NCBI GenBank assembly: GCA_016873095.1
Contig: VGYC01000046.1
Location: 1 to 43,049, forward strand
Length of the DNA: 43,049 nucleotides
DNA from: Planctomycetota bacterium
Lineage (GTDB): Bacteria > Planctomycetota > Planctomycetia > Gemmatales > Gemmataceae
Direction of reading: 5' to 3'
Both the position numbers and the translations under genes were made by a program. Shown here piece after piece: positions 1 through 43,049 of this stretch. The notes below the pieces were generated by a model that did no database searches, had not been told where the DNA came from, and saw nothing but the letters and a program-made list of their open reading frames with translations. Position 1 is the first letter of the stretch. Each line of letters starts with the position of its first letter.

Positions 1-2
1 CC

Positions 3-218
3 AACAATGCCGCCGAGCAAGCGCTGCGGCACGCGGTCATCTGGCGGAAGCTCTCGTTCGGCACGCAATCAGCGTCCGGCAGTCAGTTCGTCGAGCGACT
101 GCTGACTGTCATCGAAACCTGCCGCCGCCAATCCTGCAACGTCTTCGACTGGCTTGTCGAGGCAGTCCAAGCCCACCACAATCAACAAAGGGCAATATCT
201 CTATTGCCCGCGCCGTGA
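3..218 (+). CDS. IS66-family transposase, C-terminal fragment (runs off window start)
   Basis: Frame 3 is open from the left edge to a TGA at 216-218 and gives about 71 residues. It begins NNAAEQALRHAVIWRKLSFG and continues with a TVIETCRRQ segment, which I recognise as the end of the DDE domain of IS66-type transposases (typical N-N-x-A-E-x-x-L-R and W-x-K-x-S-F-G patterns). The rest of the element would lie upstream, outside the window. No terminal inverted repeat could be identified between 218 and 244, so the right end of the element is unresolved. The fragment ends 26 bases before the start chosen for the glutamate-synthase-like gene, so the insertion sits directly against that gene. Confident about the family, not about whether the copy is active. 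Confidence 0.8.
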   Translation, partial: NNAAEQALRHAVIWRKLSFGTQSASGSQFVERLLTVIETCRRQSCNVFDWLVEAVQAHHNQQRAISLLPAP

Positions 219-243
219 ACCAATACCTAGTTTGGGAGTTCAA

Positions 244-936
244 GTGTCGCATACCATCGATTGCCAGGGGAAGACGACTCGCGAGATCAACACGCTGCTG
301 CGGCAGGCGATCGCGGCCGGGCACAAGGAGGTGCGCGTCCTGAACACCGAGGCGCGGCACAACCTGGGCGTGGCCCTGCTGCAACCGGTCCACGTCGTCT
401 TCGACGGCAGCGTCGGCTACTACTGCGGCGGCATGATGGATGGCGCCAGCGTCGAGGTGAAGGGCAGTGCCGGCTGGGGCACGGGGGAATCGATGATGGG
501 CGGCAGCATCGTCATCGCCGGCAACGCGGGCTCCGGCCTGGCCGCCTCCATCCGCGGCGGCACGGTGGTGGTGAAAGGCGACGCCGCGGCCCGCGCCGGC
601 GTGTCCATGAAGGGGGGCACGCTGCTGATCGGCGGCAACTGCGGCAGCATGGCCGGCTTCATGATGCAGAAGGGCGCCATCGTCATCTGCGGCAACGTCG
701 CCGACGCCGTCGCCGACTCGATGTACGAGGGCACGGTCTACGTCGCCGGCCAGGTCGCCAACCTCGGCCACGATGCCGTCTACGCCGACGTCAGCGACGA
801 CGACAAGACGTTTCTCGACCAGCTGCTGGCCACCTACAAGGTGCCGTGCGCCGGGACGTTTCGCAAGATCGTCTCCGGGCGCAAGCTGTGGAACTTCGAC
901 AAGAAGGACCTGGAGGTGTGGAAGGCGGCGCTGTGA
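244..936 (+). CDS. GXGXG-domain glutamate synthase-like subunit (GlxC/MgsB type)
   Basis: About 230 residues. The body is a right-handed beta-helix of repeated G-x-x-G-G/G-x-V-V-x-G turns (for example GGMMDGASVEVKG and GGTVVVKGDAA), the fold of the C-terminal GXGXG domain of glutamate synthase. Stand-alone versions act with a class II amidotransferase subunit and an FMN-binding synthase subunit, as in GlxBCD or N-methylglutamate synthase. A matching FMN subunit lies at 2477-3862; no amidotransferase gene is present in the window. I chose the GTG at 244 because GGGAG lies five bases upstream and because an in-frame TTG at 154 would overlap the transposase fragment and add a non-conserved leader. 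The substrate cannot be read from sequence: glutamate synthase or N-methylglutamate synthase-like are both possible. Confidence 0.85.
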   Translation: MSHTIDCQGKTTREINTLLRQAIAAGHKEVRVLNTEARHNLGVALLQPVHVVFDGSVGYYCGGMMDGASVEVKGSAGWGTGESMMGGSIVIAGNAGSGLAASIRGGTVVVKGDAAARAGVSMKGGTLLIGGNCGSMAGFMMQKGAIVICGNVADAVADSMYEGTVYVAGQVANLGHDAVYADVSDDDKTFLDQLLATYKVPCAGTFRKIVSGRKLWNFDKKDLEVWKAAL

Positions 937-943
937 GGAAAAC

Positions 944-1309
944 ATGGATAACATTCTGGATGAGACGCCCATTCATCGAATCGGCGGGGGCAATGTCGAG
1001 AACCTGAACTTGAAACCGGCCGAAAAAAGTCTCGATCCTCCCGGATGATCGACGTTACGAGATGGCACGGCCTCGGAAGCTGCACAAGCAATGCGCAAGC
1101 ATTTTCCGCGAATGGCGCCTCTGGGCAATACGACAGTTGGCTCGACGACAGCGGTAAGGATCCGTGAGGCAGGGCTTGATGTTATAATGAACCCGACTCC
1201 GCGGTTTCCGCAACACGCGCGGTTGGTGCATCCGGACGGCGTTGATGGGTTCTCGCTGGAAAACCTGGAGAGACTGGCTAGATGTTTTGAGAACGAGACG
1301 GGTTTATAG
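944..1309 (+). pseudogene. Small conserved-type ORF interrupted by one in-frame TGA
   Basis: An ATG at 944, seven bases after the stop of the GXGXG gene and behind GAGGA, opens a frame reading MDNILDETPIHRIGGGNVEN and then LDPPG before a TGA at 1046-1048. The same frame then stays open with protein-like sequence (residues around GSTTAVRIREAGLDVI, HARLVHPDGVDGF, NLERLA) to a TAG at 1307-1309. Both halves together make one plausible protein of about 120 residues, and I recall similar uninterrupted hypothetical proteins (IHRIGGG start, H-P-D-G-x-x-G-F end) but cannot name a function. The likeliest reading is a gene inactivated by a nonsense change. The 72-codon piece from ATG 1091 could still be translated. 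The next gene starts one base after the TAG, so the two form a cassette. Confidence 0.55.
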
Positions 1310-1310
1310 C

Positions 1311-1628
1311 ATGGATACGCTTTCTCTCAACAAGCGGTATTGCCTCAAGCTGGCCGACGGTCGCTCGCTTGGGCACGTCGTCATCGAGCGCTTCGTCGAC
1401 TCCTGGGCGGAAGGGCCATTCGCTCCGGATAGCGACTTTGCGCCGCTCCGAGAGCTTTTCAAGAAAGAGGCGGAACTGCGGCACGACCAGGTCATTCCCC
1501 TCTGGGAGGAGGCGGCGGATGAGATCGCCGCGCTGGGGATCGAGGTAATCGAGGAGGGCAATGGTCAATCTACCGGTCGCTTTCGCGTCTTCATCGAAGA
1601 CGATGAAGCCATCTTGGGGCCGGTCTAG
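1311..1628 (+). CDS. Hypothetical protein, 105 aa, paired with preceding small gene
   Basis: The ATG at 1311 follows the TAG of the upstream frame by one base, the spacing expected of translational coupling; an in-frame ATG at 1242 would overlap that gene by about 70 bases and is less likely. The protein is acidic, with no signal peptide or membrane segment. It starts with MDTLSLNKRYCLKLADGRSL and holds a mid-region helix-like stretch (LRELFKKEAELRHDQVIPLW) and an acidic tail. I do not recognise the family. Its pairing with the adjacent small gene suggests a two-gene accessory cassette inserted between the two glutamate-synthase-like subunits. Cytoplasmic location is inferred from the lack of export signals. 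Confidence 0.6.
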   Translation: MDTLSLNKRYCLKLADGRSLGHVVIERFVDSWAEGPFAPDSDFAPLRELFKKEAELRHDQVIPLWEEAADEIAALGIEVIEEGNGQSTGRFRVFIEDDEAILGPV

Positions 1629-1648
1629 TCCTGCGGCCTCGCATCACC

Positions 1649-2209
1649 ATGAAAACAATGGCTTACTTTAGTTTGTTCTTGTTCACTTCGTTGGCCTGCC
1701 GCGAGCGCCAGCCGACCGAGCATTCCGAGCAGATTGGTCCGGTGCACGTACGACATGCGTTTAGTTCAAAGAGCGTTCACCCGTGGAAAGTCGATATGTG
1801 GCTAGATGCCACATTGTATCGTGTTGGAGAGCCAATAGAAGTGGGGTTTCGAGCTACGCCACTCAAACCAAACGAGCGGTGGCACCGACCAGCAACCAAA
1901 GCCTCGTTGACAATTACTCCCGCAAGCGGAGGTAAACCCAGAAACATATCGCAGATTGTTGAATTGCAGGAGTGCCAGGCCTTGCCGGCGGGAAGAGAAA
2001 TCATTTATAGCGAGATTCTTGATTTTCCTCCCAAGGAGTTCTGCTGGCAAGCAACACTCGAAGATGTGTTTCATTCCAGCTGGCGCCGCAATGGCAAATA
2101 TCTCGATCCAGATCGATATGCGATGGACGCGGAGATAGCGCTGGGCGAAACCAAGGTGAAGTTCAAGAGGATCCATGTCGACGTAGAGATTCGGAAGCCG
2201 CACCGCTGA
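1649..2209 (+). CDS. Putative secreted or lipoprotein-like hypothetical protein
   Basis: 186 residues from ATG 1649. A short hydrophobic N-terminus (MKTMAYFSLFLFTSLAC) ends in a Cys that could be a lipidation site, although S-L-A-C is not a canonical lipobox because Ser stands at -3. The rest has beta-rich character (DMWLDATLYRVGEPIEVGF, then alternating polar and hydrophobic stretches) that could form an Ig-like fold; this is only an impression. The stretch is visibly AT-richer than flanking genes and uses codons such as TTA, ATA and AGA more freely, which suggests recent acquisition. It lies between the small two-gene cassette and the FMN synthase-like gene, same strand. No functional family recognised. 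Confidence 0.6.
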   Translation: MKTMAYFSLFLFTSLACRERQPTEHSEQIGPVHVRHAFSSKSVHPWKVDMWLDATLYRVGEPIEVGFRATPLKPNERWHRPATKASLTITPASGGKPRNISQIVELQECQALPAGREIIYSEILDFPPKEFCWQATLEDVFHSSWRRNGKYLDPDRYAMDAEIALGETKVKFKRIHVDVEIRKPHR

Positions 2210-2476
2210 ATTACTTCGGATACTTACCCAGTTCATAGAATCCCTTTCTCCGCGCCGCGGCAAAGCGTCCGGCGGCGGACGAATGCCGCGACCAGGTATC
2301 GGCGCCGTAACTGCCTATTTTTCAAGCGGTTGTGCGCATGTCCGCGCAGCGGCTTGCCCGGCCCAGGATGCGCCGAGGGGGTATGTGTCGGTATCTGGAC
2401 GAATCCTGGACGAATTTTTCGACCGGCTGGAAAAAGGTTCGCGCGAATCCGAAGTTTTTTGACAAGGTGCAACCAC

Positions 2477-3862
2477 GTGGCTTCCGACTCGAAACCGACC
2501 GCATCCGCCAATGGCCAGCCCGCTCCGCCGGAGCATCGCGTCACCAGCGGCACCTACACGCCGGGGATCATCGAGGACATCCACATCAAGGCGGAACTGG
2601 GCCGTTACCGCATCCGCGGCTTCGGTGTGCTGCGGCCACGGACGTGGGCGACCTTCGATGACCTGACGTTCATTCCCTGCGGGCTGTCGCGCATCCCGCT
2701 GGAGGGTTATCGCGAGGCCTGCTCGACGAAGACCGTGCTGGGCACGCGCTTCGCCAAGAAGCCGGTCGAGCTGGACATTCCGGTGATGGTGACGGGCATG
2801 AGCTTCGGGGCACTGTCGTTCAACGCCAAGGTGGCGCTGGCTCGCGGGGCTCGCCTGGCCGGCACGTCGACAACGACCGGCGACGGCGGCATGCTCCCCG
2901 CCGAGCGTGAGAATTCGAAGACGCTTATCTACGAAGTCCTGCCCAGCCGTTACGGCATCAACGTGCATCATCTGCTGCAGGCGGACGCCATCGAGCTGAC
3001 CATCGGCCAGGGGGCGAAGCCGGGCACCGGCGGGCTGCTGCTCGGCTCGAAGGTGTCGGCCGAGATCGCCAAGATCCGCGACCTGCCGCCGGGCGTCGAT
3101 CAGCGGAGTCCGGCCCGGCATCCGGATTTTCTCGGGCCGGACGATCTGATTCTCAAGATCGAGGAGCTGCGCGAGGCGACTGACTGGAAGGTGCCGATCT
3201 TCGTCAAGCTGGGGGCGGCCCGGACGTACGACGATGTCAAGCTGGCCGCCAAGGCGGGCGCGGATGTCGTCGTCGTCGATGGCATGGAAGGCGGCACCGG
3301 CGCCTCGCCCGATCTGCTGCAAGAGCACACGGGCATCCCGACGCTGGCGGCCGTTTGCGAGGCGCGCGCCGCCCTGGAGGAGATGAAGCTCTACGGCACG
3401 GTGCAGCTCATCATCGCCGGCGGCATCCGCCACGGCAGCGACGCCGCCAAGGCCATCGCGCTGGGGGCCGATGCGGTCTACGTCGGCACCGGCGCCCTGA
3501 TGGCGCTCAACTGCAACAAGCCGCTCTATGTCGATGATTATCACGCCATCGGGGCCGAGCCGTATGCCTGCCATCACTGCCACACGGGCCGATGCCCGGT
3601 CGGGATCACGACGCAGGATCCGGAGTTGATGAAACGGCTGGACATCGACGAGGGGGCCGAGCGCGTCAGCAACTGGTTCCACGCGATCACGGCCGAGGTG
3701 CAGATCCTCGCCCGTGCCTGCGGCAAGCGCGACATCCACGACCTGGAACCGGAGGATATGCGTGCCTTGACCATGGAGGCGTCCATGATCGCCGGCATTC
3801 CGCTGGCGGGAACGAACGTGGTCTTCGGCGGCGGACCGGGGTGGAAGAAGTCCAGTCATTAG
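2477..3862 (+). CDS. FMN-binding glutamate synthase-like protein (GlxD/MgsC type)
   Basis: 461 residues from GTG 2477. The start is chosen because the upstream in-frame extension to 2330 is low-complexity and unlike the family; GGTGC-rich sequence before the GTG offers only a weak AAGG ribosome site. The body is the FMN TIM-barrel domain of glutamate synthase: MSFGALSFNAK near residue 105, the GDGGML loop, IELTIGQGAKPGTGG, GMEGGTGASPD, IIAGGIRHGSDAAKA, and CHHCHTGRCPVGITTQDPEL, which holds the Cys residues for a 3Fe-4S cluster. The expected reaction is transfer of ammonia, made by a partner amidotransferase, onto a 2-oxo acid or methylamine-derived substrate. The GXGXG partner lies at 244-936; the accessory block between them is unusual, since such subunits are normally adjacent. 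The glutaminase subunit is not in the window. Confidence 0.9.
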   Translation: MASDSKPTASANGQPAPPEHRVTSGTYTPGIIEDIHIKAELGRYRIRGFGVLRPRTWATFDDLTFIPCGLSRIPLEGYREACSTKTVLGTRFAKKPVELDIPVMVTGMSFGALSFNAKVALARGARLAGTSTTTGDGGMLPAERENSKTLIYEVLPSRYGINVHHLLQADAIELTIGQGAKPGTGGLLLGSKVSAEIAKIRDLPPGVDQRSPARHPDFLGPDDLILKIEELREATDWKVPIFVKLGAARTYDDVKLAAKAGADVVVVDGMEGGTGASPDLLQEHTGIPTLAAVCEARAALEEMKLYGTVQLIIAGGIRHGSDAAKAIALGADAVYVGTGALMALNCNKPLYVDDYHAIGAEPYACHHCHTGRCPVGITTQDPELMKRLDIDEGAERVSNWFHAITAEVQILARACGKRDIHDLEPEDMRALTMEASMIAGIPLAGTNVVFGGGPGWKKSSH

Positions 3863-4063
3863 GGACGTTGGCTATTCACCCTCCATTTCGAGGCCAGATC
3901 ATACCAGACCGGGAAGCGGGGCGATTGCAAAGATCGCCGCGGCACATTTCCCATTTGCAGTTTTGAAACCTAGACTTGAGAGCCGGAGACTGGCCAGGCG
4001 CGGCGGCGTCAGCGTAGATGCTGCTGCGCCGATCAAGCGTTGTTCGACAGGGGCCCTTGCAAC

Positions 4064-6088
4064 ATGCCAAGTGCGGGCGTTGACAATCCAGATGCGGGCG
4101 TGACCCAGACTCTTCATCTGATGGAGGAGATGAGTGGGTATCTGGAATCGGCCGAGAATCCCGGCGACTTCTATCAGGACTTCCTGACCAGGCTGCTGGC
4201 AGCGACGGGCGGCCTGAGCGGCGCCCTGTGGGAGCGAACGCCTCAAGGCGGCTTTGAGCTTCAGGCGCAAATCCATCTCGCCGAGTTCGGGCTGGATGAG
4301 GTTCTGCGCGGCTGGGAAGGCCTGGCGGAGATCCTGCACAAGGCGGCCCAGAAAGGCAGACCGCTCTGGATCCCGGCGCGCGGCGATGCCGAAAGCGGTA
4401 GATCGAAGTCATCCGACACCAATCCAAGTTCTCACGCCCTTCTGCTCTGTCCTATCCTGGTCGACAAGCAGGCGGAAGGCCTGGTGGGAATCTGGCTACA
4501 GCCGAATTCAAGCCGGGAAGCTAGGGCCGGCATCGCGCGGCTGGCCATGAACTTCTCCGGCTTTGCCGCAGCATTCATTCACAAGACGCAATGGAAAGCG
4601 CTGGTCAAGCAGAAGCGACTCTGGGGGCAACTGGAGAGTTTCACACGCCAGATTCACGCCAGCCTGGATCCTCATACGGTGAGCCAGCTGGTGGCCAATG
4701 AGGGGCGTCGCTTGCTGGAATGCGACCAGGTTGGCGTCGCCCTGCGCTGGGGCAAGAAGACCAGCATGGAAGCGGTGAGCGGCAGCCTGGCCATCGATCA
4801 GCGCAGCCGGCTCGTTCAGGCCATGCAGGAGTTATGCGATGCCGTCATGACCTGGGGTGAAAAGCTCACCTACCAGGGCACGCGAGACGCTGCCCTGCCG
4901 CCGCGTGTCCTGCAAGGCCTGGATGACTATCTGGTCCACAGCCATTCGCGATTGCTGCTGGTTCTGCCCTTGCGAGTGCCCGGAGAGAAAGACAATGCCG
5001 GCTCTTGCGTCGCGGCACTGCTTGCCGAGTCACACGATCCAGCGGCGGCGGTGGATTCGCTGCAAAGTCGGCTCGACGTCCTGGCAGGCCACATCGCCAC
5101 GGCCATCGGCAACGCCGTGCATTTCCAGCAGCTGCCGCTGCGCTGGCTGACACGTCCGTTGCTCAAGCTCAAGCAAGGGATTTGCGCTCGCAAGGGAATC
5201 AAGACGGCGTTGCTGGCCGCGCTTGTCCTGCTCGTCGTCGGCCTTTTCTGGTTTGTCCAGGTGCCTTTGCGCATGGAAGCCCAGGGACAGCTGCTGCCCA
5301 GGCACCGGCAGATGGTATTCTCGCCGCTGAGCGGCAAGATCGTCGAGATCAAGGCACAGAATGGAGACGTGGTAGGAAAGGGTCAGGAGTTGCTGTTCCT
5401 GGAGGATCTGGAAACTCAGCTCCAGGTAGATCAGCTCGGACTGAAGATCAATCTGGCGGAAAAGCGCCTGGCGCTGTTGCACGAACAGCTCAACCGAAGG
5501 CTCAGCCCGGAAGAGCGCAACACGCTCACGTGGGAAAGGCTCAGCCAGGAATACGAGCTGCGCAAGGCTTTGGTGGAGCGCGACATCGTCTTGCAGGGAA
5601 GCCGAAGCCCGCGACGGACGCCGGTGCTGGCACCCCTGGACGGCAAGGTCGTCACATTCGACGCCCAGGAGCAGCTTCTCGGCAAGCTCGTGAAGCCCAG
5701 CGATCCACTGCTTCGAGTGGTCCGCAGCAACGGTCCATGGGAAATCGAGCTGCAGATTCCCGAAGGCAGCATCGCCGCCATCCGCGAGGCCCTCGAGTCC
5801 TCGGCACAGGGCTTCCTGACCGTGGACTTGCTGCTGGCCAGTCAACCGCATCGAACCTATCAGGGCCGGCTCTATCGTGAAGGTCTCGGAGGCGAGACCA
5901 GCGTCAAGGAGAACGCCGTGGTCCTGCCGGCGCGAGCCCAGATCGCCAGCACGGACCTCATCGCGCAACTGAAAAACCTGCCCGTCGGCGTCGAGGTTCG
6001 CGCCAAGGTCAATTGCGGTCCGCAGGCGCTGGGTTACGTGCTGTTTTACGAGCTCTGGGAGTTCATCTACGAACGACTGATTTTCTGA
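4064..6088 (+). CDS. GAF-domain membrane protein with HlyD-type adaptor domain
   Basis: 674 residues from ATG 4064 (AGGGG ten bases upstream; an in-frame TTG at 4040 is possible). The first ~360 residues are cytoplasmic and look like two GAF-like sensor modules joined by helices. One strong transmembrane segment follows (TALLAALVLLVVGLFWFV, about residues 380-400). The remainder is periplasmic: a lipoyl/biotinyl half-motif (LSGKIVEIKAQNGDVVGKGQ), a short coiled coil, the second half (APLDGKVVTFDAQEQLLGKL) and a beta-barrel region, the layout of HlyD/membrane-fusion adaptors. The architecture suggests a cytoplasmic sensor that controls or senses an exporter through the membrane. Immediately downstream are a HlyD-WD40 protein and a PqqD-M50 protease, probably one transcription unit, although a strong hairpin follows the stop codon. 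Confidence 0.85.
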   Translation: MPSAGVDNPDAGVTQTLHLMEEMSGYLESAENPGDFYQDFLTRLLAATGGLSGALWERTPQGGFELQAQIHLAEFGLDEVLRGWEGLAEILHKAAQKGRPLWIPARGDAESGRSKSSDTNPSSHALLLCPILVDKQAEGLVGIWLQPNSSREARAGIARLAMNFSGFAAAFIHKTQWKALVKQKRLWGQLESFTRQIHASLDPHTVSQLVANEGRRLLECDQVGVALRWGKKTSMEAVSGSLAIDQRSRLVQAMQELCDAVMTWGEKLTYQGTRDAALPPRVLQGLDDYLVHSHSRLLLVLPLRVPGEKDNAGSCVAALLAESHDPAAAVDSLQSRLDVLAGHIATAIGNAVHFQQLPLRWLTRPLLKLKQGICARKGIKTALLAALVLLVVGLFWFVQVPLRMEAQGQLLPRHRQMVFSPLSGKIVEIKAQNGDVVGKGQELLFLEDLETQLQVDQLGLKINLAEKRLALLHEQLNRRLSPEERNTLTWERLSQEYELRKALVERDIVLQGSRSPRRTPVLAPLDGKVVTFDAQEQLLGKLVKPSDPLLRVVRSNGPWEIELQIPEGSIAAIREALESSAQGFLTVDLLLASQPHRTYQGRLYREGLGGETSVKENAVVLPARAQIASTDLIAQLKNLPVGVEVRAKVNCGPQALGYVLFYELWEFIYERLIF

Positions 6089-6164
6089 GAGGCTGTCCGA
6101 AAAGGGGTCAGACCCCCTGCGTTTCGGGTTGGGCAAGGGGTCTGACCCCTTTTCGGACAGCCTC
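6089..6164 (+). repeat. Perfect 28-bp inverted repeat with 20-base loop
   Basis: Arms 6089-6116 and 6137-6164 are exact reverse complements, with loop 6117-6136. The inner part of each arm carries the AAAAGGGGTCAGACCCC / GGGGTCTGACCCCTTTT motif, which I recall as a dispersed palindrome often associated with REP-type or RAYT-mobilised repeats in many bacterial genomes. It begins on the base after the upstream stop codon. It could act as a processing or attenuation hairpin between the two HlyD genes; the descending arm carries TTTT internally but no terminal T-run follows, so a classical terminator is less likely. Confidence 0.85.
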
Positions 6165-6241
6165 TGAGACGTGGCAACTCCAGAATGGTTTCGGGGAACG
6201 CGTCCTGTTGCCGGATTTTAACTGGTGTGTTGGGGTGGAAG

Positions 6242-8320
6242 ATGCAACGTGCATTGCTGCTGGCGGCCGGTGGGCGGGTTTTCTGGGGCTTGCTGTTCTG
6301 GTGGAATCATTCAGGGAACAGCCAGGCCAATCAACCGGCCCTGTTTCCGGGTCCGTCGTCCGGCACGGAGAACGATAAAGCATCATCAAGCTTCACGCCC
6401 TCGGTTGCCACGTCATCCACTGCTGCGATGCCCAGGTACTCCGGGAATGACCAGGTCCTGTATGATCCGATCGTCGTGGCGCCGTGCCATTTGACTCCCG
6501 TCCAGGAGCAGGAAGTTTCGAGTCAAGTTGACGGCGTCTTTGCCGAGATCCTTGCCGGACTTGGGCAGCAGGTGAGCAAGGGGGAAATCCTCGGCCGGCT
6601 CGATGATCGCCAGGTGCGGGCCCAGGTGGACCTTCTGGAAATCAAGGCGACCAGCAAGGCTGCCGAGCTCATTGCCAAGGCCCAGTATGATGAGGCCAAC
6701 TCCAAGGTCCAGTTCGCCATCCGCGCCAATCAATCCGGCCTGAACTCGGTTCCCGAGCTGGAATACAAGGGCTACCTGTTCCAGCGCGAACGGTTCGCCC
6801 AGGAAGTGAAGAAGGCCCAGGAAGACCGGCAAGAGGCTCGCAAGGAGCTGGAGAAAACGCTGGTGCAGTTGCGACTGCACAAGATCGCCAGCGGGCTCAA
6901 GGGAGAGATTGTCAAGGTCTACAAGCAGCCAGGCGAGGCCGTCAAGCAGGCGGAGCCGCTGTTCCGGGTGGCCGACTACAACCGCCTGCGGATCGAGGGC
7001 CTCTGCAAGGTCCATCAGGCCGACCTGCTTCGAGTTGGCATGCGAGCCCTGCTGGAGCCCGAGATTCGCGGCGAACAGTTGACGGAACTCTCCGGACATA
7101 CCGGTGCGGTCACGTCGCTGGCCGTGCTCGAAAGCGGGCAACTGCTGGCTTCATCGAGCGAGGACCGTACCGTCATTCTCTGGCAATGGCCCCAGGGCAA
7201 GCGCCAGGCATTGCTGTCCCACCCCGCAGAAGTCAATGCTCTGGCCTGGTCGCCGATCAGCACGGCCAGGAATGGGGCCTGGTTGCTGTCCGGCTGCACG
7301 GATGGTCAGGGCAGGCTATGGTGGATTTCCTCAGCGGGCCATGGCGAGACGCCCTTGCCACTGGAACTCACGCATGAAGGCCCGATTCGCTGCGTGGCCT
7401 TCGATCGAACTGGAACGCTCTGTGCCACCGGTGGGGATGACAAGCGCATCGGCATCTGGGAAGTTGCGAGCCGCAAGCACCTTTACTGGCTGAGTCCGGA
7501 GGACGGGCCGGCCCACAATGGAGCGATCACCAGCCTGAACTTCACTCCCGACGGGCGGCTGGTCTCCGCGGGCCGAGATAACACTCTGAAGGTCTGGAGC
7601 CTGACTTCCAGCGGAGGCAAGCTGATCGGCCTCCGACCAGGCCGCACGGGCGAGGTGACACAGCTCGGCATCAGTCCCGACGGTAACGAGCTACTCTTTG
7701 ATCATGGAGAGGAACTGCGCATCCTGGACAGCAAGGATTTTGCCAATCGCGGTACGATCTGGAGCCGCCGGCAGGGACGCTTCCACGGCCTGGCCCAGTA
7801 CTCGCCAACCGGGAGGCTGATCCTGGCGTCGGCGAATAACGGCCGGCTGCAGTTGTGGAAGGTTCCCGCCAGCCCGGCAACGATCGCGTTCTTTCGCCAC
7901 GGCTATGCCCATGGACTCGATCGCGCCACGTTGCTGAATCTTGTGCCCAGCCCGGCCGGGCTCGCGAGCCCGGGGAACGCAGCGACGCCACGTCTGTGGA
8001 GCTTGCACGGGTTCGAGGTCCGCCATTATCTCGCCCCCGGAGTCTCGGTGACACAAAGCGCCGCCTTCGCTCCCGACGAACGCGTCTTCTTTTCCGTGGG
8101 GAGCGACAAGTTGATCCGCGCCTGGGCCATTCCGGCACCGGAACACTGGCAGCAGCCGCTCGAGGCCCAGATCACCTTTGTCGGCAGCCAGCTGGAACGT
8201 GGCACGTACATGGTGCGCATTCGTGCGGAGATGGACAACCCTCAGGAGCCGTCCCGACGGCTGCGCTCGGGAACCCAGGCCATCCTGCGCTTGTATCCGG
8301 AAACCAAGCCGAGCCCTTGA
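6242..8320 (+). CDS. HlyD-type periplasmic adaptor with inserted WD40 beta-propeller
   Basis: 692 residues from ATG 6242 (GGGGTGGA upstream; an ATG at 6185 in frame is possible). An N-terminal hydrophobic anchor (MQRALLLAAGGRVFWGLLFW) precedes a low-complexity linker, a lipoyl half-motif (~90-125), a charged coiled coil (~125-215), the second lipoyl half (GLKGEIVKVYKQPGEAVKQA) and the first strands of the adaptor beta-barrel (~245-275). At about residue 282 it switches to WD40 repeats (LSGHTGAVTSLAVLESGQLL, GGDDKRIGIWEV, SAGRDNTLKVWSL, VGSDKLIRAWAI) to about 635. The last ~54 residues (QITFVGSQLERGTYMVRIRA and on) look like the remaining adaptor beta-barrel strands. So the propeller appears inserted within the adaptor domain, not appended. 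Neighbours are the GAF-HlyD protein and the PqqD-M50 protease. The role is probably in an export complex; the substrate is unknown. Confidence 0.85.
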   Translation: MQRALLLAAGGRVFWGLLFWWNHSGNSQANQPALFPGPSSGTENDKASSSFTPSVATSSTAAMPRYSGNDQVLYDPIVVAPCHLTPVQEQEVSSQVDGVFAEILAGLGQQVSKGEILGRLDDRQVRAQVDLLEIKATSKAAELIAKAQYDEANSKVQFAIRANQSGLNSVPELEYKGYLFQRERFAQEVKKAQEDRQEARKELEKTLVQLRLHKIASGLKGEIVKVYKQPGEAVKQAEPLFRVADYNRLRIEGLCKVHQADLLRVGMRALLEPEIRGEQLTELSGHTGAVTSLAVLESGQLLASSSEDRTVILWQWPQGKRQALLSHPAEVNALAWSPISTARNGAWLLSGCTDGQGRLWWISSAGHGETPLPLELTHEGPIRCVAFDRTGTLCATGGDDKRIGIWEVASRKHLYWLSPEDGPAHNGAITSLNFTPDGRLVSAGRDNTLKVWSLTSSGGKLIGLRPGRTGEVTQLGISPDGNELLFDHGEELRILDSKDFANRGTIWSRRQGRFHGLAQYSPTGRLILASANNGRLQLWKVPASPATIAFFRHGYAHGLDRATLLNLVPSPAGLASPGNAATPRLWSLHGFEVRHYLAPGVSVTQSAAFAPDERVFFSVGSDKLIRAWAIPAPEHWQQPLEAQITFVGSQLERGTYMVRIRAEMDNPQEPSRRLRSGTQAILRLYPETKPSP

Positions 8321-8330
8321 GGAATCTGCC

Positions 8331-9023
8331 TTGGCCGACAAGAGCCATTCTCTGGACAGGCGAAAACAGGTCCGCGTCCGCCTGCGCGCCAGTCTGCTGA
8401 TCACGGCACAGACGGACTCCGTCTCCACGTACCATGTGGTGCACGACCCGATCAGTCGCCGCAACTTCCGCTGCGAGGACGACCAGCGTTTTGCGATGGG
8501 GCTGATGGACGGCAAGCACTCCCTGGACGAGATTCAGCGAGCTTACGAGGAGAAATACCGGCCCAGACGACTGTCCCTGGAGGAGCTGGAGGCGTTCGCT
8601 GCCCGTCTTCTGGAGGATGGGCTGGCCGAGAACGAGTCGCCGCTGGCCGGCCGGCTGGTGCTGGCCCGGGAGAAGAAGCGGCGCCGGCAGCAGCTCTGGC
8701 GCAACCTGTCCAGCGTGCTGTTCTTCCGCATCCCGCTCATCGATCCCGGTCCAGCGCTGGACCGATTCCAGGGACGCGCCCGTCTGCTGTGCAGTTACTG
8801 GTTCCTGGCGCTGAGCCTGATCGTCTGGCTGGGAGCGCTGCTGTTGCTGGCCGGCAACTGGAACGAGTTCATCGCTCGACTGCCCGGCTACCAGGAGTTT
8901 TTCAGCTTCCGCTTCCTTTTCTACTTCTGGCTGACGCTGGGCCTGGCCAAGATCTGCCACGAACTGGGTCATGCCCTGTGTTGCAAGGCCATGGGGGCAT
9001 CGTTGGCCAGGGCGATGCGCTGA
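8331..9023 (+). pseudogene. PqqD-like domain plus M50 metalloprotease, truncated after HELGH
   Basis: The TTG at 8331, preceded by GAGGA at seven bases, gives 230 residues. Residues ~20-100 resemble a PqqD-like winged-helix domain (YHVVHDPISRRNFRC, LMDGKHSLDEIQRAY). Two or more hydrophobic segments follow, then CHELGHALCCKAMGA, the HExxH zinc site of site-2-protease (M50) family membrane peptidases. Family members I know of go on for several hundred residues with the third zinc ligand, further membrane helices and often a HlyD-like domain. Here similarity stops within a few codons of HELGH (about 8996-9000) and the frame ends at 9023, leading into unrelated fragments. This is a 3'-truncated gene. 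In intact clusters such proteases sit beside HlyD adaptors, as here. Confidence 0.75.
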
Positions 9024-9212
9024 TCGCGGTCCAGGATCAGCACTCCGGGGCGGTGACAAAGCGCAAGTGAATGAAGCACCCAGTTCCCGCCAGTCACGGT
9101 GACGAACTGTGCGATATTCCAGTTCAAGGAGGGTTTTCCGCCGCTGTTACCGGTCACGGGCTTCTCGCGGTTCGGCTTTAGCCGTCGGGTAAAGGCCTGA
9201 CATTGTCATGTC

Positions 9213-9308
9213 AACTGGGGCATCTACGGCCAGCGCTTCAACGCGGCGGGCGTCGCCCAGGGCAGCGAGTTCCTCGTCAACACCGTGACTGCCGGCGCGC
9301 AAACCACC
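9213..9308 (+). pseudogene. Fragment of a secreted repeat protein (GIYGQRFNAAG-type repeat)
   Basis: Translation of 9213-9308 gives NWGIYGQRFNAAGVAQGSEF followed by LVNTVTAG. This is a single copy of the ~60-residue repeat found in very large secreted planctomycete and proteobacterial proteins (W-G-I-Y-x-Q-R-F-x-x-x-G). There is no start codon, no flanking repeat and no surrounding open frame of useful length, so it is an isolated scrap, presumably left by rearrangement. It abuts the cut end of the minus-strand fragment that follows. Confidence 0.6.
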
Positions 9309-9309
9309 T

Positions 9310-9595
9310 TGATCATTCTAGCAAGCCCGGCTTTTCGAATCTGATTTAGTAATGTCGCTTCCGACTCGACGCGGAAAAGTTGATCAGGGCTGGGAAGCGT
9401 CAACTGGACCTCGTCGTCGTTCTTCCACGGCCTTGGCAGCGGCAGTTCCTCGGTCGCCGGATCTAGTTTCTTGTCGGGCAGCATTCGTGTGGGCGTGGGA
9501 ACGCCCAGAACCGATTGACGTTGCGCCTCGCCGTTCTGAGGCCAGATGAAGTGGAGCAGCACTCCTAGGACCACGGCATGTGTATGAATGTTCAT
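9310..9595 (-). pseudogene. N-terminal fragment of a secreted hypothetical protein
   Basis: Reading leftwards from an ATG at 9595: MNIHTHAVVLGVLLHFIWPQ is a signal-peptide-like start ending near NGEAQ. It is followed by a proline-rich stretch and PSPDQLFRVESEATLLNQIR, a pattern I recall from the N-termini of planctomycete secreted hypotheticals. After about residue 90 (near 9320) the sequence stops looking protein-like and runs into the reverse complement of the repeat-protein scrap, so the gene is cut there. The open frame continues to 9224 only by chance. It faces away from the FHA/HD-GYP gene; the ~130 bases between them could hold a divergent promoter, but none was clear. Confidence 0.5.
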
Positions 9596-9725
9596 ATCGT
9601 GGCGCGAGGTAGATCGAAAAATGAGAAAATCGGGAATCAGCGTGGCGATCTTGATGCTATGCTTTTTTGTCGGCACGAGAGGCCTAACGGATTTACTGGA
9701 AATCAAGGATGCTGTGGCCACGCAC

Positions 9726-11282
9726 ATGAGCGACCCGTCAAAACAAGGAATCGGCCTAAAGTGTCTGGGACCTTCGATGGAGGGTTCCAGATGGTGCGTG
9801 GACCGTCGCTCGCGCATCGGCCGAATGGACAACTATGAGATCACCCTGGACCACGCGTCCGTTAGCCGTCACCACGCGGAGGTGCGTCTGACCAGTCAGG
9901 GATGGACGGTACGGGATCTGGGAAGCACCAACGGCACCTACTTGAATGGCGTTCGGCTTGGCCTGGCCGAGGAGCACCTCCGCAAGGGAGACGTCATCCA
10001 GGTTGGCGAAGTTGCCCTGATGGTAGAAAACTCGACTGCGCCAAAGAAGCTCGATTCCGATCCAGAACTGACGATTGTTGACAGCCTCCAGGACACGGAA
10101 GAGCATGATAGCTCTCTCGACAATTATCCTGTCCCAGCCCCGATCCCGCTGGCAACCCTGGTTCAAATCGGGCGGGATTTTCGTCGATTCGAAACCATGG
10201 CGAGCTTCCTGAACGCCATGCTCTGGCAAGTCGCGGAGTTCCTGGATATCGCATTCGGGGCCTTTGTGCTTCGCGATGGCCGCACGGGAGTTCTCGCCGT
10301 GCCCAGCACCTTCGAGGTGGAAGGTGACGCCAACCGCGATGACAACCAGTATCTCGGATGGGCGCGCTGGACACTTTCCCAGCAAGGGACGCTGCTCTGT
10401 CAGCGGCAAGCTCTTGCGTCACCGGGGCAGATGCAATCCATCATCTTGGCCAGGCTTCGTACACCATACCGCGAACTGGGCGTGCTAGTCCTGGGCAGAG
10501 GTCCTCAGCAGCCTGCCTTCGGCATGAAGGACTTGCAGTCGGCTCAGGCGTTAACCGTTTCCCTGTCACCCAGCATTGACAGTCTGGATTGCCTGCTGAA
10601 CAAGCAACATGAGATCATCATCAGTGTCTTGACGGCACTGACGCATATCGTGCAGATGAGGGAAGGCTCTGCCAGCGAGCAAACTACGGACTACGCGTTG
10701 CTCATCGCGGATGAGATGAAACTTGACGAGCTGAGCAAGTATCACTTGCAAATTGGCACTTCCTTGCGAGATCTGGGCCTGATCGGCATGCCGGATAGCT
10801 TGTTGCGCAAGCCGCACGCATTCACGCCCGCCGAATCGACGAGGATGCGCGAACATGTCTACCGAGGTGTCGCCCTGCTCGAATCGATCTCGCCACTGGC
10901 TCCCTTGATCTCGATCGTGCGTAGTCATCATGAACATTGGGACGGCAATGGCTATCCGGACCGGCTGGCAGGCGAGCAGATTCCGCTCCTGGGGCGGATC
11001 GTTGCCGTGGCAGATGCATTGAATGCTCTTCTCAGCGAACGCCCGTATCGTGACAAATTCTCCCTGAACGAAGCCATGAACTTGATCAGGAGCCGATCGG
11101 GTAGCCAGTTTGATCCGCAGTGCGTCCTTGCCTTGCAGCGGGCGATCCCACGGATCAAGGATCTGACCGAGCAGCGAGGCGCAACGTGCAGCACCTTGTC
11201 GCTGGATGCTCTGAGAAAGACGACCGAAGCCTTAATCCTCTCGCCCGATCTGGCGTCCGTCACCATGTCAAGTCAAGAATAG
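9726..11282 (+). CDS. FHA-GAF-HD-GYP domain signalling protein with degenerate HD site
   Basis: 518 residues from ATG 9726. Upstream in-frame ATGs at 9588 and 9621 exist, the latter with GAGGT, but the FHA fold begins right at GIGLKCLGPSMEGSRW, so 9726 fits the domain. FHA (~8-85) shows RSRIGR, DHASVSRHHAEV and DLGSTNGTYLNG, the phosphothreonine-binding set. A GAF-like region follows (~140-270). The C-terminal ~200 residues are HD-GYP-like: HHEHWDGNGYPDRLAGEQIP and the VAVADALNAL segment are intact, but the usual L-L-H-D-I-G-K is S-L-R-D-L-G-L and the first metal-ligand His is also absent (SEQTTDYALLIADE). This predicts loss of cyclic-di-GMP phosphodiesterase activity and use as a binding or scaffold domain. 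The next gene is convergent, 13 bases on. Confidence 0.85.
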   Translation: MSDPSKQGIGLKCLGPSMEGSRWCVDRRSRIGRMDNYEITLDHASVSRHHAEVRLTSQGWTVRDLGSTNGTYLNGVRLGLAEEHLRKGDVIQVGEVALMVENSTAPKKLDSDPELTIVDSLQDTEEHDSSLDNYPVPAPIPLATLVQIGRDFRRFETMASFLNAMLWQVAEFLDIAFGAFVLRDGRTGVLAVPSTFEVEGDANRDDNQYLGWARWTLSQQGTLLCQRQALASPGQMQSIILARLRTPYRELGVLVLGRGPQQPAFGMKDLQSAQALTVSLSPSIDSLDCLLNKQHEIIISVLTALTHIVQMREGSASEQTTDYALLIADEMKLDELSKYHLQIGTSLRDLGLIGMPDSLLRKPHAFTPAESTRMREHVYRGVALLESISPLAPLISIVRSHHEHWDGNGYPDRLAGEQIPLLGRIVAVADALNALLSERPYRDKFSLNEAMNLIRSRSGSQFDPQCVLALQRAIPRIKDLTEQRGATCSTLSLDALRKTTEALILSPDLASVTMSSQE

Positions 11283-11295
11283 TCCTGAGAGCATC

Positions 11296-13935
11296 TCAGT
11301 CGATGTAAAGAAAAACGGCTGAGTTCATGAGCGTGTGACACAAGGTCTTGAGCGAGCGCCGCCCTGCTTCGGACCTTGCCAGGTGTCTCGCCCATTCTTC
11401 ATTGAGCTTTACCAGCGCGCTCATGGCAATCCTCGATTCCTCGGGGTTCGGTGGCCGGCTCAATGCGATCAAGTAAGCCCGTTCCACCAGGCTGGGCGAA
11501 TGGCCAGCTGCTTCGCGAAGCACGCGGTCGGCGAAATGACCCGCCAGTTCGCGCACGGTCGTATCGTTCAGGAGATGCAGAGCTTGTGTAGCGACCAGCG
11601 ATTCCGGCCGCTGCACGCAGTTGGGATTCATCGAAGGCAGGTCGAAGCTCTCCAGCAGCGAAGGCGGATGCTTGCGGAGTTGCTGGACGTAAACGCTGCG
11701 TCGGCGCCCCGACTGTACCAGGCCGTCAGCGCGGACCTGCACCGGGTCGGCGGGGCCGAACTGGGCTCCGTCCAGCTTTCCTGCAAGCAGCAGCAGCGTG
11801 TCGCGCACCACCTCGGCCTCCATGCGCCGCAGCGGCATGCGCGACAACAGTCGGTTGGCCGGATCAAGCTTCTCGTGCAGCGCCGTGACGACGGACGATT
11901 GCCGGTAGGTCTGCGAGGTCATCATGAGCCGGTGCATGGCCTTCATGCTCCAGCCATGGCGGACGAATTCGCGGGCGAGCCAGTCGAGCAACGCGGGATG
12001 CGTGGGCGGTTGGCCGGTCTTGCCGAAGTTGTCCAGGCTGCGGACGATGCCCTGTCCAAAGTGGTGCTTCCACAGCCGGTTGACCATGACGCGGGCTGTC
12101 AGCGGCTGGTCAGGCCGCGTGAGCCAGCGAGCGAAGGCAAGCCGCCTGCCGGTTGATTTCGCCTCAGGCCAGGGCGGTTGGACTTCGAAGGGCGTCATGC
12201 CATCGGTCAGCACGGCCGGCACCCCTGCCCTGACCGGCTGCCCGGGGCTGTTGTAATCGCCGCGGCGATAGATGTAGGTCGGCGACGGCTCTCCGCGGTC
12301 CCAGAGGGCCATGATCCGTGGCTCTGGCTGCTTTCGACCGTCGCGCTCCCAGCGGCGTCGCTCGGTTGTGGTCACATGCGGCAGGTAGCGCTCGCCGCCG
12401 CCGGCACTGACGGCGCCGCCAAAAGAGCGAATCTCCGGCTTGAGCCAGTCGTGCTCGTCATAAGCGCCCTTGAAAATGTCCACCAGTCGGTAGTAATCGC
12501 GCTGCGGCAGCGGATCGAACTTGTGACTGTGGCAGCGCGCACATTTCAGCGTCAAGCCCATGACGCCTGAACCGAGTACGTCCAGAGAGTCGGCCATGAC
12601 ATCCAGACGGTCCGGGACGAAGCCCGTCAGATTTGCCCAGGTCGGATCCGGCGCCAGCCGCAGAAAGGCCGTGGCGACGAGGTTGTCCTCGATCTCCTGC
12701 GTGATCTCGGCAGCCCGTTCATAGTCGACGAGATCGTCGCCGGCGATCTGCTCCAGCAGGAAGCGATCATAGGGCTTGTCGGCGTTGAAAGAGCGAATGA
12801 CGTAATCGCGATAGCGCCAGGCGAAGGGCCGGGGCAAATGCTGCTCGCGCTTGCCCTCGCAGTCGGCGTAGCCGGCGACATCGAGCCAGTGCCGCCCCCA
12901 GCGTTCACCATAGCGAGGCGACGCCAGCAAGCGGTCGATGAGCCGCTCGTAGGCGTCGGGCCTCCGGTCCGCCAGGAAGGCATCGACCTCGGCGGGTTCG
13001 GGCGGCAGGCCGGTCAAGTCGAAGGACGCCCTCCGCAAGAGCGTGAGCCGATCCGCTTCCGGCGACAGGGCTAGCCGCTTTTCTTGGAGTTTTTGAAGGA
13101 TGAAGGCATCAATCGGATTGCGAATGAGATGGGCGGCGCCGACCCTGGGGATCGGGACAGCACGCGGCGGCTTGAATGCCCAGAAGTCGCGATCCTTGTT
13201 GTTGACGAGGGGATCGGCCGGTGTCCCGGCCACGTCGGGCTCATCGGCAATTTCCGGCGCCCCGAGGGCGATCCAGCGGGTCAGCTTGTTGATCTCGTCG
13301 GGTTCCATCGGCTTGACGGCCGCCGCGATCAGCCGTTTCCGCGGCGGCATGTCGCCGGCATGAATCCGCCTGAGGATGACACTGTCGTCCGGCTTGCCGG
13401 GAACCAGCGCCGGCCCGGATTTCCCACCCTGCAGGATGCTTGCACGCGTGCGCAAGTCGAGACCGCCTTCGCGTAACTGCCGGCCATGGCAGGCCACGCA
13501 GCGCAGATGAAGGATGGGCAGCACGTCGTGCTGTGAAACCGAAAGGGCCTTCGAGGCCGCGCCTCCGAACGATGCGCCGGCATCGATCCAGCGGCGGATG
13601 ATCTCGACTTCGCTTTTCGTCAAGGTCTTGTTCTCGCGTTTCGGAGGCATCAGCCCCTTGTGGATCAGTTCAAATAACTTGCTCTCGGCGGCTTTGCCAG
13701 GCACGATCACCGGCCCTGACTCGCTCCCTCTGCGAATTGCCTCGGGAGAATGGAGAGCCAACTCAGCTTTCTGCGTCTTGTTACCGTGACAGTGAGAGCA
13801 CTTCGCCAGGAGGATGGGGCGGACATGCGTCAAGTAAGATGGGACAGCGTCGGCCGGCCCACGATCGTCGGCCAGTGCGCGCGACATCGCCACGATGCAG
13901 CAAAGCGTACCGAAGACCGTGAGAGTCGTCTTCAT
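11296..13935 (-). CDS. Secreted PSCyt1-DUF1549-DUF1553 (PSCyt2/PSD1) cytochrome-like protein
   Basis: 879 residues with a signal peptide ([20 protein letters not shown], cut after ALA). Two N-terminal planctomycete cytochrome-c-like modules carry CSHCH (near 46) and CVACH (near 146), each followed by M-P-P motifs ([16 protein letters not shown]) typical of haem axial-ligand regions. A DUF1549 domain follows ([52 protein letters not shown], then [18 protein letters not shown]), and then DUF1553 to the end ([37 protein letters not shown]). The molecular function of the family is not established; carbohydrate- or sulfatase-linked periplasmic roles are guesses. It is the last gene of a four-gene minus-strand run, 22 bases after the NPCBM gene. 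Confidence 0.92.
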
Positions 13936-13957
13936 TGATCGTGAAGTCTTTGCGATG

Positions 13958-15172
13958 TTATCGCGTCAAACGGCAATCAGCCCAGTTGACGCGGGCTTGC
14001 ACGTCGCCGGCGCTGCCGAAGTCGGTGACGAGCGTAAGCACCCTGGCCTTGCGGACATCCAGCTGGATGACAAGCGGCAGTTCATCGCGCGCGCTCAACT
14101 CCTTCTTCGCACCGATGTCCTGCTCCTTGCCATCGATGAGCACGCGCACCCGGGCCGTTCCCTTCGGGGCCACATGTGCATCCATTGCCGCCAGGGCGTC
14201 GAACCGGCGATATCGGCCTTTGAGGTCGTAGCTTACCACGCTCTTGGCGTGCATGCCGAGGCCCTTGTCGAATGTATCGCCATGGACGACCAGCGGTTGC
14301 CCGGTGACCGTGGTGTCCAGTGCCAGCGGCCAGGTCAAATCGAGATACGGCGTATGTTCATATTGTTTCGGCTTCAGGTCGGAAAGATAATCGATCCTGT
14401 CGTGCCTCGGGTCGATGGCTGCGATGCGACCAGGCAGCAATGCCAGGCGAGCGCCGAAAAGCGTCTTCCCCTCAAATCGATCGGCGCTGGCATCGAGTTT
14501 GAACGAGGCGAAGTCGAGTCGGCTGCCGTCCTCGAGGATAACATGATAGTAGGGGAGCACCGGGCGGAAGCGGGCCTGCAGGTCGGTGTTCAGGGCCAGG
14601 CAAGCGACACGAGCCGCATCGATCGTGAGCGCGCGATTGCCGGTCTCCATCGTGAATCCCTTCTCACCAATTTCCAGCAATCGACCCTTTAGCCGATCGT
14701 TGTTTCTCAGGTAGAGAACGTCCAGCGGGCGTCGGCCTCGGATGAGGCGATTGACCATCAGGTTCGCGTCCATGCCGTCTGGCGGAGCCAGCCAAATGAT
14801 GCTCACGAAGGACCGTGGCAGGCGAACCTTGGCTTCCGCAAGCGTGAGGTGAAGCCGGCCTTCTTCCAGGCGCGAATCCTTGTCGGCCCACGGCAAATGA
14901 TTGCCGTTTGTCAAGATGACGACGTTGCGACGAGGGAAAGGGGGCAGCACGCCCAGGTGACGTCTGATGCGGGCGACATCGGTGAGCGGCTGTGTGACGC
15001 CGCCGCGGAGGCGAACGCCCTGGGCATCAAACTGCTGCAAGACGCCGGTGCCGGGAGTTCCTTCAGTGTTCTGAACCAGGAATGTGACGCCGTGGTCTTG
15101 AGCAACAGAGAAACCGGATACCACAAGCCAGAAACCAGAAACGATCAGAACTCGGCTCGTCATGGCGTGCAC
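13958..15172 (-). CDS. Secreted NPCBM/NEW2-domain protein
   Basis: 404 residues with a signal peptide (SRVLIVSGFWLVVSGFSVAQ). The C-terminal ~140 residues are an NPCBM carbohydrate-binding-like domain: the core GDTFDKGLGMHAKSVVSYDL, then AAMDAHVAPKGTARVRVLID and a final VTDFGSAGDVQARVNWAD. The N-terminal part holds no domain I can name but has repeated LKGRLLEIGEKGFTMETG-like strands, as in planctomycete proteins of this type. The likely role is binding glycans at the cell surface or in the periplasm, inferred from the domain only. It lies 16 bases downstream of the toroid protein and 22 upstream of the PSCyt/DUF1549 gene, consistent with one operon. Confidence 0.88.
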   Translation of the reverse strand: MHAMTSRVLIVSGFWLVVSGFSVAQDHGVTFLVQNTEGTPGTGVLQQFDAQGVRLRGGVTQPLTDVARIRRHLGVLPPFPRRNVVILTNGNHLPWADKDSRLEEGRLHLTLAEAKVRLPRSFVSIIWLAPPDGMDANLMVNRLIRGRRPLDVLYLRNNDRLKGRLLEIGEKGFTMETGNRALTIDAARVACLALNTDLQARFRPVLPYYHVILEDGSRLDFASFKLDASADRFEGKTLFGARLALLPGRIAAIDPRHDRIDYLSDLKPKQYEHTPYLDLTWPLALDTTVTGQPLVVHGDTFDKGLGMHAKSVVSYDLKGRYRRFDALAAMDAHVAPKGTARVRVLIDGKEQDIGAKKELSARDELPLVIQLDVRKARVLTLVTDFGSAGDVQARVNWADCRLTR

Positions 15173-15188
15173 TGTTGCTGTCTAACTG

Positions 15189-16292
15189 CTACCGTTGCAG
15201 GATCGGCAGGTAGTTATTGGGGATTTGCAGGATGATGAGGGCCATGGCCGTGCTGTAGTGCGGGCAGATGCGATGGTCGTACCAGGAGCCGTCGCCCTGT
15301 CGGTGGCCGTTGCCACGGACCAGCTCATCGCGGATGGCCGGGAACCATTGCCGCCAGTGGTCGCCGCCAGCGGTCCACATGGCCTGGGCGGCGTAATAGT
15401 GGCCATAGTAGTAGTGGATATGATACTCGCTGCGTTCCAGGCCGAGACCGCCGCGGCGCGGCTCGGCGGCGCCCGGCTTGAACTTCATCAGGAACTCGAG
15501 CCCCTTCTGCACCGGCTTGCCTTCGTAGACGCCGGCGCTATACAGTGCAACAACGCCGGCGGCCGTGCGGGCGAAGCCGACGTGTCCGTGGCCTTGCTTC
15601 TGATAGCGGAAGCCGCCCGAGCCGTGCAGATCCTGGCAGTCCTTGACGTACTCGACGCAGCGATCCGCCACGCTCTTGGGGACCGAGAAACCGGCGTTGC
15701 GCGCTGCCCGCAGGGCCATGATCTGGCAGATGGTCACGGACAGATCGGCATCGTGGGGTTCCGGGCGATAGCGCCAGCCGCCTTCGTGGTTTTGCGACTT
15801 GACGATCAATTTCACGGCCCGCTCCAGGGTGCCGCGCAGCTCGTCGCGCAGCCGCGCGTTCTGCACCATGCCATAGGCTTCAGCCAGGAACAACGTGGCG
15901 AAGCCGTGCCCGTACATCGGCCCGTGCAAGCTGGAACGCGGATTGTGGAGGTAGCCGGGCCGACTCTTGTCCTCCAGGCTGAGGACGGACCGCAGAGCGC
16001 CGGTCACCGCTCGCCCGTAGCGGCCGCGACCCGGCTGATGCCCGCCGGCCATGAATGCCAGCCCGGACAGACTGGTGATGGCGATGTTGCCCTGATGCTG
16101 GTTGGTTCCAAAGGAACCGTCGGCGTGCTGGTTGCGGGCCAGGTAGGCGAGACCCTGATCGATGGCCTCCTGTGTGGCCGGCGTGATCATGCCGCGAGCC
16201 AGATCTCCGTTGTCGGAGCGGTCATCGGCGCGTGACATCCCGACGAGCGGAATGATCAGTGCCAGGCCGCAAACGGGTGCAATGGCCCTCAT
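15189..16292 (-). CDS. Secreted prenyltransferase/squalene-cyclase-like alpha-toroid protein
   Basis: 367 residues with a signal peptide (APVCGLALIIPLVGMSRA). The body has repeats of the terpene cyclase/prenyltransferase toroid type: AIDQGLAYLARNQHADGSFG, LIVKSQNHEGGWRYRPEPHD, VEYVKDCQDLHGSGGFRYQK and GLEFLMKF, each with a Q-x2-D/H-G-x-W/F signature, plus an ending with DGSWYDHRICPHYSTAMALI. The DXDD catalytic motif of squalene-hopene cyclases is not seen, and export to the periplasm argues against terpene cyclisation. The fold is probably used for protein binding, as in complement-like or alpha2-macroglobulin-type toroids. The start is three bases after the stop of the low-complexity gene, so the two are probably translationally coupled. 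Confidence 0.85.
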   Translation of the reverse strand: MRAIAPVCGLALIIPLVGMSRADDRSDNGDLARGMITPATQEAIDQGLAYLARNQHADGSFGTNQHQGNIAITSLSGLAFMAGGHQPGRGRYGRAVTGALRSVLSLEDKSRPGYLHNPRSSLHGPMYGHGFATLFLAEAYGMVQNARLRDELRGTLERAVKLIVKSQNHEGGWRYRPEPHDADLSVTICQIMALRAARNAGFSVPKSVADRCVEYVKDCQDLHGSGGFRYQKQGHGHVGFARTAAGVVALYSAGVYEGKPVQKGLEFLMKFKPGAAEPRRGGLGLERSEYHIHYYYGHYYAAQAMWTAGGDHWRQWFPAIRDELVRGNGHRQGDGSWYDHRICPHYSTAMALIILQIPNNYLPILQR

Positions 16293-16295
16293 CGG

Positions 16296-17198
16296 TCATT
16301 CTCCTTCCTTGCGGCGCGTTTGCTCGGCGATCGTGCGATAGTACTGGCGGAGCAGTTCTTCATAACGAGGCATGAAGCGCTCGCGCGAATAGGCATCCAT
16401 CTCCAGTCGCTTCGTTTGCGGCAGATGGCCCCAGATATCGGGATACAGGTCAGCAACCGTGCTCTTCTTCTTGTCGTTGCCGTCTCCCCCCTTGCCACCG
16501 TTGCCGTCGTTCTTTGCATTCTTGCCGCTGTTGTCCTTGCCGTTGCCGGTCTGCTGCTTGGGATCCTTGCCCTTGCCGGCCGTGCCCTGCCCGCCCATTG
16601 GATTTTTTGGCTGTTTCCCCGATCCCATTGGCTCGGGCTTCTCGCCGTTGCCGCCCTTGGGCTGCTTGTCGTCCTTGTTGCCCGATGCGGATTTCGAGCT
16701 TGACGACTTACTTGACTTCGAACCGCTGGACTTCGAGCTGCTGGATTTCGAGCTGCCGGAACTGGACGAACTGCTGCTCGACTGGTTCTTGTCGTCCTGA
16801 TTCTGCTTTTGCTTGATGAGTTCGTCGAGGTCCTTGACGATCTTGTCCTGCAGCTTCCGTGTCTCGTCGCCCGGGTCTTTCTTGTCGAGCCGTTCATCGG
16901 TTGTCGACAGGTTCTTCCGGATGCGTTCGACGATCTTGGCGGGATTCTCTCCTTCGGGTTCGTCGGACGGCAGATCATCGATCTTCGGCAATTCGCGCTT
17001 GGGTTCTGGCTCCTTGTCCTTGCCCGTGTCCTTTACCTTCAAGTCGTTCTTTGGATCGTTGTTCTTGGGGTCGTCCTTGCGGACTTTCTTCTTGAGGATG
17101 ATCTCGGGTTCCTTCTTGTCGTCCTGTCCTTGCACAGCGGCGCGACCGAGCATCCCCAGCGACACAAGAACGGCTGCCAATCCAAGATAGCGAACCAC
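16296..17198 (-). CDS. Secreted low-complexity Lys/Asp/Ser/Gly-rich protein with conserved tail
   Basis: 300 residues. A signal peptide (YLGLAAVLVSLGMLGRAAVQG) is followed by ~110 residues rich in Lys, Asp and Pro, then an almost pure Ser/Lys tract (~138-170), then a Gly/Lys/Asn tract (~170-240). The last ~55 residues are not low-complexity: VADLYPDIWGHLPQTKRLEM and YSRERFMPRYEELLRQYYRT form an amphipathic, conserved-looking tail that I recall at the end of many planctomycete proteins encoded next to toroid proteins. The charged, flexible middle may act as a periplasmic spacer. It is the first gene of the four-gene minus-strand run; the 274-base gap to the divergent esterase gene probably holds both promoters, but no clear -35/-10 pair was found. 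Confidence 0.75.
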   Translation of the reverse strand: MVRYLGLAAVLVSLGMLGRAAVQGQDDKKEPEIILKKKVRKDDPKNNDPKNDLKVKDTGKDKEPEPKRELPKIDDLPSDEPEGENPAKIVERIRKNLSTTDERLDKKDPGDETRKLQDKIVKDLDELIKQKQNQDDKNQSSSSSSSSGSSKSSSSKSSGSKSSKSSSSKSASGNKDDKQPKGGNGEKPEPMGSGKQPKNPMGGQGTAGKGKDPKQQTGNGKDNSGKNAKNDGNGGKGGDGNDKKKSTVADLYPDIWGHLPQTKRLEMDAYSRERFMPRYEELLRQYYRTIAEQTRRKEGE

Positions 17199-17481
17199 GA
17201 CCTTCCCCTCCGTACGAGGACAGGATGACCCACTATCAACTTACCCGAATCGCATGCGGGAAGCAATCATCTTATCCGTGAAAACGTGGACGCACGCGAT
17301 CCTTACAATGTCACCATGGTTCCGACTGCTCGTCGCGCCAACCCGCATCCATGATGTCCGGAGTGCGTAACTTCTCAGTAACTGGGTTGAAGCGGCCAAG
17401 GGAGCCGCGTGGGTGTGTAAAACTCGTAAACGCAACGCAATCCGCACCCACGGAAATTGAGAACTTACCGGAGTGCCTCGC

Positions 17482-19542
17482 ATGCGCATACGCCATGTTC
17501 TCCTTGTCTTCGGCTTCTTGACACTTGCCGTCCCGGAACTACCGGCGCAGCAGCTTCCCGCAAGCGACGGCATGGTGGCGGTCGCGGCGCAGGAATGGCC
17601 CTATCGACTGGGGCCGCGGCAGGTGCGCGTGTTCATTCACTACCCTGGCGGCACATTGAAGAATGTCGGGCCGCGGACCGGCCTCATGTTGTCGCTGCAT
17701 AACTGGGGTGGATTCGCCTTCGACGGCACGGCGGATCCGCGAACACTTGCCAACCGCCTCAACGTCGTGGCCATCGGAGTCGATTATCTGCAGAGCGGGC
17801 CCGTGGACGCCATCAAGGGAGCGGAGCCATACGACTTCGGCTGGCTACAAGGCCTCGACGCGCTGCGTGCCCTGCGCTTTGTCCACGCGGGGCTGAAGGA
17901 ACGCAAGATTGGATTTGCCGACGGCCGGATCTTCGCCACTGGCGGGTCGGGCGGCGGCAATGTCGCCCTCATGGTCAACAAGCTGGCGCCGCGGACCTTC
18001 GCCTGTATCATCGATCTCTGCGGCATGGCCAAGCTGAACGACGACATCGCCTTCAACCTCCCAGGCGGCAGCGACCTCGACGCGCGCTACAGCCGCGATC
18101 CCTACAGCCGCAATTTCCTTTCCACGGACGACCAGGAGATTCGCGATCCGGGCCGGCCGCAGCATCTCGCGACCATGAAAAAGCTCGGCTCGACGTGCAA
18201 GATCGTCGTGGTCCACGGGGTCGAGGACACGACGTGCCCCATCGCCGACGCCCGGACCATGGTGGACAACATGAAATCGGCAGGACTGGACGTCGCAGCG
18301 CATTACATCACCCGCGACCGGCTCGACGGCAAGGTCTTTCGCAGCGCGGGACACGCGCTCGGCCAGCGTACCGAGATTGTCTTGCAGGTGGCCGGCAAGT
18401 ATCTGATGCCTGACAGCCCGAACGCCGTCACTCGCCGCGGGCCCACCGATTTCGAGCGCCGCGAAGACATACGTTTGGCGACAAGGCACGGGCAGTACGT
18501 TGTTTCCTACGCAGAGGGCCATCCGGTCGGCCGGTTCGAGCCGACCGCTCCCAGCTACAAGGAGCATCTCGACCTCGGCTATTATCTCAAGGCTGACGGC
18601 AGCAAAGAACCGGTTCGCACGCCGACCGACTGGGACGTTCGCCGCCGGCACCTGTGTGCGGCCATCCAGCAGGTCATGGGCCCGTTGCCGCCGCCGGCCT
18701 GGCGCGTGCCGCTCGACGTACAAGTGATCGGCGAGAGCAAAGTCGGCACCCTCGTCCGTCGCCAGATCCGCTATCGCACCGATCCGTTCGGCTCGGTGTC
18801 CGCCTGGCTTTTTCTGCCTCCAGGGAACAAGAAGCGGCCGGCCGTGCTGTGCCTGCACCAGACAACGAGCATCGGCAAGGACGAACCCGCCGGACTGGGC
18901 GGGCATCCCAGCCTGCACTACGCGCTGCACCTCGCGCAGCGCGGGTTCATCACGCTCGCCCCCGACTATCCGAGCTTCAGCACCTATCGCTGGAATTTCG
19001 CCGACCGCAAGCACGGCTACCAGAGCGGCAGCATGAAAGCCATCTGGGACAATATGCGAGCCGTCGATCTCTTGCAGACGCTGCCCGAGGTGGACGGCAA
19101 GCAACTCGGCGTCATCGGCCATTCGCTCGGCGGGCACAATGCGCTTTTCACGTCGGCATTCGAGGCGCGGCTCAAGGTCATCGTCTCAAGTTGCGGTTTT
19201 CCGAGCTTCCTGAAGGACGACATGCCGAGCTGGACAGGCCCGCGCTACATGCCGCGCATCGCTTCCGTCTACAAGAACGATGCACGGCGCATGCCCTTCG
19301 ACTGCACGGAGATCGTGGCGTCGCTGGCCCCGCGCGCCTTCCTCGCCTGCGCTGCCACCAAGGACGATGACTTCGATGTCGCAGGCGTCCGCGACGTGAT
19401 GGCCTCCGCCCGGCCCATCTACGAGTTGCACAAGGCAGGCGACCGCCTGCAAGCGTACTATCCGGACGCGCCCCACAGCTTTCCGGAGGACGCACGCAAG
19501 CGGGCCTATGCGTTTCTCGAAAAGCAATTGCACCTTGAATGA
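17482..19542 (+). CDS. Secreted protein with two alpha/beta-hydrolase domains
   Basis: 686 residues from ATG 17482, chosen because GGAG lies eight bases upstream (a GTG at 17473 is in frame). The signal peptide ends near PAQQLPA. The first hydrolase domain (~35-310) has a G-G-S-G-G nucleophile elbow (ATGGSGGGNVALM, Ser about 156), with a candidate Asp in HGVEDTTCP and His in SAGHALGQ; it resembles polyhydroxybutyrate-depolymerase/feruloyl-esterase-like domains. The second (~320-686) resembles dienelactone-hydrolase/acetyl-xylan-esterase proteins: PAVLCLHQT, VIGHSLGGHNALF (Ser about 548), an acid in TKDDDFDVAG and His about 665 in DAPHSFP. Both triads look complete. The likely role is deacylation of polysaccharides outside the cytoplasm; the substrate is unknown. 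Confidence 0.85.
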   Translation: MRIRHVLLVFGFLTLAVPELPAQQLPASDGMVAVAAQEWPYRLGPRQVRVFIHYPGGTLKNVGPRTGLMLSLHNWGGFAFDGTADPRTLANRLNVVAIGVDYLQSGPVDAIKGAEPYDFGWLQGLDALRALRFVHAGLKERKIGFADGRIFATGGSGGGNVALMVNKLAPRTFACIIDLCGMAKLNDDIAFNLPGGSDLDARYSRDPYSRNFLSTDDQEIRDPGRPQHLATMKKLGSTCKIVVVHGVEDTTCPIADARTMVDNMKSAGLDVAAHYITRDRLDGKVFRSAGHALGQRTEIVLQVAGKYLMPDSPNAVTRRGPTDFERREDIRLATRHGQYVVSYAEGHPVGRFEPTAPSYKEHLDLGYYLKADGSKEPVRTPTDWDVRRRHLCAAIQQVMGPLPPPAWRVPLDVQVIGESKVGTLVRRQIRYRTDPFGSVSAWLFLPPGNKKRPAVLCLHQTTSIGKDEPAGLGGHPSLHYALHLAQRGFITLAPDYPSFSTYRWNFADRKHGYQSGSMKAIWDNMRAVDLLQTLPEVDGKQLGVIGHSLGGHNALFTSAFEARLKVIVSSCGFPSFLKDDMPSWTGPRYMPRIASVYKNDARRMPFDCTEIVASLAPRAFLACAATKDDDFDVAGVRDVMASARPIYELHKAGDRLQAYYPDAPHSFPEDARKRAYAFLEKQLHLE

Positions 19543-19647
19543 CAAGCGCTATCGAGCATAGCCTCGCAAAATACCCAGACTGCTGTGATTGTCAGGCAGC
19601 CAGGCTCTCTCATTATCGGATCTTGCCAGGATTGCGCTACGCAGACA

Positions 19648-19669
19648 GGCTGGGAAACCTTTCCCAGCC
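19648..19669 (+). promoter_or_regulatory. 22-bp inverted repeat upstream of the dioxygenase-oxidoreductase gene
   Basis: Two perfect 10-bp arms, GGCTGGGAAA and TTTCCCAGCC, separated by CC, centred about 100 bases before the ATG at 19760 and about 115 bases after the preceding stop. No T-run follows on either strand, so it is not a typical rho-independent terminator. Its size and symmetry fit an operator for a dimeric regulator or a leader hairpin; which one cannot be told. No regulator gene is adjacent. Confidence 0.5.
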
Positions 19670-19759
19670 GATTGTTGACAGACAGGAGTTTTTTGGGTCT
19701 ACTTCCGGCCTTGAAAGGTCCGGTCAGACGGCGACCGGCAGTGCTTCCAGGAGTTACGC

Positions 19760-21694
19760 ATGGATGCCGCCGACGGGCGATTGCTGGAACTTGTGCGAGC
19801 GCTGGATGCGCTCGGGCCGTCGCCGACGCTCATCCAGCTAGCTCGGGCTGTCGAAGAAGCCAGGCTGACGATCGCCGACGTGGCGGCGCATGTACGGGCG
19901 AATCCGCGCGGCTACCATCGCGCTTCGATTGCTCTGCGTGATCAGTACGAACTGCTCGTCATGACCTGGCTGCCGGGGCAGACGAGCGTCCCGCATGACC
20001 ATGCCGGGTCGATCTGCGCCCTGCAGGTTGTACAAGGGCACGCAGTCGAGACCTTTTACCGGGTGGCTGCGGATGGCTATGTGGACCTGGAATTTGCCAC
20101 GCCGCTGCGGGAAGGCGAGATCACGGCCGGTCAGGACTCCGCCGTGCACACCGTCCGCAATCCCGCGGAGAGCGTGCAGACGCTGGTGACGGTGCACGTG
20201 TATGCGCCGCCGCTGCGCGAGTTTCGCCAGTTCGTTCCGCGGCCGGAGCGGCACTTGCCGGAGCGAGCGCCGCGCCGCGTTCCGACCGTCGCGATTGTTG
20301 GCGGCGGCTTCAGCGGTGCGATGTCGGCAGCGCAGATTCTGCGGCGCGCGCGACGGCTGGGCAGGTCCATGCGTGTCGCGCTCGTCGAGCGCCGCGGCAG
20401 CGTCGGCGAAGGGCTTGCCTATGGCACGCGCGACCTCAGCCATCTTCTCAATGTGCCAGCGGGCAACATGAGCGCCTGGCCGGATCGACCCAACGACTTC
20501 GTAAACTGGGCCGCCGAGCGGCACGGCAATGCGCGGGCGGCTGACTTCTTGCCGCGAGCCTGGTACGGCGAGTACGTGCGCGAGACAATGCTTGCCGAGG
20601 CCAGCGCCGGCAACGCGGCTGCGAAGCTCGATGTGGTCTTCGACGAGGTCCGCCGCGTGGCCCGGCACCCCGAGCGCGGCTGGATGGTCCACCTGGCGCG
20701 CGGCTCGTCGCTGCGCGCGGATGCCGTTGTGCTGGCAATCGGCCATCGCCCGCCGTCCGACCCGATCGGGGCTCAGTGGACCGGTCCACGGACACGCTTC
20801 ATCGCCAACCCCTGGCGGCCTTTCGCCATGAACATGGTCGGGTCGGACGAGCCGGTCGTCGTTCTGGGCAGCGGCCTGACGGCAGTTGACACCGTTCTGT
20901 CGCTGGCCCAGGAAGCACGGCGAGCGCCGATCACGCTGATCTCGCGGCACGGTCTGGTGCCGCAGGCGCACACGGCGGCGCCGGTCGCGCCGGCTCGCCT
21001 GCAATCGCTCGTCGCCGACCTGGTCGCCATGCCGGGCGGCGTGAGTGTGCGCACCGTGTTTCGGATGCTGCGCGACAAGGTACGCTTGCTGGCCAGGGCC
21101 GGCGTGGACTGGCGCAGCGTGGTCGATGGTCTGAGGCCACATACGGCGGCCTTGTGGAAGGCGATGCCGACGAACGAGCGGCGCCGGCTGCTTGCTCGGC
21201 TACGGGTCTTCTGGGAAGTACACCGGCATCGCATGGCATCCGCCGTCGCGGAGCGGTTTTCGGGCATGGTGGAGCGCGGCGAGGTGCGCGTCGTGGCCGG
21301 CAGCGTGGAAGCAGCGACGGCCGACTTCGATGCCGTGCGGCTTACCATTCGCGAGCGCGGCGGCAATCGGCACTTCGAGATGCTCGCCGGCTGGGTCATC
21401 AACTGCACCGGGCCCACGCCGTCCAACAGCGCTGAATCCAATCCCGTCATTGGCTCGCTGCTGGTGGACGGCTGGTTGCGCCGCGACGAACTCGCTCTGG
21501 GCATCGAAACGGCAGATGACGGCAACGCCATCGACGCCGGCGGAAACGAAGTGCGTGACCTGCTGGTCGTCGGCACGCTGCGCAAGCCGGCGCTGTGGGA
21601 AAGCACCGCCGTCCCGGAACTGCGCTTGCAGGCGGCAACGGTAGGCGAGCGCGTGGTCGCGATGCTCGGGGAAAGAGTGCGCGTCGTGGCGTAA
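19760..21694 (+). CDS. Fusion: cysteine dioxygenase-like cupin + FAD/NAD(P)-binding oxidoreductase
   Basis: 644 residues. Residues ~1-160 resemble type I cysteine dioxygenase: LPGQTSVPHDHAGSIC gives iron-ligand candidates His79 and His81, with His130 in SAVHTVRNP as the third. Cys86 lies at the spacing of the cross-linking Cys of eukaryotic enzymes, and V-H-V-Y supplies His146 and Tyr148 matching the catalytic His and cross-linked Tyr. From ~174, VPTVAIVGGGFSGAMSAAQI is an FAD dinucleotide-binding start, followed by GEGLAYGTRD and LSHLLNVPAGNMSAWP, typical of the FAD-NAD(P)-binding family PF13454, and a second nucleotide-binding loop VVVLGSGLTAVDTV. No signal peptide: cytoplasmic. Expected chemistry is thiol oxygenation by the first half; the redox role of the second half is unknown. 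No frameshift at the junction. Convergent with MoxR seven bases on. Confidence 0.88.
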   Translation: MDAADGRLLELVRALDALGPSPTLIQLARAVEEARLTIADVAAHVRANPRGYHRASIALRDQYELLVMTWLPGQTSVPHDHAGSICALQVVQGHAVETFYRVAADGYVDLEFATPLREGEITAGQDSAVHTVRNPAESVQTLVTVHVYAPPLREFRQFVPRPERHLPERAPRRVPTVAIVGGGFSGAMSAAQILRRARRLGRSMRVALVERRGSVGEGLAYGTRDLSHLLNVPAGNMSAWPDRPNDFVNWAAERHGNARAADFLPRAWYGEYVRETMLAEASAGNAAAKLDVVFDEVRRVARHPERGWMVHLARGSSLRADAVVLAIGHRPPSDPIGAQWTGPRTRFIANPWRPFAMNMVGSDEPVVVLGSGLTAVDTVLSLAQEARRAPITLISRHGLVPQAHTAAPVAPARLQSLVADLVAMPGGVSVRTVFRMLRDKVRLLARAGVDWRSVVDGLRPHTAALWKAMPTNERRRLLARLRVFWEVHRHRMASAVAERFSGMVERGEVRVVAGSVEAATADFDAVRLTIRERGGNRHFEMLAGWVINCTGPTPSNSAESNPVIGSLLVDGWLRRDELALGIETADDGNAIDAGGNEVRDLLVVGTLRKPALWESTAVPELRLQAATVGERVVAMLGERVRVVA

Positions 21695-21701
21695 ACGGGG
21701 A

Positions 21702-22673
21702 TCACTTCGCCTCGATCACCGGCACCGAATCGACGATCTCGCGGACTACCTCGGTGACGGTCTTGCCTTCCACCTCTGCCTCCGGGCGCAGGATTAGCCG
21801 GTGGCCGAGCACGCCGAGGGCCATCGCTTGCACATCCTCGTGGGTAAAGTAGTGCCGGCCGTCGAGCATGGCACGAGCTCGGGCGCAGCGCAAGAGACAA
21901 AGCGAGGCACGCGGGCTAGCACCCAGCGCCACGTCGGCGTGGTCGCGGCTGGCTTCCGCGAGGTCCACGATGTATTCGAGTAACTCGTCGCGGCCGTAAA
22001 CGTTGCCGAGCTGCGCCTGCATCTCCAGGATCAAGTCCGGCGTGAAGACTTCCGAGACCGGCGGTACCGGCTGGCTGTGCAGCTTCAGCATCGCCACTTC
22101 CTTGTCCGGGCCGGGATAGCCCATTTCCACACGCAGCAGAAAGCGATCAAGCTGCGCCTCGGGCAGACGATAGACGCCTTCTTGCTCGACGGGGTTTTGC
22201 GTGGCCAGCACCATGAAAGGGATGGGCAAGGGCAGCGTCGTGCCCTCGATGGTGACCTGGTTCTCCTGCATGGCCTCGAGGAGGGCCGCCTGGGTCTTGG
22301 CGGGAGCGCGATTGACCTCGTCGGCCAGCAACACCTGGCAAAAGACAGGCCCCTTGCGCAGCACGAAGTCATTGGTCTTGCGGTCGAAGATGAACGTGCC
22401 CGTCACATCGGAGGGCAGCAGGTCGGGCGTAAACTGCAAGCGATGATACTCGATGCCGAGAATGTGGGCAAACGTCTTGGAAAGCGTGGTCTTGGCCACG
22501 CCGGGGACGCCTTCGAGCAGCACATGGCCGCCGGCGAGCAGCGCGATCAGGAAGCGGCGCGTGACCCGCTCCATGCCGACGACGACGCTGCCGACCTCGG
22601 CAACGGTCCGGTCGCGCAGCTGCCGCATCCGCTCCACTGACTGCTGCACGATCGTCCCGCCGTTGTCGGCCAT
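21702..22673 (-). CDS. MoxR-family AAA+ ATPase
   Basis: 323 residues from ATG 22673, which has GAGAGGA six bases upstream; the open frame continues to 22928 but that part overlaps intergenic sequence and the next gene. Walker A is EGVPGVAKTTLSKTFA, Walker B VLLADEVNRAPAKTQAALLE, sensor-1-like region MVLATQNPVEQEGVYRLPEA, and the C-terminal helical lid has a GASPRASLCLLR motif. MoxR ATPases act as chaperones in metal-centre or complex maturation, usually with DUF58/VWA partners. Upstream on the same strand are DUF4350 and DUF4129 proteins, the usual company; no DUF58 gene is seen in this window. Confidence 0.95.
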   Translation of the reverse strand: MADNGGTIVQQSVERMRQLRDRTVAEVGSVVVGMERVTRRFLIALLAGGHVLLEGVPGVAKTTLSKTFAHILGIEYHRLQFTPDLLPSDVTGTFIFDRKTNDFVLRKGPVFCQVLLADEVNRAPAKTQAALLEAMQENQVTIEGTTLPLPIPFMVLATQNPVEQEGVYRLPEAQLDRFLLRVEMGYPGPDKEVAMLKLHSQPVPPVSEVFTPDLILEMQAQLGNVYGRDELLEYIVDLAEASRDHADVALGASPRASLCLLRCARARAMLDGRHYFTHEDVQAMALGVLGHRLILRPEAEVEGKTVTEVVREIVDSVPVIEAK

Positions 22674-22756
22674 GAATGGTCCTCTCGGGAATTCTGTGTC
22701 GCGACTGCTGGGCGTATCGGCAACGTGCAGCGCAAGGAAACATCCACCTTCGCACG

Positions 22757-24109
22757 CTAGTTTATGGCTGGCGATTGTAGAAGCATTCGGCCGTCGCGGA
22801 TTTCGCTGGCAAGCTGGTCGAGTCGAGTCGGCAGGCGCGCGAGCGCGCGGGAGGAGAGATGCCCTGTCGGGCCGTACGCCAGTGTCCATAAATCGCGCAC
22901 TTGCCTGGTCGCAGCCCTTCGCCGCCACCAGCCTCCGCCGGCCAGGACCACGGACGGGGCTGGTCCACCGGTGAGCCGGCCGACTTCCTCGAAAAAGAAC
23001 CGCGCCAGCGCCTGGCCGGATTCCCAGTAGTTGCCCGACTGCACAAGCGCCCGCTGGCGTTCAAGCATCGGCGGCGGCGACACGGCGAAGTCGCCCACGG
23101 GCTCCAGCGCCGTCCGCGGGACGCCGGCGTCCTGGCGGAAGCGTGCTTTTCCCAGCCGCCGCCAGGCCCAGACGAGCAAGATCACCGTGACCATCACCAT
23201 GGCCGACCGCCAGATCTGCCGGCGCGAGACAACGCTTTGCAGCACCCGATTGAAGAAACCCTCATCCTCGAGCCCACGCAGCAGGCCGTTCAAGAGCTGC
23301 ACAGTAGGGAAGCGCGGAATCGGCATCGTCAGCGGCACGTCGAACGACTGCCTGACCTTCCCCTCATCGAGAAAGAAGGCATGCTTGCGTGGTCCGTTCG
23401 GTCCTTCCGATAGCCAGCGCACGCAATTCCAGGAGAAAGTCCAGTTGTCGTTGTCCGGTTGAGCAATCATGCCGTTCATGAAGACGCTGTGTCCGGCCAT
23501 GACGATAACGCGGTCGCCGGCAAGGGCCGCTACCAGAAACGGCGCTCCACCGACATCATCGCCGCTGGGAACTTTACAGTTTCCGGAGAAGACCGCGAGG
23601 ATGGGCATGGCGCGGCGCGGCACACGCAGAAACCCGGGCGAGTTGGTCGCCAAACCCGACTCGGCGCTCATGCCGCGAAACAGCGGATGTCTGCGATCGA
23701 GCCGCCGCACCAGGGGGCAGCTACTGATGCGCTTGTACGCGCTGCTTCTCGGCTCGGAGACTGGCTGGCCATCAATGGCCAACTTCCAGGCGACCAGCCG
23801 CCCTTCATCGTCGCGGTCGCTGGCGATCAACACGGCGCCGCCGCGTTGCTTGAAGTCGTCGAGCGCGATCTCGTCCAGGATGCGATTATCGCCGAAGACA
23901 ACAAGAACAGTCTCGGCGGGATCGAGTTGCTTGAAGCTTGCCAGGTCAGGGACCGGCGCCAGGTTGAAGCGATCCAGGACATGACAGAATGCCTGCGTGC
24001 CCTCGAATGGGACCGCTTTGGTCCTGGCTACCTCCTGACCGTGAGACGGTGCGATCAGGACCACGGCAACGGTCAGTGAAGCAGCAGACGTAAGAAGGCG
24101 ACACTTCAT
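22757..24109 (-). CDS. DUF4350-type membrane protein
   Basis: 450 residues. A signal peptide (LTSAASLTVAVVLIAPSHG) leads into a periplasmic domain with beta-alpha character (ETVLVVFGDNRILDEIALDD, GAVLIASDRDDEG, DRVIVMAGHSVFMNGMI, WTFSWNCVRWL), which I recognise as DUF4350/GldG-like. One transmembrane segment follows (AMVMVTVILLVWAWRRL, ~305-325), then a cytoplasmic helical tail. The start ATG overlaps the stop of the DUF4129 gene in an ATGA arrangement, indicating translational coupling. MoxR follows after 83 bases. It probably forms part of a MoxR-linked membrane complex; the biochemical role is unknown. Confidence 0.8.
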   Translation of the reverse strand: MKCRLLTSAASLTVAVVLIAPSHGQEVARTKAVPFEGTQAFCHVLDRFNLAPVPDLASFKQLDPAETVLVVFGDNRILDEIALDDFKQRGGAVLIASDRDDEGRLVAWKLAIDGQPVSEPRSSAYKRISSCPLVRRLDRRHPLFRGMSAESGLATNSPGFLRVPRRAMPILAVFSGNCKVPSGDDVGGAPFLVAALAGDRVIVMAGHSVFMNGMIAQPDNDNWTFSWNCVRWLSEGPNGPRKHAFFLDEGKVRQSFDVPLTMPIPRFPTVQLLNGLLRGLEDEGFFNRVLQSVVSRRQIWRSAMVMVTVILLVWAWRRLGKARFRQDAGVPRTALEPVGDFAVSPPPMLERQRALVQSGNYWESGQALARFFFEEVGRLTGGPAPSVVLAGGGWWRRRAATRQVRDLWTLAYGPTGHLSSRALARLPTRLDQLASEIRDGRMLLQSPAIN

Positions 24110-25359
24110 TTGGCGGCCAGAGTGGGTTGCAAGCGAGCGAAGTATTCGAGCGCGCTACGGGCCTCGGCGAGGTTTGCCTCGGGCAACGGCTCCTCGCCGG
24201 GCGAGTAGCGTGCCCATTCATAAAGCGTCGCCAGGTCGGCGGCGATCTGGCGACGCCGGGTTTCCTCCACGCCAAGTGGCGCTGCGCCAGGTCGCTCTAC
24301 GCCGATTCGCTCCGCGACCGCACGATGATTCCAGGTCGTGGCAGCCCGGCCCAGTAACAGCAACGAGAGGTGATCGAAGCAAGCGACGAATTCGGCGCGC
24401 GACACGACATTGGCCGGCAGGACCGGCCAGGGACCGGGATGCCAGCTCGTTTTCAAGCGTTGGCCGCGGCGTTCCAGCGATTTCCAGGCTTGCCAGAGGA
24501 TGAAGGCGGCTGCCAGCGCTGCCAGGATCCACAAGACGACTTGCCAGCCGCCGGCCAGGGCGCGCGTTCCGGGCAGAGCCGGCACGCGCATACCACCCAA
24601 TGGATTGTCGATCTGCAAGCCGGGCATCGCGATTTGCACACGCGGTAGCTCCGGCATGTTCCAGTCCGGCGGCTTGAGCCATTTGTCGAGATCGGGCAGC
24701 TTCAAGTTGTCGGCGAGCGGCCATTTGTCCAGCACGCCGCGCAGGTTCCAGCCGTCGCCGTTGCCGCGGATGTTGTCGAGTGAACGGCCAATGTCCTCGA
24801 TAGTCTTCTGCCAGGCAGGCGAATCGCGGAGCATGTCGCCGATATTCGAGCCATCCATGTCCTTGATTCGCTCCTTCACCCAGCGGTCGAAACGGTCTTG
24901 CATATCGTCCTGTCGCGGCGGCTGCGAGTTTGGCAGCTGCTGCATCGGCGGCTGCATGGGCGCGACTGCCTTCTCAGGAGGATCCGGCCCGTCCTTGGGC
25001 AGCACCGGCGGCACCGCTTGCTGGTCGATCTGCTTCTTGATGACCTGTTCGAAGTCTTGCAGGTTCTTCGGCCAGTTGATATTGTCGAGCTTCTGGTCCT
25101 TGAGCATTCGCAAGATGTCGCGGAACCGTTCGTCGTCCTTCAGCTTTTCGAGCTGTGGAAGACGCTTCAGCGCCGGCGGAACTTTCTTGAGGAACTCTTC
25201 CCAGTCCGTCGCCTCGATGAGGCGATGGCGCAGCATCGACTCCAGGTCGCCCGTGAAGGGGATCGGCACGTAGCGGCGTTGCGCTTTGCCTTGCTGTGCC
25301 CAGGAGGAGGGTGCAACGCAAGAGAGGATGAGGAAAACGATGAGTTGACGAGCGCGCAT
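24106..25359 (-). CDS. DUF4129-domain membrane protein
   Basis: 417 residues. The signal peptide is MRARQLIVFLILSCVAPSSW. A long helical, Pro- and Gln-rich periplasmic region follows, then one transmembrane segment (GGWQVVLWILAALAAAFILW, ~270-290) and a C-terminal cytoplasmic DUF4129-like domain (FDHLSLLLLGRAATTWNHRA, RRQIAADLATLYEWARYSPG). It is the first gene of the DUF4129-DUF4350-MoxR run and ends in a four-base overlap with the next start. An intergenic palindrome at 25393-25423 lies just upstream. The domain assignment rests on the C-terminal motif and context. Confidence 0.75.
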   Translation of the reverse strand: MRARQLIVFLILSCVAPSSWAQQGKAQRRYVPIPFTGDLESMLRHRLIEATDWEEFLKKVPPALKRLPQLEKLKDDERFRDILRMLKDQKLDNINWPKNLQDFEQVIKKQIDQQAVPPVLPKDGPDPPEKAVAPMQPPMQQLPNSQPPRQDDMQDRFDRWVKERIKDMDGSNIGDMLRDSPAWQKTIEDIGRSLDNIRGNGDGWNLRGVLDKWPLADNLKLPDLDKWLKPPDWNMPELPRVQIAMPGLQIDNPLGGMRVPALPGTRALAGGWQVVLWILAALAAAFILWQAWKSLERRGQRLKTSWHPGPWPVLPANVVSRAEFVACFDHLSLLLLGRAATTWNHRAVAERIGVERPGAAPLGVEETRRRQIAADLATLYEWARYSPGEEPLPEANLAEARSALEYFARLQPTLAAK

Positions 25360-25392
25360 CGGGATGCTCCGTTGCCATCATTCTAGGCGCAT

Positions 25393-25423
25393 CCTGGTTC
25401 CCAGGCTCTGCCTGGGAACCAGG
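25393..25423 (+). repeat. 14-bp perfect palindrome with 3-base loop
   Basis: CCTGGTTCCCAGGC, loop TCT, then GCCTGGGAACCAGG, exact. I recall this GTTCCCAGGC-TCT-GCCTGGGAAC core as a dispersed intergenic repeat in many bacterial genomes, including planctomycetes. On the minus strand it stands just after the stop of the lipoprotein gene and before the DUF4129 start, so it may end or trim the metal-efflux transcript; no T-run follows. Confidence 0.85.
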
Positions 25424-25430
25424 TGAACGG

Positions 25431-25790
25431 TCACTCCGTCGGCTGCGGCGGCTTCTTGCCGTATTTGGCCACGTACTGAGCGGCGAAGCGCTCGAAGAGC
25501 TTCGGCTCGCAGACGAAACATTGCGAGCGCGGGCGGTCGTGCTTGTCGCACCAGTCCTTCTTCTGCTTGAACTCGGCGACCAGCTCAGGCTTGCAGCGGG
25601 CGCAGACTTCCTCCGGCACGCCGTGCTCGTCGCACCACCATTCGCCATGGACGTGCACATGCTTTCCCTTGCCCTTGCCCTTGGCGACGTTTTTATCGCC
25701 GCCCGGCGCATCCGGGATGTCGCGGGCGCAACCGGTTGCGAGCAGGGATGCGGCCAACAATAGCATTGACGATAGCAGTTTCGCGAACAT
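25431..25790 (-). CDS. Small lipoprotein with two Cys/His metal-binding-type knuckles
   Basis: 119 residues. A signal peptide with a good lipobox (LLATGC, Cys21) indicates lipid anchoring. After a Gly/Lys/His linker (HVHVHGEWW) come two copies of C-x2-H-x6-C-x2-C: WCDEHGVPEEVCARC (Cys53, His56, Cys63, Cys66) and WCDKHDRPRSQCFVC (Cys81, His84, Cys91, Cys94), each followed by x-P-E/K-L. The same motif occurs in the adaptor protein of this operon. It is the last gene of the efflux run, 91 bases after the RND pump. A periplasmic metal chaperone or sensor for the pump is a reasonable inference; the metal is unknown. Confidence 0.8.
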   Translation of the reverse strand: MFAKLLSSMLLLAASLLATGCARDIPDAPGGDKNVAKGKGKGKHVHVHGEWWCDEHGVPEEVCARCKPELVAEFKQKKDWCDKHDRPRSQCFVCEPKLFERFAAQYVAKYGKKPPQPTE

Positions 25791-25881
25791 TGAATCTCCC
25801 TTGCGATAGCGGACTTCGCCAGGATTCCACCGAAAATGTTAGTTCGGAATTCTGGCGAATTCCGCTACATGTGTTGACTGA

Positions 25882-28965
<3,084 letters not shown>

Positions 28966-28980
28966 GATGCCTCGTCTGCT

Positions 28981-29121
28981 CCCCTCTCCCTCCGGAAGAG
29001 GGGTTGGGGATGTGCACCTCGCTGCTTGTAGTTACGCCTCCAAGCGGTGAGGCCGCCACTTATCCGTAGCAGAACCGCCTCACCGCCCTCACCCCTGGCC
29101 CCTCTCCCGGAGGGAGAGCGG
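28981..29121. repeat. Intergenic cluster of REP-like palindromic units
   Basis: Between the adaptor and pump genes lie two related GC-rich hairpin units, CCCCTCTCCCTCCGG-AAGAGGGG near 28981-29003 and CCCCTCTCCCGGAGGGAG near 29098-29115. They flank a 10-bp inverted repeat, GCGGTGAGGC (29044-29053) and GCCTCACCGC (29077-29086). Such CCCCTCTCC palindromes are common dispersed repeats in bacterial genomes. Here they sit inside an operon, where they could adjust the adaptor-to-pump ratio. Confidence 0.6.
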
Positions 29122-29125
29122 GATA

Positions 29126-30667
29126 TCAATGTCCGCAGGCGCATCCCTTTCCCAGGTTGGCGCGCAGCAGTTGCCCGCGGAGCACGGCGGCGCCCTTGTC
29201 CACGACGATCTCGCCGGGGACCAGGCCGGCTAGGATTTCCACATTGCGATCGTCCTTCGCCCCCAAACGGACCTGGCGGACGTGGAAGAATTTGGGTGAG
29301 CCCTTGACGAAATAGTTCTTGTCGCGGACGAACACGATGTTGCAGCAGCCTTCCCACTGGACGGCGTCGAGCGGCACGGTGACGGCATTCGGCTCTTGCC
29401 GCAGGATGATGACGCCGCTGCCGAAAGTGTTGGCGCGTAGCTTGCCATCGGCGTTGGGCAGATCGACGCGGACCTTGACTGTGCGCGTCTTGTCCTCGAC
29501 GGCGGTGCTGATCCAGCTGATCTTGCCCTCGCGCTCCACGCCCCCGCTATCCGGCACGAATCGGACCGGCCGGCCTAGCGCGAGATAACGCGAATCCTCC
29601 TGGCGAACATGCAGTGTCAGCCACATGACGCTGGGATCGGCAACGACCATCAGCAGCTTGGAGGCCTCGACGACCTCGCCGGTGACGACCTCCATGCTGA
29701 CGACGACGCCGGCCTGCGGCGCCCGCACCGGGAACAGGTTGGCGGTGGCCACGCTCGCGTCGAGCCGTGCCGCCATCTGCGAAGGCATGCCGAGAAAGCG
29801 CAGGCTGTGCACGATCTCGCGAGCGCTGAGTTTCTCCAGGCCGTTGGGCAACGTGAACCCGAGATTGAGCAGCGACTGCTCGGACGTGACCTGGCGCAGA
29901 CGGGCTTCCTCGACGGCGGCCTCCGCCTCGCGCAGCCGATTTTCCGCAACCACGCCGCTGGCCGATCGCAAACCGGCCAGCACCCTGGTCTTGAGGTGCA
30001 CCTGCACAAGGGCGTTGGCATACTCCGTCTTGATCTTGCCGATGTCGGCAGCGTCCACCAGGGCCAGCACCTCGCCGCGGTCGACACGCTGGCCGACCGA
30101 CTTCAGTACTTCCCATAGCGTCCCCGGCACACGGCTGGTGATGCGCACGACTTTGGTCGGATCGTAGGTGATCTCGCCGTGGGCGCTGACCGCGTCGATC
30201 ATCGGCTTCTCCGGCCGGTCCGTGACTGCGTAGACCTGGATGCCGGCCTTGCTGACCGCCTCGACGGAGGCGAACTGGATGCGGCGCTGGTACATCTTGC
30301 AAATGGGGTTGGGTTCGGCACGCGGCATCAACTCGAGGGCGGCGGCCGCGTCAACCTTCGGCCTGGAGGACGGCCCATTCACCTGGGCGGCGGCCGGAAA
30401 GCACGCCGGGCACTCGCGCACCTTGTGCAAAGCGCACTTGCCGAACTCCTTGCCGCGCGGCATCAGATCGGGATTGCAGTCGATACACTCCGCCTCGGCG
30501 ACAGCATGCTCGTCGCACCATTCCGCAGGCTTGTCCTTCGCCGACCCGTGCCATTGCGAGAACTTCGGCAGCTTCCACCCGGTCGCATGCCCCAGGACAC
30601 CGACCGACGCCAGCAGCGCGAACGCCAGGAGCGTCGGCAGATACACGCGCGCACGATTGATAAACAT
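29126..30667 (-). CDS. CzcB/CusB-like RND adaptor with N-terminal Cys/His knuckle domain
   Basis: 513 residues. A hydrophobic anchor (YLPTLLAFALLASVGVLG) precedes a Cys/His-rich segment: WCDEHAVAEAECIDC (Cys51, His54, Cys61, Cys64) and CALHKVRECPAC (Cys78, His81, Cys86, Cys89), and then a short PICKMYQRR segment like the heavy-metal-binding part of CusB proteins. The adaptor fold follows: VRITSRVPGTLWEVLKSVGQ (lipoyl half), a helical hairpin, VRAPQAGVVVSMEVVTGEVV (second half), and beta-barrel strands. The protein ends GKGCACGH, a further possible metal site. It links the inner-membrane pump to an outer-membrane channel. The knuckle is shared with the lipoprotein at 25431-25790. Confidence 0.9.
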   Translation of the reverse strand: MFINRARVYLPTLLAFALLASVGVLGHATGWKLPKFSQWHGSAKDKPAEWCDEHAVAEAECIDCNPDLMPRGKEFGKCALHKVRECPACFPAAAQVNGPSSRPKVDAAAALELMPRAEPNPICKMYQRRIQFASVEAVSKAGIQVYAVTDRPEKPMIDAVSAHGEITYDPTKVVRITSRVPGTLWEVLKSVGQRVDRGEVLALVDAADIGKIKTEYANALVQVHLKTRVLAGLRSASGVVAENRLREAEAAVEEARLRQVTSEQSLLNLGFTLPNGLEKLSAREIVHSLRFLGMPSQMAARLDASVATANLFPVRAPQAGVVVSMEVVTGEVVEASKLLMVVADPSVMWLTLHVRQEDSRYLALGRPVRFVPDSGGVEREGKISWISTAVEDKTRTVKVRVDLPNADGKLRANTFGSGVIILRQEPNAVTVPLDAVQWEGCCNIVFVRDKNYFVKGSPKFFHVRQVRLGAKDDRNVEILAGLVPGEIVVDKGAAVLRGQLLRANLGKGCACGH

Positions 30668-30677
30668 GACTCACCTC

Positions 30678-30766
30678 CGTAGGCGACGCTGCCAGCGTCA
30701 CCGGCGAATCTCGCCGTACATGAAATCAGGAAGCTTGGAACGGCATCGTAGGCGACACTGTCAGCG
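30678..30766 (+). repeat. Two near-identical 20-bp direct repeats upstream of the adaptor gene
   Basis: CGTAGGCGACGCTGCCAGCG at 30678-30697 and CGTAGGCGACACTGTCAGCG at 30747-30766 differ at two positions and start 69 bases apart. The first copy also contains a short GACGCTG/CAGCGTC dyad. They occupy the 129-base gap between the Cys-rich gene and the adaptor gene. They may be a dispersed repeat of the genome or paired regulator sites. Confidence 0.6.
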
Positions 30767-30796
30767 GCGCCAGACTATCGTATTTGAAAGGAACGA

Positions 30797-31249
30797 TTAG
30801 CAGCGCAGCATGACGCTGCGCAGCATCGCGAAGTGGGAAGCGAAGTGATGTGGGTCCGGTGCATCGTGACAAGCGACGCCGGCAGAGTCTGCCGCGATCA
30901 GCGTGGGGGGAGGCGCGTCAAAAGCCGCGAAAGCTTCGCCGGGTGGGTCGCAGGCCTGCCGCAAGATCGCGGCCAGCGTTGCATCGGCAAAATCCAGGTG
31001 CAGGCAATCACAGGCGTCCTTCCAGGCGTGCGCCGGCTCGGCAGGCGGGGTAGCTTCCTCGCCGGCGCAACATTCGTGAGCATCATCCTGCTCGTGGCGG
31101 CAGGCGTCGTCAGCGCACGCAGCGCACGTCGCGCCGGTGACTTCGAGCCGAACCTCGCCCTGGCGGCTGATACACAACGCCAACCCGGTCCCGCAAGCCG
31201 AGACGGTCTGCGCGACGACAGCCAGCCAGGTTACGGTATTCGCGATCAC
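30797..31249 (-). CDS. Cys/His-rich small protein leading the metal-efflux run
   Basis: 150 residues from GTG 31249; the longer open frame overlaps the histidine kinase gene and is discarded. The hydrophobic N-terminus (VTWLAVVAQTVSACGTGLAL) may be a signal or anchor and is followed by CISRQGEVRLE, a pattern seen in small proteins next to Cus/Czc pumps. The remainder is rich in Cys and His: CAACADDACRHEQDDAHECC, then CDCLHLDF and CHDAPDPHHFASHF. There is no catalytic motif. A metal-binding periplasmic accessory protein is the natural reading. The start is uncertain because no clear ribosome site precedes the GTG. It is the first gene before the adaptor and pump on the same strand. Confidence 0.65.
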   Translation of the reverse strand: MIANTVTWLAVVAQTVSACGTGLALCISRQGEVRLEVTGATCAACADDACRHEQDDAHECCAGEEATPPAEPAHAWKDACDCLHLDFADATLAAILRQACDPPGEAFAAFDAPPPTLIAADSAGVACHDAPDPHHFASHFAMLRSVMLRC

Positions 31250-31401
31250 ACATACATCGTAATCACCGCCGCGGGAGCGGACAAGAGATGAAATCAGCCG
31301 CTGGCTCCGTGCTCGGATGATTGCAGGTCTCCAGGCCCAAGCCGCAAAGTCAGGAGCGGAAACCGCCAGGCGCGCTGGCGTCACGCATTCTGAGGGCCGA
31401 C

Positions 31402-33129
31402 TCAATCCGGTTCCGGCGGCGCTTGCAGGATGGGCAGTTCGGCGCTGGTGGAACTGGGGTCGAGCGCGAACGGGCTCTTCACCGGCAGGCGGAGCGTGAA
31501 CTTGCTGCCGACGTTGAGCTGGCTTTCGACCTCGATATCGCCACCGTGCTCGCGCAAGATCTTGCGGCTGACGGCCAGACCCAGGCCCGTCCCCTTGGCA
31601 CCCTTGGTGCTCATGAACGGCTTGAAGATGTCGGCCAGCTTGTCGGCGGCGATGCCGACGCCATTGTCCATGACGATCAACTGCACACATTCATTCGCAA
31701 CCATGCGCGTGCCGACGGTGATCTTCGGATTGGGACGATCTTCCATGGCCTCCAGCGCATTGCCCAGGATGTTCAGCAAGGCGCGATGAATGCCTTCCGG
31801 ATCGATCTGGATGTGCGGCACGCCGGCGTCCAGTCTGGTCACCAGCTTGACATTCAGCTCCTTGGCCCGCGCTTCCATCAGTTCGACCACGTCGCGTACG
31901 AGTTGGTTTACGTCGGTTGTCTCGACGGCCGGCTCGCGCTCCTTCGAGAAGTTGAGCATGTCCATGACAAGGTCGTAGATCTTGCCCTGGTTTTTCTCGG
32001 CGATGCGCCAGCCTTGCTGGATGAGGCCGTCGTTGCGGTCCTTGAGCCCCATCTTGAGAATCTCGCTGCCGGAGCGAAGTCCCTGCAAGATGTTCTTGAT
32101 GTGATGGGACAGAGCGGCAATGGTCTGCCCGATAGCCGCTAAGCGCTCGGCCTGCAGGAGCGCATGGTGATAGCGAGTCTCCTCGACGGCCAGCGCCGCC
32201 TGGTGGGCCACGGCAATCGCCAGCGACAGGTGGTCCTCGCTGAATTGCGTCAGGCTTTGCCGGGCGGCGATATCCTGTGGCCCGCTTTGCGTGTCGAGGT
32301 ACAGCACGCCCAGCGTCTCATGACGCCCCTTCATCGGCACGCAGATGACCTCGCGAATGCCAAATCGCAGGATGCTCTGCCCGGTGCTGAAGCGCTCGTC
32401 CTGCGATGCATCCGAAACGAGGACCCCTTCCTTGTGCCGCAAGACATGATCCATGATCGTACGGCTGACGTCGAATTTGACGTCGTCGGAGTAATCGTTG
32501 CGACGGCGCAGCGCTTTGGGCTCGAGCTGTCCGGTCTCCGAATGCCGCAGCATGATGCAGCCGCGATCGGCCTGAATGGAGCGAAACACCAGTTCCAGGA
32601 TGCGGTCCAGCAATTGCGTGATGTCGAGGATATGGCTGACGGCCTGCGTGGCCTCGTACATCACGGACAGGTTGGCGAGCGCGGTCTTGAGCCACGGCGA
32701 CGTCTTCTCCGGATGGGCAAGGATGCGGCTGCCTTCGGTCTCATCGATGGTCTTGATGATGGCGCTGGGTAGTTCCAGATCGGAACGGGCGATCATGCTG
32801 ATCTTCTCGGCCAGATTACTCTTCTGCTCCGGGCTGTCGCCCCGGCCGGAGCTGTAGACGAGCATGGTCTGGCCGATGACGATCTGGTCGCCGGCCTGCA
32901 AGAGCGCTTCCTGAACCTTGGCGTTGTTGACGAAGGTGCCGTTGACGCTGCCGACATCGACGAGCACGTAGCCGTCATCGACCTGGCGGAACTCGGCGTG
33001 CCGCCGCGACACCTCGGTGTCGTGCAAGCGGATGCGATTGGCAGCGTCGCGCCCCACCGTGACCTGGGCGCCGGCCAGCTCGAATTGCTTGCCTTCGTCT
33101 GCCCCCTTGATCACTAGCAATCGCGACAC
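31402..33129 (-). CDS. FHA-GAF sensor histidine kinase
   Basis: 575 residues from GTG 33129, chosen for GAGGGAG about five bases upstream; an in-frame start at 33165 is possible. The N-terminal FHA domain shows VTVGRDAANRI, DTEVSRRHAEF and VGSVNGTFVNNAKV. A GAF domain follows (~145-320: RSIQADRGCIML, VICVPMKG, LGVLYLDTQSG). The kinase core has the H-box AALSHHIKNILQG (His about 342), N-box HRALLNILGNALEAM, G1 VMDNGVGIA, F-box IFKPFMSTK and G2 KGTGLGLAVSRK, all complete. It has no transmembrane segment, so it is cytoplasmic. It may take input from Ser/Thr phosphorylation through FHA and from a small ligand through GAF. No response regulator is adjacent, so the partner is elsewhere. Confidence 0.93.
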   Translation of the reverse strand: MSRLLVIKGADEGKQFELAGAQVTVGRDAANRIRLHDTEVSRRHAEFRQVDDGYVLVDVGSVNGTFVNNAKVQEALLQAGDQIVIGQTMLVYSSGRGDSPEQKSNLAEKISMIARSDLELPSAIIKTIDETEGSRILAHPEKTSPWLKTALANLSVMYEATQAVSHILDITQLLDRILELVFRSIQADRGCIMLRHSETGQLEPKALRRRNDYSDDVKFDVSRTIMDHVLRHKEGVLVSDASQDERFSTGQSILRFGIREVICVPMKGRHETLGVLYLDTQSGPQDIAARQSLTQFSEDHLSLAIAVAHQAALAVEETRYHHALLQAERLAAIGQTIAALSHHIKNILQGLRSGSEILKMGLKDRNDGLIQQGWRIAEKNQGKIYDLVMDMLNFSKEREPAVETTDVNQLVRDVVELMEARAKELNVKLVTRLDAGVPHIQIDPEGIHRALLNILGNALEAMEDRPNPKITVGTRMVANECVQLIVMDNGVGIAADKLADIFKPFMSTKGAKGTGLGLAVSRKILREHGGDIEVESQLNVGSKFTLRLPVKSPFALDPSSTSAELPILQAPPEPD

Positions 33130-33225
33130 AGCGGCTCCCTCTGTATTTTGACGGTCTCCGCTCAAGCTAACCGTCTCTCGGGCGCGAAGTCAAGGACAGG
33201 CGTTCGTATGCGGGCAACCATTCGT

Positions 33226-33885
33226 TTACGATCCCGTGCTCAGGACTTCAACCAGCTCAGCAAGATCGCGCAGGATGCGCTCCGGGCCGGCGGCTTCGAG
33301 CGTGGCCAGTTCATCGGAGCCGGTGGAAACGACCCAAACCGTGACGCCGGCGGCCACGGCGGTCTCGATGTCCACCACCATGTCGCCGACATAGAGCGCC
33401 CGCTCGGCCGGGACCTTCAACCATGACAGCGCCTTGAGCAGCATGTCCGGCGCCGGCTTCGGACGCGACACATCCTCCGGGCCGAATGCGGCATCCACGA
33501 ACGCGCGGATCTGCAGATGCTCGAGCAGCTCCTTGGTGAAGGCGCGCGGCTTGTTGCTGCACACGCCGACGCGCTTGCCGGCGGCATGCAACGTGGAGAG
33601 TGCCTTCAGGGCTCCCGGCAAGAGGCGCGTGCCGGTCAGCATCACTGACGGATGATGTTCGCGATAGCAGGCCTGATCGCGCTCCTGGTCCACGCCGGGC
33701 ACGGTGCTCTCGAGGAGAAATGGCAGGCCACGGCCGACGTGGCGGCGCACTTCCGCCTCCGCCAGACCGGCCAGACCGTGGCTGCCGCGCACGTGATTGA
33801 CGCTGGCCGCGATGGCCGCGTAACTATCCGCCAGCGTACCGTCGAAATCAAAGAGAACTGCGTCGATGCCCTGGATGCTGGTCAC
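33226..33885 (-). CDS. HAD-superfamily phosphatase, phosphoglycolate phosphatase-like
   Basis: 219 residues from GTG 33885 (GGAG six bases upstream); the longer frame to 34188 lies over the next gene and is rejected. HAD motif I is AVLFDFDGTLADS (nucleophile Asp13, Asp15), motif II VGVCSNKPR, motif III SRPKPAPDMLL with the conserved Lys, and motif IV ALYVGDMVVDIETA. An all-helical cap lies between motifs I and II, as in Gph and PpaX. Likely substrates are phosphoglycolate or a small phosphate ester. Its neighbours do not narrow this down. Confidence 0.88.
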   Translation of the reverse strand: MTSIQGIDAVLFDFDGTLADSYAAIAASVNHVRGSHGLAGLAEAEVRRHVGRGLPFLLESTVPGVDQERDQACYREHHPSVMLTGTRLLPGALKALSTLHAAGKRVGVCSNKPRAFTKELLEHLQIRAFVDAAFGPEDVSRPKPAPDMLLKALSWLKVPAERALYVGDMVVDIETAVAAGVTVWVVSTGSDELATLEAAGPERILRDLAELVEVLSTGS

Positions 33886-33923
33886 GCTCCGCTCCGAAGA
33901 CTGCGCGTCGCGGCTAACCGAGG

Positions 33924-34391
33924 TTAACCGTGAATGCGTTCGTAGAGGTTTTTGAAATGCTCGACGGCTTCGTTGGGGTTCATATTGAAGACAGCCTTGC
34001 CGACGGTTTGCCAGTGGCCGCGATAATAGAAGAAGACGGCCGAGGCGTTGCGCAGGTTGCCGACGGCAGGCAGTCCCTCCATGTCGCCGCCGGCGACGGC
34101 CTCGAACTGGATGGTGACGGCGGCGAGTGCGGCAATCTGGCCGCTCTGTTTGTCGCGGACAAACTCGACGTGGCTGTCCCACTGGCACTCCTTCCAGAGC
34201 AGGCCGCGCGGTTTGCCGGTTTCCGACGCCGCCTTGATGAACTGTAACTCAAGGCGTTCACGCTGCAGCCTGAAAAGCTCACGAGCGCGCTCGACCTGCA
34301 CCTGGCGGCCAAAGGACCGCAGCGGCCGCCACATCGAGACGATGATCAAGATCACGACAATTACCACGGCCGTTACCAGCCAGGGCCACAT
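33924..34391 (-). CDS. Small single-pass membrane protein, unknown function
   Basis: 155 residues from ATG 34391, with AAAGGAGA five bases upstream, a strong ribosome site that decides the start over the longer frame to 34598. One N-terminal membrane segment (LVTAVVIVVILIIVSMW) is followed by a charged helix (VERARELFRLQRERLELQFI) and a globular part with mixed strands (QIAALAAVTIQFEAVAGGDM, ASAVFFYYRGHWQTVGKAVF, EAVEHFKNLYERI). I do not recognise a named family, but the layout is common in planctomycetes. It lies 37 bases downstream of the TPR-like gene. Confidence 0.75.
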   Translation of the reverse strand: MWPWLVTAVVIVVILIIVSMWRPLRSFGRQVQVERARELFRLQRERLELQFIKAASETGKPRGLLWKECQWDSHVEFVRDKQSGQIAALAAVTIQFEAVAGGDMEGLPAVGNLRNASAVFFYYRGHWQTVGKAVFNMNPNEAVEHFKNLYERIHG

Positions 34392-34428
34392 GCTTGTCTC
34401 CTTTGGGCGGCCACGAACGGCTTTTCGA

Positions 34429-35559
34429 TCACTTACGTTGCCGCCGCCGGCGCAGCTCGCGGAATTGCCAGTAGCCAAAGAGCGTGCCGAGGACGCCCGT
34501 ACCGAAACCGATCGCCAGCGCGCGCCAGTCGACTGTCCGCGGCGGCGCATCGCTGCTCGGATCTTCCACGCCGCTGCTGGCGGGCACGGCCACGGCACGC
34601 ATCGCCTGCAGGCGCTCTACCAGCGCGGGGACGCGCAGCGGACCATTGAAGCCGGCCAGCTCGTTGAAAATCCGCAAGCATGCGGCGAGATCGGCGTCCT
34701 CTTGCTGCTTGATCTCGATGGCCTCTTTCCTGGACCTGGGCGTCAGGCGCCCTGGCTCGGCGCGGGCATTGTATAGCTCACCCAGCAGCCAGAATAGCCG
34801 CGCGTCGTCCGGCATCCAGATGAGCAGCTGCTGAACGACGGCCAGGGCATTGGCCGGCAACTTGGCGCGCTCGGCGGCAGCCAGCTTCGCGGGCTCGAAC
34901 TTGCCCGAGTCGCCGACGAACCTGACGTTGAAGAGATCGTCCGGTGCTTCAGGCAAATTCTTCTCCTTGCGTCGCATCTCGAGGAACCGAAGGCGAAACA
35001 ACTTGAGCAAGGTCTTCTCCGCGTCCTTGTGAAATTTCAGCGCGAGATCCGTCCAGTTCATCTCGTGCAAGATCGGCTTCAGTTCCCCGGCGGCATCGAT
35101 GCTCGCAGGCCAGTTGTCGATGGCCTGTCTGAGGTAATCGATTGCGCGCTGCGGCTCCTGGGCATCGAGGAAATAGGCCATCGCCAGGTTGGAGGTTTGC
35201 AAGAAGTTGCCGCGCTCGCGCAACATCTGTGGCGTGATCAGCTCGATGGCCTCGGCGAAGCGACGGCGGCGAATCAGGTACGCCTCGATACTGAGCCTCT
35301 GGCCCATGCTCCAGTTGCTCGGGAATGCCCTGGGCGCCGTGTCCGCCATCAGAACGTAACGCATGCGCAACGGATTGTCGCGCTCGATCTTGCTGGCGCC
35401 GATCGTCTTGAGGAGAAACAGGCTCTTCTCGAACTCGACAAAATTCGGGTTCCGCGCATCCTCACCCGGCTCGGCGGGATTGTAGATGCCGGCGCGCAGC
35501 GGCGCGTTACCCATGACGAAGGCGAGCACGGCCCCAGTCGCTAGCAAGCGCGAGGACAT
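34429..35559 (-). CDS. TPR-like secreted/membrane protein with C-terminal anchor
   Basis: 376 residues. The signal peptide (SRLLATGAVLAFVMGNAPLR) ends before AGIYNPAEP. Helical repeats with TPR-like character follow: RLSIEAYLIRRRRFAEAIEL, SNLAMAYFLDAQEPQRAIDY, ALAVVQQLLIWMPDDARLFW and GELYNARAEPG. The C-terminus has one transmembrane segment (ALAIGFGTGVLGTLFGYWQF) and a basic tail. The chain is probably mostly periplasmic and anchored by the C-terminal helix. It starts directly after the QueF stop codon, with no spacer, so the two are probably cotranscribed, but no functional link to queuosine is known to me. Confidence 0.8.
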   Translation of the reverse strand: MSSRLLATGAVLAFVMGNAPLRAGIYNPAEPGEDARNPNFVEFEKSLFLLKTIGASKIERDNPLRMRYVLMADTAPRAFPSNWSMGQRLSIEAYLIRRRRFAEAIELITPQMLRERGNFLQTSNLAMAYFLDAQEPQRAIDYLRQAIDNWPASIDAAGELKPILHEMNWTDLALKFHKDAEKTLLKLFRLRFLEMRRKEKNLPEAPDDLFNVRFVGDSGKFEPAKLAAAERAKLPANALAVVQQLLIWMPDDARLFWLLGELYNARAEPGRLTPRSRKEAIEIKQQEDADLAACLRIFNELAGFNGPLRVPALVERLQAMRAVAVPASSGVEDPSSDAPPRTVDWRALAIGFGTGVLGTLFGYWQFRELRRRRQRK

Positions 35560-35925
35560 TCACTTACCCTTGGCCGCGACGTGCTCGCAGGTGACCGTGG
35601 TGGTGATGCCGCCCCGGGCCGTGAAGGCGCCGACCACCTTGCAACGCCGCGGACGGCAGGCGGCGACGAAATCGTCCAGCAGGCGGTTTACCACCGTCTC
35701 GTAGAAGATGCCCAGGTTGCGAAAGCCCTGCAAGTAACGCTTCAGTGATTTCAGTTCCACGCACGTCTGGTCGGGCGTGTAGGTATAGGTGATGGTGCCG
35801 AAGTCCGGCTGCCCGGTCTTGGGGCACATGCTCGTGAACTCGGGACAGACGATCTCGATGGCATAGTCCCGCCCGGGACTGGGATTGGCGAAAGTTTCGA
35901 GCAAGTCGCCGGCGGGAACCTCCAT
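35560..35925 (-). CDS. queF: NADPH-dependent 7-cyano-7-deazaguanine reductase
   Basis: 121 residues from ATG 35925, which has GAGG eight bases upstream; two GTG codons just before it are alternatives. This is the unimodular T-fold form of QueF: catalytic Cys34 in [15 protein letters not shown] with Asp41, the QueF signature [15 protein letters not shown], and [20 protein letters not shown]. It reduces preQ0 to preQ1 in queuosine biosynthesis in the cytoplasm. The usual F-H-E in the last motif reads F-Y-E; the Glu is kept. No other queuosine gene is in the window, and no preQ1 riboswitch was recognised in the 268 bases up to the divergent gene at 36194. Confidence 0.93.
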
Positions 35926-36193
35926 CGCCACCACCTCAGGGAGCGTGAACCAGACTCGTCAGTGAATTGTAGCAATTCTGCCAAGACATGCACTCCCAGA
36001 CGAGCGTCGTTGAAGCTCGCCTGACGGTTTCGCGCGGCGCTATCTCGCGCGACATCGCCAAGCGTGGTTCTCTCACGCTTGTCTGCGATGATCTGGGTGC
36101 GAGGCAAGCGCACGCTTTCTTTTCGATGGCCTTCCTGGTAAACTCACCTTACCCGCCTTCCTTCCCCACCCCCAGCGGCGCGAGGCGCTTGCC

Positions 36194-38614
36194 ATGAGCC
36201 GAATTGCAATCTCCTGCATGGCTTTTTGTCTTCTCAACATCACAGCCCGCGCGCATGTTCCCGTCGGCGAAATCCAGGTCGATCCGGTCAAACTTAGGCT
36301 GGCAGGCCCCGATGCGCGTTACTCTCTTCTCATTCACGGCAAGTCCGCGGCGGGCCAGCTCATGGACTTGACCGGCGAGGCCAAGTTCACCGCGCTGCAA
36401 CCGAAAATCGCGCGCGTGGATGCCGCCGGCGTTGTCAGCGCCGTCGCGGATGGCACCGCGGCCATCCAGATCGACGTTCGCGGACAGAAGAAACTCGTTA
36501 CCGTCGAAGTGGTCGAAACGGCACGGGCGCGCGCGGCGCATTTTGAGAACGACGTGATCCCCGTCCTGAGCCGCTTTGGCTGCAACTCGTCTGGGTGTCA
36601 CGGCGGGGCGGAGGGGCAGAACGGCTTCAAGTTGTCGGTATTCGGCTCCGATCCGACCGCGGACATCGTCGCCCTGACCAAGGAAAGCCGTGGTCGTCGC
36701 GTGCTCTACTCCGCGCCGGATAATAGCTTGCTGCTCCTGAAGGCTACCGGGGCGGCACCGCATGGCGGCGGCGCGCGGTTGCCGCGGGCCAGTCGCGAGT
36801 ACGACATCCTTCGCGCCTGGATCGCCGCCGGCGCCCGGCCGGGCGACCCAGCCGCGCCGCACGTCACCGGACTGCGCATCGAGCCGGCCGAACGCATCAT
36901 GGACATGAAGAGCCAGCAACAATTGCGCGTCATCGCCCGCTACTCCGACGACCGCGAAATCGATGTCACTTCCCTGGCTCGTTTCCAGACCAACAACGAA
37001 GGCCTCGGCTCGGTGAGCCTGGAAGGCCGGGTGACTGCGGGGCAAGCGCCGGGCGAAGTCGCGGTCATGGCCAGTTTCCTGGGCGAAGTCGCCGTGTTCC
37101 GCGCGATGATCCCGCGCGCCGAGAAGATCGCCAGCTACCCGGCGTTGATCGAGAACAATTTCATTGACGGCCTCGTCTTTCGCCGGCTCAAGAAGCTCAA
37201 TATCGTCCCCTCCGACACGTGCGACGATGCCGACTTCTTGCGCCGCGCTTATCTGGACGTGATCGGCACGCTGCCGACGGCCGCCGAGGCCCGCGCCTTC
37301 CTTGCCGACCGCCGCGCGGACCGCCGGCAACGGCTCGTCGACGAATTGCTGCGCCGGCCGGAATTCGTCGATTACTGGGCGCTCAAGTGGAGCGATCTCC
37401 TGCGCGTCGATCGCCAGGCGCTGGGGCACAAGGCGGCCTATGCCTACTATCGCTGGATTCGCGACAGCATCGCCGCCGACAAGCCGCTCGACAAGATGGC
37501 CCGCGAGCTGGTCACTGCCGATGGGCCGATCGTCGAGAATGCGGCGGCCAATTTTTACCGGGTCGTGCAGAAGCCCGGCGAGCGGGCCAGCACGCTGTCG
37601 CAGGTCTTCCTTGGTGTCCGCATCGCCTGCGCCGAGTGCCACCACCATCCGTTCGACCGCTGGAGTCAGGACGACTACTACGGCATGCAGGCATTCTTCA
37701 ACCCGCTGCAAATTGGTCGCTCCGGCCAGGGCGATTTCCTGTCCGCTTCCGGCGACGCCAAGGCACGCAACCCGCGCAGCGGGCAGACCATCACTGCCCA
37801 GCCGCTCGGCGCCAACGCGGCGGAACAGAAGGTAAACGACGCACGATTGCTTCTGGCCGACTGGCTGACCGCGCCGGACAACCCGTGGTTCGCCCGCAAC
37901 CTGGCAAACCGCGCCTGGGCTCACTTCACGGGCCGCGGCCTAGTCGAGCCAGTTGACGACGTCCGCGCCACCAACCCTCCCAGCAACCCCGAATTGCTCG
38001 ATGCTCTGGCCAGAAAATTGATCGACAGCCGATTCGACTTCAAGCAACTGGTGCGGGCCATCACGGCGTCACGCGTCTATCAGCTCTCGGCGAAGCCGAA
38101 CGCAACCAACGCCCGCGACGAGTTCAACTCCTCGCGGGCGCTGTTCCGCCGGCTGGACGCCGAGGTGCTGCTCGACATGGTCAGCCAGACGACCGGCGTC
38201 GCCGAGCGATTCAAGGGCGTGCCGCCGGGACAGCGAGCGATCCAGCTCTGGGACAGCAAGGTGCCGCACTATTTCCTCAAGCTCTTTGGGCGGCCCATCC
38301 GCGTCACCGCCTGCGAGTGCGAGCGCAATCACGAGCCGGGAGTATCTCAGGTCCTGCACCTCCTGAACTCGCCGCAGATTCAGGCGAAGCTGGCGCATGC
38401 AACGGGGACGGTCAACCGGCTGGCTCGCCGGCACCAAGACAATGCCGAGCTGGTGGATGAGCTATACCTGACATTTCTCAGCAGGTATCCATCGGCGGAT
38501 GAACAGGCCACAGCAAAGCGCTTCCTTGAACAACACGGCGAGCGACGCCGGCAGGCTGCGGAGGATCTGGCGTGGAGTCTCATGAACACGCTGGAGTTTC
38601 CGTTCAATCATTGA
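36194..38614 (+). CDS. Secreted Ig-like-DUF1549-DUF1553 (PSCyt2/PSD1) protein
   Basis: 806 residues with a short signal peptide (RIAISCMAFCLLNITARA). Residues ~25-115 form a bacterial Ig-like (BIG2-type) domain (LMDLTGEAKFTAL, AAGVVSAVADGTAAIQIDVR). A cytochrome-like module with GCNSSGCHGG follows (C-x4-C-H, the form usual in this subfamily), and then a second Ig-like stretch (~225-300). DUF1549 comes next (LRRAYLDVIGTLPTAAEARA, YWALKWSDLLRVDR, then ACAECHHHPFDRWSQDDYYG), and DUF1553 ends with DLAWSLMNTLEFPFNH. The function of the family is unproven. A paralogue of different architecture is at 11296-13935. Transcribed alone; the HEAT-repeat gene is convergent 16 bases downstream. Confidence 0.92.
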   Translation: MSRIAISCMAFCLLNITARAHVPVGEIQVDPVKLRLAGPDARYSLLIHGKSAAGQLMDLTGEAKFTALQPKIARVDAAGVVSAVADGTAAIQIDVRGQKKLVTVEVVETARARAAHFENDVIPVLSRFGCNSSGCHGGAEGQNGFKLSVFGSDPTADIVALTKESRGRRVLYSAPDNSLLLLKATGAAPHGGGARLPRASREYDILRAWIAAGARPGDPAAPHVTGLRIEPAERIMDMKSQQQLRVIARYSDDREIDVTSLARFQTNNEGLGSVSLEGRVTAGQAPGEVAVMASFLGEVAVFRAMIPRAEKIASYPALIENNFIDGLVFRRLKKLNIVPSDTCDDADFLRRAYLDVIGTLPTAAEARAFLADRRADRRQRLVDELLRRPEFVDYWALKWSDLLRVDRQALGHKAAYAYYRWIRDSIAADKPLDKMARELVTADGPIVENAAANFYRVVQKPGERASTLSQVFLGVRIACAECHHHPFDRWSQDDYYGMQAFFNPLQIGRSGQGDFLSASGDAKARNPRSGQTITAQPLGANAAEQKVNDARLLLADWLTAPDNPWFARNLANRAWAHFTGRGLVEPVDDVRATNPPSNPELLDALARKLIDSRFDFKQLVRAITASRVYQLSAKPNATNARDEFNSSRALFRRLDAEVLLDMVSQTTGVAERFKGVPPGQRAIQLWDSKVPHYFLKLFGRPIRVTACECERNHEPGVSQVLHLLNSPQIQAKLAHATGTVNRLARRHQDNAELVDELYLTFLSRYPSADEQATAKRFLEQHGERRRQAAEDLAWSLMNTLEFPFNH

Positions 38615-38630
38615 TGGCAGGCAGTCTCTG

Positions 38631-39836
38631 CTACATCCCAACTGCGTCGAGCGCTTTCCGGGCCCAGAGCCGGACGTCTTCGTTCTTGTCTGCGGTTGCT
38701 TTCTTCAGGGCCGGGGCGGCCTTTTTTGCCTTGGGGCCGAGGGAAGCCAGGGCGCGGGCGGACCAGGAACGCACAAAGGCATCTGCGTTGGTCAGTGCCT
38801 TGGAGAGGAGTGGGACCAGAGTGGGAGCGATGCCCTGGGCGCCGATTTCTTCCAGTGCCTGGGCGGCGCCGGAGCGAGCGTGGTCGTTCTTGCTCTTGAG
38901 CGTTTTCAGCAACTCCGGAATGGCATGGGCGCCCAGGCCGCTGACGGTCAGCACGGCCCAGGAGCGGACCTGGTCGTCGGCGTCTTGAAAGGCGCGTAGC
39001 AATTGTGGCAAGGCCGCCCTGGCCCTGGGGCCGGCTTGGCTGAGAGCCTCGGCGGTTTGCCGGCGGACTTCCAGCGACCTGTCGGCGAGCATCTTGGCGA
39101 GGGCGGCAATCGTGCCCGTCGAGGCCAGATCCACCTGGCTCAGAGCTTGCACGACCCGGCAACGCACACCGGGTTTCTTGTCGCGAAGCGCGGTCCGCAG
39201 GGCAGCGACCGCCTGCCGGGCCATGTCACCCATCTCACCGAGCGCAAAAGCGGCACCGGAGCGCATGTCTTCCTCGGCGTGTGCGAGCGTCTTTTTCAGG
39301 ACGGCGATGACCTTTGGATCGACGGCGGCCAGGGCCCGCGCTGCCGCCGCCCGTACATCTTCTTCCGGATCGCGCAGCGCGTCCAGCAACGCATGCTGCG
39401 CCTTGGCGGCACCGTTGCCCAGACGCTGTAGCGCCTCGCAGGCGTGCAAGCGCACGAACTTGACCGGGTCCTTCAGGGCGTGGGACAGAGCCGAGACAGC
39501 CTCCGGATGGGCCTCGCCGATCGCGCCCAGGGCGCGAACCGCTTGCTGGCGAATGAAGTCGCGCGGCTCGCGCGTCAAGCGGCACAACGACGGCACGGCA
39601 TTCTTGGCCCTGGCGCCCATGCGGCCCAGGGACTCTGCCGCCTGACGTCGGACCAGTTCATTGCCGTCCTCCAGAGATTTCTGCAGTGATTCGACGATCT
39701 TCTTGCTCTCGGGGCCGATCTGCCCCAACGCCAGCGCCGCCCGCCAGCGTTTGAGCGGCCTGGAGTCCGCCAGCGCTTCCAGCCATTGTTTTGTCGTCTG
39801 TTGTTTCGAGAACACCGCTGGCGCCAATGATTGCAC
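38631..39836 (-). CDS. HEAT-repeat (PBS-lyase-like) protein
   Basis: 401 residues from GTG 39836, chosen for GGGGGAGG four to five bases upstream; the open frame continues to 39995 but would overlap the PLP gene. The chain is almost entirely HEAT repeats of 31-37 residues (for example RWRAALALGQIG, LVRRQAAESLGRMG, FVRLHACEALQRLG, EVRRQTAEALSQAG, FVRSWSARALASLG), about ten copies. No catalytic domain or clear signal peptide. Repeats of this kind act as protein-binding scaffolds or assist cofactor attachment; the partner is unknown. It lies 77 bases after the PLP enzyme gene on the same strand. Confidence 0.9.
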   Translation of the reverse strand: MQSLAPAVFSKQQTTKQWLEALADSRPLKRWRAALALGQIGPESKKIVESLQKSLEDGNELVRRQAAESLGRMGARAKNAVPSLCRLTREPRDFIRQQAVRALGAIGEAHPEAVSALSHALKDPVKFVRLHACEALQRLGNGAAKAQHALLDALRDPEEDVRAAAARALAAVDPKVIAVLKKTLAHAEEDMRSGAAFALGEMGDMARQAVAALRTALRDKKPGVRCRVVQALSQVDLASTGTIAALAKMLADRSLEVRRQTAEALSQAGPRARAALPQLLRAFQDADDQVRSWAVLTVSGLGAHAIPELLKTLKSKNDHARSGAAQALEEIGAQGIAPTLVPLLSKALTNADAFVRSWSARALASLGPKAKKAAPALKKATADKNEDVRLWARKALDAVGM

Positions 39837-39913
39837 TGTGCCTCCCCCATGAATGCCGCTTGCCGCTTGCGCGCGAATCAGCGCGAAACTGCCAGCGACC
39901 CATTCGGTTTCAG

Positions 39914-40870
39914 TCAGAATGGCAGATTCTTGACGTCTACATTTCCGCCACTCAAGACAATACCTATCCGGCCCAGTCCGTCCAGTGCGCGGCATTCGTC
40001 GGCCAGCACGGCGGCCAGGGGCACGGCGGCGCTTGGCTCAACGAGCAACTTGGCGCGTTCCCACAGCAGCCGCATGGCCGTCACGATCTGCTCCTCGCTC
40101 ACCGTGATGATGCGCTCCACCAGATCGCGTACGACAGGCCAGGTCAAGTCACCCAGGCTCGTCAAGAGGCCGTCGGCGACGGTTCGCGGCGCGTTCTGCG
40201 TCATGAGCTGCCCGGCGGCCTTCGATCGCGCCGCGTCGTCCGCCCCCGCCGGCTCGCCGGCGAAAACGCGGACGGTGGGATCCAACTCACGCACGGCCAG
40301 GGCCGTGCCGGAAAGCAAGCCGCCGCCGCCGACCGGAGTGATGATCGCGTCCAGGTCGGCGACCTGTTCCAGCAACTCCAGGGCGGCCGTCCCTTGCCCG
40401 GCGATCACGTCGGCATTGTCGTACGGATGGATCAGCGTTGCGCCGGTGTCCGCGAGGACGCGCTCGGCAGTGGCCTCGCGCGCTTGCTGGTTGGGTTCGC
40501 ATGCCACAACGCGAGCGCCGTACTCCTCGACCGCGGCGCGTTTCACGGCGGACGCGTTGCGCGGCATGACAATGTGCGCGGCGATGCCGCGCAGCCGCGC
40601 CGCCCGCGCCAGCGCCCCGGCATGATTGCCGGAGCTGTGCGTGACCACGCCGCGTGCCGCCACGTCCTCGGTCAGCTTCATGACCGCGTTGCAGGCACCG
40701 CGAAACTTGAAAGCCCCTGCCTTCTGCCATTGTTCGCACTTGAAGAACAGCGACCGTTCCGCCATCCTGTCCAGAACGGCGCAGGTGAAGACCGGCGTCC
40801 GCTGTGCAAATGGCGCGATGCGCGCCGCGGCTTGGCGAATGGCTGTCAGGTCGGCGGCGTAGCGGTTCAT
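39914..40870 (-). CDS. PLP-dependent threonine/serine dehydratase or racemase family enzyme
   Basis: 318 residues, normal for short fold-type II enzymes without an ACT domain. The PLP Lys is in GAFKFRGA. SSGNHAGALA is the substrate-carboxylate loop, PVGGGGLLSG binds the phosphate, and VLSGGNVD closes the active site. The family includes serine racemase, threonine ammonia-lyase and threo-3-hydroxyaspartate dehydratase. The lack of a regulatory domain argues for the catabolic or racemase side over biosynthetic IlvA. It starts four bases after the FAH-family gene stop, so the two are cotranscribed, perhaps in amino-acid or hydroxy-acid catabolism. Confidence 0.9.
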   Translation of the reverse strand: MNRYAADLTAIRQAAARIAPFAQRTPVFTCAVLDRMAERSLFFKCEQWQKAGAFKFRGACNAVMKLTEDVAARGVVTHSSGNHAGALARAARLRGIAAHIVMPRNASAVKRAAVEEYGARVVACEPNQQAREATAERVLADTGATLIHPYDNADVIAGQGTAALELLEQVADLDAIITPVGGGGLLSGTALAVRELDPTVRVFAGEPAGADDAARSKAAGQLMTQNAPRTVADGLLTSLGDLTWPVVRDLVERIITVSEEQIVTAMRLLWERAKLLVEPSAAVPLAAVLADECRALDGLGRIGIVLSGGNVDVKNLPF

Positions 40871-40874
40871 GGCA

Positions 40875-41732
40875 CTATTTCACCGGATTGCGCAGGACGC
40901 CCAGGCCCTCGATCTCTACCTCCGCGATGTCACCGGCCTTGAGGAAGACCGGCGGCTTGCGGGCGAAGCCCACGCCGGGCGGCGTGCCGGTGAAGATCAG
41001 GTCGCCCGGCTGGAGCGTGAACACCTGCGACAGATACGCCAGCGTCTCACCCACGCCAAAGATCATCTGGCTGGTGCTGCTGTCCTGCATCGTCTTGCCG
41101 TTGAGCCGCAACTGAATGCGCAGCTTGAGAGGGTCGGCCACCTCGTCGGCGGTGACGAGGTGCGGGCCGATGGGCGCGAACGTGTCAAAAGTCTTGCCGA
41201 TCATCCACTGCTTGCCGTCCTTCTTGAGCTGCCAGTCGCGGGCCGAGACATCGTGGCCGACCATGTAGCCGGCGACGTATTCCTGGGCCCTGTCCGCCTT
41301 GATGTCCTTGCCTTGCTTGCCGACGACGATTACCAGTTCCGCCTCGTAGTCCACTTCCTGGCTCACGGGCGGCAACACGATCGGCTGCTCCGGTCCAATG
41401 ATGGCCGTGGCATACTTGCTGAACAGGATCGGCTCCTTGGGGATGGGGGCGGCGCTCTCCTCGGCATGATCGCGATAGTTGAGACCGACGCAGATGATCT
41501 TGGGCGGATCGGGTATTGGCGCCAGCAGTCGGGCCGAGGCGGCGTCCATCTTGACCGCGCTGCCGCTGCGCGTCGCCTGCCCGGCCCGCTTGAGCATCTC
41601 CGGCCCTCCTTCGAGGATGAGCCGCACGCTCGGCGGGATGGCCGCGTCGCTGGCGTTGAGGTCCACATAATGCGTGCCCGCCAGCGCCGCCGCCCGCGGG
41701 CCCCGAGTAGTCTCCAGTGTTGCCAGTCTCAT
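40875..41732 (-). CDS. Fumarylacetoacetate hydrolase-family protein
   Basis: 285 residues from ATG 41732 (GAGGA just upstream; the longer frame to 41834 is not supported). After an N-terminal cap come the FAH-domain motifs: ICVGLNYRDHAEES, KEPILFSKYATAIIGP, EVDYEAELVIVVGK (metal-binding Glu), VAGYMVGHDVSARDWQ, KTFDTFAPIGPHLV, and LIFTGTPPGVGFARKPP. Members hydrolyse or decarboxylate beta-diketo or 2-oxo acids with Mg2+ or Mn2+, for example fumarylpyruvate, acylpyruvate or 2-keto-3-deoxy-lyxonate-type substrates. The substrate here is not determined. Paired with the PLP enzyme. Confidence 0.92.
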   Translation of the reverse strand: MRLATLETTRGPRAAALAGTHYVDLNASDAAIPPSVRLILEGGPEMLKRAGQATRSGSAVKMDAASARLLAPIPDPPKIICVGLNYRDHAEESAAPIPKEPILFSKYATAIIGPEQPIVLPPVSQEVDYEAELVIVVGKQGKDIKADRAQEYVAGYMVGHDVSARDWQLKKDGKQWMIGKTFDTFAPIGPHLVTADEVADPLKLRIQLRLNGKTMQDSSTSQMIFGVGETLAYLSQVFTLQPGDLIFTGTPPGVGFARKPPVFLKAGDIAEVEIEGLGVLRNPVK

Positions 41733-41777
41733 GCTTCCTCGTACGTTGAGTTTGCCTCGAGTGAAGAGAAGCTCGTC

Positions 41778-41806
41778 TTGCAGACGAACGAGCGTTATTC
41801 TATAAA
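41778..41806 (+). promoter_or_regulatory. Candidate sigma-70-type promoter for tRNA-Asn
   Basis: TTGCAG at 41778-41783 and TATAAA at 41801-41806 with exactly 17 bases between. The -10 match is good and the -35 match partial. Transcription would begin about 50 bases before the tRNA. It is AT-rich against a GC-rich background, which supports the call; no other evidence. Confidence 0.4.
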
Positions 41807-41865
41807 AAACCTGTCGCCGCCAGCGGCTTAACATCGCCTTGAGCCCGCATGCCGGCCCGCCACAT

Positions 41866-41937
41866 TCCCCGATAGCTCAATGGTAGAGCAACCGGCTGTT
41901 AACCGGTTTGTTGTAGGTTCGAGTCCTACTCGGGGAG
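41866..41937 (+). tRNA. tRNA-Asn (GTT)
   Basis: 72 bases fold as a full cloverleaf: acceptor TCCCCGA (41866-41872) pairs with TCGGGGA (41930-41936), D stem GCTC/GAGC, anticodon stem ACCGG/CCGGT with loop CTGTTAA and anticodon GTT at 41898-41900, five-base variable loop, T stem GTAGG/CCTAC with TTCGAGT loop. Discriminator base is G41937. The next bases are CTT, so CCA is not encoded and must be added after transcription. No intron. Confidence 0.97.
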
Positions 41938-41983
41938 CTTGACCGATCGTCTACGCACCCGGACGACCCTACGAGTTAACGGG

Positions 41984-42011
41984 AACGCCGAGCGCCGTCG
42001 CTCTCGGCGTT
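41984..42011 (+). terminator. Hairpin downstream of tRNA-Asn, probable terminator
   Basis: AACGCCGAG (41984-41992) pairs perfectly with CTCGGCGTT (42003-42011) around a 10-base loop. TTT, then CGCGTTTT, follow. The stem is strong but the T-run is short and broken, so it is a moderate rho-independent terminator or a 3'-end processing hairpin. Confidence 0.55.
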
Positions 42012-42323
42012 TCGCGTTTTCGGCCAATTGTAGCAACGGGTTACGTTGAGCCATCCGCCCCATCGGGAAGCCCCGCGAGATTCTTCGGGTTTCTTGAAAA
42101 AAGCCGAATAGTAACCGCTGGGACATGCTTTCGACTTCTGGCTAACCGAGAGCAAAGCAAATGGTTCGACAAGTCGCCTTGGGCTTTCCCGATTTCCTGT
42201 TACCAGTCAACATGGTTGCTGGATCGCTTTTGTTGACAGCAACTTGCCGCAGCAATAATACCTACTTCGCAAGGTGCGGAAGACACGTCTTGTCTCATCG
42301 AGTCGCCAATTCAGGAGTACGCC
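42012..42323. other. Intergenic stretch, no gene recognised
   Basis: 312 bases between the tRNA terminator and the ceramidase-like gene. Short open frames here (such as 42161-42379 plus) have no ribosome site, overlap the following gene and show no family signature. A promoter for the downstream gene should lie here, but I could not identify one with confidence. Confidence 0.5.
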
Positions 42324-43049
42324 ATGAGACGGTGGGTTTGTGTCGCGGCGGCCAGCGTGGCACTGTTGGCCCAAGTTGAGGCAATCAGTGCCGGCGACAA
42401 GGAGCCATTGCGTATCGGCGTGGCCGAAGTCAACATCACGCCGCCTAAAGGATTCCTGATGGCCGGCTACTACCACGAGCGGCGGGCCACCGGGACCCGT
42501 GATCCGCTCAAGGCCAGGGCCATTGTCTTTCGTGGCGATAACGAGCAAGCAGCCATCGTCGTTTGCGATCTCACCGGAATCGCCATCGATCTCTCTACCG
42601 AGGTCCGTCGGCGAGCTGCCAAACGCACCGGGATTCCGGTGAACAGTATTGTCATCTCGGCCACCCATTCGCACACAGCTCCAGATTACACCCGTGACCT
42701 TTACGAATACCTTGGAAATGAGAACAGGAGCGCGTCCAAGCGATATGCCAAGGATTTGATTGACGGCATCGTGGAAGCAATTGTCAAGGCTCATGCAGGC
42801 GCCAGGCCAGTTAGCGTGTCGGCCAGTGCCGCCCGGCAGAAAGCACCGGTTTCCTTCAACCGTCGCTTCGTCATGAAGGATGGCAGTGTGCGCACCTGGC
42901 AGCGTCTTGACCAGCCCGATGTGATTCGCCCAGCCGGGCCAGTCCAGGGCGAAATCGCCAAATTCTGCCTCAATTATCGCCGCGGGCTTGATTTTGACTA
43001 CTGTACAGCCCCTACGATTCTCCGGAGTTTTGCCTGTCCCGTCCCATCT
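42324..43049 (+). CDS. Neutral/alkaline ceramidase-like secreted protein, N-terminal part (open to window end)
   Basis: The ATG at 42324 has AGGAG six bases upstream. The signal peptide is RRWVCVAAASVALLAQVEAI, then the N-terminal domain of neutral-ceramidase-like proteins: RIGVAEVNITPPKGFLMAGY, AIVFRGDNEQAAIVVCDLTG, VISATHSHTAPD (the H-x-H zinc-ligand region), FNRRFVMKDGSVRTWQ and DVIRPAGPV. Family members next continue with D-P-E-V/I, but here the sequence changes to QGEIAKFCLNYRRGL at about 42945. The last ~105 bases no longer resemble the family although the frame stays open. The gene is either interrupted there by an insertion sequence or diverged; the window ends before this can be settled. 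Related planctomycete proteins are annotated as ceramidase-like without proof of that activity. Confidence 0.8.
   Translation, partial: MRRWVCVAAASVALLAQVEAISAGDKEPLRIGVAEVNITPPKGFLMAGYYHERRATGTRDPLKARAIVFRGDNEQAAIVVCDLTGIAIDLSTEVRRRAAKRTGIPVNSIVISATHSHTAPDYTRDLYEYLGNENRSASKRYAKDLIDGIVEAIVKAHAGARPVSVSASAARQKAPVSFNRRFVMKDGSVRTWQRLDQPDVIRPAGPVQGEIAKFCLNYRRGLDFDYCTAPTILRSFACPVPS

Follow-up and report, generated by a model that had tools for sequence, protein, structure and literature searches.

A predicted WD40 propeller within the beta-barrel of a HlyD-type adaptor from a planctomycete SecA-like/M50/HlyD gene module

Among the closest described systems is the secondary locus of SecA_DEAD, HlyD, M50 and GAF-HlyD genes published by Kamneva, Poudel and Ward in 2015 (PMC4452313), whose text also places the SecA/M50/HlyD module in other phyla, has some of the SecA genes unlinked to the locus, and reports OEP genes in only some of the loci. 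Among the papers listed by searches of the main text of open-access articles, none describes a HlyD-WD40 adaptor, and in those papers that a term check found to contain both 'HlyD' and 'WD40' the two were named as separate proteins or domains. The text of the Tuwongella proteome paper deals with WD40 sigma factors and has no HlyD (PMC8567305). The Legionella Lit system was considered as a relative and rejected, being by its published description an ordinary, unrelated ABC system (PMC11559062). The parts of the fold and the module itself were already known; what we have not found in print is a complete propeller that, to judge from alignments and models, would sit in the barrel of a membrane fusion protein and be kept in one lineage of the module.

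The stretch of DNA analysed here (the window) is 43,049 nucleotides long and comes from a planctomycete of the Gemmataceae (contig VGYC01000046.1 of assembly GCA_016873095.1). The gene of interest is the middle one of three, which encode in order a GAF-HlyD protein, the HlyD-WD40 protein and a PqqD-like/M50-HlyD protein (Table 1). It occupies one open frame of 711 amino acids (6185-8320), and in a sequence alignment its second ATG, at residue 20, is the better fit to the start of the paralogue in the same genome. Between the GAF-HlyD and HlyD-WD40 genes is an inverted repeat (6084-6169) with 37-nucleotide arms, 95% complementary, and a 12-nucleotide loop; its 20-base core has 15 copies in the genome, four of them as inverted pairs, making it a dispersed palindromic element.

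Table 1. Features of the HlyD-WD40 gene and its two module neighbours, in window coordinates. Residues are counted from ATG 6185; a residue number of the AlphaFold2 model plus 80 gives the number in the open reading frame.
Feature	Coordinates	Strand	Basis or remark
GAF-TM-HlyD protein, first gene of the module	4064..6088	+	Pfam, tree
HlyD-type periplasmic adaptor with internal WD40 propeller	6242..8320	+	frame open from ATG 6185; likely start ATG 6242
Weak N-terminal hydrophobic stretch, putative signal anchor	6242..6307	+	hydropathy
First barrel strand and first lipoyl half (residues 96-139)	6470..6601	+	model strands E16-59
Alpha-helical hairpin (residues 142-230)	6608..6874	+	model helices H62-150
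Second lipoyl half and barrel strands b2-b3 (residues 233-292)	6881..7060	+	Pfam, model, profile
Seven-bladed WD40 propeller (residues 297-650) in the b3-b4 turn	7073..8134	+	Pfam, model, fold match
Strands b4-b6, which complete the adaptor's barrel (within residues 652-711)	8138..8317	+	alignment, model, profile
Truncated PqqD-like/M50-HlyD gene	8331..9023	+	match to residues 8-226 of the 744-residue paralogue

Pfam places the HlyD domains of the window protein up to residue 295 (HlyD_D23 at residues 109-290, E=6.8e-9; HlyD_3 at residues 238-295, E=2.9e-9) and the WD40 repeats after it (E=2.6e-39; PF00400 at 132.4 bits against 27). The extent of the HlyD_D23 match, taken with the strands and helices of the predicted structure, gives a lipoyl domain in two halves that flank the alpha-hairpin; a preliminary description of this DNA had read lipoyl halves and a coiled coil that lead into the first barrel strands. 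Near the N-terminus no 19-residue stretch of the window protein exceeds 1.2 on the Kyte-Doolittle scale; the hydrophobic stretch is clear in the own-genome paralogue and, at a level of 1.4, is present in 36 of 44 insert-bearing proteins. By curated cut-offs the window protein falls short of membership in two adaptor subfamilies, namely RND_mfp (TIGR01730; 64.6 vs 94.9 bits) and the type I secretion HlyD family (TIGR01843; 23.8 vs 208.65 bits). An insert-less homologue, L113, scores 100 bits with the RND_mfp model and so lies above its cut-off.

An AlphaFold2 model of residues 81-711, built from 32 aligned sequences, has a mean pLDDT of 89.6 and a pTM of 0.80, with values below 50 at the N-terminus, in one propeller loop (ORF residues ~569-604) and in the final three residues. 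Along the chain the model passes from lipoyl domain to two-helix hairpin, back to lipoyl domain, on to barrel strands b1-b3, then through 27 propeller strands, and ends with b4-b6. The part from residue 297 to residue 650 superimposes on a 7-bladed designer protein with a Z of 38.7 and an rmsd of 1.8 A over 283 of 286 residues (VIA-align), which agrees with the earlier reading of the WD40 repeats as a propeller. Because the fold searches with the window model listed propeller chains, they were no test of the barrel, and the barrel was compared instead by way of L113, the predicted structure of which has a pLDDT of 91.4. This insert-less homologue aligns to AcrA, MacA, MexA and EmrA up to the C-terminal strand with Z of about 14-17, and is thus an adaptor of AcrA/MacA/EmrA type to its last strand; rmsd values run from 3.3 A upward and exceed 10 A for some chains, a spread that we put down to domains bending relative to one another. 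The turn from b3 to b4 falls between residues 238 and 244 of this homologue, and 366 residues separate the same two strands in the window model.

A profile HMM built solely from 64 insert-less homologues matched the window protein in two pieces, residues 80-300 at profile positions 49-272 and residues 656-709 at positions 271-324 (i-E 6.3e-7), and these pieces abut on the profile (272/271) and are colinear across the propeller. The first part was found in all 44 insert-bearing proteins, ending at profile position 252-295 (median 268.5); the second was found in 35 of the 44 at i-E < 10 and in 23 at < 0.01, starting at position 258-287 (median 269). When the tails alone were scored against the profile, 37 of 44 insert-bearing tails reached at least 0 bits, compared with 8 of 1000 unrelated tails (two of them above 15 bits) and 4 of 880 shuffled ones. 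One of the seven tails below the threshold is cut by a contig end; the others show barrel-like strands by eye, several with Pro-rich extensions behind. In an alignment of 19 insert-bearing and 15 insert-less rows, the insert-less adaptors are continuous across the point at which the WD40 domain enters and leaves.

It is therefore well supported, by these comparisons and the model, that a WD40 insert of about 355 residues would stand in for a turn of about five residues between barrel strands 3 and 4, and that the barrel would close around the insert, with the last ~54 residues as its second half. A tail that fails to pack with the barrel seems unlikely, because the profile match is colinear and the predicted strands correspond one-to-one. 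The preliminary description had set the propeller within the adaptor barrel rather than at its end, and had taken the final ~54 residues for the rest of a membrane-fusion-protein barrel; the alignment, the strand order of the model and the two-piece profile match bear out the first statement, and the profile position of the tail, with the count of tails against controls, the second. The gene module, its link to a second SecA, the single gain in one lineage and the truncated M50 partner go beyond that description.

Homologues with the WD40 insert and without it, which that description had asked for, were both found, and they occupy one and the same position in the conserved gene group. Genome contigs gave no match to a single-sequence scan. 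The loci of named genomes came from a scan with an M50 alignment, which is blind to the adaptor; the best 80 of 588 confirmed stretches were used, so that this set leans toward relatives of the genome's own M50 protein. Insert state was scored by a BLAST match to the window propeller at E<1e-8. By this measure the middle adaptor carries WD40 in 12 of the best 80 of 588 loci, lacks it in 62 and is unassignable in six, and none of the 12 middle adaptors (nine of them from outside the class) in a further 20 loci matched the window propeller.

An M50 tree of 108 rows, made by a quick method, has one change of insert state among 102 scored rows, with an SH-aLRT of 92 on the dividing branch, and a GAF-HlyD tree of 57 rows, the insert-less ones hand-picked, likewise has a single change (98). 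Rows for a further M50 tree were chosen by hand, 50 in all, and 11 loci of other classes served as its root. The insert-bearing rows in it, 19 in number, fall into a single clade (100/98) that is nested within the insert-less ones, and its sister is a group of six insert-less rows that includes named Isosphaeraceae (97/94); this tree carried warnings for four long outgroup branches, one pair of them joined, and for odd composition in four outgroup rows. A tree of the 44 propellers alone keeps the same three groups (f1, f2 and f5) apart and is congruent. Named Gemmataceae are interspersed with the rows of f1, f2 stands as a sister family within the order, and strain Pan216, which we take to belong to the Kolteriales (an order that the taxonomy lists through Kolteria), is a member of f5. 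One of the three f5 propellers scored slightly nearer another WD40 protein (112 vs 110 bits), and the similarity of the propellers by itself would leave a common origin of the f5 propeller with the others undecided. Since the insert-bearing loci form one clade nested among insert-less ones, the simplest history, which we consider well supported, is that the propeller would have been gained once, before f1, f2 and f5 parted.

After seven repeat loci (L054, L057-L060, L063 and L075) were dropped, 115 loci remained, and the 95 among them with all three genes assigned (40 with the insert and 55 without, the window included) all have the order GAF, adaptor, M50. To count as the middle gene, a gene had to share the strand of the M50 or GAF gene and lie no more than 2.5 kb from it, so that the shared strand is partly by construction and the order is not; 8 of 122 rows have no assigned middle gene. 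Outside the 95, the order differs in L193, L196 and L199, from other classes, where the adaptor comes before the GAF gene or after SecA, and the GAF gene is on the opposite strand in L179 and L201. The M50 motifs HExxH and NPxxxxDG are present in 110 of 111 M50 rows, the sole exception being the window remnant, and an M50 protein of this kind was detected at E<=1e-60 in 31 of 149 sampled genomes across the phylum. In L112 (6807-8919) a pair of adjacent insert-less middle adaptors is flanked by GAF-HlyD and M50-HlyD.

The genome of the window has two SecA frames, one of canonical size (1367 aa) and a short one of 790 aa on contig C145, with SecA_DEAD, PP_bind and P-loop domains and the motifs GEGKT and DEAD. 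At least two SecA_DEAD matches were obtained in 53 of 59 genomes, this one included. The short SecA shares a stretch with the module in L177 and L178; it is near the module in 7 of the best 80 of 588 loci, all insert-less, and in 7 of the further 20, every one of which belongs to a genome outside the class (in L199 the match is only at 4e-11). In the genome analysed here it is on neither the window contig nor L016 but on another contig, and it is absent from all insert-bearing stretches examined, many of which are short. No ABC, RND or MFS pump gene was seen as part of the module in the loci examined, and the 24 stretches of the genome that match OEP, the outer-membrane factor, are all on contigs other than that of the window.

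Neighbouring genes were clustered into families recurring at at least five other loci, a noisy procedure (antisense frames are grouped too) that was read by eye. The real recurring families are DUF3467, a 138-residue Gemmataceae-type protein and the short SecA; epimerase, acyltransferase and sulfatase frames also recur near the module, and an LptB-like ABC ATPase frame, at five other loci, was rejected as a module part for its mixed orientation. The DUF3467 protein (e.g. L166, 5194-5526) is found ahead of the GAF gene or behind the M50 gene at 30 loci, of which 27 are insert-less, none is insert-bearing and three are unscored. The 138-residue protein, which has no Pfam match, is upstream of GAF-HlyD (e.g. 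L083, 11642-12058) at 21 distinct Gemmataceae-type loci. The M50 and short SecA frames of L196, from another class (7847-12060), overlap by about 49 bases, counted from the first start codon.

We think it likely that the window protein serves a SecA-like/M50 export machine as an EmrA-like adaptor, with an acquired periplasmic docking platform. It would be the middle adaptor of a three-adaptor membrane module, paired with the second, short SecA-like ATPase, and would retain the layout seen in EmrA, which has a hairpin, a lipoyl domain and a six-stranded barrel but no membrane-proximal domain. A whole WD40 propeller would have replaced the b3-b4 turn in an ancestor of f1, f2 and f5, which are the Gemmataceae-type lineage and its relatives. 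By analogy with the families concerned, the adaptor would be anchored in the inner membrane and face the periplasm, the three HlyD proteins would form one ring or duct, and the SecA-like ATPase and M50 protease would feed and process a peptide or protein. On this view the propeller may project from the barrel, at the lipoyl-facing end if strand order alone is followed, and offer a docking surface to a partner or cargo of the machine. The structure and history of the split-barrel adaptor are well supported; we infer export by the module and docking by the propeller, and the periplasmic protein-binding disc within an exporter that the preliminary description envisaged would be of the same standing. 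Several observations count against this explanation: the second SecA is absent from the insert-bearing stretches, no pump gene was seen in the module, seven of 44 tails score below the profile threshold, one f5 propeller is slightly nearer another WD40, only 31 of 149 genomes have such an M50 protein and gene order varies outside the 95 loci; in the window copy, the M50 gene is truncated, the GAF-HlyD branch is long and the anchor is marginal.

The last of these observations concern the window copy in particular. An intact paralogous module (L016) lies on contig C65 of the same genome. In L016, radical SAM and metallophosphoesterase genes come directly behind the module (4462-6149). The window M50 gene ends after about 226 of 744 residues, reaching HELGH and a little beyond, and the missing remainder has no further match in its own assembly. 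Just behind the break, at 9150-9187, is a repeat of about 36 bases with 14 more copies in the genome at 89-96% identity, which may mark a rearrangement. On the GAF-HlyD tree, the window GAF-HlyD protein falls with sister family f2 (98) and has a long branch (1.42). Taken with the weak N-terminal anchor, the break and its missing remainder, the nearby dispersed repeat and the long branch would suit a decaying paralogue without function, the C65 copy alone being active. This alternative is a serious one, to which we give somewhat less than even weight, as the GAF-HlyD and HlyD-WD40 frames are full-length with all domains present, and these two intact proteins could use the M50 protein of the other copy; the state of the assembly, 95.5% complete in 548 contigs, also counts against it. 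From the truncated M50, the long branch and the marginal anchor, the window copy may be decaying or rewired; it is not the sole copy and probably not the main one, and may be an acquired or an old second copy, decaying or using the M50 of the other.

We also considered a misbinned contig. Another gene on the contig has matches, at 58%, only in two genomes of the same family out of 58 others (E<=1e-80), which fits this genome. The gene beside the module at 9588-11282 has its best matches in f2, at 37-41% identity, nearly tied with the best f1 match, and does not decide the question; it encodes an FHA-HD_5 (HD-GYP-like) protein and adjoins the truncated M50 gene.

The propeller may be structural instead, bracing neighbouring adaptors or filling the place of the missing membrane-proximal domain, with no binding of cargo or partner. 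The barrel is the last part of the insert-less adaptor, as it is of EmrA in its published description (PMC4158417), and similarity to the window protein is at least as high over the propeller as over the N-terminal adaptor (median 39% vs 34% in f2 and 32% vs 24% in f1, the propeller figures being raised by shared WD40 consensus letters), both of which are consistent with such a role. Insert-less modules are the usual form in the other sampled lineages, however, so that no brace is needed there, and the barrel end that strand order would assign to the insert is the lipoyl-facing and not the membrane-facing one. A purely structural propeller thus strikes us as rather improbable.

We judge it similarly doubtful that the module matures and exports a ribosomal peptide, with the PqqD-like domain binding the leader, M50 cutting it and the propeller acting as substrate receptor. 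The L016 M50 protein does resemble the daptide metalloprotease (E=1e-54) and the YydH/LiaK family (7e-14), a PqqD match at E<=0.01 was obtained for 9 of 16 M50 proteins, and a radical SAM gene follows the paralogous locus. The scores nevertheless fall below the curated cut-offs, with 186.2 bits for L016 and 41.5 for the window remnant against 300 for the daptide family (NF041824), 52 against 225 for YydH/LiaK, and 18.3 against 23.4 for PqqD in L016, and no radical SAM family was recognised among the neighbours recurring at at least five other loci. A false fusion of a WD40 gene with a HlyD gene by misassembly or frameshift, as 548 contigs and an estimated contamination of 3.3% might allow, is refuted by homologues and so has next to no probability: 44 proteins from many genomes share this architecture, with the insert at one and the same point, and the complete Pan216 chromosome (CP036279, L105) is among their sources.

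Periplasmic adaptors pack in tight rings, and one would hardly expect an exporter to gain a function through a folded domain of about 355 residues set in a barrel hairpin. A bolder reading, offered with little confidence, is of a pump-less SecA-driven exporter (no ABC, RND or MFS transporter) with a duct in the form of a mixed ring of three HlyD adaptors. One adaptor would bring cytoplasmic GAF sensors, one an intramembrane protease, and the third, in the Gemmataceae-type lineage, barrel-wall WD40 propellers as a periplasmic receptor crown. As the gene group persists in sister lineages that lack the insert, these offer a natural comparison of the module with and without it, which gives a handle on an uncharacterised SecA/M50/HlyD module of the Planctomycetia and some other planctomycete classes.

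Among known propellers, those of WDR5, RACK1 and 5yzv of Thermomonospora curvata are likewise seven-bladed and match the window propeller with Z of 37-39; these domains are not known to be inserted in a membrane-fusion-protein barrel. The locus of Kamneva and colleagues resembles ours in that the three gene types are neighbours, that an ABC transporter was not identified and that the genome has a short second SecA, but a term search of its main text finds no WD40, and the insert-bearing loci described here differ from it in having SecA outside the stretch and a propeller on the middle adaptor (PMC4452313). MacA, AcrA and MexA share the adaptor fold, the insert-less homologue aligning to AcrA 2f1m with Z 16.6 (3.3 A, 224 residues), to MacA 3fpp with Z 16.2 (5.7 A, 253 residues) and to MexA 1t5e with Z 15.8 (3.8 A, 213 residues). 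They differ from the window protein in having a membrane-proximal domain and known ABC or RND pumps and, as described, no internal propeller (PMC4158417). EmrA is alike in its hairpin, lipoyl domain and barrel and in having no membrane-proximal domain, and the insert-less homologue aligns to 8zar with Z 15.1 and an rmsd of 6.1 A over 267 residues, and to 4tko with Z 15.9 but an rmsd of 20.9. The EmrA barrel has a disordered loop of 21 residues (322-342) and, in the description of that structure, no folded insert (PMC4158417). Counting the residues behind it, this loop would belong to the next turn, b4-b5, rather than to the b3-b4 turn used here.
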